This document shows, in pieces, positions 1-64,000 of a stretch of 64,000 nucleotides of DNA. A model generated the notes under the pieces. The model made no database searches. It was not told the origin of the DNA and worked only from the letters and a program-made list of their open reading frames with translations. The first letter of the stretch is position 1. Each line of letters starts with the position of its first letter. The translations under genes and the position numbers were made by a program. The stretch is from contig CANGOA010000001.1 in assembly GCA_947455255.1 (NCBI GenBank), forward strand, positions 1 through 64,000. The letters run 5' to 3'. This DNA is from Flavobacteriia bacterium (GTDB taxonomy: Bacteria > Bacteroidota > Bacteroidia > Flavobacteriales_D > Crocinitomicaceae).

Positions 1-435
1 AATGAAGATTATAGAGTTGAAAATACCTATAAGATTAATTTAGAGAATAATTTAATCCCAAATGAAGCTGTTGAAGTTTATAAAAATAAAACATCTAATA
101 ATATTAACTATGATAAAATTGAATTTGTATCATATTCAAATTATAAAATGTTTAAAAATGAACTAATTGATCCTATTAAAGAACCAAATATTAATTTGTA
201 TCCTAATCCTGTTATAGATGAATTAAATATTAAATTGTCTAGCTCAAAATTTTTAAATTCTGATAAATTGAACATTGAAATTACTGATGTAGAGGGTAAA
301 ATAATACTGAATAAACAATTAATTAATGTTTCTGACTTCGTAAAATTAAATGTTGATCATTTAGAGTCGGGAATTTATTTGATTCAATTAACAAATGATG
401 TTTCAATAGAAAAAATCCGTTTTATTAAAAAATAA
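1..435 (+). CDS. C-terminal part of a T9SS cargo protein (type A sorting domain), 5' end outside window
   Basis: The reading frame is open from base 1, so this is the 3' end of a longer gene; the in-frame ATG at 148 is internal. The last ~80 residues form a typical T9SS type A C-terminal sorting domain: an NLYPNPV motif (N-x-YPNP), alternating beta strands, a GIYLIQL strand, and a short basic end (IRFIKK). In this family the domain directs proteins that entered the periplasm by the Sec route through the T9SS translocon, and is then removed. The catalytic or binding part of the protein is upstream and cannot be seen. Five bases separate its stop from the start of the hydrolase gene at 441, so the two are probably cotranscribed. 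Membership of the sorting-domain family is clear; the cargo identity is unknown. Confidence 0.85.
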   Translation, partial: NEDYRVENTYKINLENNLIPNEAVEVYKNKTSNNINYDKIEFVSYSNYKMFKNELIDPIKEPNINLYPNPVIDELNIKLSSSKFLNSDKLNIEITDVEGKIILNKQLINVSDFVKLNVDHLESGIYLIQLTNDVSIEKIRFIKK

Positions 436-440
436 AAAAT

Positions 441-1941
441 ATGAAAAATTTAAGAATAGCTATATTATTTGTTTTATTTATTTCCTATAATAATCTTTTT
501 GCTCAAAATTTAGATACAAAAAAATATGAAAGGACTATATACTGGGTGCATGGTATTATGGGAGATGAAACAACATGGAGCACAGCAGGTAGATTAGTTT
601 TTTAATGGAACTAAAAATAAAGATTTTGCTGGTAGAAAAGTGTTCTCACAAACCAAAATTAAGTATGATGAATCATTTGATTTTATTAAAGCGAGCCAAA
701 GCTTAAACAATTTATTAAAATTGACAACTAACTCTAGTAAAGATCGTACAAAAGATTTTATAATTGCACATAGTCAGGGAGGTTTGGTTTCTAGAGTAAT
801 AAATATTGAATTGGATAAAGGTAATTTTACTTCGCGTTATTTTGGTGGTATTGTTACATTTGGCACACCTCATCTTGGTGCTGAGATATTGAGAGATAGA
901 GTATCAAAGATCTCCAACTTGACTACTGAAGCAACTAAATTGGCTTATGGCCCTGAAGCAACTGTTGCACATCTTTTGTTTCCTGGATCTGAAGTAATAT
1001 TAAATTGGTTTGGATTAGAAAAAAAACTTCAAGATTTTACTACTAAGGAAGTTACAAAATATGTAGTTTCTGCTGCAATTGATAAAATACCTAAATTAGG
1101 AGATTATTATATACCTAATACAACATATTTAAATAATTTGAATTTATATCAACCGAAGAAAAAAATTCCATCAGTTGCTTTTTATGGAGTAGAAGAGGAA
1201 AATAATATTTGTTTTAAAACGTTGTATAATTTTACTTTTGGGGATGCAAATAAGCAAGGTGAATTTAATGCTGAAATTACTGATAATACAGCTAATAAAA
1301 CTAAACAGACTATGTTTGATATTTATAAGGGTTTAAAGGATTATTATATTACTAAGAATTGGGTATCATCTGTTTTAACTGATGCTAGAAAAACAGCTGA
1401 CGCCTATCAATCTGGAATTGATTTTTTAAATAGTGCTGATGATTTATGGTTAAATATAATTGGTGCTTTATCATATACTTACGATTCTAAAAGAATAGTT
1501 ATGTGTGATTGTCCTAACGTAACAATGAATCTTAGCACAAAACCTCGAGAAAAAAGTATGAACAATGCAGTTGATTATTCAACTTTTGATTTAAAATATA
1601 AATATTATGTACCAGATGACGTAAATTCAAATGTTCAAGCTTTTAATGGTGATGTAATAACAAGGCCTGACGGTTCTGTTGTAAGCACGGATGTTTTTTT
1701 GTGTCCAAATATTAATTGTAATCCGAGATGGGTTACGCAATATATACCAATCAGAAATGTCAAAGAATCTGATGGTATTGTACTAGTTGAGAGTGCTAAG
1801 GGGTTTCCTAATGTTGATATAACTGTAAAATTGCCTAGTAGTAATCATAATCAAATGAAAAATGATATTAATACTAAAAAGGCTTTAAATGATTTGTTTA
1901 ATGGCGTATATGGTCAATATTTTATGACAACTAAAAGATAA
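441..1941 (+). pseudogene. Secreted lipase-like alpha/beta hydrolase, interrupted by a one-base frameshift
   Basis: The ATG at 441 starts a protein with a signal peptide (hydrophobic core, ending NNLFAQ) followed by VHGIMG, the HG oxyanion motif of lipases. This frame stops at 603-605 directly after a run of six T (598-603). The rest continues in another frame through 1941. Removing one T joins them into one protein of about 499 residues. The downstream part carries a nucleophile elbow AHSQGG (Ser codon 772), a candidate Asp in ESDG (codon 1771) and a candidate His in SNHNQ (codon 1846), so a full Ser-Asp-His triad is present. It resembles PGAP1/DUF676-like esterases; the substrate is unknown. 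With an intact triad and no other damage, this may be a recent mutation, phase variation at the T tract, or a sequencing error. Without the shift, a shorter protein could start at the GTG at 640 but would lack the signal peptide and the HG motif. Confidence 0.75.
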
Positions 1942-1947
1942 GCTCAA

Positions 1948-3156
1948 ATGAGATTTCTTTTAGTATTTTATTTTATATTTTTATATAATCATGTATTTTC
2001 TATTGATGATACACTAAAATATAATATTTTATGGAATAAAAGAATTGATTATTTTGATTCTGCTACTATTGTATTTAAATCAGATATATTTGTAAATAAG
2101 AAAAGTGTTTATTTATCTTATTGTAGTATAAATAATGCATATATAAAATCTTTTGACACTAAAAATGGAGATATTTTATTGTTATCGGATAAGTTAAATG
2201 TTAAAAATACGTACTTCAACGTTTTATCATTAAAAAATTTAATTCTAGCAAATGATTTTTTTAATATTTATCTTATTAATAAAAGAAATTTAAAAACACT
2301 AATTAAATATGAAACACCAATTGGTTTTTCAATAAATAATGTAGGGTATATTGATAATTCTATTTATTCATCAATAAAATCTGAAAATAATATAAGTGAA
2401 AACGCATGGTTGACAAAGTCTAATATAAATAGACTTGGTTTATGGGATACGCTTGTTAAAATTTCAATTGATACTAGTGGTTATTCTCCTTATTTATATT
2501 CTGATTTTAATGTTTTTAAAAATAAATTAATTTTTGTACAGAATAGATCTTTTAATTTTTCAAATTTGGATGGAAAAATTGATTTTTTTTGTTTTGATAT
2601 AAAAAATAAAGAAATAAAATGGCAAGTTAATGATTTAGATTCATCTGGAAATAGTAATGTTAATGCTATATATGTGAATAAAAATAATGTATATTTTTTG
2701 GGGCATCATACGATTTATGCTTTTGACATTGTTAGTGGAAAAAAATTATGGCAGTATTCTATATCATCATCACCAAGTTATAATTTTCTATTAGGGTATG
2801 CAAATATTCAATTTAGTGAAGAAAAATTATTGTTAAAAACAAATGGTGATTTATTAGTTTGTTTAGATATAAATTCCGGAAAGGAACTTTGGAAATCTGT
2901 TAATTCAGGATCAAATCCAAGTAAAATGAAACTATATAAAAACAAATTAATTTATGTAGCAAACAATACTAATAGTACTAAAACATCAATTCATATAATT
3001 GATGTGATAACGGGCGAAATTTTGAACAGAATTCAGAGTCCAAACGAGAATAATATATTAAAAAAAGCTAGTTTTAATTGCAATCAAAGTTTTGTTGTTA
3101 AGAAAAACAAATTATATATTTCAGACTCATATTATTTAATGTGTTTTAGTCTCTAA
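1948..3156 (+). CDS. Secreted PQQ-type beta-propeller repeat protein
   Basis: The 402 aa protein begins with a hydrophobic signal sequence (FLLVFYFIFLYNHVFS). It then shows repeated blades typical of PQQ-like/quinoprotein propellers: segments ending in G-K-x-L-W or similar (IKWQVND, GKKLWQYS, GKELWKS) alternating with strands of the type NNVYFLG and D-L-L-V-C-L-D. These folds usually act as binding scaffolds or, with a cofactor, as dehydrogenases. No PQQ-binding catalytic residues can be assigned here, so a binding role is the safer reading. No T9SS sorting domain is visible at the C-terminus. Six bases separate it from the hydrolase gene, so it probably belongs to the same secreted-protein operon. 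Codon use is extremely A/T-rich. Confidence 0.7.
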   Translation: MRFLLVFYFIFLYNHVFSIDDTLKYNILWNKRIDYFDSATIVFKSDIFVNKKSVYLSYCSINNAYIKSFDTKNGDILLLSDKLNVKNTYFNVLSLKNLILANDFFNIYLINKRNLKTLIKYETPIGFSINNVGYIDNSIYSSIKSENNISENAWLTKSNINRLGLWDTLVKISIDTSGYSPYLYSDFNVFKNKLIFVQNRSFNFSNLDGKIDFFCFDIKNKEIKWQVNDLDSSGNSNVNAIYVNKNNVYFLGHHTIYAFDIVSGKKLWQYSISSSPSYNFLLGYANIQFSEEKLLLKTNGDLLVCLDINSGKELWKSVNSGSNPSKMKLYKNKLIYVANNTNSTKTSIHIIDVITGEILNRIQSPNENNILKKASFNCNQSFVVKKNKLYISDSYYLMCFSL

Positions 3157-3178
3157 TTTTATTAGTAATTATTCATAT

Positions 3179-4582
3179 TTAGTGTTTCAATGATTTAGTC
3201 ATTAATTTTTTAATTGTTTCTCTATAACCATTGTTTTTTTGAACATATAAAATAATTCTTGTTTGAAAGTACATTAGTATAAACATAAGAACAATACAAA
3301 TTAAAGTAATTGGTACATTGAATCTAGTTTTATAACCTATTATTGGCTTTATAAATTGATATATGATGATTAAATGTCCTACATAAAGCCAGAGTGTATT
3401 TCTACTCATTTGCTTCATAAACTTGGGTAAATCTTTTATAATTAGACTTAAAAATGCCATTACTGATCCAACACTTATGTCAACGCCAATTCTATGATAG
3501 ATTAGGTTTGGGCTATCGTGCCAAAAATAGCTTTTGCCATAGTAAAACATTTCAAAATGATTTCCAATTTCGGACAGGAAAATGAAACCTAAACCTACAA
3601 AGGCTAATTTTACGCCTATTATTTTTTCAAAATTTGTTTTTCTTATTTCGTAATTTAACCATAAACCTAACAGTGCACCTGCAAATATATATGCTAACCA
3701 TGGTGTAAGTGGAAACATAGATTTGGTTTCGAAGTCATTTAAATATGGTGCTACGAATATAGGTAAATGCGAAAGATCTACATTATTTAATAATGGGAAA
3801 GAAGAAATTATAATAAGCATCAATATAAAATATATGGAAGTCATAATCCATTTTTTATGACGTGAAATGAAGTAAACGAACATAATTGTTAGCAATCCTA
3901 AAGCTATGATATGTAGTACATCAACACGAAGTGCTCTTTGTTTCTCTTCAAGCGTTAAAACGTTTGAAATAATTAAAAACGGTATACTTATTATTACTCC
4001 CCAAAAGACAGAAGTGAATAGTCTTCTTTTTTTATCTTCTTCTTCAAAATATTTTTTGTTAAATAATGCTTCTCGAAAACGAATATGTTTTAATGCTCCT
4101 TCTCTAAATAAATTTTTGATAACGTTATCTTGATATACAGCTTCTTTATTTGTAATTAATTTATATAAATAGATACTCAAAGAGATCCATAAAATTGTAA
4201 AAAATGTCTCACCAATGCTTACGGATAAAAAGTGATTTAATCCTTCACTAGTAAAGATTTGTCCGATTTCATAAATTGGGAAATTTAGTAGATAACCCCA
4301 AAATAATAAAGTAAAAATTCTATTTATTCCTGCTTTTACACGAGGATTAGAACCGTCTTCTTGTTCTTGAGAAAGCATCAAAAATGTAAATACTGCTCCA
4401 GATACCATCATAAAAAAAGGTGCAGTGTATCCACGTAGCATTGTCCAAATTTTTATTCCTGTACTATGACCATCACGTATGGATAAATCCAAGAAATCAT
4501 AAGTGGTATGTCCTTGAATCATCATAAATAACGCTAATACACGCATTAAGTCAAGAAATAATATTCTTTTTGGTTTTTCCAT
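3179..4582 (-). CDS. Multi-pass membrane acyltransferase, DUF1624/HGSNAT-like
   Basis: The 467 aa integral membrane protein has about ten hydrophobic segments. The N-terminus, R-I-L-F-L-D-L-M-R-V-L-A-L-F-M-M-I-Q-G-H, matches the start of DUF1624/heparan-alpha-glucosaminide N-acetyltransferase-like proteins, where a His in the first segment (here in QGH) is typical of the family. A long charged cytoplasmic loop (around residues 150-190, with EEEDKKRR) interrupts the membrane segments. Such proteins move acyl groups across the inner membrane onto sugars or lipids; the substrate here is unknown. It lies 29 bases downstream of the OmpA-like gene on the same strand and may be read through from it, although a functional link is not evident. 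The family call is fairly secure, the substrate not. Confidence 0.7.
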   Translation of the reverse strand: MEKPKRILFLDLMRVLALFMMIQGHTTYDFLDLSIRDGHSTGIKIWTMLRGYTAPFFMMVSGAVFTFLMLSQEQEDGSNPRVKAGINRIFTLLFWGYLLNFPIYEIGQIFTSEGLNHFLSVSIGETFFTILWISLSIYLYKLITNKEAVYQDNVIKNLFREGALKHIRFREALFNKKYFEEEDKKRRLFTSVFWGVIISIPFLIISNVLTLEEKQRALRVDVLHIIALGLLTIMFVYFISRHKKWIMTSIYFILMLIIISSFPLLNNVDLSHLPIFVAPYLNDFETKSMFPLTPWLAYIFAGALLGLWLNYEIRKTNFEKIIGVKLAFVGLGFIFLSEIGNHFEMFYYGKSYFWHDSPNLIYHRIGVDISVGSVMAFLSLIIKDLPKFMKQMSRNTLWLYVGHLIIIYQFIKPIIGYKTRFNVPITLICIVLMFILMYFQTRIILYVQKNNGYRETIKKLMTKSLKH

Positions 4583-4611
4583 AATTATAAATATAGAAAA
4601 AAGTTGATAAA

Positions 4612-6582
4612 TTATTGAACTTTAAAGCCTATAATTTCTACTTTACGTTCATTAGCGGCTTTTACAGAATAGACTGAGTTTTTTAAATCGTTAGGATTGT
4701 CGCTAACTAAAGTTGTAGATTTATATTCTCCAAAAGGTTCTTCTTTAAAAATTAATTTAGCAGGTTCGTTTGCTTTAGGAATCATGTATTTTAATAGTTT
4801 ACCGTTTTTGTAAAATGAAATATAATTTCTAACTGAGCTTATTCTACGTTTACTCAAAAATTGGTTATAATCAGATTTAGCTAATGGGCTTGCATACCCT
4901 TTAAAAATGATTTCAAATGACGTACCATGTTCTAGTTCGATTTCTAGTATTTCTAAAAAATCATCTAAATCTTTTTTGCCTTTTTGAAGATTGTTACTAT
5001 AGAATCTATTAATTTCATATATAGCATCATTTTTTTCATTTCCAATTAAACCATTAGAATAGTTTTTCTGATAAATGGATAGCATTTTAATATAGTCATC
5101 ATATGTTTCTAAATAATTTAAATGTGTTATACTATCCTTTGTTTTTGGATTTGGGATATCATTATGAAAATACAACGAAACGGGTATAATTTGTTCTAAA
5201 CGATTGATGTTTTTTTGTTTTTCATTTTTACGAATATTTTCAGTAATTAATTTTAGTGAGTCAGATTTTGAAATTTGTCTAGTTGTATCAAATTTCACTT
5301 CTAGAATTGGTTTTAGTAAATAAATATCAGTGCAACAAGTTTTGTTTTCAGAGGTGTGATTTCTATTACTAGTTACATAATAATTAGTAGAGTCTTTAAC
5401 TATGTATGTATCATTGTTCGAACTATTGAATGGTTTTCCTAGATTAATAATTTCGTTTTCCTGATTCGGTTGAAATTTTGTTTTGTAAATATCGTATCCT
5501 CCATATCCATTATGCCATGTAGATGAAAAAAATAGAGTAGAAGTTGTATTATCGAAAAACGGTGAAATTTCATTTTCAGTTGAATTAATATAAGTGATTG
5601 GTTTGACTTTTTCAATTGAATTATTTTTGATACGACCATAGTATAAATCATATCCACCCATTCCAGTTTTTATATCAGAACAAAAGAATAAATAATCTGA
5701 ACCATCTATTGTGCCAAATGAAGGCATTGAATAAGAATAATTATTATCATTTATTTCCCCAATTAGAGTGTCTGGTTTTGACCAAACTCCTTTTTTATAA
5801 TTACTGATTAAAATTTTGCACTTTTTATTATTCACATTCGTACTACAGCTACTATAATAAAATTTCATTTTATCTGTAGAAAAAGTTCCATTTGATGTGT
5901 GGTTTGTTGCTGAGTTAATGGATGATATTTCTTTTAATTGGGTTCCATTTTCTTTTTTAACTGTATACAATTTATTAGTGTAATTTTCAACGGAAAAACC
6001 AGTTGAATCGTCACATTTGTTACATTTTAAAGAGCTTATAATTAGCATAGAACCATTTATACTATGTCCGAATTCAGAGTCATTACTTGATATACCATGT
6101 AATTTATTTATTGAATATTTTAAGGTGTCATTTTTGTTCTCTAAAGCCCAAACACAAGATTCAATTTCATGATTAACTTTAGTTTTATATTGTGTAAACT
6201 TTGAGTTTTCAATATAGGATGATGCTTTTTTAAATTGTTCTAAAGCAATATCGTAAATACCAAGTTGTTTATTTACAATACCGAGATTTAAGGATGTAAA
6301 AGGTTCAAAATTATTTTTAGTATCAATTCTCTGTAGTTTTTCTAATATTTCTTTTGCTTTCCAGAATTTTTTAGATGAAATTAAAATTTCAGAAAACTCG
6401 TTTAAAGCCTTCTTGTTAATGCTATCCCTTAAAAGAATACTATCGTAAAGTATCTCGGCTTCTTTATAATCTTCTTGTTCAACATTTAATTGAGCTCGAT
6501 ATAACAATTCTCTCTTAGTAGTTTGAGCCTGAATAATTGATGAAACTAATGTAATTAATAATATTATAAATAATCTAAGCAT
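4612..6582 (-). CDS. OmpA-family protein with TPR and PD40 repeats, partner of the adjacent PorP/SprF protein
   Basis: The chosen start, ATG at 6582, gives a clean signal peptide (MLRLFIILLITLVSSIIQAQ); a longer frame from 6621 would add 13 mostly basic residues in front of it. Order of domains: TPR-like helices (about residues 20-120), a beta-propeller-like region with PD40/WD40-like strands (about 220-430, with F-F-C-S-D and GMGGYDLYYG, GYGGYDIYKT repeats), then an OmpA-type peptidoglycan-binding domain (about 540-656, with F-K-G-Y-A-S and L-S-K-R-R). This architecture is common in Bacteroidetes next to porP/sprF genes, and T9SS PorE is an OmpA-like member. The gene overlaps the end of the PorP-like gene by 19 bases, which points to translational coupling. 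Likely role: periplasmic anchoring of a T9SS-associated outer-membrane assembly. Confidence 0.8.
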   Translation of the reverse strand: MLRLFIILLITLVSSIIQAQTTKRELLYRAQLNVEQEDYKEAEILYDSILLRDSINKKALNEFSEILISSKKFWKAKEILEKLQRIDTKNNFEPFTSLNLGIVNKQLGIYDIALEQFKKASSYIENSKFTQYKTKVNHEIESCVWALENKNDTLKYSINKLHGISSNDSEFGHSINGSMLIISSLKCNKCDDSTGFSVENYTNKLYTVKKENGTQLKEISSINSATNHTSNGTFSTDKMKFYYSSCSTNVNNKKCKILISNYKKGVWSKPDTLIGEINDNNYSYSMPSFGTIDGSDYLFFCSDIKTGMGGYDLYYGRIKNNSIEKVKPITYINSTENEISPFFDNTTSTLFFSSTWHNGYGGYDIYKTKFQPNQENEIINLGKPFNSSNNDTYIVKDSTNYYVTSNRNHTSENKTCCTDIYLLKPILEVKFDTTRQISKSDSLKLITENIRKNEKQKNINRLEQIIPVSLYFHNDIPNPKTKDSITHLNYLETYDDYIKMLSIYQKNYSNGLIGNEKNDAIYEINRFYSNNLQKGKKDLDDFLEILEIELEHGTSFEIIFKGYASPLAKSDYNQFLSKRRISSVRNYISFYKNGKLLKYMIPKANEPAKLIFKEEPFGEYKSTTLVSDNPNDLKNSVYSVKAANERKVEIIGFKVQ

Positions 6583-7562
6583 TTCTTGTGCATTATATTT
6601 TTTTCTTTTTTTCTTGACCAAATATATTGTATGTTTATTTCGAGCCCACCACGTCCGTTACTTGCTTTAGCTAGTTTTGATGTGTTTATATCATAGTTTA
6701 AACTAGTAATTAATTTGTTGGTTTTTAAACCAAATTGAAAGAATAGTGCATCTTTATTTCTAAAATACAGCCCTGAAATAAATTGATTTTTGGAGGGGAT
6801 TAGTGAAGAATAAAATTCACATCTAGTACCAAAAATTAATTCAGTATATGTTCCTTGATTTTGAAAATTCACAGTTGGTAGAAGATTAACATTACGTGAT
6901 AATTTATATGATAATTGGATGAAATTATGATACCTTCTAAGTCTAGCTACTTTAATCCCGTAAAATCCTTGATCTGGTTGATTAAGATTGTAAGCTGAAA
7001 TCCCACAAATCAACGTACAAATATCTGATAATGCTTTTGTGTAGACTACACCAAACCCAAAAGAAAGGCTTGATTTTTGTTGTGTTGTATTCTTTTCATT
7101 ACTTGGTAATAAGCCTGAATATATATAACCGTCAAATTGATTGTCAAACATATAATTTGAGTAATTCATCTGATTGTATTTAAAGTCTAATTCTAACCCT
7201 ATTCTAATTTTTGATTTATTTTGAATATCTTGAAAAATAGTGTAAGCTGGTGAAATTTTTAACTCAATTGTTCTAAAAATTCCATCACCAGTTACATCAT
7301 GTAACAATATACCTCCATATCCCAATTTTCTATTGTATTTATTAATTGCATCAAAAGTAAAAGCTTGAGTTTGATATGGTTTTGTGACATTTCTCCATTG
7401 ATCTTTTGTGCTCATTGTTAGTCTGTAATCACCAGACATATCTCCTGTATTTGCCGGGTTTTGATACATTGAATTTTCATTCGCTTGAGACCAATGTATA
7501 TCTTGAGCAATGCTTGTTACACTACCTGAGAAAATAAAAATAATAAAGATTAATTTTTTCAC
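6564..7562 (-). CDS. PorP/SprF family type IX secretion system outer-membrane protein
   Basis: The 332 aa protein has a signal peptide ending SVTSIAQ, then the family signature D-I-H-W-S-Q with N-P-A-N-T-G, followed by about 14 amphipathic beta strands of an outer-membrane barrel. PorP/SprF proteins support secretion or surface attachment of T9SS cargo. The start codon is GTG at 7562; no ATG lies nearby in frame and the signal peptide begins exactly here. A near-match to the -7 promoter element (TATCTTTA, minus strand, 7579-7586) lies just upstream. PorP-OmpA pairs often sit beside a giant adhesin, but here the next gene upstream is divergent and unrelated, so the substrate must be encoded elsewhere. 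Not necessarily the canonical gliding SprF. Confidence 0.85.
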   Translation of the reverse strand: MKKLIFIIFIFSGSVTSIAQDIHWSQANENSMYQNPANTGDMSGDYRLTMSTKDQWRNVTKPYQTQAFTFDAINKYNRKLGYGGILLHDVTGDGIFRTIELKISPAYTIFQDIQNKSKIRIGLELDFKYNQMNYSNYMFDNQFDGYIYSGLLPSNEKNTTQQKSSLSFGFGVVYTKALSDICTLICGISAYNLNQPDQGFYGIKVARLRRYHNFIQLSYKLSRNVNLLPTVNFQNQGTYTELIFGTRCEFYSSLIPSKNQFISGLYFRNKDALFFQFGLKTNKLITSLNYDINTSKLAKASNGRGGLEINIQYIWSRKKEKNIMHKKCLDYL

Positions 7563-7766
7563 TTAACTATATGTGCATTAAAGATACTTTTTTTTGTTTA
7601 ATTTATGATTTAAATCAGTCTAAATTAACTGTAGGTTTGTAGGTTGTATTAATCGAACAACTTAGTTTGTAAAACATATATCGTTTTGCATATCAATGCG
7701 TTAATCATGTTGATAACTTGTTGATTAATCGATTTTTACTAGTTCGTTTCATAGATTAATTTAATG

Positions 7767-7774
7767 TAACTTTG
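7767..7774 (+). promoter_or_regulatory. Bacteroidetes-type -7 promoter element (TAACTTTG)
   Basis: An exact TAnnTTTG match lies 32 bases before the ATG at 7807. A TTCG sequence about 20 bases upstream (7743-7746) could be a weak -33 element (consensus TTTG). The predicted leader is about 25 nt. Confidence 0.5.
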
Positions 7775-7806
7775 TTTGTAATAGTTTTTAATAAGATTAA
7801 AAAAGG

Positions 7807-8343
7807 ATGATACGATCATTTTTAAAACGAAAATTAACAGACAATCAATTGGCAAATATATTTGTTAATGGTTTATTGGAAGTTATTGATAACGGATTTA
7901 AAGATGTTGCTTTTTTAATTAATGAAGATCCTGCTTTTGAATCATCGCCCAATATTTCGCCAGATGCCCACTCCGAATTTACATTAATTGTAATAGTTGG
8001 CAATTTAGTTACTTTAGAGTCAAGTTTTGACGCTGATCAAGCATTTAGAGTTGAACAATTAATTTATCAGAAATTTGCTTCTATTTTTTCAATGACAGAA
8101 ACTAGTTTTGAAAATTTAATAAAAGATTATAAAAATTTTATTACTCGAGTAAATCATCCTTCAAAGAATATGTTGTATGGAATGTCAAAAGCAATATTCC
8201 ATAAATATAATTTGAATGATTTTCAAGATGAATATTTTAAACGAATGCAGGCACCCAATCCATTGTTTTTAAAAAGAATGGATGATGTTATGAGTAATTT
8301 TATTTGGGATTGGGATGTTTTCTTTAAAAAATACAAACTCTAA
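7807..8343 (+). CDS. Uncharacterised 178 aa protein
   Basis: I do not recognise this family. The protein has no signal peptide and no membrane segment, is acidic overall, and looks mostly helical at the C-terminus, with aromatic motifs such as NFIWDWDVFFKKYKL at the end. The N-terminal half contains a possible beta hairpin (SEFTLIVIVGNLVTLE). It stands alone between divergent porP and convergent rsmG, with its own promoter-like element at 7767, which argues that it is expressed. Codon use matches its neighbours, so there is no sign of recent transfer. It is probably a lineage-specific cytoplasmic protein. Confidence 0.7.
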   Translation: MIRSFLKRKLTDNQLANIFVNGLLEVIDNGFKDVAFLINEDPAFESSPNISPDAHSEFTLIVIVGNLVTLESSFDADQAFRVEQLIYQKFASIFSMTETSFENLIKDYKNFITRVNHPSKNMLYGMSKAIFHKYNLNDFQDEYFKRMQAPNPLFLKRMDDVMSNFIWDWDVFFKKYKL

Positions 8344-8368
8344 ACAGGTAATGAGAGTTTAAGTAGTA

Positions 8369-9007
8369 CTATTTTTTATTCATATCTAAATACACTACTT
8401 TTTTTGTTTCAAAGAACTCATAATCAAAGAATTTTGAAATTTCATTGTATTTTATTTTTTGTTTTACTGGTTTCATCTCTTCAGTCAAATCACCTCCTTT
8501 TAAATAAAGAATTCCATTTCTAAATTTATTTTTATTATCCGCTAGGAATTTTCCTTTTACCCATTTCAAGAATGCAGGCATAGCTGTTACTGCTCTACTT
8601 ACAATAAAATCAAATTGTTCTTTTATGTCTTCAGCCCTTGAATGGTAAGTGATTACATTTGTTATTTTAAGAGTTTCACAAACCTCATTAACAACTTTAA
8701 TTTTCTTTCCTATCGAGTCAACTAAAACAAATTGACAATTAGGGAACAAAATTGCCAAGGGGACACCTGGGAATCCTCCGCCAGTCCCAATATCTAAAAT
8801 CCGCGAATCATCCTTAAAAGATTGAATTTTTGCAATTGCAAGTGAGTGAAGAACATGTCTTTCATAAAACTGATCTAAATCCTTACGAGATATTACATTG
8901 ATTTGATTGTTCCAAAAAGTATAAATTTCTTTTAGTTGAGAAAATTGTTCTTTTTGTTTTTCTGTTAATTCAGGGAAATGTTTATATATCAATTCTACTC
9001 CGTCCAT
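8369..9007 (-). CDS. rsmG: 16S rRNA (guanine-N7) methyltransferase RsmG (GidB)
   Basis: RsmG methylates G527 (E. coli numbering) in 16S rRNA with S-adenosylmethionine. The sequence has N-x-Q-I-N-V-I-S-R-K, then F-Y-E-R-H-V-L-H-S-L, the SAM-binding loop LDIGTGGGFPGVPLA and VDSIGKKI, all typical of the family. The length (about 212 aa) is normal. I prefer the ATG at 9007 (MDGVELIYKHFPELT), which begins one base after the stop of the acyl-CoA ligase gene; the longer start at 9031 adds eight residues and overlaps that gene by 23 bases. The tight junction suggests cotranscription with the ligase. A convergent gene ends 26 bases away without an obvious strong terminator. Confidence 0.92.
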   Translation of the reverse strand: MDGVELIYKHFPELTEKQKEQFSQLKEIYTFWNNQINVISRKDLDQFYERHVLHSLAIAKIQSFKDDSRILDIGTGGGFPGVPLAILFPNCQFVLVDSIGKKIKVVNEVCETLKITNVITYHSRAEDIKEQFDFIVSRAVTAMPAFLKWVKGKFLADNKNKFRNGILYLKGGDLTEEMKPVKQKIKYNEISKFFDYEFFETKKVVYLDMNKK

Positions 9008-9008
9008 T

Positions 9009-10769
9009 TTATACTGAATAAATTTGTTCAACTTCTTTGTGATATTTTGACAAAATAATTTTTCGTTTTAATTTCAATGTCGGAGTTAATTCTCCACCTT
9101 CTACAGAAAATTCGTGATCTAATAAGATGAATCTTTTGATTTGCTCAAAGCCACCATAGTTTGAATTCATTACATCAACTTCTTTTTGAATTCGATCAAT
9201 AATTTCATTTGTTTGAATTAGTTCAATATTTGATAATTGAGAAATAGAATTTAAATGTTTATTATGAGCCCATTCCTTTATATAATTAAAGTTGGGGACA
9301 ATTAATGCACCAGGGAATTTCTGACCTTCACCAACTACCATCATTTGTTCTATGAAGCGAGATTCTTTAAATTTATTTTCCATGGCTTGTGGAATGATAT
9401 ATTTACCTCCAGATGTTTTGAAAATTTCTTTTTTACGATCTGTAATTTTTAAAAATTTTCCTTCAACAAACTTGCCGATATCGCCAGTATGAAACCAACC
9501 CTCACTATCTATTTCTTCAGCTGTTTTTTCTGGTAAATTATAGTATCCCATCATAACATTTGGTCCTTTTACAAGTATTTCACCATCTTCTGCTATTTTA
9601 ACTTGTACATCATGAATTAATGTACCAACTGTTCCAATACGAATTCCATTTTTAATACAGTTAACAGAAATTACTGGAGATGTTTCAGTTAATCCGTATC
9701 CTTCTAAAATAGTGATGTCAGCAGCAAGAAACATTTTTGCAAGTTTAGGTTGCAATGCTGCACTACCAGAAACTATTGCACGAGTTTCTCCACCTAATGC
9801 TTCTTTCCATTTTGAAAATATTAATTTTCTAGCTATTGCTAATTTAAAATTGTAAAAAACTGAACGATTTATAACATCATATTGTTCTCCAATTTTAACA
9901 GCCAAAAAAAATAATTTTCTTTTTAAGCCTGTTAACTCTTCTCCTTTTGATATTATTTTCTCATATACTTTTTCTATCAATCTAGGTACTGCAGTAAACA
10001 TGTGAGGTTTTACTTCTTTGATGTTTTCTCCGATTGTATCAAGTGATTCAGCAAAGTAGATCGCGCAACCCATATAGATGTAAAGGTAATGTAGCATGCG
10101 TTCATATACATGGCAAACAGGCAAGAAGGTAAGAACTCTCGAGTGTTCGTCACATGGCATTCTATCAACACATCCCATGACATTGGATAAAATATTATTG
10201 TGTGAAAGCATTACACCCTTTGGATTTCCTGTTGTTCCAGATGTATATATAATAGTTGCAAGATCTTGGTTTTGTATTACAGATTTTCGATCAACGATGA
10301 TTTCATCACTAATGTTTGTGTAATTTTTGTGAATTTCAAACCAATGAGGAATAAACTCCTCTTTTGTAAAACAAAATAAGAATTCCAAAACTGGTAGATC
10401 TTTTTTTAAATCATTGATTTTATTATATAAGTTTACATCTCCAACAACACAAAGTTTAAGTTGAGAGTCATTAAAAATATACTTATAATCTTCAGTTGAA
10501 ATGTTTGGATAAATAGGAACTACAATTGCTCCTATTTGTAATGAAGCAACATCTAACACGTTCCATTCGAAACGGTTTTGAGAAATAATACCTATTTTAT
10601 CTCCTGGATTTATACCCAAAGAGATTAAGCCCTTTGCTGTTTTTTTAACAAGGTTTATAAAATCTTGAGTAGAAATTGAAGTCCATATTCCAGTATGCTT
10701 TGTCGAAAACATTTTAGAATTAGGGAATTTTTCTAATTGATAATAGGGAATATCGAATAATCTTTTCAT
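9009..10769 (-). CDS. Long-chain fatty acid-CoA ligase (AMP-forming)
   Basis: The 586 aa protein is an ANL-superfamily adenylate-forming enzyme: P-loop-like IIYTSGTTGNPKGVMLSH (about residues 170-190), A5 motif GYGLTETSPV, the GWFHTGDIG motif with its conserved Asp, and the hinge D-R-K-K-E-I-F-K-T-S-G-G-K-Y-I. The arrangement matches long-chain acyl-CoA synthetases of the FAA1/FadD15 type, which activate fatty acids for membrane lipid use or beta-oxidation. It is probably membrane-associated but has no transmembrane segment. rsmG follows directly. The next gene upstream ends 55 bases away. The fatty acid chain length is inferred from the family only. Confidence 0.88.
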   Translation of the reverse strand: MKRLFDIPYYQLEKFPNSKMFSTKHTGIWTSISTQDFINLVKKTAKGLISLGINPGDKIGIISQNRFEWNVLDVASLQIGAIVVPIYPNISTEDYKYIFNDSQLKLCVVGDVNLYNKINDLKKDLPVLEFLFCFTKEEFIPHWFEIHKNYTNISDEIIVDRKSVIQNQDLATIIYTSGTTGNPKGVMLSHNNILSNVMGCVDRMPCDEHSRVLTFLPVCHVYERMLHYLYIYMGCAIYFAESLDTIGENIKEVKPHMFTAVPRLIEKVYEKIISKGEELTGLKRKLFFLAVKIGEQYDVINRSVFYNFKLAIARKLIFSKWKEALGGETRAIVSGSAALQPKLAKMFLAADITILEGYGLTETSPVISVNCIKNGIRIGTVGTLIHDVQVKIAEDGEILVKGPNVMMGYYNLPEKTAEEIDSEGWFHTGDIGKFVEGKFLKITDRKKEIFKTSGGKYIIPQAMENKFKESRFIEQMMVVGEGQKFPGALIVPNFNYIKEWAHNKHLNSISQLSNIELIQTNEIIDRIQKEVDVMNSNYGGFEQIKRFILLDHEFSVEGGELTPTLKLKRKIILSKYHKEVEQIYSV

Positions 10770-10824
10770 AATGTAATCTTCAAGGAACGAACTAAATATA
10801 ATTATTATTATTTTAAATTCAATT

Positions 10825-11856
10825 TTATTCCATGCTATATATTTTCTTTCCTTTTATAAATGTTGCATTTGAGTATACATTATTGTAGTCATGTGATTTA
10901 CTTAATGAGGTTTCAAAAATGGTGAAATTGGCATATTTCCCAATATTTAATGATCCAGATTTAGTTTCTGAAAAAGTTAAATAGTTTGACCAATTGGAAA
11001 TAGATTTAAGTATTTTTACAAAATCAACATTATTTAATTTGGAATAAACTGAAAGTTCATAATATAATCCATTTTTTGAACTTTTAGAGCCAAATACAAA
11101 TAATGATGGGTTGAATTTATTATTTTTATTTAATAAAAGGAAAAAATTGTTTTCTTCTAATAATTTAAAAGTATTTTTCTCACTATCATCCAAATTAAAT
11201 GCAAACCAACGATGATCTTTTTTGTAATCTTCTAATGATTTAAGGATAATAGAAATAAATTGTTTGGATTTTTTGAAATCAAGACCAATTTGTAAATTCT
11301 GATTTTTTGCAATTGCACAAGCTTCAAGAATTGCTTCAGGAGAATTATTTGAAATTGTAAATCCTTGAATATGAATTTTTTGATTTTTTATGGTGTTTTT
11401 TGCTCTTATAAAAGATACATTTTCTTTATTTGGAATTAAATTTATGTGCCAAATTAATTCCATTTGACTTGAATATTGTAATAGTTTTAATAGTTGATCG
11501 TTTGATACATTATGTACAAAAACTTCTGTTATGCCTCTTTCTAGTTGTTTTATTTCAATTTCTTTTAATATTTTTATGTTAAGAATTGAGTCAATTATCA
11601 AATTGCCTTCAGTAAAGTTTGGAGTGATTTCTTTTCCTTGTAAATCAGTAATTTCATCTGCACGATATTTATTTAAAATTTGTCGCTCAGGTCCGATTTC
11701 AATTATTTTTCCATTTTTAATTGCTATTGCATTCCCTGTTGAGTATGAATCATCTAAGCATAAAATTGCTGCATTATGAAAAATTAGGTCAACTTTTTCC
11801 CCTTTCATACAGCTACATAAAATCAATGTAAGAAATATTAAATACATGATTTTCAT
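10825..11856 (-). CDS. Degenerate amidohydrolase-like lipoprotein
   Basis: The N-terminus is a lipoprotein signal (LTLILCSC, predicted lipidated Cys16). The next ~50 residues match the composite beta-sandwich of YtcJ-type amidohydrolases (DLIFHNAAILCLDD, GNAIAIKNGKIIEIGP, EITDLQGKEITPNF). In active members the GK-x-x-x-PG-F is followed by D-x-H-x-H, which binds the metals; here the sequence is GKEITPNFTEGNLIID, so the His pair is missing. The C-terminus recovers the family pattern (GSLNIGKYANFTIF, normally G-x-x-GK-x-A-D). At 343 aa it is much shorter than YtcJ (~550 aa). It is therefore probably non-catalytic, perhaps a binding protein. Its start lies two bases after the stop of the membrane protein gene at 11859, indicating one operon. 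Confidence 0.65.
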   Translation of the reverse strand: MKIMYLIFLTLILCSCMKGEKVDLIFHNAAILCLDDSYSTGNAIAIKNGKIIEIGPERQILNKYRADEITDLQGKEITPNFTEGNLIIDSILNIKILKEIEIKQLERGITEVFVHNVSNDQLLKLLQYSSQMELIWHINLIPNKENVSFIRAKNTIKNQKIHIQGFTISNNSPEAILEACAIAKNQNLQIGLDFKKSKQFISIILKSLEDYKKDHRWFAFNLDDSEKNTFKLLEENNFFLLLNKNNKFNPSLFVFGSKSSKNGLYYELSVYSKLNNVDFVKILKSISNWSNYLTFSETKSGSLNIGKYANFTIFETSLSKSHDYNNVYSNATFIKGKKIYSME

Positions 11857-11858
11857 AG

Positions 11859-13154
11859 TTAAAAGAATTTTGATTTAATTTTCTTAAAGTCAATACTAAG
11901 TAAAATTATACTTAAAGTAAAGGGCATAAAAGGAGTTTTATATCTTACAATTGCTCCTAGAACAGGTACGGTTAAGCCAATCAATAAGGTTAATAAAATT
12001 GTAAAGTACAACCCAAAATACATTAATGGTAATTGTTCTTTTTGGGGTTTTTTAAAAAAGAATATTAGTAGTAGGATTAAAAAAAATAGAATTGTGTTTT
12101 CAAATGCTGAAAAACTAAAAAACACATTCTTTATTTCAAATAATGTTGGACGAAATAAACCGTTTAAAAATGCTTCTGGACAATTTTTTATATATGACCA
12201 TGCTGTATCATCTAAAATACCTAATTTAATAGTACTTCCAGCTTTAGTGTCCCTAGCTACATTGATAAAATCTTGTTGTTTGTATTTCAAATTTCCAGTA
12301 AAATCTAAGCTTGGATGTATTTTCTTTGCGTTAAAAGCTAAAGTGATAATTGAAAGATTAATAATTAAAAATGTCAAACCTATTTTATTTATTTTTAGAT
12401 ACTGAATCAGTACCCATGCTAAAATACTAGGAAGAAGTACAATAAGAACATATGTTTTGGTAATTGCTAATAGACCTAACGTTATTAGTATCAGAAAAAT
12501 GTATTTTATTTTATTATCTACAAGTAAAAATTGAGTAAATGCAAAAACAAACAAACCAATACCAAATAACAATATACTTTCTTTGAGAATACCAGACCCC
12601 CAAAATAATACTGATGGAATTAAGAAACATGCAATAATTAATTCTTTTTTTTGATTCTTAAAATGAATAAAAAAAGCCTTAAAAATACCCGTTAATCCAA
12701 TAAATGACAAAGTAGATAATACGAGAGTATGAACATGGTAGTAGCCAAAAGAAAATAAATAAATGACGGCGTTAAATCTTATTACAGTTCGATTGTCGTT
12801 AAAGATGTTACTTGAGTGCGGTTTAAACCAATAATTTGTTTCTAATAAATTATAGCGAATTTCAGATGATTCATTTTGTATGCCGAAAATTATTTTCCAA
12901 AATCGAAGAGGATTTATTTTGTATACATTCTCATATAAATATTTCGCATCGTCGAAATATTTAAATACGTCAGCAGTATTTCGATCAGTATAATAATATG
13001 TATAAACGTAATATACAGATACACCAACAATGAATTTTAAAGTAAATAAAATACTAAGTGTTTTAAATGATATTCCGGAATTTTTAAAAAAAGTCCATTT
13101 TTTTAGCATTAGTATGCTAAGCAAAAAATAAAATATGATATAGATATTTCCCAA
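11859..13154 (-). CDS. Multi-pass membrane protein, possible GT-C-like glycosyltransferase (paralogue 1)
   Basis: The 431 aa protein has about ten hydrophobic helices. It is a clear paralogue of the protein at 13189-14589: both have a Y-x-Y-T-Y-x-Y segment ending helix 2, then an acidic loop (DVFKYFDDAKYL here, DIYKYFEDGRQL there), FWxKPxSxxIxNDNxT, and a C-terminal PVLGxxVRYKxPxxP. An acidic first loop and a late R-Y-x-x-P segment are features of GT-C glycosyltransferases, which use lipid-linked sugars; this is inference only. The start appears to be TTG at 13154: residues 1-24 from this codon align without gaps with the paralogue's N-terminus, whereas the first ATG (13109) would remove half of the first helix. 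It sits 34 bases after the paralogue and two bases before the lipoprotein gene. Confidence 0.7.
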   Translation of the reverse strand: MGNIYIIFYFLLSILMLKKWTFFKNSGISFKTLSILFTLKFIVGVSVYYVYTYYYTDRNTADVFKYFDDAKYLYENVYKINPLRFWKIIFGIQNESSEIRYNLLETNYWFKPHSSNIFNDNRTVIRFNAVIYLFSFGYYHVHTLVLSTLSFIGLTGIFKAFFIHFKNQKKELIIACFLIPSVLFWGSGILKESILLFGIGLFVFAFTQFLLVDNKIKYIFLILITLGLLAITKTYVLIVLLPSILAWVLIQYLKINKIGLTFLIINLSIITLAFNAKKIHPSLDFTGNLKYKQQDFINVARDTKAGSTIKLGILDDTAWSYIKNCPEAFLNGLFRPTLFEIKNVFFSFSAFENTILFFLILLLIFFFKKPQKEQLPLMYFGLYFTILLTLLIGLTVPVLGAIVRYKTPFMPFTLSIILLSIDFKKIKSKFF

Positions 13155-13188
13155 GAAAGATTTCGTTTTCTAGACAAAGATACTTATT

Positions 13189-14589
13189 CTATTTTCGAAT
13201 GTATTTATGAATAAAACTTTCTATTTTGGTTTTGTCTAGTAATAATAACATACAAAAATATAAAAGTGGAAGAAGTGGAGCTTTATATCTTACCAAATTT
13301 CCAAGAACAGGAACTAACAGTCCTAAAAAAACAAAAGTTAGAAAAATAAATGTACCTATAGAAAATAAAATTATTTGTTGGTCAACATTTAATTTTTTAG
13401 TGAATATAAAAGTAAATAACAATCCTATTAGGAATAATAAGTTTTCAAAAGCAGGATAAATTGTCAAGAGTGAGTTTATTTCAAAAATATGAGGTCTAGA
13501 AAATCCATTACTAATGCCATAAGGTATACAAATGAAAAAATTAGACAGTTGACCATCCAATTTTTTTGTTGAAATTAAACTTTTTGCATTTGCTAAACGT
13601 GCTTCAAATTTATAATCTGCTTGTTTAAATCTTAACATTTCAAGTAAATTATAATTTTTTCCGAGTACATTTTGATTATAAGATAATTTATTTAAACGAT
13701 TGTATTCTTTTTGTTTTTCAACTTCTGTTTTGTTTTGGTAACTATATTTGATAGGATTGTGCGCTAAACTCCATGTTATGAAAAATATGATTAATAATCC
13801 ATAGGTTGAGATAAAAAATAATTTAACATTTTGACTATTTAAGAGTTTAATAAAAAGTACACAAATTATGGATGGAAACATGAATCCTAGAAGGTACGTT
13901 TTAGAAATTAATAACGTAAAACAGCTTATTATAAAACCGATAATATTTAATAGTTTAAATCTGTAATACAATTTTTTTGCGAAATAGAGTAGGAGTGCTA
14001 ATGAACAAAAAATAATTGTCTCTTTAAGTAATCCTGTTGTCCACAAAGCAATAGATGGAAGGAAAAATATAAGTATGAAAAATATTTTTTTTAATTCTAA
14101 AAAAGACGATAATGTTTTATACAACAATATCGTCGCAAAAAATGATAGAATACTAATATAAATAGTTGCAAGAACTAGTTGATTGTTTGAAATTAAATTT
14201 AGTAAGCTTGTTATAATAATGATTGTCTGATTGTCATTATAAATCCCATATGAATTTGGTTTTACCCAGAATTTCATTTCATGATAATAACTTATACTAT
14301 TTACACTCTTAGGTAAATTTCCTTTTAAAATTTCAAAATAATCTGCAGGTGATTTTTTTAAAATTATTGCTAATTGCCTTCCGTCTTCGAAATATTTATA
14401 AATATCACTAATCGATTTATTAGAATAATGATATGTGTAGATATACCAAATAGCGAGTCCATAAATTAACTTTATAATAAATGCAAAAATGATTAAAGGA
14501 AAAGAAATTTCATTAATTTTTAAATATTTGCTTTTATAAACAAGGAATATGCTAACTATAAAAAATAGTGTTATATATATGTATTCCAT
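13189..14589 (-). CDS. Multi-pass membrane protein, possible GT-C-like glycosyltransferase (paralogue 2)
   Basis: The 466 aa protein has about ten to eleven hydrophobic helices and shares its whole layout with the gene at 11859-13154, so the two arose by tandem duplication. Compared with it, this copy has a longer soluble loop (about residues 270-340, rich in N, K and Y, including NKTEVEKQKEYNRLNKL). Acidic loop 1 reads SDIYKYFEDGRQL and the C-terminal signature PVLGNLVRYKAPLLPLLYF. I know of no established function. The ATG start at 14589 lies 15 bases after a minus-strand -7 element (14604-14611), so this is the first gene of the 14589 to 10825 operon. GT-C membership rests on the loop acid and the R-Y-x-x-P pattern and would need structure comparison. 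Confidence 0.7.
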   Translation of the reverse strand: MEYIYITLFFIVSIFLVYKSKYLKINEISFPLIIFAFIIKLIYGLAIWYIYTYHYSNKSISDIYKYFEDGRQLAIILKKSPADYFEILKGNLPKSVNSISYYHEMKFWVKPNSYGIYNDNQTIIIITSLLNLISNNQLVLATIYISILSFFATILLYKTLSSFLELKKIFFILIFFLPSIALWTTGLLKETIIFCSLALLLYFAKKLYYRFKLLNIIGFIISCFTLLISKTYLLGFMFPSIICVLFIKLLNSQNVKLFFISTYGLLIIFFITWSLAHNPIKYSYQNKTEVEKQKEYNRLNKLSYNQNVLGKNYNLLEMLRFKQADYKFEARLANAKSLISTKKLDGQLSNFFICIPYGISNGFSRPHIFEINSLLTIYPAFENLLFLIGLLFTFIFTKKLNVDQQIILFSIGTFIFLTFVFLGLLVPVLGNLVRYKAPLLPLLYFCMLLLLDKTKIESFIHKYIRK

Positions 14590-14603
14590 TCGTTTCGTTT
14601 TTT

Positions 14604-14611
14604 CAAAGTTA
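14604..14611 (-). promoter_or_regulatory. Bacteroidetes-type -7 promoter element for the 14589-10825 operon
   Basis: On the minus strand the sequence reads TAACTTTG, an exact TAnnTTTG match, 14 bases before the ATG at 14589. No clear -33 TTTG is visible. The predicted leader is very short. Confidence 0.45.
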
Positions 14612-14694
14612 AAAAGAACTTTTTATTTCACTATTTTTTAATAACTCTGTGTATATTTTTATAAAATCGTAGTAAGTGTAAAGTAGTATATGCT

Positions 14695-14702
14695 TATTTT
14701 TG
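14695..14702 (+). promoter_or_regulatory. Bacteroidetes-type -7 promoter element for purL
   Basis: TATTTTTG matches TAnnTTTG and lies 20 bases before the ATG at 14723. It overlaps the upstream in-frame ATG at 14690, which supports 14723 as the real start. No convincing -33 element. Confidence 0.5.
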
Positions 14703-14722
14703 TTACTCTTAAAAACAAAAGC

Positions 14723-16960
14723 ATGGAAAGTACTTTACATCAAGAAGCAACAGTAGAGCAAGCAATAGAGCTTGGGTTACGCGCAGATGAATTTGAAATG
14801 ATTAAGAACATTCTTGGTCGTACACCAAACTTCACGGAAACCAGTGTATATTCGGTAATGTGGTCCGAACACTGTTCATATAAAAATTCTATTTATTGGT
14901 TAAAACAACTACCAAAAGATGGACCTCATATGTTGGTAAAAGCTGGTGAAGAAAATGCAGGGCTTGTTGATCTCGGTGACGGTATTGGATGTGTTTTTAA
15001 AATTGAATCTCATAATCACCCAAGTGCGTTAGAGCCATATCAAGGTGCAGCTACAGGTGTTGGTGGTATTAACCGTGATATTTTTACGATGGGTGCCCGA
15101 CCAATCGCTCAATTGAATTCGTTGCGTTTTGGAGATATCGATTCTGATCGTACTAAATGGTTGGTAAAAGGAGTAGTGAAAGGTATTGGAGATTACGGAA
15201 ATTCATTTGGTATTCCAATTGTTGGAGGTGAAGTTTTCTTCGATAGTTCTTACAATCAAAATCCTTTGGTAAATGCTTTTTCTGCTGGATTAATTGACAC
15301 TAAAAAAGTAATTTCTGCAAAAGCGAAAGGACCGGGGAATTCCGTTTACATAGTTGGTTCTGCAACAGGTAAGGATGGGATTGCTGGTGCTGCGTTTGCG
15401 TCAAAAGATATAACAGAGGATTCTGCTTCGGATTTACCATCTGTACAAGTGGGTGATCCATTCCAAGAAAAGTTGTTATTAGAAGCTACGATGGAATTGG
15501 CTGAAACAAATGCTATCGTAGGTATGCAAGATATGGGTGCTGCTGGGATTACTTGTTCTACATGTGAAATGAGTGCTGGTGGTGGTGTAGGTATGGATAT
15601 TTATTTAGATAAAGTACCTACTCGCCAAGAAAATATGTTACCTTATGAGATTTTATTATCTGAATCTCAAGAACGCATGTTGGTTGTTGTGAAAAAAGGA
15701 GAAGAAGCAGTAGTAAAATCAATCTTTGACAAATGGGATTTGCATGCAGAAGAAATAGGTATTGTAACTGATACTGGTCGTGTAAGATACCACATGCATG
15801 GTGAAATCGTTGGTGATGTTCCTGCTGAATCATTAGTGTTAGGTGGTGGAGCTCCTCAAAATCAACGTGAATATTCTGAACCTGCATATTTTCAAGAATA
15901 CAAAAAGTTTGACATTAATAAAGTTGAACAACCAGAAGATTTAAAAGAAGTAGCGATGTTCTTATTACAACATCCAAATATTGCTTCTAAACGTTGGGTA
16001 TATGAACAATATGACTCAATGGTTGGGACTAAAAATATGGTAACAAACCAACCTTCTGATGCAGGAGTTGTAAACATTAAGGGGACAAATAAAGCATTAG
16101 CGATGACTGTGGATTGTAATTCACGTTATGTTAATGCTGATCCAGAAGTAGGAACTATGATTGCTGTTTCTGAAGCAGCTAGAAATATTACATGTGCTGG
16201 TGGAGAACCTAGTGCTATTACAAACTGTTTAAATTTTGGAAATCCTTATAATCCAGAATCTTATTGGCAATTTGTAGGTGCAATCAAAGGTATGTCTGCA
16301 GCATGTTTAAAATTCGCTACTCCTGTTACTGGTGGTAACGTTTCTTTCTATAACCAATCAGTAATCGGTGGGGTAGAAGTACCTGTTTTCCCTACGCCTA
16401 CAATCGGAATGATTGGAGTATTAGCAGATAAATCTAAATTGATGACTTTAGATTTTAAACAAAAAGGGGATTTAATATTCATTTTAGGAGATACAGTAGA
16501 AGATATTGCTTCTTCTGAATACCTTGCTTCTTACCATAAGATTCAAGCGTCACCAGCACCTCATTTTGATTTAGAAAAAGAATATGCATTACACCAATCC
16601 ATCAAAGGATTAATTAATAATTCTTTTGTAAATGCTGTTCACGATTGTTCAGACGGAGGATTGTTTGTTACACTTGCTGAAATGTCGTTCCCAAGAGGAT
16701 TAGGATTTGATATTGTTACAGATTCTGAAATTCGTGAGGATGCTTTCTTATTTGGAGAATCTCAAGGAAGGGTAGTAGTTTCTTTGACTGAAGATCAAGA
16801 AGAAGCTTTCATTGAATATATGTTGACTACAGGTGTTAATTTTACGTTGTTAGGACACGTTACAAAAGGAAAATTTGTAATTGACGATGAGCATTATGGA
16901 TTCTGTCATGAAGCAAAAGACATTTATGATAATGCTTTGGCAATGAAACTTGAAAAATAA
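14723..16960 (+). CDS. purL: Phosphoribosylformylglycinamidine synthase subunit PurL (small type)
   Basis: PurL makes formylglycinamidine ribonucleotide from FGAR, ATP and ammonia in purine synthesis. The sequence shows [42 protein letters not shown], the second half repeat [10 protein letters not shown] and HDCSDGGL, in the order expected of the ~740 aa small PurL. It has no glutaminase domain, so it needs separate PurQ and PurS subunits, which are not encoded in this window. I chose the ATG at 14723 ([10 protein letters not shown]), giving 745 aa; the ATG at 14690 adds 11 residues and overlaps the promoter-like element. The gene appears monocistronic, with a strong terminator directly downstream. 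Confidence 0.95.
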
Positions 16961-16978
16961 AAAAAACATGAGTGTTTC

Positions 16979-17013
16979 AAAGGGTGTCTTGATTGTTCAG
17001 ACACCCTTTTTTA
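16979..17013 (+). terminator. Intrinsic terminator after purL
   Basis: The arms AAAGGGTGTCT and AGACACCCTTT form an 11 bp stem with a 9-base loop, followed by a T run. The A-rich 5' flank may let it act for the convergent operon ending at 17011 as well. Confidence 0.85.
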
Positions 17014-17889
17014 TGCCGTTAGAATTTCTTTCAATTCCAATAATTCGTTGATTTTATCTGCTTTTCCAAGAGATTGGTATGAACTGATCAAATTGATTAG
17101 TAAGCGTTGAATAATGATACTATGTGCACAAGGTTCAAAGTAACCTTTTTCTTCTGGTAATTTTAAATCGGACAAAAAATTTCGAATGTCATTTTCATAG
17201 ATGATACTACCATCTGAGAATGCGTTTATATAAAAGAACACCCCATAGTTTGTTGTATTTCCCAATAATTGATTTACCTGATTTTCATCCATATAAGCAA
17301 GTATGAAATGATTTGGTAAGTTAACGCCGAAAATAGGAATGTTTAATGATTGTGCTATAGTACTATACAATATACTTAAACTCAAAGGATTTCCATGTTT
17401 TGTTTCTATTACTGTATTCAAATATGAATTTAACGGGGAATGATAATTTTTAGTATCACCTTTAAAATGATGAAGTCGATAAAATATTTTGTTTATTATT
17501 TTAACTTTCTCAAAAGCAGTTTGTTGGTCATTAATTTCCATCCAAACATCTTGTCTAATTTCATCGATTTTTGTACGTAGAATCGTTTCTTTTATACCTG
17601 GATATTGCCATTTACTAATGATAATCCATGCATCAATTAAATCTAATTCATTTGACTTTTTCCACAATTCTAATTCTAATTTGACTTGATTAAATTGAAT
17701 TTCATGGGTAAGTTGTTCTATACGTTGTTGGTGAATAGCAGTTATTTCACTTTCTTCCCAAGCGTTTTCTAAGTATGGGATTGCTTCTTTTCCGAAGGAA
17801 CGAATTTTTCCTTGAACATGAATAATTATTTCTTCGTCTGGATCATCGAGAAGATTGATAAGTGCTTGTATAGAATCTTTATTCAACAT
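17011..17889 (-). CDS. SirB1/transglutaminase-like family protein
   Basis: The 292 aa protein begins at the ATG at 17889 (MLNKDSIQALINLLDDPDEE); longer in-frame readings run into the moxR gene and add an unlikely hydrophobic leader. The N-terminal ~80 residues look like a HEAT-type helical repeat (DDPDEEIIIHVQGKIRSFG, EAIPYLENAW). The central part carries the SirB1 signature: Y-L-N-x-V-I-E-x-x-x-G-N-P-L-S-L-S-I-L-Y followed by G-V-N-L-P-N-H-F-I-L-A-Y. This fold is related to transglutaminases, but the catalytic Cys of active enzymes is not apparent in GNPLSLSILY, so a structural or regulatory role is possible. It is the last gene of the string from guaB, 79 bases after moxR. Confidence 0.8.
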   Translation of the reverse strand: MLNKDSIQALINLLDDPDEEIIIHVQGKIRSFGKEAIPYLENAWEESEITAIHQQRIEQLTHEIQFNQVKLELELWKKSNELDLIDAWIIISKWQYPGIKETILRTKIDEIRQDVWMEINDQQTAFEKVKIINKIFYRLHHFKGDTKNYHSPLNSYLNTVIETKHGNPLSLSILYSTIAQSLNIPIFGVNLPNHFILAYMDENQVNQLLGNTTNYGVFFYINAFSDGSIIYENDIRNFLSDLKLPEEKGYFEPCAHSIIIQRLLINLISSYQSLGKADKINELLELKEILTA

Positions 17890-17968
17890 ACTACAAAAGT
17901 AATATGAACATACCTCTTTAATTCTTTCTATAGGATTACTTATAAAATAGTAGTTGTTAATTCGAAGA

Positions 17969-18922
17969 TTAAAGTAACGATTCGATAATTTTATCAATAG
18001 TATAATTTTCAGCTTCAGCACGATAATTACGCACCAAACGATGACGTAATATTGGTTTAGCAACAGCTTTCACATCTTCAATGTCTGGAGATAGTTTTCC
18101 CTTCAATACAGCATGACATTTAGCTCCAACAATCAAAAATTGTGAAGCGCGTGGTCCAGCTCCCCAAGAAATGTAATCTTTGGAGATTTGTGTTGAAAAT
18201 AGATTGTCTTTACGTGTTTTGGAAACTAATTGTACAGCATATTCAAGAACATTCTCCGTTACTGGAATTTTACGAATTAGGTTTTGATATGCTAGAATTT
18301 GTTCAGCAGAAACAACTTGATTAACTGTAACTTCTTTATCTTCTGTAGTCGCTCGAACAATTGCTAATTCTTCAGTATAAGTTGGATAATCTACCCAAAT
18401 ATTAAACATAAAACGGTCCAATTGAGCTTCTGGAAGAGGATAAGTACCCTCTTGTTCAATCGGGTTTTGTGTTGCAAGAACAAAAAATGGATTTGGCAAT
18501 TTATGTGTAATTCCTGCAGCAGTTACTGATTTTTCTTGCATCGCTTCTAATAAAGCAGCTTGAGTTTTTGGTGGTGTACGATTGATTTCATCTGCAAGAA
18601 TGATATTACTAAATAAGGGGCCTTTGATAAATTTAAAAGTTTTAGATTCATCTAATATTTCAGAACCAATAATGTCTGAAGGCATTAAATCTGGAGTAAA
18701 TTGAATACGGTTAAAATCTAAACCTAAAGCTTGTGAAATTGTATTTACTAATAAAGTTTTCGCTAGTCCTGGCACACCGATTAATAAAGCATGACTTCGA
18801 GAGAATATAGAAATAAGCACTTGGTCAACCACTTCATCCTGACCAACTATTACTTTGTGAATTTCATTTTTTAATCGTTGATAATCCTCAACTAATTTTT
18901 TTGCTAATTCAACGTCTCCCAT
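17969..18922 (-). CDS. MoxR-family AAA+ ATPase
   Basis: The 317 aa AAA_3 protein has a Walker A segment LLIGVPGLAKTLL (around residue 55), Walker B LADEINRTPPKTQAALLEAM, the sensor region VLATQNPIEQEGTYPLPEAQLDRFMF and the C-terminal lid with G-P-R-A-S-Q. MoxR ATPases act as chaperones that help assemble or activate enzyme complexes, often with VWA-domain partners; the usual DUF58/VWA genes are absent here. It starts nine bases after the stop of the upstream parvulin gene. Pairing with periplasmic foldases suggests a role in envelope protein maturation, but MoxR itself is cytoplasmic, so this is only inference. Confidence 0.92.
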   Translation of the reverse strand: MGDVELAKKLVEDYQRLKNEIHKVIVGQDEVVDQVLISIFSRSHALLIGVPGLAKTLLVNTISQALGLDFNRIQFTPDLMPSDIIGSEILDESKTFKFIKGPLFSNIILADEINRTPPKTQAALLEAMQEKSVTAAGITHKLPNPFFVLATQNPIEQEGTYPLPEAQLDRFMFNIWVDYPTYTEELAIVRATTEDKEVTVNQVVSAEQILAYQNLIRKIPVTENVLEYAVQLVSKTRKDNLFSTQISKDYISWGAGPRASQFLIVGAKCHAVLKGKLSPDIEDVKAVAKPILRHRLVRNYRAEAENYTIDKIIESLL

Positions 18923-18930
18923 TTTCTTAT

Positions 18931-20274
18931 TTAATTAGTTTTCCAAGAATATTTAAAGTTACAATTTTCATATTCTTTGTCTATTCGAATATAGGCATTT
19001 CCAATTTTAGATTTTATCCATTTTGAAAGAATCTTGTCTTTTTTGTCATTTTCTGTTGCACGTTGAATTAATGTATAATCCTGCTCTAAATTTGCTTTAT
19101 GAGGACCAATTCGATTCATTAGACGAACAATTCTTATACCTTGTTTTTTTTCATTAAAATCAAAGTATAAACTTGGTGTTGTTAAATCTCCAGTATTTAA
19201 TGAATTTGTTAAGATAAAGATTTGTTGATCAATTTGATTTAAATCTTCCATACTCCATCCCTGTTCACCAGTAATTGGATTTGTAATTATACCTTTATTA
19301 TGACGAGTATTATTATCATTTGAATATGTTAAAACTGCTTCTTCCCAAGTAATCTGATTTTGTTTTAATTTTGAAAAACATTCTTCTATTTTTGTACTTG
19401 CATCCGTTAAGCTTTGTCTATTAAATTCAGGAACTAATAAAATATGTCTACAAGTATAATCGTCACCTTTACGTTCTAATAATTGGACTATATGATAACC
19501 ATAGTCAGTTTCAAATACATTACTTATTTCACCCGGTTTTAATCCAAATACAGCTGCTTCAAACTGAGGAACCATCATACCACGTGAAGCTGTCATTTGG
19601 CCACCTTGTGTAGCGCTTCCAGGATCTTGGGAATGAATTCTTGCTTGAGTTTCAAAGCTTTTTCCTTTAAGGATATCTTCTCGTATTTCTTTTAATTTAT
19701 TTGTTGTAATTTGTCTATCTTCTTGAGTGATTTTTGGAAAAATTACAATTTGTTGAAGACTTAATTTTGCATTAATATAAGGTATGCTATCAGCAGATAA
19801 ATTATTGTAATATATTTCTATTTCTTTAGGTGAAATACTACTGCTTCCAGTAATTTGTCTTTGCATTTCTTCAGTCATTAATCTGTTTTTGATTAATGGT
19901 CGAAATTCATTTTTTATTTGAGTTACTGTTTTGTTATAAAACTCTTCCATCTTTTGTCGTCCTCCAATTTGTTGTTCAATTACACGAATTCTATTCTCCA
20001 TCTCTCCATCTACTTGTGCGTCTGAAATTTTGATACTATCTAATTCAGCTTGATTCAAATAAAGATTTTGCATTAACAGTTTTTCTAATAATTCACAATT
20101 TAATGTACTTGAATTCGTTGTGTTACTATCTAATTCTTGAGACCTTTGAGACTCGATATCAGATTGTAATATCACATTTTCTCCTATTTGTGCAACTATT
20201 TTATCTAAAATAACTTTTTTTTCTTGAGCAAATGTTATTGAAGTTACTAGTAATAAAAGAAAAGTAAATTTCAT
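18931..20274 (-). CDS. SurA-like periplasmic peptidylprolyl isomerase (parvulin)
   Basis: The 447 aa protein has a signal peptide (MKFTFLLLLVTSITFAQ), then a SurA N-terminal type segment (KIVAQIGENVILQSDIESQ) and a long helical region. A complete PpiC/parvulin domain follows (about residues 165-275, with A-S-R-G-M-M-V-P-Q-F-E-A-A-V-F and DYGYHIVQLLE). A second, poorly conserved parvulin-like region may lie after TCRHILL. SurA proteins escort outer-membrane barrels across the periplasm and isomerise X-Pro bonds. Its length is close to that of E. coli SurA (428 aa). It is encoded 17 bases after the larger parvulin gene, so both should be made together. Confidence 0.9.
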   Translation of the reverse strand: MKFTFLLLLVTSITFAQEKKVILDKIVAQIGENVILQSDIESQRSQELDSNTTNSSTLNCELLEKLLMQNLYLNQAELDSIKISDAQVDGEMENRIRVIEQQIGGRQKMEEFYNKTVTQIKNEFRPLIKNRLMTEEMQRQITGSSSISPKEIEIYYNNLSADSIPYINAKLSLQQIVIFPKITQEDRQITTNKLKEIREDILKGKSFETQARIHSQDPGSATQGGQMTASRGMMVPQFEAAVFGLKPGEISNVFETDYGYHIVQLLERKGDDYTCRHILLVPEFNRQSLTDASTKIEECFSKLKQNQITWEEAVLTYSNDNNTRHNKGIITNPITGEQGWSMEDLNQIDQQIFILTNSLNTGDLTTPSLYFDFNEKKQGIRIVRLMNRIGPHKANLEQDYTLIQRATENDKKDKILSKWIKSKIGNAYIRIDKEYENCNFKYSWKTN

Positions 20275-20291
20275 AATTGAAAGTTTGTAAA

Positions 20292-22244
20292 TTAGTTAGA
20301 ATCAAGAGAATAAATTACTTTCTCATTAATTGTAAATATGTATTTTTTTGACAATTCTTTTAACCATTCCTGTTCTAAATAGTTTTGATAATCAGATGTA
20401 ATCAATCCTTTTGCATCAATTAATAATTTTGGACCTGCAGGAATTAGTTGGTTTACTTTAATTACATAAAATTTACCGTTAAATTCATAGATAGGATTTG
20501 TACCTAATTTGAATGCTCTTCCTTTCAAATAAGGTATATCACTGATTTCGTATTTATTAGTTTTTACCTTCAAGTTTAACTCAGATTTTTCATTCAACTT
20601 AGCAAGAATATGTTTAGATGTAATAGTATCATTTTTTAACATTTTAACAACTTGGTTTGCGATGTTTTTATCTAAACATTCATAAACCATGGCATCAATT
20701 CTATCTTTCCATTGGTAGTTAGTTTTATTATTTTCATAGAAGTTTTTTAGACCAAGAGTATCTTTATTTGCTTTATTCCAAACTTTGTCAGTCATAATTT
20801 CATATAATAAGACACCGTCATGATATTCTTGCATTAATGCTTTAAATTCAGGATATTTTTGTTCTAATTGAGAATCTTCATATTTTAATATTTCTGAAGA
20901 AACCCATGTATTATATTGTCTATTTACCAATTCATTATTATTTGTTTTGGTAACATTTCTATAGTTTGCATTAAGGTAATTCAAAAATTGTTTTTGATTA
21001 AAATTTTGTCCATTTATAGTAAATAAAATTTCGTCTTTTTTTAATTTTGAACCCTCCCATTTACCTTTATAATAGTTTGTATCAATATGTTTTATAAACC
21101 ATTTTAATCCTTTTTTACTATTATCGGTATAATTATACTCAATTTTCAATCTATTTATTAATACTGTTTGAGTCTTTTTTGAACGATCATCTCTATTTAC
21201 TTTTGACTGAAGTTCTTTTTTCATGGATTCAAACGATGCTAAAGGACTTATTTCTATTCTTTTTATTATATGGAATCCATAATCTGTTTGTAAAGGCAAC
21301 GAAAAATCACCATTATTTTTTAATTGAAAAGCTGTTTCTTCAAATTCTGGAACCATACGAGTTGTTGTTCCACTTCCGAATTCAGGTAGTCTACCACCCT
21401 TTTCGCTTGAACCTGGATCATCAGAGAAATTCATAGCTAAATCTTCAAATTTTTCACCTGCAATTAATTTTGAGTAAATTTCATCAATTTTCTTCTTTGC
21501 TGTAGTAATTTCTTCTTGATTTGCATCTCGTTTCACAGAAATCATAATATGTGCAGCTTTCATTATACCTCTAGCAGGTCGTTGATCAATCACTTTTAAA
21601 ATGTGATATCCAAAACGTGTTCTAATAATAGATGAAATCTGACCTATTGGAGTTGTAAAAGCTGCTTCTTCAAATGGAAAAACCATTTGAAAAGCTGTGA
21701 AATAACCTAAATCTCCTGCATTTGACTTTGCGGATGGGTCATCAGAAATTTCCATTGCTAACTTTGAAAAATCTTCACCATCTTCAATACGTTTTTTTAT
21801 TGCTGAAATTTTTGAATAAGCTTTTATGGTATCTTCAGGTGAAGAATTCCCTTCCAATCTTACTAAAATGTGGGAAGCTTTAACTTCTTTTTGTAATCGC
21901 TTATAAGCTTCTTCTATGACTTTTTGATTTTCTTGTTTATCAATTAAATATGGTGTAGATAGTGTTTTTCTATAACCAAGTAATTCTTTTTTTAATTTTG
22001 GAAGTGTATCATAGCCTAATGCCTCAGCTTCAAGAACTTTTAATTTAAATTTTTTATATAATTCTAAATATTCGTCAATCGATTTTTTATCGAATTTAGG
22101 TTGCTGATTGTTTTTTAAATAGATTTGAAGAAATTCTGTTTTTGAAATCTTTTTATTATTGACTTCAATTACAAAATTTTTCTCTTGAGCTTTTGCATTG
22201 AAAATTGCAAAACAAGTTACTAATATTAGAATTTTTTTAATCAT
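20292..22244 (-). CDS. Periplasmic peptidylprolyl isomerase with two parvulin domains
   Basis: The ATG at 22244 gives a 650 aa protein with a signal peptide (MIKKILILVTCFAIFNAKAQ); it begins one base after the guaB stop. Two consecutive PpiC domains are seen: VKASHILVRLE to GYHILKVID (about residues 120-230) and AAHIMISVKRD to YGFHIIKRIE (about 240-345), both with the S-D-D-P motif and G-G-x-L or G-D-L-G loops. The C-terminal ~300 residues are helical and lack a third clear isomerase domain, like the chaperone part of PpiD or SurA. Expected role: folding of outer-membrane and T9SS-exported proteins. A start at 22292 would overlap guaB and disrupt the signal peptide. Confidence 0.9.
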   Translation of the reverse strand: MIKKILILVTCFAIFNAKAQEKNFVIEVNNKKISKTEFLQIYLKNNQQPKFDKKSIDEYLELYKKFKLKVLEAEALGYDTLPKLKKELLGYRKTLSTPYLIDKQENQKVIEEAYKRLQKEVKASHILVRLEGNSSPEDTIKAYSKISAIKKRIEDGEDFSKLAMEISDDPSAKSNAGDLGYFTAFQMVFPFEEAAFTTPIGQISSIIRTRFGYHILKVIDQRPARGIMKAAHIMISVKRDANQEEITTAKKKIDEIYSKLIAGEKFEDLAMNFSDDPGSSEKGGRLPEFGSGTTTRMVPEFEETAFQLKNNGDFSLPLQTDYGFHIIKRIEISPLASFESMKKELQSKVNRDDRSKKTQTVLINRLKIEYNYTDNSKKGLKWFIKHIDTNYYKGKWEGSKLKKDEILFTINGQNFNQKQFLNYLNANYRNVTKTNNNELVNRQYNTWVSSEILKYEDSQLEQKYPEFKALMQEYHDGVLLYEIMTDKVWNKANKDTLGLKNFYENNKTNYQWKDRIDAMVYECLDKNIANQVVKMLKNDTITSKHILAKLNEKSELNLKVKTNKYEISDIPYLKGRAFKLGTNPIYEFNGKFYVIKVNQLIPAGPKLLIDAKGLITSDYQNYLEQEWLKELSKKYIFTINEKVIYSLDSN

Positions 22245-22245
22245 A

Positions 22246-23754
<1,509 letters not shown>

Positions 23755-23839
23755 TTAATAATTCTCATCATTTTTTGATTTTAACAATTATTAAACAAAA
23801 AACAATGTAATATTGTGTAATAATCGAATTTATTTTTAA

Positions 23840-24460
23840 ATGAAGTATTTTTTTTTAATGTTTTTATTTGTTACCAAATACACGTTCAGTCAAAAAAATG
23901 AAAAATCATTAATCCAATTGTCTGGAGTGATTGTTTCTTCAGATAGTTTGGAGAATTTACCATTTACAACCATTTTCCATAAAGGATCTAATAGAGGGAC
24001 CGTTTCGGATTATTATGGATATTTCTCTATTGTTGTATTTCCAGGTGATACATTATTGTTTAAGAATTTTGGATATAAAACATCATCTTATATTGTGCCC
24101 GATACACTTAAAGATGATAGATATTCAATAATTCATGTATTACAAGGAGATTATAAAGAATTGCCAGCGGCAATTATTTATCCATGGCCTTCGAGAGAAG
24201 CTTTTGCAAAAGCTTTTTTAGAGATGCATCCATATGACGACGCGTTAAGAAGAGCGCAAAAACAATTGTCTGGAGCGAATTTAGCTTTTATTGCAGCAAG
24301 TGTTTCGACGGACCCAGGTTTGACATACTCATGGCAACAAAATCAGCAATACACTAAAATTTATACAATGGGACAAAGTCCAGTTAATAACTTATTTAAT
24401 CCCGCTTCATGGAACTCGTTTATTAATTCCTGGAAGTCAGGTAAGTTAGGTAGAGAATAA
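23840..24460 (+). CDS. Secreted carboxypeptidase-regulatory-like domain protein
   Basis: The 206 aa protein has a signal peptide (MKYFFLMFLFVTKYTFSQ) and then one CarboxypepD_reg-like beta-sandwich: I-Q-L-S-G-V-I-V-S-S-D, LPFTTIFHKGSNRGTVSDYYGYFSI and D-T-L-L-F-K-N-F-G-Y-K (about residues 24-90). In Bacteroidetes this fold often precedes TonB-dependent receptor barrels; here no barrel follows. Instead there is a helical C-terminal half with FAKAFLEMHPYDDALRRAQKQL and W-N-S-F-I-N-S-W. It is probably a free periplasmic or surface-associated protein with unknown function. A near match to the -7 element (TAATATTG, 23808-23815) lies upstream. It ends directly against the convergent gene at 24461. 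Confidence 0.75.
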   Translation: MKYFFLMFLFVTKYTFSQKNEKSLIQLSGVIVSSDSLENLPFTTIFHKGSNRGTVSDYYGYFSIVVFPGDTLLFKNFGYKTSSYIVPDTLKDDRYSIIHVLQGDYKELPAAIIYPWPSREAFAKAFLEMHPYDDALRRAQKQLSGANLAFIAASVSTDPGLTYSWQQNQQYTKIYTMGQSPVNNLFNPASWNSFINSWKSGKLGRE

Positions 24461-25498
24461 TTATTTTGCCTCTTCTTCTTTTTTCTTTTTGTTTTTCTTT
24501 TTTTTATTGGACTTATTTTCTTCAAGTTGAATATCATCATCTTCGGATTTTGCCTCTTCTTTTTTTACTTCAGGAAAAGTTCTTATTTCTTTTCCTTTTT
24601 CATTGAATTCGTGTTCTTCAATGAGGATTCCTTTTTTGAATAAAGAACGTATTTTTAATTTTCTATTTGGATAATATTCTTCAAACCAACCATCTTTGAT
24701 TCCTTTTTTGTAATTTTCGAGAGTTTGGACAAATCCTTGATAATAATAGGTTGTGAAAGGTCCATTTTTTATATCGTTTAGCCAATATTCCGTTTTTAAC
24801 AATGTCCCGTCATCATAATAATAGGTTAGCATACCATCTTTTTTTCCGATTTTATAGGAAAGTTTTTCAGTGATTTTTCCTTCTTTATTGTAACTAATAA
24901 AATTACCATCGATATTACCTTTCGTATAATTAATAGATCGTTTTATTTTTCCATTATGGTGAAAAATTCTTTTTTCACCATTAAGTTGATCAAAGGAATA
25001 GTTTTCTAGTAAAGTAGTATCTCCTGAGGGATTGAAATATACAAATTTTCCATGTTTTTGACCTATTTTATAATTCATTTCCCATGCAAGTACATTGGTG
25101 CTGTCATAATAATAAGTCCATTTCCCATTTTCAAACCCTTCAACATGTGTTCTAACTACCATGGGACAACCAGACATATATTTTGTTGTATCTGTTCCAT
25201 TCTCTTTACCATTTATAAATGATATAAATCGTTCTCTCATCCCGTTTTCATAACATGTCTCACACATGCCGGTATATGGTTTTCCACCAGCTGCAGAAAT
25301 GAATGTTTTACTTCTTTCATCAAATTCTATTTTAGCATTACAGTCGACTACTCCTGGAGTTTTTCCACATTGCCATTCAATATATTTTTTTCCATTTGTT
25401 GTGTTATTATCATAGCATTTTTTTCCTCCCTTTTGTAATTGTCCAAGTACAATGATTTGACTAAAGAATAGAAAATAGAAAATAATTAATTTATTCAT
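24461..25498 (-). CDS. MORN_2/YwqK-type repeat protein with Lys/Glu-rich tail
   Basis: The 345 aa protein has a signal peptide (LIIFYFLFFSQIIVLGQ). It then has many repeats of the MORN_2/YwqK type, in which Y-Y-x-x-G-x-x-x-x-x-x-Y-x-x-G-x-x-x-G recurs (DGMLTYYYDDGTLLKTEY, NGPFTTYYYQG, DGWFEEYYPNRKLK). Two CxxC-like pairs near the N-terminus (GMCETCYENG and others) may matter structurally. The last ~35 residues are almost only K, E, D and N. The repeats form beta hairpins, and YwqK is known as an antitoxin in B. subtilis, but the exported location makes that role unlikely here. Its ATG overlaps the stop of the upstream capD-like gene by four bases (ATGA), implying coupled translation. Confidence 0.75.
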   Translation of the reverse strand: MNKLIIFYFLFFSQIIVLGQLQKGGKKCYDNNTTNGKKYIEWQCGKTPGVVDCNAKIEFDERSKTFISAAGGKPYTGMCETCYENGMRERFISFINGKENGTDTTKYMSGCPMVVRTHVEGFENGKWTYYYDSTNVLAWEMNYKIGQKHGKFVYFNPSGDTTLLENYSFDQLNGEKRIFHHNGKIKRSINYTKGNIDGNFISYNKEGKITEKLSYKIGKKDGMLTYYYDDGTLLKTEYWLNDIKNGPFTTYYYQGFVQTLENYKKGIKDGWFEEYYPNRKLKIRSLFKKGILIEEHEFNEKGKEIRTFPEVKKEEAKSEDDDIQLEENKSNKKKKNKKKKEEEAK

Positions 25499-27375
25499 TG
25501 TTTATCAAGAGTTGAATATTCAGAATTGTTACTAATGTACTCAGGAACTATTTTTTTCATTAATCTGACAATATTTTGGTTGTTTTGAGAATCATATAAA
25601 CTAATTAATTCTTCTATAGTAAGTTTTACATTTGGGTTCGATTCACGTACTTTAGCAATTAGAATTTTGGGGTGATGAGTAGGAATTGTATTTTCATCTT
25701 TTGCTAATAATTCTTCAAATAGTTTTTCTCCAGGTCTTAGTCCTGTTATTTTTATTTCGATGTCTTTTCCTTCTATTAATCCAGATAGTTTTATCATTTT
25801 CTTTGCTAAATCTATGATTTTTACAGATTCACCCATGTCAAAGACGAAAATTTCACCACCTTTCCCCATTGAACAAGCTTCGAGTACAAGTTGACAAGCT
25901 TCGGGAATTGTCATAAAAAAACGAGTAACTCTTTTATCTGTGATTGTAATAGGGCCACCTTGTTCTATTTGTTTTTTAAACAAAGGAATTACAGAACCAT
26001 TCGAACCTAAAACATTACCAAATCTTGTAGTAATAAATTTAGTACTTGAGTTATTATTTAATTGGGTATAGATTTCAGCAATTCGTTTAGATGCCCCCAT
26101 TACATTTGTTGGGTTTACAGCTTTATCTGTAGATATCATAACAAATTTTTCAACCTTATGATGTATAGATAAATCTACCAAATTTTTTGTACCTAGTATA
26201 TTGGTGTATATAGCTTCTGAAGGATTGTCTTCCATTAACGGTACGTGTTTATAAGCAGCAGCATGGAAAACATAATTTGGTTTAAAAAAATCATATAATC
26301 TTTCCATCCTCATAAAATTACTTATATCACCAACTACAATTGAGAAATTAAAGTTAGGATGATTATAAAGTAAATCCTGTTCTAAATCATAAAGTGAAGA
26401 TTCTGCTTGATCAAGTAATATCACTAATTTTGGATTGTAATTTATTAGTTGTTTTACTATACCACTACCTATAGATCCAGCTGCGCCTGAGACTAAAATT
26501 GTTTGGTTGTTCAATTCTTCTTCAATTTTTTCAGGGTCAAGATAAATAGGATTTCTACCTAATAAATCTTCAATTTTAATATTTTTTATTTGTGATGTAG
26601 TAAAATCGCCATTTATCCAACTTTTTGAACTCGGAACTTGAAGTACTGTTACTGAATTTTTTAGACAGATGTCTAATACATTTTTTTGGTTTTCGTAGTT
26701 TGGTTTTTGAATGGCAACAATTAGTTTGTTTATTTGTTTATTTTGAATTATTTTTTCTAATTCATTTGAATTGTAAATTTTAGTTCCCTGGAGCCTAGTG
26801 TTTGCTAATTTATTATTGTCATCTATGTATCCTACAACTTCAAATGGAGATTCAGAATCTTTTTCGATAGTTCGTTTTGTAATTAGACCTGAAACACCAG
26901 CTCCATAAATCAATACTCGTATTTTATTTTTTTTATTTAATTTGTGAATAGATTCAATATAGAAAATTTTAACTGCAAATCGAAATCCAATTATTAAGGA
27001 ATAACTTATGAAAAATTCCATGATTATAATGGATGTGGGTAAAAGGTGTTGTTCATCAATAAATTTAGCTTTAAGAATATTTAAAATAAAAAGTAATATT
27101 GTTGAACTTCCAATAGTTAATAGAAGTCTTTTTATATCTAATATAGAAGTATGCCTAATATGACCTTGATAAATTTTAAACAGAAAAAAAACAAGACATT
27201 TTACTATAATAAATATGTATATAGTATTATTTGATTTCTCCCAAAATTCAAAAAATACTATTTTCAACTTAAAGTCAAAACGTATAAAATATGCTATAAT
27301 TAATGATGCTATAGATAATAAAATATCATTCAAGAAAATAATCCATCTTGGTGTTTTGGATAAAGGGAATAACAT
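25495..27375 (-). CDS. Membrane nucleoside-diphosphate-sugar 4,6-dehydratase (CapD/FlaA1/PglF family)
   Basis: The 626 aa protein has four N-terminal membrane helices (about residues 10-130), a first Rossmann-type domain (LIYGAGVSGLITKRTI, about residue 155), and a second, extended-SDR domain with G-A-A-G-S-I-G-S-G (about residue 295). The active-site region reads STDKAVNPTNVMGASKR, with the M-x-x-x-K that replaces Y-x-x-x-K in this family. Such enzymes convert UDP-GlcNAc to a UDP-4-keto-6-deoxy sugar at the inner face of the membrane for capsule, O-antigen or protein glycans. No other sugar gene is adjacent. The ATG at 27375 lies 15 bases after a -7 element. Confidence 0.9.
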   Translation of the reverse strand: MLFPLSKTPRWIIFLNDILLSIASLIIAYFIRFDFKLKIVFFEFWEKSNNTIYIFIIVKCLVFFLFKIYQGHIRHTSILDIKRLLLTIGSSTILLFILNILKAKFIDEQHLLPTSIIIMEFFISYSLIIGFRFAVKIFYIESIHKLNKKNKIRVLIYGAGVSGLITKRTIEKDSESPFEVVGYIDDNNKLANTRLQGTKIYNSNELEKIIQNKQINKLIVAIQKPNYENQKNVLDICLKNSVTVLQVPSSKSWINGDFTTSQIKNIKIEDLLGRNPIYLDPEKIEEELNNQTILVSGAAGSIGSGIVKQLINYNPKLVILLDQAESSLYDLEQDLLYNHPNFNFSIVVGDISNFMRMERLYDFFKPNYVFHAAAYKHVPLMEDNPSEAIYTNILGTKNLVDLSIHHKVEKFVMISTDKAVNPTNVMGASKRIAEIYTQLNNNSSTKFITTRFGNVLGSNGSVIPLFKKQIEQGGPITITDKRVTRFFMTIPEACQLVLEACSMGKGGEIFVFDMGESVKIIDLAKKMIKLSGLIEGKDIEIKITGLRPGEKLFEELLAKDENTIPTHHPKILIAKVRESNPNVKLTIEELISLYDSQNNQNIVRLMKKIVPEYISNNSEYSTLDKQ

Positions 27376-27390
27376 ATAATGTATTTTTTA

Positions 27391-27398
27391 CAAATATA
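27391..27398 (-). promoter_or_regulatory. Bacteroidetes-type -7 promoter element for the capD-like gene
   Basis: The minus strand reads TATATTTG, matching TAnnTTTG, 15 bases before the ATG at 27375. No -33 TTTG found at normal spacing. Confidence 0.45.
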
Positions 27399-27514
27399 AA
27401 TTATATGAATAAGTAAATGACATAATCTAGTTTGAATTACCTAAACATTTGATTATTATTAATAACAAAAGATATTTTTTTTGCAAAAAAACATATTATG
27501 TATAATTATTTAAT

Positions 27515-27522
27515 TAGTTTTG
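27515..27522 (+). promoter_or_regulatory. Bacteroidetes-type -7 promoter element for the OmpA-type gene
   Basis: TAGTTTTG matches TAnnTTTG and lies 32 bases before the ATG at 27555. It sits in a long A/T tract with poly-T and poly-A runs (27474-27490) that may act as an UP-like or curved element for a highly expressed gene. Confidence 0.5.
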
Positions 27523-27554
27523 CAAAAGAAATTTAGAATTAAACTAATTTATTT

Positions 27555-28859
27555 ATGAAAAAAATTATTTTATCAGCAGCGCTTTTGTTATGTGGTTCTG
27601 CTTTTGCTCAAAAAGACACTTCTTACAATAGATGGTCTTTTGATTTTGGTGTTGGTGCTGTAAATACACTTACTCCTAAATCTACTTTAGGTTTTAAAAC
27701 ACCTTTCGTTGATTTACTATCCGTAAGAGCTGGAGCAAGATATATGTTTAATAACGTAGTTGGATTAGCTTGGGTTTTAGGTTATGATAATTTTAGTGCT
27801 ACAAGCAAAGTTCAAACTGTAAATACACACTATGTAAGTTCAACAATTCAAGCTTATGTTAATTTAACAAATCTTTATGGTTTTAACGAATTTACAGATA
27901 AATTTGGTTTGTTATTGCATACTGGAGCAGGTGTTTCAATGTTAAAAGCAGATAGTAGAGATATTGTATTAAGTTTTGTTGCTGGTTTAACACCGCAATA
28001 CAAATTGAATAATAAATTTACAATCAATTTGGATGGTGGTTTTAATTCAAATCTTATGCAAAATAATACATGGGATATGGGAACCGATTTAAAAGTACCT
28101 GGATTTAATTCTTCATTTTTATATGGAACAGTTGGTTTTTCTTACTATTTAGGAAAAGATAAGTCTAAATCCCATGCTGATTGGACACCAAAAAATGCTG
28201 CAGATAAAAAAGAATTAGAAGTTCTTCGTGCTAAATTAACTGCTACAGAGTCTAAATTAGTAGATACAGATAATGATGGTGTAGCAAACTACTTAGATGC
28301 TGAGCCAAATACACCTGCAGGTTCACATGTAAATTCAAAAGGACAAGCAATTGTTGATATGGATGGGGATGGTATATTAGATTCTGAAGATTTTTGTCCA
28401 ACTGTAAAAGGAACTTCTGAATTTAAAGGATGTCCAATGGCATTTGCTCAAGAAACTAAAGTTGTAGTAACTGACGAAGCAATTGGTGCAGAATTAACAG
28501 GGGATATTAAAGCAAAAGTTGCTGCAGTATCTAAAGACGTTAATTTTGATACTAAAAGTACAGGTGTTAAAGGTGCTTTCAAAAAAGAATTAGATGCTTT
28601 AGCTAAATTGTTAAATGAAAACACAAACTTAGTTGTTGCTTTACATGGTCACTGTGATAATGTTGGAGAAGACATTTTAAATAATCAATTATCTGAAGAT
28701 AGAGCAAAATCTGTAAGAGATTATTTGGTTTCTAAAGGAGTTTCTTCTTCAAGAATTTCTACAAAAGGATTTGGTATTACTCAACCTAAATTGTCTAACG
28801 ACACTGAAAAAGGAAGAGCTGCTAATCGTCGTGTAGAGTTGATAGTAAAGTCGAAATAA
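27555..28859 (+). CDS. OmpA-family outer-membrane porin with thrombospondin-type-3-like linker
   Basis: The 434 aa protein has a signal peptide (IILSAALLLCGSAFAQ), an eight-strand-type barrel (about residues 20-205), and a short linker with two calcium-binding TSP3-like repeats (DTDNDGVANYLDAEP, DMDGDGILDSEDFCP; about 235-285). The C-terminal OmpA peptidoglycan-binding domain (about 330-432) has L-H-G-H-C-D-N-V-G, L-S-E-D-R-A and R-A-A-N-R-R-V-E. This is the standard layout of the abundant Bacteroidetes OmpA protein that links the outer membrane to the cell wall. The gene is monocistronic: its own -7 element upstream and a strong terminator 22 bases downstream. Its codon use is smoother than that of neighbours, in keeping with high expression. 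Confidence 0.93.
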   Translation: MKKIILSAALLLCGSAFAQKDTSYNRWSFDFGVGAVNTLTPKSTLGFKTPFVDLLSVRAGARYMFNNVVGLAWVLGYDNFSATSKVQTVNTHYVSSTIQAYVNLTNLYGFNEFTDKFGLLLHTGAGVSMLKADSRDIVLSFVAGLTPQYKLNNKFTINLDGGFNSNLMQNNTWDMGTDLKVPGFNSSFLYGTVGFSYYLGKDKSKSHADWTPKNAADKKELEVLRAKLTATESKLVDTDNDGVANYLDAEPNTPAGSHVNSKGQAIVDMDGDGILDSEDFCPTVKGTSEFKGCPMAFAQETKVVVTDEAIGAELTGDIKAKVAAVSKDVNFDTKSTGVKGAFKKELDALAKLLNENTNLVVALHGHCDNVGEDILNNQLSEDRAKSVRDYLVSKGVSSSRISTKGFGITQPKLSNDTEKGRAANRRVELIVKSK

Positions 28860-28880
28860 TAGTTTTTTAAATTTCTATAT

Positions 28881-28912
28881 AAAAGCCGCTTCAGAAATGA
28901 AGCGGCTTTTTT
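28881..28912 (+). terminator. Intrinsic terminator after the OmpA-type gene
   Basis: The arms AAAAGCCGCTTC and GAAGCGGCTTTT form a perfect 12 bp stem with a 6-base loop, followed by more T. It is one of the most GC-rich hairpins in the window. Confidence 0.92.
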
Positions 28913-28950
28913 GTTGTTCTTAAGTCATATTAAATTCTTATTTTAGTACT

Positions 28951-29901
28951 ATGACATTTCAACAAGGTAAAGTGTTAAAGTCTACGGGTAAATGGTATAT
29001 CATTGAATTGAATGATGGTACATTTGTAGATTGTCGTATACGAGGTAAGATACGATTAGATGGATTGCGAACTACTAATCCAGTTGCAGCTGGCGATCAA
29101 GTACTTATTTTAAATGAACGTGATGAGGAAGGTAAAGGAGTAATTACTTCTGTTGAATTACGAAAAAATTACATTGCTCGAAAATCAACAAATCTTAGCA
29201 AACAATCTCAAATCTTAGCTGCAAATATCGATAAAGCATATTTGATGATTACCTTAAAATCGCCTGTAACACACCTTGCATTCATTGATCGATTTTTAGT
29301 TTCTGCTGAATCTTTTAGAGTTCCTGTTACATTATTGTTTAATAAAGTAGATACCTATGATGAAGATGAATTATTTTATTTAGATGCATTATTTGATTTG
29401 TACGAATCTATCGGATATCCATGTCATAAAATAAGCGCTGAAAATTCCTTGAATATTTCTTTTTTACAAGATGAAATAAAAGGATCTCAAGTGATGATTT
29501 CTGGTCATAGTGGTGTTGGAAAAACGACTTTAATTAATAGATTAGATCCAAATTTATCTTTGAGGACAGGTGAAATTTCTGAATATCATCAACAAGGTCA
29601 ACATACCACAACTTTTGCGGAAATGCATAAATTAGGAACTGGTGGATATATCATCGATACTCCTGGAATTCGTGCCTTTGGAATAGTTGATTTGGATAAA
29701 GAAGTTATTTCACATTATTTCCCTGAAATGCGTGCTTTAATTGGTACATGTAAATATCATAATTGTCAACACTTAAATGAACCGCATTGTAATATTAAAG
29801 CATCTGTTGAAACTGGATTAATTTCGGAATCTAGGTATCAGACTTATTTGCAATTATTGACTGAAGATGAAAATGAAGTTCATCGAAAAAAAGAAATGTA
29901 A
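28951..29901 (+). CDS. rsgA: Ribosome small subunit-dependent GTPase RsgA
   Basis: RsgA is a circularly permuted GTPase that checks and releases factors during 30S maturation. Order seen in 316 aa: OB-fold with D-x-V-x-C-R-I-R-G-K-I-R (about residues 1-70), G4 motif NKVD (about 129), G1 GHSGVGKTTLINRL (about 187), G3 DTPGIRAFG (about 238), and a C-terminal zinc site CKYHNCQHLNEPHC. The G4-G1-G3 order is diagnostic. It is followed by dtd and a MazG-like gene with stop/start overlaps (TAATG), a compact translation- and nucleotide-quality-control operon. A near match to the -7 element (TATTTTAG) lies about ten bases before the ATG. Confidence 0.95.
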   Translation: MTFQQGKVLKSTGKWYIIELNDGTFVDCRIRGKIRLDGLRTTNPVAAGDQVLILNERDEEGKGVITSVELRKNYIARKSTNLSKQSQILAANIDKAYLMITLKSPVTHLAFIDRFLVSAESFRVPVTLLFNKVDTYDEDELFYLDALFDLYESIGYPCHKISAENSLNISFLQDEIKGSQVMISGHSGVGKTTLINRLDPNLSLRTGEISEYHQQGQHTTTFAEMHKLGTGGYIIDTPGIRAFGIVDLDKEVISHYFPEMRALIGTCKYHNCQHLNEPHCNIKASVETGLISESRYQTYLQLLTEDENEVHRKKEM

Positions 29902-30350
29902 TGCGTGTTATAATTCAACGAGTTTTAAGTGCTTCCATAAGAATAGATGAGGCTATTCATAGTCAAATCAATCATGGATTATTAATTCTCATAGGTGTAA
30001 CACATAATGATACGAAAGAGGATATTGAATGGTTAGTTCAGAAAATCGTAAATCTTAGAATATTTAACGACGAAAAAGGCAAAATGAATCGCTCAATTCA
30101 CGATGTACAGGGAGAGTTTTTAGTTGTGAGTCAATTTACACTTTTTGCATCCACGAAAAAAGGAAATCGGCCGAGTTTTATTGCGTCAGCAAAGCCAGAA
30201 ATTGCCGTTCCAATATATGAAAATTTTATTGAAGAAATAAAAAAATGTGGTCTTGTAATTCAAACAGGTGTGTTTGGTGCAGATATGAAAGTTAGTTTTG
30301 TGAATGATGGACCAGTAACAATTATCATAGATTCAAAAAACAAAGAATAA
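29901..30350 (+). CDS. dtd: D-aminoacyl-tRNA deacylase Dtd
   Basis: Dtd removes D-amino acids (and glycine) mischarged on tRNA. The 149 aa length is standard. Both family motifs are present: the SQFTLFA motif followed by K-K-G-N-R-P-S-F, and the C-terminal N-x-G-P-V-T motif (NDGPVTIIID), which carries the cross-subunit Gly-cisPro active site. The start overlaps the rsgA stop by one base, and its own stop overlaps the next start in the same way. The homodimeric cytosolic enzyme fits with rsgA as a translation-fidelity neighbour. Confidence 0.95.
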   Translation: MRVIIQRVLSASIRIDEAIHSQINHGLLILIGVTHNDTKEDIEWLVQKIVNLRIFNDEKGKMNRSIHDVQGEFLVVSQFTLFASTKKGNRPSFIASAKPEIAVPIYENFIEEIKKCGLVIQTGVFGADMKVSFVNDGPVTIIIDSKNKE

Positions 30351-30676
30351 TGCAAATCAAAGAAGCACAAGAGATTGTTGATCAATGGATCAAAGAGTAT
30401 GGTGTGCGCTATTTTAATGAGCTTACCAATTTAGCTATGTTGACAGAAGAGGTAGGGGAGGTAGCTCGAATCATTGCGCGAAGGTATGGAGAACAATCTG
30501 AAAAGGAGAGTGATAAAGGAAAGGATCTTGGAGATGAATTTGCAGATGTTTTATTTGTACTTATTTGTTTAGCAAATCAAACAGGTGTTGACCTTACCAA
30601 AGCACTCAAAAAGAACCTAGATAAAAAAACAGGACGTGACTCACTTAGACATAAAGAAAACTCGAAACTAAAATAA
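30350..30676 (+). CDS. MazG-like nucleotide pyrophosphohydrolase
   Basis: The 108 aa all-alpha protein contains the metal-binding pattern E-E-x-x-E (TEEVGEVARIIARR, about residues 27-42) and E-F-A-D (DLGDEFADVLFVLICLA, about 65-82) of the MazG/iMazG NTP pyrophosphatase superfamily. Single-domain members hydrolyse non-canonical dNTPs or NTPs to monophosphates. The four acidic ligands are intact, so it should be active. Last gene of the rsgA-dtd string; a 10 bp inverted repeat overlaps its end. The exact substrate cannot be read from sequence. Confidence 0.88.
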   Translation: MQIKEAQEIVDQWIKEYGVRYFNELTNLAMLTEEVGEVARIIARRYGEQSEKESDKGKDLGDEFADVLFVLICLANQTGVDLTKALKKNLDKKTGRDSLRHKENSKLK

Positions 30677-30696
30677 GTTTAGTTAGATTTTAGTTT
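30665..30696 (+). terminator. Possible weak AT-rich terminator after the MazG-like gene
   Basis: AAACTAAAAT and ATTTTAGTTT form a perfect 10 bp inverted repeat with a 12-base loop between two convergent genes. The stem is almost all A/T, so it would be weak. Confidence 0.35.
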
Positions 30697-30710
30697 ATAT
30701 CTAGAGTCAA

Positions 30711-31553
30711 TTACTGGTTGAACTCCGCTTTTAAACTCATATCAAGACTTTTAAAACTGTGTGTTAAAGCACCAACAGAAATAAAGTCTACACCTGTTTC
30801 AGCGAACTCTCTGATTGTTTCTAAGGTTATGCCACCAGAAGCTTCTGTTTCGTAATTGGAAGGGATTATTTTTAATGCATTTTCAAGTTCAGTAGGAGTA
30901 AAGTTATCCAGCATAATTCGATCTACACCTCCAACTTCTAATACTTGCTTTAATTCATCTAAGTTTCGCACTTCAACTTCCACATTTAGTTTTTTACCTG
31001 TTTCTTTCAAATAGTTTAATGTACCTTCAATGGCAGGTTTAATTCCACCTGCATAATCAATGTGATTGTCTTTCAACATAATCATGTCGTATAATGCAAA
31101 GCGGTGATTTTCTCCTCCACCAATTCGTACTGCCCATTTTTCCATGTAACGAATACAAGGAGTCGTTTTACGCGTGTCTAATAATCGTGTGTTTGTACCT
31201 TCTAACAAAGAAACAATTTTATTTGTTTGGGTAGCGATACCACTCATACGTTGCATGAAATTCAATACTAATCTTTCAGTTGCTAAAATTGATCTTGAAG
31301 AACCAGTGACTGTAAATGCAATATCTCCTTTTTTTACGGGAGTACCATCAATAATTAATACGTTAATTTCTAACGTAGGATCTAATTTTTTGAAAATCTT
31401 TACGGCTAAATCAACACCAGCTAAAATGCCATCGTCTTTGATGAATAAAGTCGCTTTACCCTTTGCTTTTTCAGGTACACACGCTAAACTAGAATGGTCT
31501 CCATCACCAATATCTTCTAGTAAGGCTAATTCAATTATTTCATCTACAGTCAT
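30711..31553 (-). CDS. nadC: Nicotinate-nucleotide pyrophosphorylase (carboxylating) NadC
   Basis: NadC joins quinolinate and PRPP to form nicotinate mononucleotide in de novo NAD synthesis. The 280 aa protein has L-L-E-D-I-G-D-G-D-H at the N-terminus, then T-R-K-T-T-P and K-W-A-V-R-I-G-G-G-E-N-H-R (PRPP and quinolinate binding), the L-K-D-N-H segment and the final ASGGIT with S-V-G-A-L-T-H. All are standard. It is transcribed divergently from the coiled-coil gene at 31653, with back-to-back -7 elements in the spacer. nadA and nadB are not in the window. Confidence 0.95.
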   Translation of the reverse strand: MTVDEIIELALLEDIGDGDHSSLACVPEKAKGKATLFIKDDGILAGVDLAVKIFKKLDPTLEINVLIIDGTPVKKGDIAFTVTGSSRSILATERLVLNFMQRMSGIATQTNKIVSLLEGTNTRLLDTRKTTPCIRYMEKWAVRIGGGENHRFALYDMIMLKDNHIDYAGGIKPAIEGTLNYLKETGKKLNVEVEVRNLDELKQVLEVGGVDRIMLDNFTPTELENALKIIPSNYETEASGGITLETIREFAETGVDFISVGALTHSFKSLDMSLKAEFNQ

Positions 31554-31575
31554 GGTGTTGATTTTTGTGTTTATA

Positions 31576-31583
31576 CAAAAGTA
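31576..31583 (-). promoter_or_regulatory. Bacteroidetes-type -7 promoter element for nadC
   Basis: The minus strand reads TACTTTTG, matching TAnnTTTG, 22 bases before the nadC ATG. It faces the divergent element at 31625-31632. Confidence 0.5.
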
Positions 31584-31624
31584 ATGTTGAAATTTAGAAC
31601 TTCGTACGTTTCATTAATTATTTC

Positions 31625-31632
31625 TATTTTTG
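31625..31632 (+). promoter_or_regulatory. Bacteroidetes-type -7 promoter element for the coiled-coil gene
   Basis: TATTTTTG matches TAnnTTTG, 20 bases before the ATG at 31653. TTCG at 31601-31604 lies 20 bases upstream, a possible weak -33 element, and touches a CGTACG palindrome shared with the nadC side. Confidence 0.5.
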
Positions 31633-31652
31633 TTAAACAAAATTTTACAACT

Positions 31653-32621
31653 ATGTCTGAAAATCAAGAACAAAAAACAACTGCTCCTAAAAGTAATGGT
31701 GCCTTATTATTAATACTTATCGTATTGTTAATCGCATTGGCTTATATGTCTTATTCATGGTCTAAGAAAAACAAAGAATTGAATGAGTGTTCTAATTTCA
31801 ATAAAGAGTTGGAAGCTGATATGCAAGGGATGAACGAGATGATGTCTGGTTATACTGGTAATGTAGGAACTGATTTGAAAAAAGATTTTCAAAATATGCT
31901 GAGACAATACGATGCTTTGAAAGTGAAAGATTCTGTTCAGGCTCAAAATGTAGAGGAACAAAAACAAAAAATTAAGGGATTGTTATCTCAATTGGAGAGC
32001 GGTAAAAAATTAAGTGCACGTCAGTTGTATTCTTTAAGAAAAGAAAATGAGACTTTACGTAATATCATGAAAGGTTATGTAAAGCAAATTGACTCTTTGA
32101 ATACTATGAATGTGAAATTATCATCAGATTTAGATACTAAAACCCAAGAATTAAGTTCTACTGCATCTGAAAGAGATCAATATAAACAACAAGCAGAAGA
32201 GAGCACAGAATTAGTTAAAAAAGGTTCACGTTTACAAGCTTTAGGATTTAATTCTGCTGCATTGCGTATGAAGTTAAATAACACCACTGAACCAACAAAT
32301 AAAGCAAAAAGCGCAGTTCAAATTAAATCTTCTTTCACTATCTCTGCAAATCCATTAACTCGTGCAGGAGTAAAGAAGTTATATATGCAAATAACTTCTC
32401 CAGAAGGGGTAGTTTTACAATCTCGTGAAAATAATGTTGTTACAATGGATGGAAGTTCTGTTGCATTTTCAGATCGTAAAGAGATCGAGTACACAAATAA
32501 TAATGTTGACGTTTCTATCTATTACGATTTAAAAGAAGGAGAAGCGACTAAAGGGAATTATAAGGTTAAGATATACTGTGATGGACAAATTATTGGAAAT
32601 GATAGTTTTACTTTAAAATAA
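31653..32621 (+). CDS. Single-pass membrane protein with coiled coil, function unknown
   Basis: I chose the ATG at 31653 (MSENQEQKTTAPKS), because the longer frame from 31584 would include the promoter-like element. The 322 aa protein has one membrane helix (about residues 18-35, ALLLILIVLLIALAYMSY). A long coiled coil rich in K, E, Q and L follows (about 38-200), then a compact beta-rich C-terminal domain (about 225-322, with K-L-Y-M-Q-I-T-S-P-E-G-V-V). The topology suggests an inner-membrane anchor with a periplasmic stalk and head. I do not recognise a named family. It is isolated, with its own promoter and a strong bidirectional terminator. It may be an envelope-spanning structural protein. 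Confidence 0.75.
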   Translation: MSENQEQKTTAPKSNGALLLILIVLLIALAYMSYSWSKKNKELNECSNFNKELEADMQGMNEMMSGYTGNVGTDLKKDFQNMLRQYDALKVKDSVQAQNVEEQKQKIKGLLSQLESGKKLSARQLYSLRKENETLRNIMKGYVKQIDSLNTMNVKLSSDLDTKTQELSSTASERDQYKQQAEESTELVKKGSRLQALGFNSAALRMKLNNTTEPTNKAKSAVQIKSSFTISANPLTRAGVKKLYMQITSPEGVVLQSRENNVVTMDGSSVAFSDRKEIEYTNNNVDVSIYYDLKEGEATKGNYKVKIYCDGQIIGNDSFTLK

Positions 32622-32640
32622 AAGTATTAAATATTCAGTA

Positions 32641-32678
32641 AAAAAAATAGGGTTTTCAATTGAAAACCCTATTTTTTT
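32641..32678. terminator. Bidirectional terminator, 38 bp perfect palindrome
   Basis: AAAAAAATAGGGTTTTCAA followed by its exact reverse complement makes a 38 bp perfect palindrome, with a T run on each strand after the GGG/CCC core. It sits between the convergent genes ending at 32621 and 32698, so it can stop transcription from both sides. Confidence 0.9.
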
Positions 32679-32697
32679 GTATGCAATTAATTATTGA

Positions 32698-33651
32698 TTA
32701 TTTCCAAACTCCCATTTTGCAGAATTTATCGATACGATCGTTAATTCTTACTTCAGGCTTTATTTTTTCTAATTCAGCGACAGTTTTTTTGATGTATTGT
32801 TTGGTGATTTCAAACATTTCTTCTTGACTTCTGTGTGCTCCGTTGATTGGTTCTTGAATTACTTCGTCAACCAGGTTTTGTTCTTTCATGTCTGTAGAAG
32901 TCAATTTAAGAGCCTCAGCTGCTTTTTCTTTGAAATCCCATGATCTCCATAAGATAGATGAACAAGATTCAGGAGAAATCACAGAATACCATGTGTTTTC
33001 TAACATCACCACTTTGTCACCTACACCAATTCCTAATGCTCCACCTGAAGCTCCTTCACCGATTACGATACAGATTACAGGAACTTTCAAACGCATCATT
33101 TCATAAATGTTACGAGCGATGGCTTCACCTTGGCCTCTTTCTTCTGCTTCCAAACCTGGGAATGCTCCTGGAGTGTCAATAATTGAAACGATAGGTTTAT
33201 CGAATTTTTCCGCTAATTTCATCAATCGCAAAGCCTTACGGTAACCTTCTGGATTTGCCATCCCGAAATTACGGTATTGACGCATTTTTGTGTTGATTCC
33301 TTTTTGTTGTCCGATAAACATTACTGATTTACCATCTAACAAACCAAAACCACCGATCATTGCTTTATCGTCTTTTACACTACGGTCTCCATGCAATTCT
33401 TGGAAGGTACCATCGCTGATTGCGTTGATGTACGCCAATGTGTATGGTCTGTCTGGGTGACGAGACAATTGTACACGTTGCCATGGAGTAAGGTTTGAGA
33501 ATATTTCTTTTGTTTTAAGGTCTAATTTTTCTTGAAGTTTTTTGACTTGTTCTGTCATATCCACTTCGGTAGTTAAACCAATTTGTTTTGTTTGAGCGAT
33601 TTGCTCTTCTAATTCTTTGATTGGTTCTTCAAAATCTAAATAGGTACTCAT
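32698..33651 (-). CDS. accA: Acetyl-CoA carboxylase carboxyltransferase subunit alpha AccA
   Basis: AccA, with AccD, transfers the carboxyl group from biotin to acetyl-CoA in the first step of fatty acid synthesis. The ATG at 33651 ([18 protein letters not shown]) gives 317 aa, the normal size; the frame from 33681 adds an unlikely leader. Diagnostic parts: [55 protein letters not shown], and [12 protein letters not shown]. accD and the biotin carrier genes lie elsewhere. Divergent from ispE. Confidence 0.96.
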
Positions 33652-33670
33652 AGCTATAAAATTGTGGAAG

Positions 33671-33678
33671 CAAAGGTA
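33671..33678 (-). promoter_or_regulatory. Bacteroidetes-type -7 promoter element for accA
   Basis: The minus strand reads TACCTTTG, matching TAnnTTTG, 19 bases before the accA ATG. It faces the ispE element 21 bases away. Confidence 0.5.
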
Positions 33679-33699
33679 CAAAATTTTGTTGTGAACGAT

Positions 33700-33707
33700 T
33701 AACTTTG
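33700..33707 (+). promoter_or_regulatory. Bacteroidetes-type -7 promoter element for ispE, near-leaderless
   Basis: TAACTTTG matches TAnnTTTG but ends only four bases before the ispE ATG at 33712. Transcription would start at or next to the start codon. Confidence 0.4.
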
Positions 33708-33711
33708 TTTT

Positions 33712-34524
33712 ATGATATTATTCCCTCCGTGTAAAATTAATATTGGATTACATGTATTGCACAAGCGCAATGATGGTTACCATGCTTTAGATTCCTTGAT
33801 GTATCCTGTACCCATTTTTGATATTCTTGAGGTTGTAATGAATGAAAATTTTGAATTTACCAATAGCGGTATTACGATACCAGGAGATAGACAAATGAAT
33901 ATTTGCATTAAGGCGTATCAACTAATGGTGAAGGAATATCAAATTTCTCCTATTAAGATCCATTTACACAAAGTAATTCCGATGGGAGGCGGTTTAGGAG
34001 GTGGTTCTTCTGATGGAACCTATACTTTGAAAGCGATTAATGAATTATTCTCGTTGAGTTTATCCATTGAGCGATTGCAGGAATTGGCTGCACAGTTGGG
34101 AAGTGATTGTCCGTTTTTTGTTACAACATTACCACAAGTAGCTACAGGCCGAGGTGAATTTTTGGAATCTGTTGATTTTAGTTTGGAAGGACATTATTTA
34201 TATATGGTAAATCTTGGAATCCATGTTTCTACTGCCAAGGCATTTTCAAAGGTTCAGTTTTACACAAACGAAACTTCTATTGCTGAACTCATTAAACAAC
34301 CCTTTGAAACAATCAAAGGAGAATTAATAAACTCTTTTGAAACTTCTGTTTTTGAAAGTTATCCTGAATTGGCTGACATTAAATCTCGTTTTACTGAGCA
34401 GGGAGCAATCTATGCCTCCATGTCGGGTAGTGGCTCTACGATGTATGGTTTTTTTAAGGATAAACCTGAAAAAGGAATGTTTTCAGATTACGAAGTAGCA
34501 TTTGAGGAGGTAGTTTTATTGTGA
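33712..34524 (+). CDS. ispE: 4-diphosphocytidyl-2-C-methyl-D-erythritol kinase IspE
   Basis: IspE phosphorylates CDP-methylerythritol in the MEP isoprenoid pathway, which feeds menaquinone and undecaprenyl lipids. The 270 aa GHMP kinase shows P-C-K-I-N-I-G-L at the N-terminus, the ATP-binding loop [13 protein letters not shown] (about residues 90-102) and C-terminal [11 protein letters not shown]. Length is slightly short but usual for Bacteroidetes. The upstream promoter-like element nearly touches the ATG; the next in-frame ATG is deeper inside the conserved domain (LMYPVP), so the start at 33712 is secure. Confidence 0.95.
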
Positions 34525-34556
34525 CTTGACTATTTCTTCACTCCTCGCTTACGAAT

Positions 34557-34574
34557 CCTGAGCCTGTCGAAGGG
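34557..34574. repeat. Short intergenic repeat-like sequence (CCTGAGCCTGTCGAAGGG)
   Basis: This GC-rich 18-mer stands out in an AT-rich spacer between convergent ispE and the TPR gene. Sequences of this CCTTCGACAGGCTCAGG type are, as I recall, widespread intergenic repeats in many bacteria, but this is the only exact copy I see in the window. Flanking bases (34537-34556, CTCCTCGCTTACGAATCCTG) are also unusually C-rich. Confidence 0.45.
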
Positions 34575-34610
34575 TTCATTCAAAGACGGTAAGATTTTTG
34601 AAGTGAGTAA

Positions 34611-36134
34611 TTAATTACAATTATCCAATACCTTTTGTACCGCTTCTTGGTACCCTAGATAAACTGCAGTATGCCAATCTTTACAAGCGCCTGGTTTGTC
34701 GTTTGATTTAAGCTTCGCTTCAGCGCGTTTCATGTAATAGATAGGATTGGTAGATTCCAATGTGATGACTTTGTCTAGGTCAGTTACTGCATCCGAAAAT
34801 TTTTCTAATGCCATTTTTAGGTTTGCATTGTTTATATACAAGTCGATGTTTGTTGAATCCAATTGAATCGCTTTGGCATTATCCATAATTGCAGCACGGT
34901 AATCACCAAGTTCTGAGCGAGTCGTTGCTCTGTTTTTATAAGCTTCTATGTTATTCGGATTTAATTCAATTGCTTTTGAATAATCCTCGATAGATCCAAT
35001 GAAATTACGCAAGGCATGGTTTGTGTTTCCTCGTCCAATATAGGCTTGTGCATTGTTAGAATCAAGTGTGATGGATTTGTTCATGTAGTTGATTGATTCT
35101 TGTAATTCGTTCATTTCAAATTTCAAAACCCCCATGCAATAGGCAGCGGTAGAATTAGAAGTGTCATTTTTTAGCACGTACAAAAAGTCATGGTTTGCAG
35201 CTTTGTTGTCACCGCTTCTCATGTAAGCGTCACCGCGACTTAAGTAAATTTCTAAGATTGATGTGTCTTGTAATAACACATTGTTATAATCCTCAATAGC
35301 ATCAGCATAATTTTTCAATTCTTTTTTTATGTCAGCACGAGCAATTAGTGCATCTTCAAAAGTTGGGTCTATAGTAATGATGTGATTATAATCAGAGATT
35401 GCGTCAGTTTTATCGTTTAATTTATACTTAATATTTGCTCGATGAAAATAGGCATATATATGTTTTGGATCAAGCTCGATAACTTTGTTTAAATCGATTA
35501 AAGCAGCGCGTACATTTCCCAATTCTACATACGCCAAAGCACGATTATAATGTGCATTTGGGTCGTTTGGGGTAAGTTGAACAGCATATGTAAAATCTTC
35601 AACGGCTAAGTCGTATTTTTTCAATTTCATGAACAATGTTCCTTTATTTCTAAAGGCTTTTTCGTAAGCAGGATCAATTACGATACATTTTTCATAGTCT
35701 TCGATTGCATCTCTAAAGTTTCCGATTTCTGCTTCGGCTTGTGCACGATTGAAAAAAGCAGGAATAAACATTGTGTCTAGTGCGATTGTTTTATCAAAAT
35801 CTTCTATAGAACCAGCGTAATTGCGTAACATGTGTTGAGTGTTACCACGATTAAAAAATGCTAATTTATTATTGGTATCTAGGTCAACTGATTTTGTAAA
35901 ATCTTCTATAGCAGCACGATAATCTCCAATTTCGGATTTTACAATTCCGCGATTCATAAAAAAATCTGATTTGGTGTCATCCAATGCAATTGCTTTTGTA
36001 TATGCTTCGAGTGCGCCAGTAAAATCTTTTTGATCTAATTTGTCATTTCCAACATTGTAGAAATCCATTGCAGTCTGAGAGAAACTACTTAGACTTAAAA
36101 AAGATAGAACAACTACAAGTACAAAATTTTTCAT
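34611..36134 (-). CDS. Exported TPR-repeat protein (about 14 repeats)
   Basis: The 507 aa protein has a signal peptide (FVLVVVLSFLSLSSFSQ) and then 14 consecutive 34-residue TPR units covering nearly the whole chain. They show the pattern A-x-x-N-R-G-x-x-x-x-x-x-x-x-x-A-I-x-D-Y-x-K-A-I-x-L-D. The end is the K-P-G-A-C-K-D-W cap common in Bacteroidetes TPR proteins. Repeats 3-4 and 11-12 resemble each other (RNYAGSIEDFDKTI and RNFIGSIEDYSKAI), which suggests internal duplication of a block. It should be a periplasmic or surface-attached protein-binding scaffold; the partner is unknown. An AGGA sequence five bases before the ATG is an unusually good ribosome-binding site for this genome. It is monocistronic as far as visible. 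Confidence 0.85.
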   Translation of the reverse strand: MKNFVLVVVLSFLSLSSFSQTAMDFYNVGNDKLDQKDFTGALEAYTKAIALDDTKSDFFMNRGIVKSEIGDYRAAIEDFTKSVDLDTNNKLAFFNRGNTQHMLRNYAGSIEDFDKTIALDTMFIPAFFNRAQAEAEIGNFRDAIEDYEKCIVIDPAYEKAFRNKGTLFMKLKKYDLAVEDFTYAVQLTPNDPNAHYNRALAYVELGNVRAALIDLNKVIELDPKHIYAYFHRANIKYKLNDKTDAISDYNHIITIDPTFEDALIARADIKKELKNYADAIEDYNNVLLQDTSILEIYLSRGDAYMRSGDNKAANHDFLYVLKNDTSNSTAAYCMGVLKFEMNELQESINYMNKSITLDSNNAQAYIGRGNTNHALRNFIGSIEDYSKAIELNPNNIEAYKNRATTRSELGDYRAAIMDNAKAIQLDSTNIDLYINNANLKMALEKFSDAVTDLDKVITLESTNPIYYMKRAEAKLKSNDKPGACKDWHTAVYLGYQEAVQKVLDNCN

Positions 36135-36237
36135 TTCCTCGTTTATCTAATTGATTTTTTGTGAAATACTCACTAAAATTGACCATAAATAAAGGTATAA
36201 TTTTGCTAATAATCAAATTTTAAAGAGTCTAAAAGTG

Positions 36238-36978
36238 CTAATACTCTATTTTCCAAAGAAATAAACCATGAGCAGGTACAGACATTTTTGCTTCTCCACG
36301 GTCTTTTTTAGCAATAATTGTTTGAACATTCTCAGGAGCAATTTTACCTTCACCAACTTCTAAGAGTGTGCCTACAATTGATCGAACCATATTTCGTAAA
36401 AAACGATCAGCTTTTATTTCAAAATAGATTGTATGTTCATTGACGCGTGTCCATCGAGCATGACTTAGTGAACAAATATTTGTAAAAACATCTGTGTGAA
36501 GTTTTGAGAATGAGGTAAAGTCTTTTTTTCCTAATAATAACAACCCAGCTTCATTCATTTTTTCTAAATCCAAGTCCTTTGTATAGTAAAGACTTGTTCC
36601 ATGTACAAATGGATTTTTTTGGTTATGAATAAAATAACGATACGTTCTTTCTTTTGCATTGAAACGTGCGTGGAAATCAGGCTCTTTTTTATGAATGTTA
36701 TAAATCACAATTGAATCGGGTAAAATTCGATTTAATTTGTAAGTCAACACCTCTTCTTCCCATTTTAAAGGTAAATCTACATGGGCAATGTAGTGTTTTG
36801 CATGTACTCCAGTATCAGTTCTACCACAACCAACGATGTCTACTTTTTGAGCATCAAATAATTTAGAAAGTGCTAATTCGATGGTTTCTTGTACACTAAT
36901 TTGTTTCGGTTGTATTTGCCAACCAAAAAAGTCACGACCATTGTAAGCCAATTCTATTGCATAACGTTGCAATTCCAT
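36238..36978 (-). CDS. truA: tRNA pseudouridine(38-40) synthase TruA
   Basis: TruA converts uridines 38-40 in the anticodon arm of tRNAs to pseudouridine. The 246 aa protein has the catalytic motif G-C-G-R-T-D-T-G-V-H-A (Asp about residue 53), the N-terminal Y-N-G-R-D-F-F-G-W-Q, Y-R-Y-F-I-H and the C-terminal D-R-F-L-R-N-M-V-R. Its ATG shares one base with the murB stop. truA is the last gene of the sppA-murB-truA string; this arrangement has no obvious functional logic beyond housekeeping. Length and motifs are all standard. Confidence 0.96.
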   Translation of the reverse strand: MELQRYAIELAYNGRDFFGWQIQPKQISVQETIELALSKLFDAQKVDIVGCGRTDTGVHAKHYIAHVDLPLKWEEEVLTYKLNRILPDSIVIYNIHKKEPDFHARFNAKERTYRYFIHNQKNPFVHGTSLYYTKDLDLEKMNEAGLLLLGKKDFTSFSKLHTDVFTNICSLSHARWTRVNEHTIYFEIKADRFLRNMVRSIVGTLLEVGEGKIAPENVQTIIAKKDRGEAKMSVPAHGLFLWKIEY

Positions 36979-37988
36979 TAGATAATATTTACTTCACGTT
37001 CTAGAGAGATACCAAATTTTTGATACACGTCTTCGATGATTGCGGTTGAAAGCGCATATATTTCATTTCCAGTTGCATTTCCGTAATTTACTAAAACCAA
37101 CGCTTGGTTTTTATGGACTCCACATGCACCTACTTGTTTCCCTTTCCATCCAGCTGTTTCGATGAGCCATCCAGCAGGTACTTTTACGTTTGTTTCACTA
37201 ACAGGGTAGGATGGAGCGTTTGGATAAGAAGTCTTGATTTTGTTGTAAATTTCAATTGAAACAACCGGGTTTTTGAAAAAACTACCCGCATTTCCAAGTT
37301 CCTTAGGGTTTGGTAATTTACTAGAACGAATCGCGATTACTGCATTGCTAACATCTTTACTAGTAGGAGAAGTTATTCCTTGATTTGCTAATTCACTTTC
37401 GATTGCTCCGTAATGTGTACTTAATTTTTTAGTGAGTGATAATCTAAAATACACGTTGGTGATTATGTATTTACCTTTCAAAGCGCGTTTAAATACGCTT
37501 TCACGGTACCCAAAAGCACATTCATCCTTTGAAAATGTATGAACTTCTCCAGTTGCAATCTCCAAAGCTTCTAATTTTTCGAAAACATCTTTAATTTCAA
37601 CACCGTAGGCTCCAATGTTTTGCATTGGACTTGCTCCAACACTTCCAGGAATTAGTGACATATTTTCAATGCCATAATAACCTTGTTCAATAGTATAAAG
37701 AACAAAGTCGTGCCATATTTCCCCAGCACCAACTTTTAATACCACAGAAGTTTCATTTTTTTCGACACATGTAATTCCTTTGATTTCATTTTTAAGTACT
37801 AAACCTTTAAAATCATGTGTCATTAATAAATTACTTCCACCACCTAAAATCAGTATTTCTTGGGTATTATTTAGGGTGAGTTTTCTAGCTTCACCTTCAT
37901 TTGAAAACGTTGCAAAATCTGTTGCTAGAGCAGAAACACCAAAGGTTGTGTAATTTTTTAAATCTACGTTTGTAAGTTTTTGTGTCAT
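36978..37988 (-). CDS. murB: UDP-N-acetylenolpyruvoylglucosamine reductase MurB
   Basis: MurB reduces the enolpyruvyl group of UDP-GlcNAc-enolpyruvate to UDP-MurNAc with FAD and NADPH, the second step of peptidoglycan synthesis. The 336 aa length and Y-x-x-F-K-type loop place it with the E. coli-like (type I) enzymes. Seen: the FAD-binding LGGGSNLL and L-I-P-G-S-V-G-A-S-P, G-Y-R-E-S-V-F-K, the catalytic G-S-F-F-K-N-P (Ser proton donor) and the C-terminal K-G-x-x-V-G-A-x-G-V-H. Two bases separate it from sppA; one base overlaps truA. Confidence 0.96.
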   Translation of the reverse strand: MTQKLTNVDLKNYTTFGVSALATDFATFSNEGEARKLTLNNTQEILILGGGSNLLMTHDFKGLVLKNEIKGITCVEKNETSVVLKVGAGEIWHDFVLYTIEQGYYGIENMSLIPGSVGASPMQNIGAYGVEIKDVFEKLEALEIATGEVHTFSKDECAFGYRESVFKRALKGKYIITNVYFRLSLTKKLSTHYGAIESELANQGITSPTSKDVSNAVIAIRSSKLPNPKELGNAGSFFKNPVVSIEIYNKIKTSYPNAPSYPVSETNVKVPAGWLIETAGWKGKQVGACGVHKNQALVLVNYGNATGNEIYALSTAIIEDVYQKFGISLEREVNII

Positions 37989-37990
37989 TA

Positions 37991-39796
37991 CTAATGTATT
38001 TCTAGATTAAATGGCATACGCATTTGAATTCCTTGCATGCTTTCTAATTTGATTAATTCAGCATAATATTTTTGAAGACTAGCTGGAATTTTGGAATTTG
38101 TAATATTACTTGAATTAGCATTTTTACCCTCTTTAATATCTTCTAATTGATTGAGTATTTCTTCCATTGGTTCTAGTTTTTTTTCTGGCCAATATCTAGG
38201 AATTACTTTATCAACTTTAGCTTGTTTTGCCGCATATGCAATAGCGTCATTTAGTCCACCTAATTCATCAACTAATCCAATTTTTTTTGCATCACTTCCT
38301 GTCCATACACGACCACGAGCATAGCGATGTACACGTTCAGTTTTCATTTTTCTACCTTCTGATACTTTGCGTAAGAAATCTGTATAGATTTTATCAACTT
38401 GATTTTGAATAAGCAGTAATTCTTCGGGTGTCAATTTATGATTTAATGATAGCGAAGAATGTTTATTTGTTGACACTTTATCAAAAGAGATACCTAATTT
38501 GTCTTGGAAAAATTTTCCTGTGTAAGGAATAATTCCAAAAACACCAATTGATCCAGTAATAGTTGTTGGTTCTGCAAAAATATAAGAAGCAGCAGTAGAA
38601 ATATAATAACCTCCAGAAGCAGCAACATCTCCCATAGAGACGACAACTTTTTTGGATTTATTCGCTAACACGACTTCTCTCCAAATAATATCACTTGCAA
38701 GTGCACTTCCGCCAGGGCTATTCACGCGAAGAACAATGGTTTTGATGTTTTCATCAAGACGAGCTTCTCTAATATATTTTGCTACATTATCAGAACTTAA
38801 TTCGTCACCGTCAACCGAAATGCCTCCTTCAGCGAGTATAATTGCCACATTCGGTTTTGATAAATTATTACTAATTTGTTGGTTGTAGAAATGTTTACGT
38901 GCATATTTTTCAAAAGGAACTAAATCTAAGTCATCAGCAGATTCAATGTTTACTTTTTTAGTGAGTAAATCTAAAATTTCATCTTCATATTTTGCAGCTT
39001 TGAAAAAGTGATAACTTACACCTTCTTCCACTGAGGTAACTAATGCATTGTTTGCAATTTCACTGAGTTTTGCTGTATCTGTTTGAATATCTTTTGAAAT
39101 TTCACCTCGTACTTCTTTCCAAATATTATTCAGTAATTGGGTTGTTTGTAAACGACTAGAATCAGACATTTTAGAGTGTAAATAAGGTTCGACAGCACTT
39201 TTGAAATCATTGCTTCTACCTCTAATAACTTGCATCTCAACTCCTAATAAATCAAGCGTATTTTTGAAAAACATCGGTGTAGTTCCAAGTCCTAAAAACT
39301 CGACCATTGTTCCAGGGAAACCATAACTATCTTTAATTGCTGTAGTAAGATATAATTGTTTTTGAGTTACTATTTCGCCGCTGGAATAAGCAATGATAAA
39401 TTTACCTGATTTTTGAAATTTTGAAAGTCCTCGTCTAATTTCCCTAGCGGTAGATATTCCACAATTGACATTACTCAATTCAAGGTATAATCCTTTAATA
39501 TTTGGATCCGTTTCTGCTTTTTCCAATCCAAACAAAATATCACTTAGTCCAATTTTTTTATCAATCGAAAACGAAGAAGGGTTGAGTTTAGATGAGCTAT
39601 TTTCAGCGATTTCTCCTTCTAGAGTCATATGAAGAATTGTTTTGGATGAATTTTCATCGGATTCCTCATCACTTACATTAGCTATGATACCTCCAATGAT
39701 TCCAAAAAACACTAATAAGTATACTAAAGTTGCAACAATAATAGCAGTAAATGCCGGCCAAAATATTTTCCAAAAAGAAATTCTTTTTTCAGTCAT
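37991..39796 (-). CDS. sppA: Signal peptide peptidase SppA, 67 kDa type
   Basis: SppA is an inner-membrane serine protease with a Ser-Lys dyad that degrades cleaved signal peptides. The ATG at 39796 gives 601 aa, with an N-terminal membrane anchor (about residues 12-38, ending IIGGIIANV). Two tandem S49 domains follow. The dyad Lys is predicted in R-S-N-D-F-K-S-A-V-E-P (first domain, about residue 200) and the Ser in M-G-D-V-A-A-S-G-G-Y-Y (second domain, about residue 400). The promoter-like element TACATTTG at 39813-39820 supports this start over one at 39823. First gene of sppA-murB-truA. Confidence 0.95.
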   Translation of the reverse strand: MTEKRISFWKIFWPAFTAIIVATLVYLLVFFGIIGGIIANVSDEESDENSSKTILHMTLEGEIAENSSSKLNPSSFSIDKKIGLSDILFGLEKAETDPNIKGLYLELSNVNCGISTAREIRRGLSKFQKSGKFIIAYSSGEIVTQKQLYLTTAIKDSYGFPGTMVEFLGLGTTPMFFKNTLDLLGVEMQVIRGRSNDFKSAVEPYLHSKMSDSSRLQTTQLLNNIWKEVRGEISKDIQTDTAKLSEIANNALVTSVEEGVSYHFFKAAKYEDEILDLLTKKVNIESADDLDLVPFEKYARKHFYNQQISNNLSKPNVAIILAEGGISVDGDELSSDNVAKYIREARLDENIKTIVLRVNSPGGSALASDIIWREVVLANKSKKVVVSMGDVAASGGYYISTAASYIFAEPTTITGSIGVFGIIPYTGKFFQDKLGISFDKVSTNKHSSLSLNHKLTPEELLLIQNQVDKIYTDFLRKVSEGRKMKTERVHRYARGRVWTGSDAKKIGLVDELGGLNDAIAYAAKQAKVDKVIPRYWPEKKLEPMEEILNQLEDIKEGKNANSSNITNSKIPASLQKYYAELIKLESMQGIQMRMPFNLEIH

Positions 39797-39812
39797 AATC
39801 GATAATTTACAA

Positions 39813-39820
39813 CAAATGTA
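39813..39820 (-). promoter_or_regulatory. Bacteroidetes-type -7 promoter element for sppA-murB-truA
   Basis: The minus strand reads TACATTTG, 16 bases before the sppA ATG at 39796. The same octamer serves menA (49809) and the gene at 60162. No clear -33 element. Confidence 0.5.
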
Positions 39821-39887
39821 CATAACGATTTTGAAAATGTGTAACCCCGAAAAATAAAGTGCGTATCATTTAATAAAACAAAGATTT

Positions 39888-40379
39888 ATGGAACAAGTTT
39901 TTATTGGTTTTGGAGCGAATCTTGGAGATAGAATAGCTAACATTAATGAGGCTATACGAATGATTCATGAAGAAATAGGTGAGGTTATTAGTCAATCATC
40001 CTTCTATGAATCTGAACCGTGGGGTTATGAATCTTCAGAATTATTTGTAAATGGAGTCATAGAAATCAATACAGATCTAAAACCATTTACGTTGTTAGAA
40101 GAATTAAAACTTATAGAAACAAGTTTGGGGAGACAGAAAAAATCAGAGGAATCATATTCCGATAGGTTAATAGATTTAGATATTCTGTTTTTCGGAGATA
40201 AATGCATAGACATGAATGAACTAATTATTCCACATCCTCATATTTATACTCGTAGATTTGTACTAGAACCTTTCTCTGAAATAGCTCCTAATTTTCTTGA
40301 TTTTAGAGTTCATAAATCTTCAATAGAACTTTTAAATGAGTGTCGAGATACTTCCGTATTAAAAAAAATAGTATTTTAG
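39888..40379 (+). CDS. folK: 2-amino-4-hydroxy-6-hydroxymethyldihydropteridine diphosphokinase FolK
   Basis: FolK transfers pyrophosphate from ATP to 6-hydroxymethyl-7,8-dihydropterin in folate synthesis. The 163 aa protein has the G-F-G-A-N-L-G-D-R start, Y-E-S-E-P-W-G with F-V-N-G-V, the catalytic D-R-x-x-D-L-D-I-L-F-F region with two Asp, and I-P-H-P-H-x-x-x-R-x-F-V-L-x-P. Divergent from sppA, which in Bacteroidetes is a common neighbour. No exact -7 element was found before it. A 79-base spacer separates it from the lipoprotein gene. Confidence 0.95.
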   Translation: MEQVFIGFGANLGDRIANINEAIRMIHEEIGEVISQSSFYESEPWGYESSELFVNGVIEINTDLKPFTLLEELKLIETSLGRQKKSEESYSDRLIDLDILFFGDKCIDMNELIIPHPHIYTRRFVLEPFSEIAPNFLDFRVHKSSIELLNECRDTSVLKKIVF

Positions 40380-40458
40380 TTTTTTATAACTGAATTATAG
40401 TTTTAGAAATTCAGATAATATATTGTATAATAGGTAAATAAAGAATCATAAATTGAGA

Positions 40459-42156
40459 ATGAAAAATCCAAGTATCAAAAGTTTAGCAATGTTTACGATT
40501 GCTGGTTCGCTTGTTGCAAGTTGTAGCTTAATTAAAGATGTAAATTATACGGTTACTCCTAGTCCGCTAGAAATGCATGGAGATAGTGTACGTGTTAAAG
40601 TGGATGTAACATTTCCTCAAAAAGGATTAAATAAGAAGGCATCTATTGAAATCACCCCGATGTTAGGTAACAATGCGTTGAATTCAGTATTAGTTATGGG
40701 AGAGAAGTCAACGGGTAATGGTACTACAATTCTATACAAGCCAGGTGGTGTTGTAACTTATGAGGATGTTATAGCATACAAACCAGACATGGAAAATGCT
40801 GAATTAACTGTATCCGGTCGAGTAATGAAAGGTGGAGTTGAAAAAATGATGACTCCAACTAAAAAGATTGCTGACGGAACTATTATTACGCCATTATTGG
40901 TGAATAAAGATTTTAAAGTCGCAACAGAGAAAGATAAGCATGTTAACGTTCGTGAGGAGGTTTATACTGCTCAAATTAATTACTTAAAAGGAAAATCTGA
41001 TTTACAGGCAGGAGAGTTAGATAAAGAGTCATTAAAATCATTTGAAAAATGGTTAGTAGATGCTCAAAACAATCCGAAAATTAAAATCAAGTCGATTCAA
41101 GTTGTTGGTTATGCTTCACCAGAAGGAGAAGAGAATAAAAACAACACTTTATCTACAGATCGTGCAAATACTGGTAAAACTACTTCAGTATTATTAGCTA
41201 AAAATGCTAAAAATGAAGCAGCTACAAAAGAAATATACACTTTATTAGGACGTGGTGAAGATTATGAAGGATTTAAGGTTGAGTTAGAAAAATCTGCAAT
41301 GGATCAAGACGAAAAACAACTTGTTATTCGTGTATTAGAGATGTATAAAGATCCTATTCAGCGTGAAACTGAAATGCGTAATATGGCTAAAACATTCACT
41401 TATTTAGATAATACGATTTTCCCTAAATTACGACGTGCTGAAATCAAAGTTACGTATGAAACTACAGGACATTCAGATGAGTTGTATTTAATTATTGCAA
41501 AAACAAATCCTGAAAAATTAGGAGTTGAAGAATTGCTTTATGCTGCATCTCTACAAAAAGATTTAACTGAAAAAGCTTTAATTTATGCTGCTTGTGAGAA
41601 ATTGTTTCCTACTGATTTCAGAGCTTTTAATAACGAAGGGGTTTTATTATTTACTCAAGGTAAATTAGCTGAAGCGGAATCGAAATTTGAAAAAGCAATT
41701 TCTTTAAAGGATAATGGTATTTCTAAAAATAATTTAGCCGCTGTTGCTGGTGCTAAAGGTGATTTCAAAAAAGCTAAGCAATTATTAGAAAAATCTAGTG
41801 GTGCTGGTGCTGAAGGAAATTATAATAATGGGATCATTAATATAGTATTAGGTAAATATTCAAATGCGATTTCAAATTTCGGAGAGAACAAAACATTTAA
41901 TAAGGCTTTAGCGCAAGTTTTAAATAAAGATTTTGAAGCAGCGATTGTTACTATTAATGCTTCGTCAGATGCAAATACTGCTCAAGGTTTATATTTGAAA
42001 GCAATTGCATTTGCACATCAAGATAAAGTGGATGAGTGTGTTAAAGCATTACAAGCATCAATTTTAAAAGATGCATCGTTCAAAACTAAAATGTTAAAAG
42101 ATAGAGAGTTCTTGAAATTTGCAGCAAATGAAAATTTTGTAGCTATTGCAAAATAA
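40459..42156 (+). CDS. OmpA-like lipoprotein with C-terminal TPR repeats
   Basis: The ATG at 40459 gives 565 aa with a lipobox (LVASC, Cys about residue 22); an earlier TTG at 40453 is less likely. Parts in order: a beta-sandwich-like N-terminal region (about 30-135, PSPLEMHGDSVRVKVDVTFP), a region resembling an OmpA-type domain (about 190-330, with V-V-G-Y-A-S-P-E-G and L-S-T-D-R-A), and TPR-like repeats (about 380-500, N-N-E-G-V-L-L-F-T-Q-G). I know similar proteins in Bacteroidetes only as uncharacterised. It should be an outer-membrane lipoprotein binding peptidoglycan. Codon use suggests good expression, and a strong terminator follows. Confidence 0.8.
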   Translation: MKNPSIKSLAMFTIAGSLVASCSLIKDVNYTVTPSPLEMHGDSVRVKVDVTFPQKGLNKKASIEITPMLGNNALNSVLVMGEKSTGNGTTILYKPGGVVTYEDVIAYKPDMENAELTVSGRVMKGGVEKMMTPTKKIADGTIITPLLVNKDFKVATEKDKHVNVREEVYTAQINYLKGKSDLQAGELDKESLKSFEKWLVDAQNNPKIKIKSIQVVGYASPEGEENKNNTLSTDRANTGKTTSVLLAKNAKNEAATKEIYTLLGRGEDYEGFKVELEKSAMDQDEKQLVIRVLEMYKDPIQRETEMRNMAKTFTYLDNTIFPKLRRAEIKVTYETTGHSDELYLIIAKTNPEKLGVEELLYAASLQKDLTEKALIYAACEKLFPTDFRAFNNEGVLLFTQGKLAEAESKFEKAISLKDNGISKNNLAAVAGAKGDFKKAKQLLEKSSGAGAEGNYNNGIINIVLGKYSNAISNFGENKTFNKALAQVLNKDFEAAIVTINASSDANTAQGLYLKAIAFAHQDKVDECVKALQASILKDASFKTKMLKDREFLKFAANENFVAIAK

Positions 42157-42176
42157 TTTTTATGATATTTTATTAC

Positions 42177-42208
42177 AAAAGGCTGATTCAAGTGAATCAG
42201 CCTTTTTT
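42177..42208. terminator. Bidirectional terminator between convergent genes
   Basis: AAAAGGCTGATTC and GAATCAGCCTTTT form a perfect 13 bp stem with a 4-base loop and a T run on both strands. It serves the + lipoprotein gene and the - seven-gene string ending at 42210. Confidence 0.9.
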
Positions 42209-42209
42209 G

Positions 42210-43193
42210 TTATTCACAATCTCTTCCTGAGAGTTGATGTTGGATATGTTTCTTTTCTAGGTTTTCCATTTCTTTTAAAAATATTTTGGAAGGCTTATTG
42301 TTTAACAATACTGATAAATCAGGTTGACCAGCATCTACCCAAGCTGTATACCATATACTTGCAGTCATTCTTATGGATGAAGTTAATCTTCGTTCTACCA
42401 TGTTATTTAAACGTCGGTGATATTCTTGAGAAAACTCACGTGAATATACACGTACAGTAGTCGTTCCACGTTGTTCAAAACTGTATTTTGGGAATACATT
42501 TTCTGTAGTTATTTCAGCTTCAAAGTTAAATACTGAATCAAGAGCAAGATGGGATTCTTTTAGTACTTTCCAAATCTCAATTTGTACATTTGTGATGTAG
42601 CTGGCTTTACCCACAAAATAGTTGTATTTTTCAGCATATAATTCTACTAATCTACTTTCCCAAAGTCCGTGTATCCCCTTTTGATTTGTAAATTGACCAT
42701 TATAATTATGTGTTGTATGAAGTGGGACGTGAGCATCACCGATATAATGACCTATATCTGAAGAATATTTTAAGATTTTGTCTACATTTTTTTCTTCAAA
42801 TGCTTTTTGTAAGTTAATTTTTGTGAGGTAAATGTGCCAAGGAACGATACCATGTTTACGTAAACTATCTTCTGAAAATTTGACAATTGCTTTATTCCAA
42901 GAGTGAGGAATACTGTCGAAAGGTGAATCATAATGATCTAGATCGATGAAATGACAAGGCGCTTCAGTTGCGACTATGTAACGTCGTTTGTCTGGATCTA
43001 CTGCGTGTTCTGTAATATAATTTATATGTTCCTTGTAAAAAGGAAATAAGGTTGGGGGTAGAGAAAAAACAGCTTGGTGATTTATTTTTTTATGACCATA
43101 AAATCCCCAAGGTAGTCGATTACTTATAAAACCAAATGAAGTAAATATCACAAATGGAATGAAATATGACTTACAGTTTGACCAATTTACCAT
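42210..43193 (-). CDS. S1/P1 nuclease / zinc-dependent phospholipase C-like protein
   Basis: The 327 aa protein has a hydrophobic N-terminal segment (about residues 10-24) and then W-G-F-Y-G-H-K-K-I-N (Trp29, His34). In S1/P1-type enzymes a Trp at or near the mature N-terminus and such His residues bind zinc. More putative ligands follow in H-F-I-D-L-D-H-Y-D and in DIGHYIGDAHVPLHTTHNYNG and G-I-H-G-L-W-E. The full His/Asp set of the trinuclear zinc site appears present, so it is probably active on nucleic acid or phospholipid in the periplasm or outside. The start overlaps the end of comB by 23 bases. It is the last gene of a seven-gene string. Confidence 0.75.
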   Translation of the reverse strand: MVNWSNCKSYFIPFVIFTSFGFISNRLPWGFYGHKKINHQAVFSLPPTLFPFYKEHINYITEHAVDPDKRRYIVATEAPCHFIDLDHYDSPFDSIPHSWNKAIVKFSEDSLRKHGIVPWHIYLTKINLQKAFEEKNVDKILKYSSDIGHYIGDAHVPLHTTHNYNGQFTNQKGIHGLWESRLVELYAEKYNYFVGKASYITNVQIEIWKVLKESHLALDSVFNFEAEITTENVFPKYSFEQRGTTTVRVYSREFSQEYHRRLNNMVERRLTSSIRMTASIWYTAWVDAGQPDLSVLLNNKPSKIFLKEMENLEKKHIQHQLSGRDCE

Positions 43194-43896
43194 CTTTTAA
43201 TATTGGAATCACCGATGTTTGATTCGGAGTTAAACAATAATGAACATCTTTATTTAAATTTAATTTTTTAAGTCTTCTGCGGTGTGAACTAGATTTAATA
43301 AATCCAAGATGATTCTTTTTAGCTGATTGGAATAAATATTTAGCTGCAATTGAAGAATCTTCTGTGGAGTAGTAATGTCCAGTGTTAACAAGTTGATCTA
43401 CGATTGCTCCCGCACAGATAGTATCTTCTAGGTTAAAATTATCTTGCCAACCAGAGCATAAACACACAACATCTTTAGGTTGTTTTTCTATCCATTTACA
43501 AAGGGCATCTAAATTTAAGAAAGAGGCAACTAATACAGTTTCAGCTTCTTTTGCAACATCGAGTGATTTTGTTCCATTAGTTGTTGTAAGGACTACATCT
43601 TTACCTTTGAAATCTGGATTCATATAACTAAATGGAGAATTTCCGAAATCAAATCCTTCTACAATTTGTCCTTTTCTTTCTGCACCTGCAAGATATCCTT
43701 TCTTTTTATATTCCCAAGCTTCTTCTATTGTAGGGACTGGAATAATAGAATTGACTCCATTTTCAAATGCTGCACAAATAGCCGAAGTTGCTCTTAAAAC
43801 ATCGATTACTACAACTATGTCAAAATCATTTTTAAAGTATTCATATCCTCCAGGTGTGAAACACACCTCGATACGCTTTCTAGTTTCGATGCTCAT
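43171..43896 (-). CDS. comB: 2-phosphosulfolactate phosphatase family protein (ComB)
   Basis: ComB hydrolyses 2-phospho-3-sulfolactate to sulfolactate, a step of coenzyme M synthesis in methanogens; bacterial homologues exist. The 241 aa protein has the family marks: V-V-V-I-D-V-L-R-A-T-S-A-I-C, A-x-x-N-G-V, G-A-E-R-K-G, G-F-D-F-G-N-S-P, L-T-T-T-N-G-T-K-S-L and L-C-S-G-W-Q. Coenzyme M is not expected here, so the product may serve another sulfonate pathway; this is inference. It overlaps the upstream DUF3817 gene by 17 bases and the downstream nuclease-like gene by 23 bases, so translation is probably coupled. Confidence 0.88.
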   Translation of the reverse strand: MSIETRKRIEVCFTPGGYEYFKNDFDIVVVIDVLRATSAICAAFENGVNSIIPVPTIEEAWEYKKKGYLAGAERKGQIVEGFDFGNSPFSYMNPDFKGKDVVLTTTNGTKSLDVAKEAETVLVASFLNLDALCKWIEKQPKDVVCLCSGWQDNFNLEDTICAGAIVDQLVNTGHYYSTEDSSIAAKYLFQSAKKNHLGFIKSSSHRRRLKKLNLNKDVHYCLTPNQTSVIPILKDGKLVKL

Positions 43897-44173
43897 TATT
43901 TAATATCTTTTTTTCTGCGATAAAAGTTCCAAATGGAATAATTGAAGCCAGGTATAAATATATTTGTGTTTTGATAGACCAAGCTTGCTTTCTAGAATTA
44001 ATTAAGACCAAAATAATATACATAATAAATAATATACCATGAGTCATACCTACTATTTTATTAGGTAAATGAAAGTTGTACATTTTTTTAAGGGGCATCG
44101 TAATTCCGAAAAGTAAGTAACTAATTCCTTCAAGAATTGCAATAATTTTCAAGAATTTTAAGATATTATTCAT
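43880..44173 (-). CDS. DUF3817 small membrane protein
   Basis: The 97 aa protein has three hydrophobic helices and the DUF3817 pattern: K-x-I-A-I-L-E-G-I-S-Y-L-L at the N-terminus, P-x-K-x-V-G-M-T-H-G-I-L-F near residue 45, and the final P-F-G-T-F-I-A-E-K. Members occur widely in bacteria, and no biochemical role is established. It sits one base after the T9SS cargo gene and overlaps comB. It is an inner-membrane protein, possibly linked to comB only by operon position. Confidence 0.8.
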   Translation of the reverse strand: MNNILKFLKIIAILEGISYLLFGITMPLKKMYNFHLPNKIVGMTHGILFIMYIILVLINSRKQAWSIKTQIYLYLASIIPFGTFIAEKKILNNEHRN

Positions 44174-44174
44174 A

Positions 44175-46226
44175 CTAAAATATTAATGTTACAAATCCAT
44201 GTTCAATGTATTCCTTATTATCACCATCTAAATATCTTATTACATACATATAGTTGCCATTTGGAGACATTTCGTTGCCAAACATTCCATCCCAACCAAT
44301 TTTATAATCAGTACTTCTAAAAACAGGTTGTCCCCATCGATTCATTATTGTTAAACTATATTCTTTTGGTTCAAACATTGAAATAACAGGGTAAAAAACA
44401 GGATTTTTACCATGTGGTGTAAAAGCATTAGGTACAAAAATTAATGGTTCAAATGTTGTACAAATAACATTTGAATTAGCTATAGATGGTTGTTTGTATA
44501 TATTTTCCGATTCTATTGCTGTTATATAATAACAAACTTGACCATTAAAATCTTTTATAAACATTAAGTTGTCAGTATAAGATAACTGTGAGTTAGGTAA
44601 CGTAGCAATTGGATTAGGGTCAAATACACTATTTAATTTTCGAAAGATTGTATAATTTAAAATACTTCCATTAAAGCCAATGTATGGAGTCCATGAAAAT
44701 GTATTTTCCAAGGATGAACTATCACTTTGTTTATTATCCATTTTTAATAACATGGTTGTAACTTCATTTCCATAAGAAGTCTTATTGCCACAACTATCGA
44801 TAATACGAGTTCTATATGTGTAATTTTCATAATCAGTTTCCACTATTGAATCTTTGAATTGAAGTATCGATGAGGAAACTTCTTTTGTTTGAATTTCTTG
44901 AAATATTCCTGATTTATTCTTTTTCTCTAATATAATTTTTGATACCCCCCCTACATTATCTATAAGATGATTAAGATAAATTTGCTTACTATTTATCGTA
45001 GCAACTTTCGTGTAGTTAAATGTTGGTATACTTGGAGCTTTAGTGTAAAAGGTGATTGGATTAGAGAATGATTTAACACTATCTTTGCTTATCGCTTCTA
45101 TGATAAATGAATAATTTTTGAATCCTAGTAAAGTGTCATTATAATATTGATTTAAAGTTGAGTCGCGTAATTTCCAAAATCCATTTTCTATTTTAAAGTA
45201 TATTTTATATTTGATGATATCACTCCATCCTTTATATTTTGTCCAATTTAAATTAGTTACTCGATGGCATAAATCATAGGTATGTATTAAATTGAAACCT
45301 GTGTGTGGGTCAGAATTTCCGGATAATTGATTGTTTGGTGGACTCGAAGATAAACAAGAATCGTAGGCTGAAATACTAAAAGTTATAGCAGAATTATAAG
45401 GTGCGTTTAAAAGATTGTAGGAAAGTGGTTCTATATTTTTTTTAGTTTCAACACTATCCAAAAAAGATAATGGAGAGTTATCATATGCAATTTTTAATAA
45501 ATAACCTTTAACATCTCTTGCTGGATTTTTATACCAGCTTACAATAACCCCTTTTTGGAGCGTATCATAAGAAATAGATTTTATGATTGGTATAGTAGGA
45601 GTAATTACGTCTTTAAAATTATCACCTAATTTATTTGAGAAGGATGTACACCCTTGTTGATGTATTGTGATTCGATAATTTAAAAATGAAGAACAAACAT
45701 CAATTGTATCAACATATGCTATAATATTTGCTTTAATTGAATCTCTTTCACTCCAACCATAAGATGGGTGCTCACGTTCTACATGTAAATAATCTTTAGA
45801 TGTAAGCGAGGGTAATGTCCATGTTAAACCAGCTCTTCCATCTGATAAATTACTTAGCTTTAAATCTATTGCCTTTACAGTATCACCATAATTAATTACT
45901 TCAATCCCATTACAAAGTGAAACTATTCCTATATAAAATTCACTAGATGCAAAAATACTATTTATGGTTGTGGTGTTTTGATTCGTAAAGGTAGGGATAG
46001 AAACTAAAGCTCCGTTAGTACCTACACGATATACTTCGTAACGAACAAAAACACTGTTAGGGTCATTTGGAATAGTCCATGATAATGTAACATCTCCATT
46101 TAATTCCATTTTAGTACAAGTGGATGCTGGGGCAGGCAAAGCACAACCACGTTTATGAGAATTTCCTTGAGCAATTACTTGAATTGTCAATAAAGTTAAT
46201 ATAGCTATGAATATTTTTTTCAACAC
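44175..46226 (-). CDS. T9SS type B cargo protein with fibronectin-III-like repeats and CHU_C sorting domain
   Basis: The 683 aa protein has a signal peptide (IFIAILTLLTIQVIAQ), then several FN3-like beta-sandwich repeats (W-x-x-Y-x-G-W-S-D-I-I-K-Y-K-I-Y and W-T-P-Y-I-G-F-N-G-S-I-L-N-Y-T-I). The C-terminal ~87 residues are a gliding-motility-associated (CHU_C/type B) sorting domain: F-V-P-N-A-F-T-P-H-G, I-M-N-R-W-G-Q-P-V-F, I-G-W-D-G and G-N-Y-M-Y-V-I. Exported proteins of this kind are attached to or released at the cell surface. No enzyme domain is visible. It lies 17 bases after the M16 gene and one base before DUF3817. Confidence 0.88.
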   Translation of the reverse strand: MLKKIFIAILTLLTIQVIAQGNSHKRGCALPAPASTCTKMELNGDVTLSWTIPNDPNSVFVRYEVYRVGTNGALVSIPTFTNQNTTTINSIFASSEFYIGIVSLCNGIEVINYGDTVKAIDLKLSNLSDGRAGLTWTLPSLTSKDYLHVEREHPSYGWSERDSIKANIIAYVDTIDVCSSFLNYRITIHQQGCTSFSNKLGDNFKDVITPTIPIIKSISYDTLQKGVIVSWYKNPARDVKGYLLKIAYDNSPLSFLDSVETKKNIEPLSYNLLNAPYNSAITFSISAYDSCLSSSPPNNQLSGNSDPHTGFNLIHTYDLCHRVTNLNWTKYKGWSDIIKYKIYFKIENGFWKLRDSTLNQYYNDTLLGFKNYSFIIEAISKDSVKSFSNPITFYTKAPSIPTFNYTKVATINSKQIYLNHLIDNVGGVSKIILEKKNKSGIFQEIQTKEVSSSILQFKDSIVETDYENYTYRTRIIDSCGNKTSYGNEVTTMLLKMDNKQSDSSSLENTFSWTPYIGFNGSILNYTIFRKLNSVFDPNPIATLPNSQLSYTDNLMFIKDFNGQVCYYITAIESENIYKQPSIANSNVICTTFEPLIFVPNAFTPHGKNPVFYPVISMFEPKEYSLTIMNRWGQPVFRSTDYKIGWDGMFGNEMSPNGNYMYVIRYLDGDNKEYIEHGFVTLIF

Positions 46227-46243
46227 CTATTTTGACTATGTAT

Positions 46244-47512
46244 TTAGTTACTTGAACCTGCCGTAATTATTGTAAGGTTATCCCAAGATAAATATTTATT
46301 AGCAACATTTATTAAATCCTTTGAAGTAATAATGTTCACTCTTCTAATTAATGAATCATAAAATTCAAATCCTTTACCTTGTAATTGTACCGCCATAAAT
46401 AAATCCATCATTGCATTTGGACCGTCTGCATGTTTTAACAATTGACCTAATACATAGTTTTTTACTAGATTTAATTCATCTTCGCTAACTAATTCATTTT
46501 GTAAACGTTCGATTTCTACTTTTATTTCATGTAAGGTAGATGAAACAAATTCTTTTCCTACTTCAGTTGCTATAATAAAATATCCTGTCAGATTTGCTTC
46601 TGAAAGTCCACTTCCTATTCCATAAGTATACCCTTTGTCTTCGCGAATGTTTGACATCAAACGACTCCCAAAATAATCACCTAAAATGGTTTGAAGAATT
46701 TGAAAATCGATAAAGTCTGAATGGCTTTTATTGAATAGAGGCATTCCTATTCTTATAGCAGTTTGTAATGCATCTGCTTTTTCAATATGAAAAGTTCCTT
46801 TGTTGTTTATAAATTGTTTTTCGTATTCTGGTTTTGCTTGAATCGCAAACGGGATTAATTTTTCATGAAAATGATTCACAAAGCTTTGTTCCATATTTCC
46901 CACTAGAACAACCTTCAATAAACCATTCAGATAGTACTCTTTATGAAAATTTTTTAACCCAGCAATTGTGATTGCATCATAATCTTTTAATTCAATCTGA
47001 CGAGCATAATTGGGTGAGTTAGCAAAAAGCTGTTTTTGAAATTCTCGTCTTGCGAGAATACTCACTTTCTCGCTTGAAATTAAAAATTGTTGTTTTTTTT
47101 CACGGATATTATCTGAGACTTCTTGTTCGTTAAAAGTTACATTATGAATAGCGTCTAATACTATATCGATTGCAGCTTCTGCATTTTTTCTTAAACAATA
47201 AAGAGATACTATAGCGACCTCTTGTCCTAATTCTTGATCTATAAAAGCACCTAAAGAATCTAATTCTTCATTAATCTGAATACTTGTTTTTGTTTTAGTA
47301 CCTGAAAATAATAAGTTATTTACACTTCCTGCAATTTTTTCTAAACTTCGAATAGAACCTGCATTAAAATGTAGTTCTATACGCATAGTTTCGTCAAGAA
47401 CCTCTTTCATCCAATACAGTTTTGAAAACTCATTAATTGGAATAATTGTTGGTTCTACGAAATTAATTTTGGTAATTGGGGAAAGTGTTGGTTGTAATGT
47501 TCTATCTAACAT
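46244..47512 (-). CDS. M16 peptidase-family subunit lacking the zinc motif
   Basis: The 422 aa protein has the M16 fold (two repeated alpha/beta halves). At the position of the zinc motif it reads NAGSIRSLEKIAGSVNNLLFSGT, without H-x-x-E-H. In its second half it has R-L-M-S-N-I-R-E-D-K-G-Y-T-Y-G, the R/Y substrate-binding pair expected in the non-catalytic partner of a split M16 enzyme. It lies one base after the catalytic subunit gene, so they probably form a heterodimer like mitochondrial processing peptidase. No signal peptide is visible, so a cytoplasmic or unusual export location is likely. It should not be read as a broken gene. Confidence 0.85.
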   Translation of the reverse strand: MLDRTLQPTLSPITKINFVEPTIIPINEFSKLYWMKEVLDETMRIELHFNAGSIRSLEKIAGSVNNLLFSGTKTKTSIQINEELDSLGAFIDQELGQEVAIVSLYCLRKNAEAAIDIVLDAIHNVTFNEQEVSDNIREKKQQFLISSEKVSILARREFQKQLFANSPNYARQIELKDYDAITIAGLKNFHKEYYLNGLLKVVLVGNMEQSFVNHFHEKLIPFAIQAKPEYEKQFINNKGTFHIEKADALQTAIRIGMPLFNKSHSDFIDFQILQTILGDYFGSRLMSNIREDKGYTYGIGSGLSEANLTGYFIIATEVGKEFVSSTLHEIKVEIERLQNELVSEDELNLVKNYVLGQLLKHADGPNAMMDLFMAVQLQGKGFEFYDSLIRRVNIITSKDLINVANKYLSWDNLTIITAGSSN

Positions 47513-47513
47513 T

Positions 47514-48749
47514 TTAAATTGCTTTAACTTTTAATAATGTACAATTGCTTTCTTGAAGAATATCATTAGCAACAGCCTGTATGTGTTCTGCTTGAATGTT
47601 CTCATATAACAAAGCTTCTTCGTTAATTCCGTTAGCATCTCCTAACAATTCAAAATAACATAGATTCATCGTTCTATTAAGCAAACCTTGTTCCTGAAAT
47701 TCTTTTGCAGTACGAATTTTATTTTTTAAACGATGTAGTTCATTATCAGACAACTGCTTTTTTTTGATTTCTGTTAATACTTTCCAAATTGATTGTTCAA
47801 CTTCATCAAATGTTTTACCTTCTGATAATTTACCTTCTATTACAAGTAAACCATTGTCTAGTGATCCAGAGATATAAGCATTGATTTCAGTCACTAATTT
47901 TTGTTCTTTTTGTACTTGTGTATATAAACGCGATGATTTGTCCCTACCAAGTGCGTCAGATAAAACATCAACAATATAATATTCTAAAGATTTACGTTCT
48001 GGCATTTTAAAAGCAAAGTAAAATGCATCTGATGGCACATTTCGTTCTATCGTTTTTTCTTTTTTAATAGTTTGTTTAGGTTCTTGAGGTAATAAACGTG
48101 CTGGTTTAATACCACTTGGGATGTCACCAAACCATTTTTCTATTAACTTTTTTATGAAGTCTAATTCAAAATTACCTGCGATACAAAGAATTGCGTTACT
48201 AGGACAATAATGTTTTTTGAAGAAACTTTTGACATCATCCATAGTCGCGTCTTCAATGTGTCTTAATTCTTTACCAATTGTTGCCCATTTGTAAGGGTGT
48301 ACTTCGTACGCTAAAGGTCTTAGTTCTAGCCAAACATCTCCATATGGTTGATTGAGATAGCGTTGTTTGAACTCTTCCATTACAACACTTCTTTGTGTTT
48401 CTAAGCTTTTGTCTGTAAAAGCTAAGGATAACATTCTGTCAGATTCGAGCCATAATGCTGTTTCTAAATTTTGTGCAGGAATGATGTCATAGTAGTTCGT
48501 AATATCATTCGATGTAAATGCATTGCTTTCTCCACCTGCATTTTGTAATGGAGCATCAAAATCTGGAATATTAATTGAACCTCCAAACATTAAATGTTCA
48601 AACAAATGGGCAAATCCAGTTTTGTTTTCGTCTTCATCGCGAGCACCTACATCGTAAAGTGTGTTTACAACAGCAAGTGGAGTAGTTACATCTTTATGAA
48701 ATAGCACGCGAAGTCCATTAGGTAAAGTAAATCGTTCGAATTGTATCAT
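47514..48749 (-). CDS. M16 zinc peptidase, catalytic subunit
   Basis: The 411 aa protein carries the inverted zinc motif H-L-F-E-H (His48, Glu51, His52) and the distal Glu in VVMEEFKQR about 77 residues later, typical of M16 (pitrilysin/MPP) peptidases. The GxNAFTS..D region (GGESNAFTSNDITNYY) is also present. Its gene starts with a one-base overlap with the flavoprotein gene stop and is followed by the second subunit. These peptidases cut peptides, often signal-type or processed ones; the substrate here is unknown. It lacks a signal peptide. Confidence 0.92.
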   Translation of the reverse strand: MIQFERFTLPNGLRVLFHKDVTTPLAVVNTLYDVGARDEDENKTGFAHLFEHLMFGGSINIPDFDAPLQNAGGESNAFTSNDITNYYDIIPAQNLETALWLESDRMLSLAFTDKSLETQRSVVMEEFKQRYLNQPYGDVWLELRPLAYEVHPYKWATIGKELRHIEDATMDDVKSFFKKHYCPSNAILCIAGNFELDFIKKLIEKWFGDIPSGIKPARLLPQEPKQTIKKEKTIERNVPSDAFYFAFKMPERKSLEYYIVDVLSDALGRDKSSRLYTQVQKEQKLVTEINAYISGSLDNGLLVIEGKLSEGKTFDEVEQSIWKVLTEIKKKQLSDNELHRLKNKIRTAKEFQEQGLLNRTMNLCYFELLGDANGINEEALLYENIQAEHIQAVANDILQESNCTLLKVKAI

Positions 48750-49702
48750 TAAAATTGAAATTTAGAAGATTGTTGTTCTTTTAGTGTATGGTGAAATTCT
48801 GTAATAATTTCTATTAGTATCTCATTTGCAGGTTTTATTTCATGAATTAGGCTTGCGATTTGTCCTATTTCTAATTCTCCTTCATGAAGATCTCCTTCAA
48901 ACATTCCTTTTTTAGCTCTTCCTCGACCTAAAATTTCTTCGAGTTCCTGAGATGAAGCGTCATTTTGATAGGCATTTTCAAGTTTTTTAAAGAATGCATT
49001 TTTAAGAAGTCGAACAGGTGTCAATTCTTTTAATGTGAGCAAGGTATCACCTTCTTGTGCTTGTACTATTGCTTCTTTGAAAGATTGGTGTGCACTTGAT
49101 TCAGAAGAAGTAACGAAACGGCTACCTATTTGTACACCATCAGCACCAAGGTTCATAGCAGCTAACATTGTTCTACCTGTTCCAATACCACCAGCAGCAA
49201 TTAATGGGATTGATATTTGTTTAGCTACATTTGGAATTAAACATAAAGTTGTAGTTTCATCACGACCATTATGTCCACCTGCTTCAAATCCTTCAGCTAC
49301 TATTGCATCTACACCAGCTTCTTGTGCTTTTAAAGCAAACTTTACACTTGACACAACATGAATGACTTTACATCCATTGTCTTGTAATTTTTTTGTCCAA
49401 ATTTTCGGATTACCTGCAGAAGTAATTACAACAGGAATTTTATGTTTAATAATAGTGTCTATGTGTTTTTCAATGTCGGGATATAACATTGGTAAATTTA
49501 CTCCAAATGGTTTGTTAGTAGCTGATTTACATTTTAGTATTTGTTGGTTTAAAACGTCTGGGTACATAGAACCAGCACCTAAGATGCCTAAACCACCTGC
49601 ATTACTTACAGCGGTAGCTAATTCCCATCCAGAACACCATATCATACCTGCTTGAATGATAGGGTATTGTATTTTTAATAAATTGCAAATTTTATTTGTC
49701 AT
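48749..49702 (-). CDS. FMN-dependent NPD-family flavoprotein (nitronate monooxygenase or FabK-like)
   Basis: The 317 aa TIM-barrel protein has Y-P-I-I-Q-A-G-M at the N-terminus, the A-V-S-N-A-G-G-L-G-I-L-G-A-G strand, the P-F-G-V-N-L segment, G-F-E-A-G-G-H and A-A-G-G-I-G-x-G, all typical of the 2-nitropropane dioxygenase/nitronate monooxygenase and FabK enoyl-ACP reductase II family. The E-G-F-E-A-G-G-H-N-G stretch is close to that of FabK. The two activities cannot be separated by eye. It heads the seven-gene string (49702 to 42210) and is divergent from menA. No strong promoter element was found upstream (best near match TATTTTCG). Confidence 0.8.
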   Translation of the reverse strand: MTNKICNLLKIQYPIIQAGMIWCSGWELATAVSNAGGLGILGAGSMYPDVLNQQILKCKSATNKPFGVNLPMLYPDIEKHIDTIIKHKIPVVITSAGNPKIWTKKLQDNGCKVIHVVSSVKFALKAQEAGVDAIVAEGFEAGGHNGRDETTTLCLIPNVAKQISIPLIAAGGIGTGRTMLAAMNLGADGVQIGSRFVTSSESSAHQSFKEAIVQAQEGDTLLTLKELTPVRLLKNAFFKKLENAYQNDASSQELEEILGRGRAKKGMFEGDLHEGELEIGQIASLIHEIKPANEILIEIITEFHHTLKEQQSSKFQF

Positions 49703-49808
49703 TCTATTGTTTTTTGAACGAACTACGAAAATACAAAAGAGAATGTAAACGTATTTAACTTATTCAATAAGTTTTGGGGATGCACATTGTGTATAACGTC
49801 TTTTCTTG

Positions 49809-49816
49809 TACATTTG
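49809..49816 (+). promoter_or_regulatory. Complete-looking Bacteroidetes promoter for menA (TTG-N17-TACATTTG)
   Basis: TACATTTG matches TAnnTTTG 18 bases before the menA ATG. TTG at 49789-49791 lies 17 bases upstream, the normal spacing for the -33 element. This is the best promoter in the window. Confidence 0.6.
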
Positions 49817-49834
49817 AATCTTAAAAATTCAACT

Positions 49835-50728
49835 ATGAAGATTAAGTCTTGGATTAGTGCATTTCGTTTACGAACGCTTCCACTTTCATTATCAGGGATT
49901 ATTTTAGGGTCTTTTATTGCAAGAGAACATGGGTTTTGGAGTGGTTCTATATTTGTTTTTGCATTATTAACAACGTTATTTTTTCAAATTTTATCCAATC
50001 TTGCAAATGATTTAGGAGATTCACAAAAAGGTACTGATAACGAATATCGTGTAGGGCCAATGAGAGCAGTTCAGTCAGGTGAAATTTCTCAACAACAAAT
50101 GAAGATAGCAGTTTTTGTTTTTAGTTTACTTTCACTTTTATCTGCTATTTATCTTATAAAAATAAGTGCGAATGGCATGAATCAGGAAATGATTTTGATT
50201 TATGGAGTTTTAGCAATTTTATCCATTTTAGCTGCCGTAACTTATACTGTTGGTAAGCGAGCGTATGGTTATAGTGGCTTTGGAGATGTTTTTGTTTTTA
50301 TTTTCTTTGGTTTAGTAAGTGTTCTTGGAAGTTATACTTTATATACAAAACAATTTAACTGGGAAGTTATTTTTCCTGCAATAACAGTAGGAATGTTGAG
50401 TACAGCTGTACTTAATTTAAATAATATGCGTGATCGTATAAATGACTCTAATGCGGGCAAAATTACAATTGTAGTAAAATTAGGCAAAGAAAAAGCAAAG
50501 AAATACCATATGTTTTTGATCTTTTCATCAATTGCTTCAATCATCTTTTTTGTAAGTCACTTTGGACTACTTCAATATGTATTTTTACTTCCTGTAGGTT
50601 TGTTAAGTGCTCATCTTCGAAAAGTCTTATCTATTCAAAACGAAAAAGATTTTGATCCAGAACTTAAAAAAGTAGCTTTAATTACTTTTGGGATATCTAT
50701 TCTGTATGCAATAATTTCAATTTGCTAA
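49835..50728 (+). CDS. menA: 1,4-dihydroxy-2-naphthoate polyprenyltransferase MenA
   Basis: MenA attaches the isoprenoid chain to dihydroxynaphthoate in menaquinone synthesis. The ATG at 49835 (MKIKSWISAFRLRTLPLSL) gives 297 aa and follows the promoter at 49809; the frame from 49787 would overlap it. UbiA-fold features: about nine membrane helices, the N-D-L-G-D-S-Q-K-G-T-D Asp-rich motif (about residue 65) with R-V-G-P-M-R, and a second conserved N-N-M-R-D-R-I-N-D (about 190-205). It is 13 bases before menC. Both act on respiratory quinone synthesis. Confidence 0.93.
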   Translation: MKIKSWISAFRLRTLPLSLSGIILGSFIAREHGFWSGSIFVFALLTTLFFQILSNLANDLGDSQKGTDNEYRVGPMRAVQSGEISQQQMKIAVFVFSLLSLLSAIYLIKISANGMNQEMILIYGVLAILSILAAVTYTVGKRAYGYSGFGDVFVFIFFGLVSVLGSYTLYTKQFNWEVIFPAITVGMLSTAVLNLNNMRDRINDSNAGKITIVVKLGKEKAKKYHMFLIFSSIASIIFFVSHFGLLQYVFLLPVGLLSAHLRKVLSIQNEKDFDPELKKVALITFGISILYAIISIC

Positions 50729-50741
50729 TTGCAAAAAAAAC

Positions 50742-51806
50742 ATGACTTACAAAGCATCTTTTGAAAAACAAACTTTTATCTTCAAAAACCCAAGTGGAAC
50801 CTCCCGTGGGATTTTAACAGAAAAACATGCTTGGTTTATAACATTATCATCAAAAAATCACTCTGCTGAACCCACTCGTTACTCGTCATTCGTCGCTCAT
50901 TCTTCATCACTCGGAGAATGTTCCGTTATTCCAGGACTTTCTCCTGATTTTACAGATTTCATTTCTTATGAGAATAAATTAAACGAGGTATGTCAGAATA
51001 TTAATTATTATGTTGATCATCTATATGAATTAGCATTGTACCCTTCTATTTTATTTGGAATTGAAACAGCATTGTTGGGTTTGAAAAGTATGAACCAAGG
51101 AATTTTATTTGAGACTCCATTTAGTAGAGGAGAGGTAGGTATTCCAATTAATGGTTTGATTTGGATGGGCTCTAAAGAATTTATGTTGCAGCAGATTGAA
51201 GAAAAATTAAATGCTGGGTTTTCTTGTTTAAAAATGAAAATTGGAGCGATTGATTTTGCTTCAGAATTAGAAATACTTGCTTCAATCCGTAAAAAATATA
51301 GCAAAAAAGATATTGAACTTCGGGTGGATGCGAATGGGGCATTTACATCTAAAGAAGTTTTAGGGAAATTGCAAAAACTATCTAATTTTGATTTACATTC
51401 CATTGAACAGCCAATTAAAACAGGGCAGTGGGAAGAAATGGCAAATTTATGTGCTAAAACTCCCTTACCAATTGCACTTGATGAGGAATTAATTAGTGTC
51501 GTTGGGGAAAATAACAAAGCAACATTGTTGGAAATAATCAAACCGCAATATATAATTTTAAAGCCTAGTCTACATGGAGGTTTGACAGGATCTTCGGAAT
51601 GGATTCAACTTGCAAACCAACGTAATATTCCTTGGTGGATTACATCTGCTTTAGAATCAAATATTGGTTTGAATTGCATCGCTCAATATGCTTCAACATT
51701 TAATAATTCGCTTCCTCAAGGTCTAGGAACAGGTGGATTATACTTAAATAATACTCCTACAAGTTTGTCAATTCATAAAGGTTTTATTTGGAATTGTTTT
51801 ACATAA
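50742..51806 (+). CDS. menC: o-Succinylbenzoate synthase MenC
   Basis: MenC dehydrates SHCHC to o-succinylbenzoate in menaquinone synthesis. The 354 aa enolase-superfamily protein has the K-M-K pair (C-L-K-M-K-I-G, about residue 165), metal ligands in R-V-D-A-N-G, I-E-Q-P and L-D-E-E-L, and W-W-I-T-S-A-L-E-S-N-I-G near the end. An unusual Ser/His/Arg-rich stretch interrupts the N-terminal capping domain (encoded at 50866-50926) between W-F-I-T-L and L-G-E-C-S. It adds roughly ten residues beyond the family norm without disrupting the frame. The other men genes lie elsewhere. Confidence 0.92.
   Translation: MTYKASFEKQTFIFKNPSGTSRGILTEKHAWFITLSSKNHSAEPTRYSSFVAHSSSLGECSVIPGLSPDFTDFISYENKLNEVCQNINYYVDHLYELALYPSILFGIETALLGLKSMNQGILFETPFSRGEVGIPINGLIWMGSKEFMLQQIEEKLNAGFSCLKMKIGAIDFASELEILASIRKKYSKKDIELRVDANGAFTSKEVLGKLQKLSNFDLHSIEQPIKTGQWEEMANLCAKTPLPIALDEELISVVGENNKATLLEIIKPQYIILKPSLHGGLTGSSEWIQLANQRNIPWWITSALESNIGLNCIAQYASTFNNSLPQGLGTGGLYLNNTPTSLSIHKGFIWNCFT
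50866..50926 (+). other. In-frame C-rich repeat-like insert within menC
   Basis: The segment contains ACTCGTTACTCGTCATTCGT and further CTC/TTC units, quite unlike the A/T-rich coding DNA around it. It encodes about 20 residues rich in S, H, R and A (SAEPTRYSSFVAHSSSL). Similar C-rich wording (CTCCTCGCTTACG) occurs in the spacer at 34540-34553, so an intergenic-type repeat may have entered this gene. Confidence 0.45.
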
Positions 51807-51837
51807 GAAATATTCAAATTTTTCTAACTTTTTTTGG

Positions 51838-51845
51838 TAAATTTG
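51838..51845 (+). promoter_or_regulatory. Possible -7 promoter element for the large T9SS cargo gene
   Basis: TAAATTTG matches TAnnTTTG, 53 bases before the ATG, the most distant of the set. A small inverted repeat, GACTA-N6-TAGTC (51855-51870), lies in the predicted leader. Confidence 0.4.
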
Positions 51846-51898
51846 GCAACCTTGGACTATTTGTTTAGTCTAAATAATATATAAAAAGTTTTATTTCT

Positions 51899-54800
51899 AT
51901 GAAAAATATAAAAATTTACCTTATTTTAATAATGTCAATTTTGGTAAGATTCGCTTCAGTTGCTCAGTGTGCTTGTACTGATGTTACCGTAGCGTCAAAT
52001 CCTTGTCCTCCTGTAGCAACATTATATACAGATGTAAATGCAGCTTCTAGTGCACCTCAGGTAAAGACTACTTTTACTGCTGTGCCATTTGCCGTTTCCG
52101 GAACTTCTTACGTTTTTTGTACAAAATATACAATTCCTGCTGGAGTTACTAAAATAGGAGTTTTAAATTATATGGGTACTCCAAATGTGGGTACTTTTAA
52201 TCGAGGTAATTGGCAGGCTTTTGATGTTTCTGGTTGTTCTTCTCCAATAGCTGGAACTACAGCAACATCTCCTTCAGGAGGAGCTGCAGAATTTACCGTA
52301 ACTCCAGGCTCAACGTATAAATTTTGTGTAACTATAGATATATCATCAAATTTTACAAATGGTACAATTACTAGTTCAGAATTTTACATGTATAACGCCA
52401 CCACAACATCCACTTGTCCTGCTTCTGTAGGTACTATATCTGTGACTGGAGGTACAAGCGTAAGTACTACAGAATATAATTTAACTACAAATGGGGCTAC
52501 TATATCTATTTCAAGTTCTGGCTCAGTTTTACCATCTCCAAGTACCGTAACTGCAGGAAGCACTTCTACCTATGGGTATTTTATTTTTACACAAATGCCG
52601 ACTTTGCCTTTTGCAGATGTTACCCCTGCTGGGATAACTTCTTTACCTGGATTTAAAGGTGTAGTGTCAGGTACTTCTATTTCTGATGATAATAATTCAG
52701 GTGTATCGAAATCTGTTGCAGGTGCTACAACTTTATATTTTATCCCAGCTGTATTTGATAAAAAAACTGGTGGTCTAACATTGGATGATGATGCAGATGG
52801 CTGTTATGCTGTTGGTACTCCTATTAAAGTAAATTATAGTGTTACTCCACCACCTTCTACTTGTTCATCTTGTGCAGCGGCAACTTGTCCTGCTTCTTCG
52901 GTGACTGCAACTTCTGTAACAACAGCAAGAACAAATCTTACTACTCAATTAACAACAGATGGTGATCAATATAATACCTTAACTGTAAATGCAGGTGGTA
53001 GTACAACTATATGTGTTCCTGTTACAGTTACTGCAGGTTCAACAATCTTAGGATTTAAACAAAGAGCTTTTGGAACACCAAATGCATGTACTAGTCCAAC
53101 TGAAGAAGTAATTACTTATAAATTGACAACTTCAAGCTGTGGAGCAACAATAGCTCCAAATAGAACAAATGCTTCTAATGTTTCTAGTGGATTTAATCCA
53201 GAATGGGATAATCTAACACCAGGAAATTATGTTTTATGTTATACGGTTTCAGTTTCTGCAAGCGCCCTATGTTCCAGTTATGAATTAGATGGAATTGGTT
53301 ATTATAATGTAGGCCCTACTCCACCACCGACACCTCCATGTCCTACAGAAAAAACATATATTTCATTAGATTGGAAACAAACAAATCCTTTTATTTCATG
53401 GAATGCAAAAACCTATAATTGCTCATCTCCTTCTGAAACAGTTTATAAAAATGTTGATATAAATACAATTGCAACTGGTGGTCAAATTCAACCCTTCCCA
53501 GGTTTCAAAATGGATATGGCGATGAATACTAACTCAGACACTAAATCTTCAATGCTAGTTTCTGTTAATGGTGTGCCTTATTCTTATTATGGACCGACTG
53601 GTACTGCACCAGCTGGTGTGTTAGATTGGGGTCCAATGGCAACTGCTGGACAACAAGTAATGGAACCTTATATTTTGAAAGGAAGTACAGTTACGTTGTC
53701 AATTTGTGATACTCGAGCAACTAATCAGAGTTTTGCTTATACTATCTGGGATTATGCAACTGGAAATACATTAACAACAGGTACTGCAACTCCAAAATCT
53801 GGAGCATGTACCACCGTGACTTTCACACTTACCGCACCTACAATGACATGGAAAATAGATGGTATGTCAACAGGTGTAACTGATAATAACAATGGTTCTT
53901 GTTCATTTGATCCTAAAGCTTTGGCTGCTGGTAATCATACATTACAGTATACATTCAACAATGGAGCTGGGTGTACGGTTACAGGAAATTTAGAACCTTT
54001 CACAACTTCTGGTGGTCCTACCATTACACCTGCAACACCTTTATCTGTTTGTGCAGGTACAACATCAACAACATTTACTTATACCTCAACTGGTACTCCA
54101 ACTACCTATAGTATTGATTGGGATGCAGCAGCTAATACAGCAGGTTTTAGTGATGTAGTTGATGCTGTTCTAACTGCTTCCCCGCAATCAATTACTTTAC
54201 CTGTAGGTGCTGCTGCGGCAACATACACTGGAAGTTTAACTGTTAAAAATGCTTCTGGATGTACGAGTGTTGCACAAAATATTTCAGTAACTCTTACTTC
54301 GGGTCCTGTAATTTCTGGAAAAACTTCAGTATGTTTGGGTGAAACTCTACAATTAAGTGGTACTGCACCTAAAAATGCAACAACACCTTGGGTTTCTGCT
54401 TCACCCGCTGTAGCTACTATCAATAACACTGGTTTAGTGAGTTCTCTTACAGTTGGTAATACTGTAATCACATATAAAGATCTTAATGGATGTACAGCTA
54501 CTAAAACAATAACAGTAACAGGAAACCCTACTTTAACAGCAACACCTACTTCAATACTTGTATCTGCTAATTCTGCGATTTCGGTTTCAGGTGGATCAGG
54601 TACGGGTGCTACTAGTCCAAATGATTGGGTTTCTAGTTCGACAGCAACAGCAACAATAGTGGGAGCTGGACAATCAGCAACAGTTACGGGTGTTGCTCCT
54701 GGAAATACAAATATTATTTATACGGACAATAATGGTTGTGATGACACGGTACAAGTTACCGTTACAATTCCTGGCTGTATTACAATTAATAATCCTTCAT

Positions 54801-56851
54801 CAACTCAAATATTATGTCAAGGTGCAGATCCAGCAGCTTTTACAGTTTCAACAACTGAAATAGCAGTGAAAGGCATAAATTATGTTGTTTATCCAGCTAT
54901 TACTAAACCTGCAAATGCTTCAGGAGTTTATAGTGGCGTTGGGATTTCAGGGGTTTCTTTGTCTAAAGTAACACCTATAGCAGGTGTAGCAAAATTAGAT
55001 TTACCAGCTTTGGGATCTGCAGGGTCATTACCAGTAGTAACTGCAGGTGATTATTATATTTACGCAATATTAGATCCCGTGCCAAGTGATGTAAATTGTA
55101 GACCATTTGCAGAAATAAAAGTTACCATAAAAGACAGTGTAATTCCAGTTCTAAGTGTGGCTCCAATTGCAGGAGATTCAACTGTCTTTAGTTGGAACAA
55201 TAATTCATCCACTTCAAAATGGGGACTTGAAGGTGCATTAACACCTACGAATGCTCTGCCTACTACATGGTTGAACTTAGGATCGATTCCAAATGCAGCT
55301 GGAGGAGCTATAAATAAACATACAACTCCAGGAATTCCTTTAGGTCAAACTGCTCATTTAAAAATTACACCACAAGATAATGTTGGTGCTCAATTAGCAT
55401 GTTCTAATTCTGCTTCTGCTTCTATTACTAATCCAAATTGTACTAAACCTATCCCAAGTCCTTTGACTGCTCCAAGTGCAGTTTGTGAAGGAAGTGCAAT
55501 TTCTATTGTAGGTGGATTAGATCCATTAGCTAATTTTCAATGGAAAATTTCTAATGATGGAATAATTTGGTCAAACGTTACTGGACCTGATTATGATGTT
55601 ACTACAGTACCTTCAACAATATCTATTGCTACATCTAAGTTTTCAATGAATAATAAAATGGTAAAATTAATTTTAACCGATAAATTAACTGGTGCGTGTA
55701 AAGATTCAACTGCACCAGTAAAATTATTGGTGAATGAATTACCAAATGCTTCTTTATCGATTAATCCAGATCCTGCACTTTTATGTGTTGGAGCAAACCA
55801 ATTAATCACTGTAACTTTTCTAGGAAATAAGGGTGTTGCACCTTATGTTTTCGATTATACCTTAGATGGTATATCTAATACAGATTCTTCATTGGTTGGC
55901 TCAAGTGTTCTCGCATACGATTTTAACACAGATAACGTAATAAATGATTCAACTTTTATTTTAACAAAAGTAACTGATAAGAATGGATGTTTCAGAAATA
56001 TTACCATTAATAATACTGTTAAAATGCAAGTGATTCCTGCTCCAAAACCTGAATTTACTGCAGATCAAACAGTCGGATGTTATCCTTTCACTGTTATTTT
56101 TACAGATAAATCAACTACTTTGAATACTAATGTTGAATGGGATTTTGGAGATGGAAGTCAAGTGGTAAAAGACTTAGGTTTTACAAAATATACATTTAAT
56201 AAAGCGGGGGATTTTACAATTTCATTTAAATCAAGTTTGAATGGTTGCTCAACAACAAATGTAAAAACTGCATATATTCATGTAAAAGATAGACCGATTG
56301 CTAAATTCTTGCCAAAACAAACACATGTAAGTATGAACGACCCTGTGATTCATTTTGTTAATAATTCGTCTAATAATGCATTAACTTATAAATGGATTTT
56401 TGATGATGGTAGCCCAGTATCTAATTTAGTTAATCCTGTACATACATTTATAGGTCAGGGAAATAATGATTTACCTGAATCTAAAAATTATAGAGTAACG
56501 CTATATGCTTATGTTAATCAGGATTGTTGGGATTCTACTAGTACAATGATTACGATTGATGATGAACAAATCTATTATGTACCAAACACTTTTACTCCAA
56601 ACGGTGACGAAAAAAACAATACTTTTCAACCTATATTTACAAGTGGATTTGATGCTCAAAATTTCCATTTTGCTATATATGATAGATGGGGTGAGTTAAT
56701 TTTTGAATCAAATAATCCAGCAATAGGTTGGGATGGAACATATGGAAATAAAATGCTAATGAATGGAACATATACTTGGAAGTTACAATTTAAAGAAAAA
56801 AAGACCGAGAAAGAACATTATCTAACAGGTCATGTCAATTTAATAAAATAA
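51899..56851 (+). CDS. Large (1650 aa) T9SS type B surface protein with BIG2-like and PKD domains
   Basis: The protein starts with a signal peptide (IYLILIMSILVRFASVAQC). The first ~500 residues are Thr/Ser-rich beta regions with paired Cys (STCSSCAAATCPASS). Later come BIG2-like Ig domains (about residues 800-960, with W-V-S-A-S-P-A-V-A-T-I and G-N-T-V-I-T-Y). Two PKD domains follow (about 1384-1465, W-D-F-G-D-G-S; about 1469-1550, W-I-F-D-D-G-S). The end is a CHU_C sorting domain (about 1559-1650; Y-V-P-N-T-F-T-P-N-G-D, I-Y-D-R-W-G, I-G-W-D-G). Such chains are typical Bacteroidetes surface adhesins or matrix proteins. No enzymatic domain seen. It is alone between menC and the helicase gene, with a terminator directly after. 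Confidence 0.88.
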   Translation: MKNIKIYLILIMSILVRFASVAQCACTDVTVASNPCPPVATLYTDVNAASSAPQVKTTFTAVPFAVSGTSYVFCTKYTIPAGVTKIGVLNYMGTPNVGTFNRGNWQAFDVSGCSSPIAGTTATSPSGGAAEFTVTPGSTYKFCVTIDISSNFTNGTITSSEFYMYNATTTSTCPASVGTISVTGGTSVSTTEYNLTTNGATISISSSGSVLPSPSTVTAGSTSTYGYFIFTQMPTLPFADVTPAGITSLPGFKGVVSGTSISDDNNSGVSKSVAGATTLYFIPAVFDKKTGGLTLDDDADGCYAVGTPIKVNYSVTPPPSTCSSCAAATCPASSVTATSVTTARTNLTTQLTTDGDQYNTLTVNAGGSTTICVPVTVTAGSTILGFKQRAFGTPNACTSPTEEVITYKLTTSSCGATIAPNRTNASNVSSGFNPEWDNLTPGNYVLCYTVSVSASALCSSYELDGIGYYNVGPTPPPTPPCPTEKTYISLDWKQTNPFISWNAKTYNCSSPSETVYKNVDINTIATGGQIQPFPGFKMDMAMNTNSDTKSSMLVSVNGVPYSYYGPTGTAPAGVLDWGPMATAGQQVMEPYILKGSTVTLSICDTRATNQSFAYTIWDYATGNTLTTGTATPKSGACTTVTFTLTAPTMTWKIDGMSTGVTDNNNGSCSFDPKALAAGNHTLQYTFNNGAGCTVTGNLEPFTTSGGPTITPATPLSVCAGTTSTTFTYTSTGTPTTYSIDWDAAANTAGFSDVVDAVLTASPQSITLPVGAAAATYTGSLTVKNASGCTSVAQNISVTLTSGPVISGKTSVCLGETLQLSGTAPKNATTPWVSASPAVATINNTGLVSSLTVGNTVITYKDLNGCTATKTITVTGNPTLTATPTSILVSANSAISVSGGSGTGATSPNDWVSSSTATATIVGAGQSATVTGVAPGNTNIIYTDNNGCDDTVQVTVTIPGCITINNPSSTQILCQGADPAAFTVSTTEIAVKGINYVVYPAITKPANASGVYSGVGISGVSLSKVTPIAGVAKLDLPALGSAGSLPVVTAGDYYIYAILDPVPSDVNCRPFAEIKVTIKDSVIPVLSVAPIAGDSTVFSWNNNSSTSKWGLEGALTPTNALPTTWLNLGSIPNAAGGAINKHTTPGIPLGQTAHLKITPQDNVGAQLACSNSASASITNPNCTKPIPSPLTAPSAVCEGSAISIVGGLDPLANFQWKISNDGIIWSNVTGPDYDVTTVPSTISIATSKFSMNNKMVKLILTDKLTGACKDSTAPVKLLVNELPNASLSINPDPALLCVGANQLITVTFLGNKGVAPYVFDYTLDGISNTDSSLVGSSVLAYDFNTDNVINDSTFILTKVTDKNGCFRNITINNTVKMQVIPAPKPEFTADQTVGCYPFTVIFTDKSTTLNTNVEWDFGDGSQVVKDLGFTKYTFNKAGDFTISFKSSLNGCSTTNVKTAYIHVKDRPIAKFLPKQTHVSMNDPVIHFVNNSSNNALTYKWIFDDGSPVSNLVNPVHTFIGQGNNDLPESKNYRVTLYAYVNQDCWDSTSTMITIDDEQIYYVPNTFTPNGDEKNNTFQPIFTSGFDAQNFHFAIYDRWGELIFESNNPAIGWDGTYGNKMLMNGTYTWKLQFKEKKTEKEHYLTGHVNLIK

Positions 56852-56856
56852 TAACT

Positions 56857-56886
56857 AAAAGGCTGTTTCATTGAAACAGCCTTTTT
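56857..56886 (+). terminator. Intrinsic terminator after the large surface protein gene
   Basis: AAAAGGCTGTTTC and GAAACAGCCTTTTT form a 13 bp stem with a 3-base loop and a T run. It shares the AAAAGGCTG core with the terminator at 42177. Confidence 0.9.
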
Positions 56887-56897
56887 AACTTTATGAT

Positions 56898-59800
56898 ATG
56901 TCAAACTTAATAAAACCATTTCAAATATTAAATGCATCTGCTGGTAGCGGTAAAACGTATAGCCTTGTTCAAAAGTATTTAAAATTGATTTTATCAAATT
57001 CGGAGGATAAAAGTTTTAGTTCGGTGATGGCAATGACATTTACGAATAAAGCTGCCTTTGAAATGAAACAAAGGATACTGGATGCATTGGATGAAATATC
57101 ATCAGTAGAAAAAATAACAGGAAAAAGAAGGGAGAAAGGATTACAAAAAATCAATCAATTAGCTGTTGAGTTAAATATTTCAGAAGCTGAGATTATTACT
57201 AGAGCTAATTATACCCTAAAACAAATTTTACATCAATTTGAAGATTTTCATGTAATGACAATCGATAAGTTTAATCTGCGATTAATTCGTTCGTTTTCAA
57301 AAGAATTGGATCTTCCAATAGATTCAAAAATTGTTTTAAATGAAGATGAGGTGTTGAGTGAAATTATTGAGAAATTATTGGATAGTATTGATGAAACTGA
57401 AAATAATATTTCTTTGTTGGTAATCAATTATTCTAAAGAAAAATTAGACGATGAAGAAACTTGGAATTTTCAATCACAACTAAAAGAATTTGCTTCTATT
57501 TTAACAAATGAAAAATATTTTAAACAAATAGAATTATTAATTAACCATGATTATTCAAGAAATGCTTTTGTAACTCTTAAATCGTCAATTAATACTATCG
57601 AAGAAGATATAACTTTCAAAGCAAAGGAATTATATAAGTTATTCCTTGAAGTTAATGAGAAAGATTTACCAGGAGGTTCAACTTCAGGGAATGCATTTAG
57701 AAAATTAATTTCAGATAAACTGTTTTCAGGTGATGGTTTTGAAAATGGTTTCTTTTCTGAAGCTATGTTGAAGAAAATAGAAGAAGGTACAGCCAAAAAT
57801 TTGTTTCCTGAAGGTTTAAAGCAAAATAGTTTAAGATTCAACCATTTTTTCAGAACAAATGCAACAAAATACTTTTTAATGAAGGCTGCCTATAAGAATT
57901 TTTACAATATGGCACTTTTACAATCTATTTCTAAAGAATTGGAAGGTGTTCGAGAAACAGATAAAATTCTTAGAATTTCAGAATTTAATAAACTTATTTC
58001 AGATCTTATTCGGGATGAAAATGCACCTTATATATACGAACGAATTGGAAATAGATTTAAACATTTTTTATTAGATGAATTTCAAGATACTTCTAGATTA
58101 CAATGGCAAAATATTGTTCCCCTGCTACATGAGTCTATATCACAAAAAAATGAAAATTTAATAGTTGGTGATGCAAAGCAATCAATTTATAGATTTAAAA
58201 ATGGGTTAGCAGAACAATTTGTTGCTTTACCATCTTTATATAATCCAGAAAAAGATCTAAAAACAGAAAGATTATCTTTTTATTTCCAAGATTTAGGTGA
58301 AAAAAAAGCTTTAACAAGTAATTATCGTTCAGGTCAATTAATAGTTAAATTTAACAACTTGTTTTTTGATAAAATTCAAACTTTCATATCTGATAAACAT
58401 AAGGAATTTTATGCGGATGTTTTTCAGGAACCTAAAGGTCATGAGGGTGGTTATGTGGAAATAATTTCTAAAGAAAATCCTGAATATGTTAGAGAAGAAG
58501 TTCTTAATCAACTTTTAAGTTGGGTGGATCAAATAGTAAATGATGGGTACGAATGTGGTGATATTTGTATACTTGGTAATACCAAAAAAGAATGTAATGA
58601 GTGGGCAATTGAATTATCAAAAAAATATAAAGTAGTTTCCGATGATAGTTTATTAGTTAATTCTGATCAATTTGTAAAGCTTACTATTTCATTTATGAAG
58701 TGGAGAATTAATCCGAATGGAGAATTAGAAGCAAAACGATTTTGTGAGCTATATAATTCATGTTTTTTGGAAAATGATGTTGAAATTCAAGATAAATATT
58801 GGAAAACTTATCAAAATAAATTTGATAAAAAAGTAACTTATTTTGATATTAAACATTTTATTATTGATGTATTTGGATCAGAAGAAAATTTTTTATTTAA
58901 GTATGATAGTTTGTATATGCTTATACAAGGTTTTTTTAAGCTTTTGAACATAAATGAATTGAATAATACATATTTACACCATTTGTCAGATATGTTACAT
59001 AGTTTCGACAATGTATTTGGACCAAACCTTGAATTATTTATCCAGGAATATGATAAAAATGGAAAAAAAAGTGCTATTCAAATACCTGAAAATAGAGAAG
59101 CTATTAAAATTATGACAGGTCATAAATCAAAAGGGTTAGAGTTTCCGATTGTAATTCTACCTAATCTTGATTTCAATCTTGATTCTAAAAAAGCAAGGTA
59201 TTTAATTGAAGATAATGGTTATTTTTTATATACTGGTTTATCAGCAAAAAGTCCAATTAAAAGTATTTCGAATTTCACTTCACTTGAAAAGAGTCAAAAT
59301 TTTATTGATAAATTGAATCTATGTTATGTTATGATGACTAGACCTGTAGATCGCTTGTATATTGGGAATTATTTTCATAAAAATAATTTTGGTGAAACGT
59401 TTAATAACACAATTCTAAATATTGATTCTTCTATTTGGTCTTCTAATTCTTGTCAATATGACGGAAAATTTATTTTTGGAGAAACACAAATTAAATCTAA
59501 TGTTGACAGAGAAAATATAAATTCAAACAATTTCATTCCTGTTAATTTTAACGATCGATTATGGTTTCCTGATATCTCAATAAATAGAGATCTAATTGAT
59601 GATTCTGATTTAAATGAAGCTAGAAGATACGGAAATCAATTACATGATGCTTTATCATTTATCGATAGTGAACATCTAATTGAAGAAAAACTAATTAGTT
59701 TACAAAATGATGGAAGAGTCGAATTTGAATTTTATAATAGGATCACTGAAGAATTAAAAATAATTTTGAATTTCACTCCATATCTTGAAATAATTTCAAA

Positions 59801-60041
59801 TGCAAATAAGATTTGTAGTGAACAAGCAATTATTATTGGGCCAAATGAATCAAAAAGGCCAGATAAAATTATTTTTAAAGACAATGAAACAATTGTTATT
59901 GATTTCAAAACAGGACTTTCGAATAAGAAAAATGAAAAACAAGTTAATATGTATAAAAAAGTATTAGCTGAAATGGACTTTCCAAATGTGAAAGGATATC
60001 TTTTTTATATAAAAGATTTAAAGTTACAAGAAGTTGGATGA
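56898..60041 (+). CDS. RecB/AddA-type UvrD helicase with C-terminal PD-(D/E)XK nuclease domain
   Basis: The 1047 aa protein is a superfamily 1 helicase: Walker A N-A-S-A-G-S-G-K-T (residues 12-20), motif Ia A-M-T-F-T-N-K-A-A, Walker B L-L-D-E-F-Q-D-T-S (about 390), motif III G-D-A-K-Q-S-I-Y-R-F (about 425), motif V T-G-H-K-S-K-G-L-E-F (about 740) and motif VI Y-V-M-M-T-R-P (about 810). The C-terminus has a RecB-family nuclease motif R-P-D-K-I-I-F ... V-I-D-F-K-T-G (about 985-1010). It should process double-strand breaks for recombination. Its usual partner AddB (a second nuclease-helicase-like subunit) is not adjacent; it may be elsewhere. AddA in most bacteria is larger (about 1200 aa). Confidence 0.9.
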   Translation: MSNLIKPFQILNASAGSGKTYSLVQKYLKLILSNSEDKSFSSVMAMTFTNKAAFEMKQRILDALDEISSVEKITGKRREKGLQKINQLAVELNISEAEIITRANYTLKQILHQFEDFHVMTIDKFNLRLIRSFSKELDLPIDSKIVLNEDEVLSEIIEKLLDSIDETENNISLLVINYSKEKLDDEETWNFQSQLKEFASILTNEKYFKQIELLINHDYSRNAFVTLKSSINTIEEDITFKAKELYKLFLEVNEKDLPGGSTSGNAFRKLISDKLFSGDGFENGFFSEAMLKKIEEGTAKNLFPEGLKQNSLRFNHFFRTNATKYFLMKAAYKNFYNMALLQSISKELEGVRETDKILRISEFNKLISDLIRDENAPYIYERIGNRFKHFLLDEFQDTSRLQWQNIVPLLHESISQKNENLIVGDAKQSIYRFKNGLAEQFVALPSLYNPEKDLKTERLSFYFQDLGEKKALTSNYRSGQLIVKFNNLFFDKIQTFISDKHKEFYADVFQEPKGHEGGYVEIISKENPEYVREEVLNQLLSWVDQIVNDGYECGDICILGNTKKECNEWAIELSKKYKVVSDDSLLVNSDQFVKLTISFMKWRINPNGELEAKRFCELYNSCFLENDVEIQDKYWKTYQNKFDKKVTYFDIKHFIIDVFGSEENFLFKYDSLYMLIQGFFKLLNINELNNTYLHHLSDMLHSFDNVFGPNLELFIQEYDKNGKKSAIQIPENREAIKIMTGHKSKGLEFPIVILPNLDFNLDSKKARYLIEDNGYFLYTGLSAKSPIKSISNFTSLEKSQNFIDKLNLCYVMMTRPVDRLYIGNYFHKNNFGETFNNTILNIDSSIWSSNSCQYDGKFIFGETQIKSNVDRENINSNNFIPVNFNDRLWFPDISINRDLIDDSDLNEARRYGNQLHDALSFIDSEHLIEEKLISLQNDGRVEFEFYNRITEELKIILNFTPYLEIISNANKICSEQAIIIGPNESKRPDKIIFKDNETIVIDFKTGLSNKKNEKQVNMYKKVLAEMDFPNVKGYLFYIKDLKLQEVG

Positions 60042-60135
60042 TAATAAATTATTTAAAATTATCAAACAATAAAACACAAAATAAAATATGAATTCTGAAG
60101 TCAATATTATCGTATTAAACTTCGTATTTTTTTCA

Positions 60136-60143
60136 TACATTTG
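60136..60143 (+). promoter_or_regulatory. Bacteroidetes-type -7 promoter element for the gene at 60162
   Basis: TACATTTG matches TAnnTTTG, 18 bases before the ATG at 60162. It rules out an upstream TTG start at 60141, which would lie inside it. Confidence 0.5.
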
Positions 60144-60161
60144 TTTATATACATTAGGGTT

Positions 60162-61586
60162 ATGACAACTAGCACAAGACTTACAACAGAAGATAAAGCA
60201 TTAAAAATTAACTTGACAGCAGATATTTATGGTTGTTTTGCTGAAATTGGTGCTGGCCAAGAAGTAGCTGCGAATTTTTTCAAGGCAGGTGGCAGTTCGG
60301 GTACAATTGCTTATACACAATCTGCGTATGACATGAAAGTGTCTGATGCCATGTATGGTACAGCTTCTCGTTATGTGTGTGAAGATCGTTTATTAACGAT
60401 GCTTGAGACTGAATATGAAACAATGAAATATCGTCTTCCAGAAAAACAAAAAACAACACGGTTCTTTGCTTTTTGTAATACTGTGGAATCACTTAATTAT
60501 CATAGAACAAATCAAGGTCAAGGTTGGATTGGAATTCGTTTTCAACGTGCTTTAGGTGAGGGACATAATGATGTAGTTCTACATGTAAATATGCACGATA
60601 ATAACAACAGAAGTCAACAAACCGCACTTGGTATGCTCGGTGTAAATTTAATTCATGCTTGTTTTTTTAATTATGAAAATTTAGATGATTTTATCTCAGG
60701 TATTGTTAGTCGATTGCCAAGAGAAAGAATTGAGATTGATATGTTACGCGTTTCAGGACCAGCATTTGAAGGGATTGACAACCGTGTTATTGCTATGAAT
60801 TTAGTGAAAAGAGGAGTTACGGACGCTACAATGTTTGATCTTTGTGGAACAGTTCTTCAACCAGCAACAGCATTATATAAGAAAAATATTCTCTTGATGC
60901 GTGGTCGTTTTAGACCAGTTACCAAAGTTCATATTGATATGATTGAACAAGGTACTTCTCAATTTTTGAAAGAAAAAGGTGTTAAAGAAGATAATGTTGC
61001 TGTCGTTTTTGAATTAACTTTAAAAGACTTAACTGCTGATGGTAAAATATCAGAAAAAGATTTTATTGATCGAGCTGAGCTTTTATGTTCATTAGGCTAT
61101 ACTGTGATGATTTCTAATTATTTGAAACATTATAAAATGATGGATTATTTAGCTACTATAGCTAGAGAACAATTAATGGGTGTCATTCTAGGAGTTTATA
61201 ATGTACATGCAATTTTTGATGAGAGATATTATGATAATTTGAGAGGAGGAATCTTAGAAGCATTTGGTAGAGGGTTTGGTCATAATGTGAAAATGTTTGT
61301 TTACCCCGCTAATGATGTTGAGACAGGTGATTTATATACACTTGATAAATTAGAAATTCCTGAGAAATTTAAAGGTTTGTTACAGTTTTTGAAAGAAAAT
61401 AATAAAATCGAAGCTATTCAAAATTTTGACACTCAGTTATTGCACATTTTATCTGATGATGTGCTTTCAAAAATCAATGCAGGTGCTTCGAGTTGGGAAG
61501 AAGATGTTCCTGAAGAAGTTGTTAAGGCAATTAAATTCTTTGAACTATTCGGTTATATGAAAAGAGAAGAAGTACTTACACATTAA
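60162..61586 (+). CDS. Large conserved-looking cytosolic protein of unknown function
   Basis: The 474 aa protein has no signal peptide or membrane helix and no catalytic motif I can name. It is rich in features that look conserved: Y-G-C-F-A-E-I-G-A-G-Q-E-V-A-A-N-F-F near the N-terminus, G-G-S-S-G-T-I-A, F-F-A-F-C-N-T-V, a G-W-I-G-I-R-F-Q segment, V-N-M-H-D-N-N-N, and R-V-S-G-P-A-F. Its length and even composition suggest an enzyme or ligand-binding protein. I have seen similar Bacteroidetes proteins only with vague or doubtful labels. ATG at 60162 is supported by the promoter element. It is followed nine bases later by a WYL regulator, so they may be coexpressed. Confidence 0.75.
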   Translation: MTTSTRLTTEDKALKINLTADIYGCFAEIGAGQEVAANFFKAGGSSGTIAYTQSAYDMKVSDAMYGTASRYVCEDRLLTMLETEYETMKYRLPEKQKTTRFFAFCNTVESLNYHRTNQGQGWIGIRFQRALGEGHNDVVLHVNMHDNNNRSQQTALGMLGVNLIHACFFNYENLDDFISGIVSRLPRERIEIDMLRVSGPAFEGIDNRVIAMNLVKRGVTDATMFDLCGTVLQPATALYKKNILLMRGRFRPVTKVHIDMIEQGTSQFLKEKGVKEDNVAVVFELTLKDLTADGKISEKDFIDRAELLCSLGYTVMISNYLKHYKMMDYLATIAREQLMGVILGVYNVHAIFDERYYDNLRGGILEAFGRGFGHNVKMFVYPANDVETGDLYTLDKLEIPEKFKGLLQFLKENNKIEAIQNFDTQLLHILSDDVLSKINAGASSWEEDVPEEVVKAIKFFELFGYMKREEVLTH

Positions 61587-61595
61587 GCATTAATA

Positions 61596-62609
61596 ATGGG
61601 GCAGATAAAAAATGCATTAATTCGTTATCGTGTAATCGATAAAGCGATTCGCAATAAATATAAACCCTACCCATCGAAGGCGGAATTAAGAAAGTCATGT
61701 GAAGATGCACTTTTTGGAAATGATGAAGGTGAAAATATTTGTGATTCAACCATAGAGAAAGATTTGTTTTTTCTAAGAATGGAACATGATGCGCCAATTA
61801 AATACAGTAAGCGTCATGGAGGATATTACTACAATTCTGAAACGTTTTCTTTAGATGATATTCCGCTGACTGAAGAAGATATGGATGCAATTCGTTTTGC
61901 TGCTAATACACTTTCTCAATTCAAAGATGTCGAAATGTTCAAACAATTTGGATTTGCAATTGATAAAATTGTAGAAAAAGTTGCTATCTCAAATGATCCA
62001 TTCGTAGAAGAATCAAATACGTATGTGCAATTTGAAGCTGCTCATTCTGTGAAAGGAAATGAATATCTTTCAGTTTTACTTACTGCTATTCGTCAAAAAA
62101 AATATACGTATTTTGAATATGGAAGTTTTACTTCCGAAAAGAAAAAATCCAGAAAAGTAGTTCCTTTATTACTCAAAGAATACCGTAACAGATGGTATTT
62201 AATTACTTATGATTGTGTGAAGGATGGTATAATTACCTTTGCTTTAGAAAGGATGGATAATGTGGAAGTGTCTGATGTTGTAAGTTCAGAATCAATTTCG
62301 TTCGATAATGAAAAATTCTTTCAAAATGCAATTGGAATTACAGTTAATAATTCTACTCCAGAATTAGTAGTCTTTAAAGCAGATAATGTTGCTTCAAAAT
62401 ACATCGATTCACAACCTTTTCATACATCTCAACAAATTATCAAAGAAGGAAAAAATAAAACGACTTTCTCACTACAAGTTATTGTCTCAGAAGAATTAAT
62501 CCGTTCTTTCATGAGTTTTGGAGGTGAATTAGAAGTGGTCGAACCTGAAAATCTCAGAAATACAATCAAAAAACGCATCGTCGATATGAGCGAGCGTTAC
62601 GATATCTAA
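61596..62609 (+). CDS. WYL-domain transcriptional regulator
   Basis: The 337 aa protein has a winged-HTH N-terminal part (about residues 1-80, with A-L-I-R-Y-R-V-I-D and S-T-I-E-K-D-L-F-F-L-R) and a WYL domain (about 155-240) with E-Y-R-N-R-W-Y-L-I-T-Y. A C-terminal extension (WCX-like, about 250-337) follows. WYL proteins sense ligands (often nucleic acid or small molecules) and regulate DNA repair, phage defence or metabolism. It sits nine bases after the unknown gene and 18 bases before a PaaG-like gene, so it may control this string. Its target is unknown. Confidence 0.88.
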   Translation: MGQIKNALIRYRVIDKAIRNKYKPYPSKAELRKSCEDALFGNDEGENICDSTIEKDLFFLRMEHDAPIKYSKRHGGYYYNSETFSLDDIPLTEEDMDAIRFAANTLSQFKDVEMFKQFGFAIDKIVEKVAISNDPFVEESNTYVQFEAAHSVKGNEYLSVLLTAIRQKKYTYFEYGSFTSEKKKSRKVVPLLLKEYRNRWYLITYDCVKDGIITFALERMDNVEVSDVVSSESISFDNEKFFQNAIGITVNNSTPELVVFKADNVASKYIDSQPFHTSQQIIKEGKNKTTFSLQVIVSEELIRSFMSFGGELEVVEPENLRNTIKKRIVDMSERYDI

Positions 62610-62627
62610 TAGTTAAATAATATTCAA

Positions 62628-63401
62628 ATGACAATTCTAAAGAGTTTAGAAAATGGTGTATTAACACTAAAATTAAATAGACCAACTGTTTTTAATTCGT
62701 TCAACAAAGAAATGGCATTGTCATTACAAGGAGAATTAAAAGCAGCATCTATTAATGAAGAAGTAAGAGCAATTATTCTTACTGGTGAAGGAAAAGCATT
62801 TTGTGCTGGACAAGATTTAGCTGAAGCTACAGCTTCAGATGGTCCTTCTTTACAATCAATAGTGAAAGAGCATTATAATCCAATTATAGAATTAATTCGT
62901 TCGTTGGAAAAGCCAATTATTGCGGCAGTAAATGGAGTGGCAGCTGGAGCAGGAGCAAATATCGCACTTGCTTGTGATATTACTTTTGCAAAAGAATCCG
63001 CAAGTTTTATTCAGGCATTTTCAAAAATTGGGTTAATACCAGATTCTGGAGGAACTTTTTTCTTGCCTAGAATTATCGGGATGCAAAAAGCAACAGCTTT
63101 AATGATGACTGGAGATAAAGTATCTGCAAGACAAGCTGAAACAATGAATTTGATTTATAAAGCTTCTTCTGATGATTCTTTTGAAGAAGAAGTAAATTCG
63201 TTTGCTTTACAATTAGCTAAAATGCCAACAAAAGGATTGGGGTTGACAAAAAAAGCTTTAAACGCTTCTTTTTCAAATGACTTAACTGCTCAACTAGCTC
63301 TTGAAGAAGAGTTGCAAACCCAAGCTGGACAAACTCATGATTTTAAAGAAGGAGTTACTGCTTTCTTAGAAAAACGAGCACCAATTTTTAAAGGTAAATA
63401 A
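62628..63401 (+). CDS. Enoyl-CoA hydratase/isomerase, PaaG-like
   Basis: The 257 aa crotonase-fold protein has L-N-R-P-T-V-F-N-S-F, the oxyanion-hole segments G-K-A-F-C-A-G-Q-D-L and A-A-V-N-G-V-A-A-G-A-G-A-N-I-A-L-A-C-D, and the loop G-L-I-P-D-S-G-G-T-F-F-L-P-R with a catalytic Asp in place of Glu. That D-S-G-G pattern fits PaaG (ring-1,2-epoxyphenylacetyl-CoA isomerase) better than general crotonases. Its role would be ring-opening chemistry or fatty acid/aromatic CoA oxidation. It is followed six bases later by a 3-hydroxyacyl-CoA dehydrogenase, as in phenylacetate clusters, but the oxygenase genes (paaABCDE) are not in the window. Confidence 0.82.
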   Translation: MTILKSLENGVLTLKLNRPTVFNSFNKEMALSLQGELKAASINEEVRAIILTGEGKAFCAGQDLAEATASDGPSLQSIVKEHYNPIIELIRSLEKPIIAAVNGVAAGAGANIALACDITFAKESASFIQAFSKIGLIPDSGGTFFLPRIIGMQKATALMMTGDKVSARQAETMNLIYKASSDDSFEEEVNSFALQLAKMPTKGLGLTKKALNASFSNDLTAQLALEEELQTQAGQTHDFKEGVTAFLEKRAPIFKGK

Positions 63402-63407
63402 TTAACA

Positions 63408-64000
63408 ATGAAAATTGGAGTAATAGGTGCGGGTACCATGGGAATTGGTATTGCACAAGTAGCAGCACAAAATAATAATCAAGTGGTTCTTATTGATACT
63501 AATCAAGAAGTACTAAATAAGGCACAAAAAGGATTAGAAAATATACTTTCCAAATTAGTGGAAAAACAAAAAATTTCAGAGTTTCAAAAAGTAGAAACAC
63601 TAAATAATATTTCTTTTACCTCTGATTATTCTGAACTTAACGAAGCTTCACTAGTAATTGAAGCAATTATTGAAAATTTAACTGTTAAACATACTGTTTT
63701 TTCTCAAATTGAATCTGTTGTTTCAAACGATTGTATTATAGCGTCAAATACTTCATCACTTTCAATAGCTTCGATTGGTTCTGTGTTAAAAAACGCAAAT
63801 AGGGTAGTCGGGATTCATTTCTTTAATCCTGCACCTTTAATGGCATTAGTAGAAATTATTCCTTCAGTACAAACTTCCAGCGAAGTGTTACAAAAATCAA
63901 AAGCAATCATTGATTCTTGGGGTAAAAAAGCAGTAATTGTAAAAGATACTCCTGGTTTTATTGTTAATCGTGTAGCAAGACCATTCTATGGGGAAGCTTT
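63408..64000 (+). CDS. 3-hydroxyacyl-CoA dehydrogenase (PaaH/FadB-like), 3' end outside window
   Basis: The frame stays open to base 64000, giving about 197 residues of an expected ~380 or more. It has the NAD-binding G-A-G-T-M-G, the catalytic region S-N-T-S-S and G-I-H-F-F-N-P-A-P-L-M, and D-T-P-G-F-I-V-N-R. The enzyme oxidises 3-hydroxyacyl-CoA to 3-oxoacyl-CoA with NAD+. It follows the PaaG-like gene and should act in the same CoA-ester pathway, either beta-oxidation or phenylacetate degradation. The choice between short monofunctional and longer PaaH forms cannot be made from this fragment. Confidence 0.88.
   Translation, partial: MKIGVIGAGTMGIGIAQVAAQNNNQVVLIDTNQEVLNKAQKGLENILSKLVEKQKISEFQKVETLNNISFTSDYSELNEASLVIEAIIENLTVKHTVFSQIESVVSNDCIIASNTSSLSIASIGSVLKNANRVVGIHFFNPAPLMALVEIIPSVQTSSEVLQKSKAIIDSWGKKAVIVKDTPGFIVNRVARPFYGEA

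Follow-up and report, generated by a model that had tools for sequence, protein, structure and literature searches.

The tandem gene pair and its neighbors

The window (the whole 64,000-nucleotide stretch analyzed, positions 1 to 64,000 of contig CANGOA010000001.1) carries two adjacent membrane protein genes on the minus strand. Gene A (11859-13154, minus strand, from the open reading frame list) encodes 431 aa from a TTG start and is a predicted GT-C_A glycosyltransferase of the ancestral, single-copy type found across Bacteroidia. Gene B (13189-14589, minus strand) encodes 466 aa and is a tandem paralogue of A with the same predicted class. The genes are separated by 34 bases. A pairwise alignment of A and B gives 31% identity and an E-value of 1e-51 over 459 aligned columns; their resemblance is thus homology and not chance, and the tandem paralogous pair described in the initial annotation is real. 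B is longer by approximately 30 residues, which lie in the periplasmic TM7-TM8 loop. The motifs that had been quoted for the pair (FKYFDDA/YKYFEDG, the W-x-K/R...NDN segment, and the C-terminal VRYKxPxxP) are all present and are conserved in homologues.

A lipoprotein gene related to YtcJ-type amidohydrolases (10825..11856, minus strand) starts 2 nt past A and is probably co-transcribed with it. The encoded protein is shortened (343 aa, where counterparts elsewhere have 428-607 aa) and lacks the HxH metal motif. This motif is also missing from ten loci of the same genus, and the loci without it are those with tandem family copies; HCH is kept at 19 other examined loci. The two traits amount to one event in one lineage, so their coincidence may be meaningless. 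Further along the window, a PorP/SprF family gene (type IX secretion) and a large neighboring gene occupy 4612-7562 on the minus strand.

The immediate neighbors of the pair are a YdfG-like SDR, the amidohydrolase, PurL, and an amino acid permease, none of which points to a glycan. Similar neighbors recur among 80 loci of the family. The YdfG-like SDR is near 43 of them, the YtcJ-type amidohydrolase lipoprotein near 30, and the amino acid permease near 14, mostly downstream and on the same strand as the family gene, and PurL is divergently upstream in 36. As a guide to the substrate across the 80 loci, these recurring genes name no glycan. At one locus (L049:7983-15510), a family gene is immediately followed by two genes, one PorV-like and one a Peptidase_C25 (PorU-like) gene of type IX secretion; a second locus (L050) has genes of equal size, and the two represent two related genomes only.

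Family status, distribution, and other copies

A and B have no match in Pfam or NCBIfam at E-values up to 1, and a profile of 76 homologues has no match among PDB chains at E-values up to 10. The earlier remark that no known family is apparent holds for all three collections. Neither protein reaches the curated Pfam cut-off of PMT_2 (PF13231), for which hmmscan gives no match at E-values up to 1, and neither reaches that of GT87 (PF09594), which the Pfam search did not match. A search of a viral structure library matched nothing. No description of the family was found in a literature search whose reach largely excluded subscription journals.

Family relatives are present in genome contigs in at least 543 confirmed cases, of which 80 loci were taken further. 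The titles of these loci are Bacteroidota except for one Chlorobiota and one Actinomycetota metagenome-assembled genome. The Actinomycetota title looks wrong because the PurL gene of that genome is 95% identical to the one in the window. Among the 59 nearest relatives, 51 carry a family match, against only 15 of 198 genomes sampled from the phylum; the family is therefore widespread within the order and scattered outside it.

A FastTree tree of 133 members, with uneven support at the deep forks, places A among single-copy orthologues from across Bacteroidia. A separate clade unites B with a third paralogue, C; the searches found this clade only in the genus of the window and in one other tandem array. 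Several members of the genus have three family copies in a row. B is classed as a genus-level tandem duplicate. The additional residues in its TM7-TM8 loop could mark the site where acceptor specificity shifted. A second, separate array of three tandem copies occurs in another Flavobacteriia genome (L105:2549-6587).

Three more family members are encoded in the same genome, one on contig C97 and two in surface-glycan clusters (contigs C3 and C22). The initial annotation had stated that no sugar-nucleotide gene is adjacent, which is correct within the window; the members on C3 and C22, however, sit among glycosyltransferase genes. The C3 cluster combines a family member with two GT2 proteins, a GT61 protein, a PIG-L deacetylase, an acyltransferase, and a PMT_2 protein. 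By length and sequence, the two GT2 proteins look like polyprenyl-phosphate-sugar synthases, a resemblance below the level of a family assignment.

The C97 member (8092-11190 of locus L038, minus strand) is a fusion in which the family membrane domain follows a secreted beta-helix domain of roughly 600 residues. Over its first ~100 residues, the beta-helix is closest among solved sequences to a GH120-like xylosidase (E 4e-7) and a rhamnogalacturonan lyase (E 0.01). Open frames of 1021-1070 aa surround family matches in 12 of 13 genomes of the genus, and two loci outside the genus also have the fusion.

Predicted fold, topology, and candidate active site

The AlphaFold2 models of A (pLDDT 93.5, pTM 0.93) and B (pLDDT 90.2, pTM 0.89), both of high confidence, were compared with the PDB using Foldseek. 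A matches AftB (probability 1.00 and 0.99), ArnT (0.89), DPY19 (0.80), and an oligosaccharyltransferase (OST, 0.51). B matches a 701-residue chain of a translocon complex (1.00), which we take to be STT3A, followed by OST (0.96), DPY19 (0.87), yeast OST (0.80), and PglB (0.75). All confident matches of both models are GT-C_A enzymes. Among the matches listed, the highest outside GT-C_A is WaaL (GT-C_B, 0.28, from B), none outside the GT-C class exceeds 0.2, and transporters reach 0.11 or less. Judged from scores rather than superpositions, the matches are weak (E-values 0.01-1, TM-scores 0.32-0.40); the low TM-scores are as expected if the shared part is the conserved core only. The GT-C reading first made from the sequence gains support, in that structure comparison of the predicted models places GT-C_A enzymes ahead of all else.

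GT-C_A enzymes are recognized by a seven-helix transmembrane core with two juxtamembrane helices, JM1 and JM2, after its first helix, and by a conserved Asp at the periplasmic tip of JM1. The predicted structures have this core. In the model of A, helices 62-78 and 82-90 lie in the loop after helix 30-54, the JM1/JM2 position, and the TM7-TM8 loop contains helices 285-302 and 318-334, the counterparts of JM4 and JM5 in AftB.

Profile-profile comparison leads to the same class. The A-led family alignment scores 55.2 against PMT_2 built from relatives (probability 87, E 3.9e-6, identity 12%), the B-led alignment scores 47.6, and the group from the glycan clusters scores 48.5. Controls for this match give 22.9 with a reversed profile and 23.0-25.5 with block-shuffled ones, and halves of the PMT_2 set still score 45-48 against the family. 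Two accepted GT-C families, PMT_2 and GT87, score 70.2 against each other as a positive control. The family scores 33.8 against GT87, only a little above background, and 19.7 against an MFS profile, which is background. An EpsG search for a further comparison profile yielded three loci, too few to build one. The family/PMT_2 alignment pairs D62 of A with the Asp of the 'wDE' motif and K233 with the Lys of 'LtK', and it places the C-terminal RYKxPxxP opposite 'YxxPxxP'.

These scores also bear on whether the family could be made up of Wzy/WaaL-type polymerases or ligases, GT-C_B enzymes that use diphospho-lipid donors. Such a role would suit the two members in surface-glycan clusters, WaaL is among the weak matches of B, and PMT_2 itself scores 35.5 against Wzy_C. 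Against Wzy_C, A and B nevertheless score no higher than background (19.8 and 19.9) and the glycan-cluster group scores 31, far below the 55, 48, and 48.5 obtained with PMT_2, and every confident structural match is GT-C_A. This identity is very unlikely. Membership in Wzy/WaaL and in MFS was rejected on these profile scores (19.8/19.9 and 19.7, respectively).

The topology was assigned with the N-terminus outside. All loops assigned to the cytosol are rich in Lys/Arg, with mean counts of 3.3, 1.3, 1.9, 2.3, and 2.4 per loop, and the C-terminus has 2.8. Of the positions conserved at 85% or more, F23 is the only one in a cytosolic loop, and nearly all others are on the periplasmic face. An outside N-terminus is needed in the fused copy since its apparent signal peptide and beta-helix domain precede the first membrane helix. 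An extra N-terminal helix is thus predicted to put the N-terminus in the periplasm. Because the N-terminus is outside, the GT-C_A core would start at the second helix, which is where the PMT_2 alignment begins too.

The candidate active site is located at the entry to JM1 (codons 57-67 of gene A, DRNTADVFKYF, 12954..12986, minus strand; codon n begins at 13154-3(n-1), counted from the gene start). Helix 62-78 begins with D62, at the JM1 tip on the periplasmic side of the model of A, and Y66 is four residues on. The D62 position is occupied by Asp in all homologues covering it, in all five subgroups, and is the conserved Asp expected at the JM1 tip of a GT-C_A enzyme. D62, W109, K191, and K233 show no variation in A and B within the 76-sequence alignment, a pattern suggestive of an active site, and K191 is Lys in 133 of 133 sequences. 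The acidic loop had been named as a hallmark of lipid-dependent glycosyltransferases. The conservation check bears this out for D62, six residues before the DD pair that was quoted, but the pair itself is only partly conserved. D69 does not vary among the 76 aligned sequences and is kept in B, the fusion members, and most A-type members; it is lost in the C paralogues and the glycan-cluster group, and D68 drifts. The C paralogues have also lost Y235 and R404 in part.

An essential Asp at the JM1 tip is present in all GT-C_A enzymes (PMC12041299, PMC12041525). In AftB, the catalytic Asp belongs to a DD motif at the JM1 tip, and two juxtamembrane helices lie between TM7 and TM8 (PMC12041299). 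In PimE, Y62, four residues after D58, holds D58, and K195 binds the donor phosphate (PMC12041525). By analogy, Y66 and K233 of A may map to Y62 and K195 of PimE.

A fold of this type does not in itself guarantee catalysis. PIGU is a precedent for a GT-C_A-like fold without glycosyltransferase activity (PMC12041525), and A and B could in principle be PIGU-like scaffolds, or transporters. The residues lost from the C paralogues (D69, and in part Y235 and R404) and the adjoining genes, which are not glycan genes, would be consistent with such a role. Against it, D62, W109, K191, and K233 of A and B never change in the 76 sequences, as would be expected of an active site, MFS profiles score at background, and Foldseek transporter matches do not exceed 0.11. 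A role without transferase activity is highly improbable.

Proposed function and comparison with known systems

The best reading is that A and B belong to an uncatalogued Bacteroidota GT-C_A family that uses polyprenyl-phosphate sugars. It is a new family inside an already known superfamily. With a probability of approximately 0.8, A and B are predicted to take sugar from a polyprenyl-phosphate carrier and pass it to an acceptor in the periplasm. Prediction and alignment supply the fold, the topology, and the conserved residues, whereas the donor class and the residue roles are those that we infer from the fold. The active site would face the periplasm; after the extra helix comes the canonical core, with the juxtamembrane helices in the loop that leads to the following helix. 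D62 would be the catalytic Asp, acting as general base or nucleophile and held in place by Y66. The phosphate of the polyprenyl-phosphate sugar would be gripped by K233 together with other invariant basic residues (K191, R404) as the sugar passes to its acceptor. B probably acts on the same glycan as A, or a related one, with altered acceptor binding.

The acceptor might instead be protein. A and B would then be oligosaccharyltransferases or protein mannosyltransferases that deliver a glycan or sugar to proteins and not to a lipid-linked glycan or LPS. B is structurally closest to STT3/OST and PglB, PMT_2 is the profile that the family matches best, and a 2022 paper described the O-oligosaccharyltransferase for protein O-glycosylation in Bacteroidetes as unknown (PMC8729774). 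Across both models, however, OST and AftB/ArnT matches are similarly strong, so the fold leaves the acceptor undecided, and a family found in 15 of 198 sampled genomes is too patchy for a phylum-wide O-glycosylation transferase. A protein acceptor is unlikely. The family was rejected as the missing phylum-wide O-oligosaccharyltransferase on its distribution.

A further, more tentative reading takes in the fused copies. The new GT-C_A family would be restricted, or nearly so, to Bacteroidota, and its periplasmic N-terminus would permit carbohydrate-active domains to be fused in front. A single polypeptide might then transfer sugar to a periplasmic glycan and also trim or epimerize the same glycan; this extended proposal is speculative and rather unlikely. 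A likely periplasmic glycosyltransferase family carried by 51 of 59 nearest relatives is nameless in Pfam and NCBIfam, which leaves a conserved part of envelope glycan assembly in Bacteroidota unannotated. The beta-helix fusion and the tandem duplicates are handles for finding the glycan.

AftB, the mycobacterial arabinofuranosyltransferase, is the GT-C_A enzyme most similar to A in structure (probability 1.00 and 0.99) and shares with the model of A the Asp at the JM1 tip and the two juxtamembrane helices between TM7 and TM8 (PMC12041299). A and B differ from it in lacking a C-terminal periplasmic domain, the TM-score is only 0.32, and there is no sequence match. The main architectural difference from both AftB and ArnT is the extra N-terminal helix of the A/B family.

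PMT_2 (PF13231) and ArnT-type enzymes provide the best profile match of the family (score 55), and ArnT matches A in Foldseek with a probability of 0.89. However, A and B have no Pfam hmmscan match to PMT_2 at an E-value of 1, identity is 12%, and the alignment runs from the second helix of the family. The STT3/PglB oligosaccharyltransferases are the best structural matches of B (probability 1.00-0.75), but A and B lack their large soluble C-terminal domain and have no sequence match to them. The PimE/GT87 mannosyltransferases share D-x3-Y at the JM1 tip (D58 and Y62 in PimE, D62 and Y66 in A) and a candidate counterpart of the phosphate-binding Lys of PimE (PMC12041525), whereas the GT87 profile score of the family, 33.8, is slightly over background.
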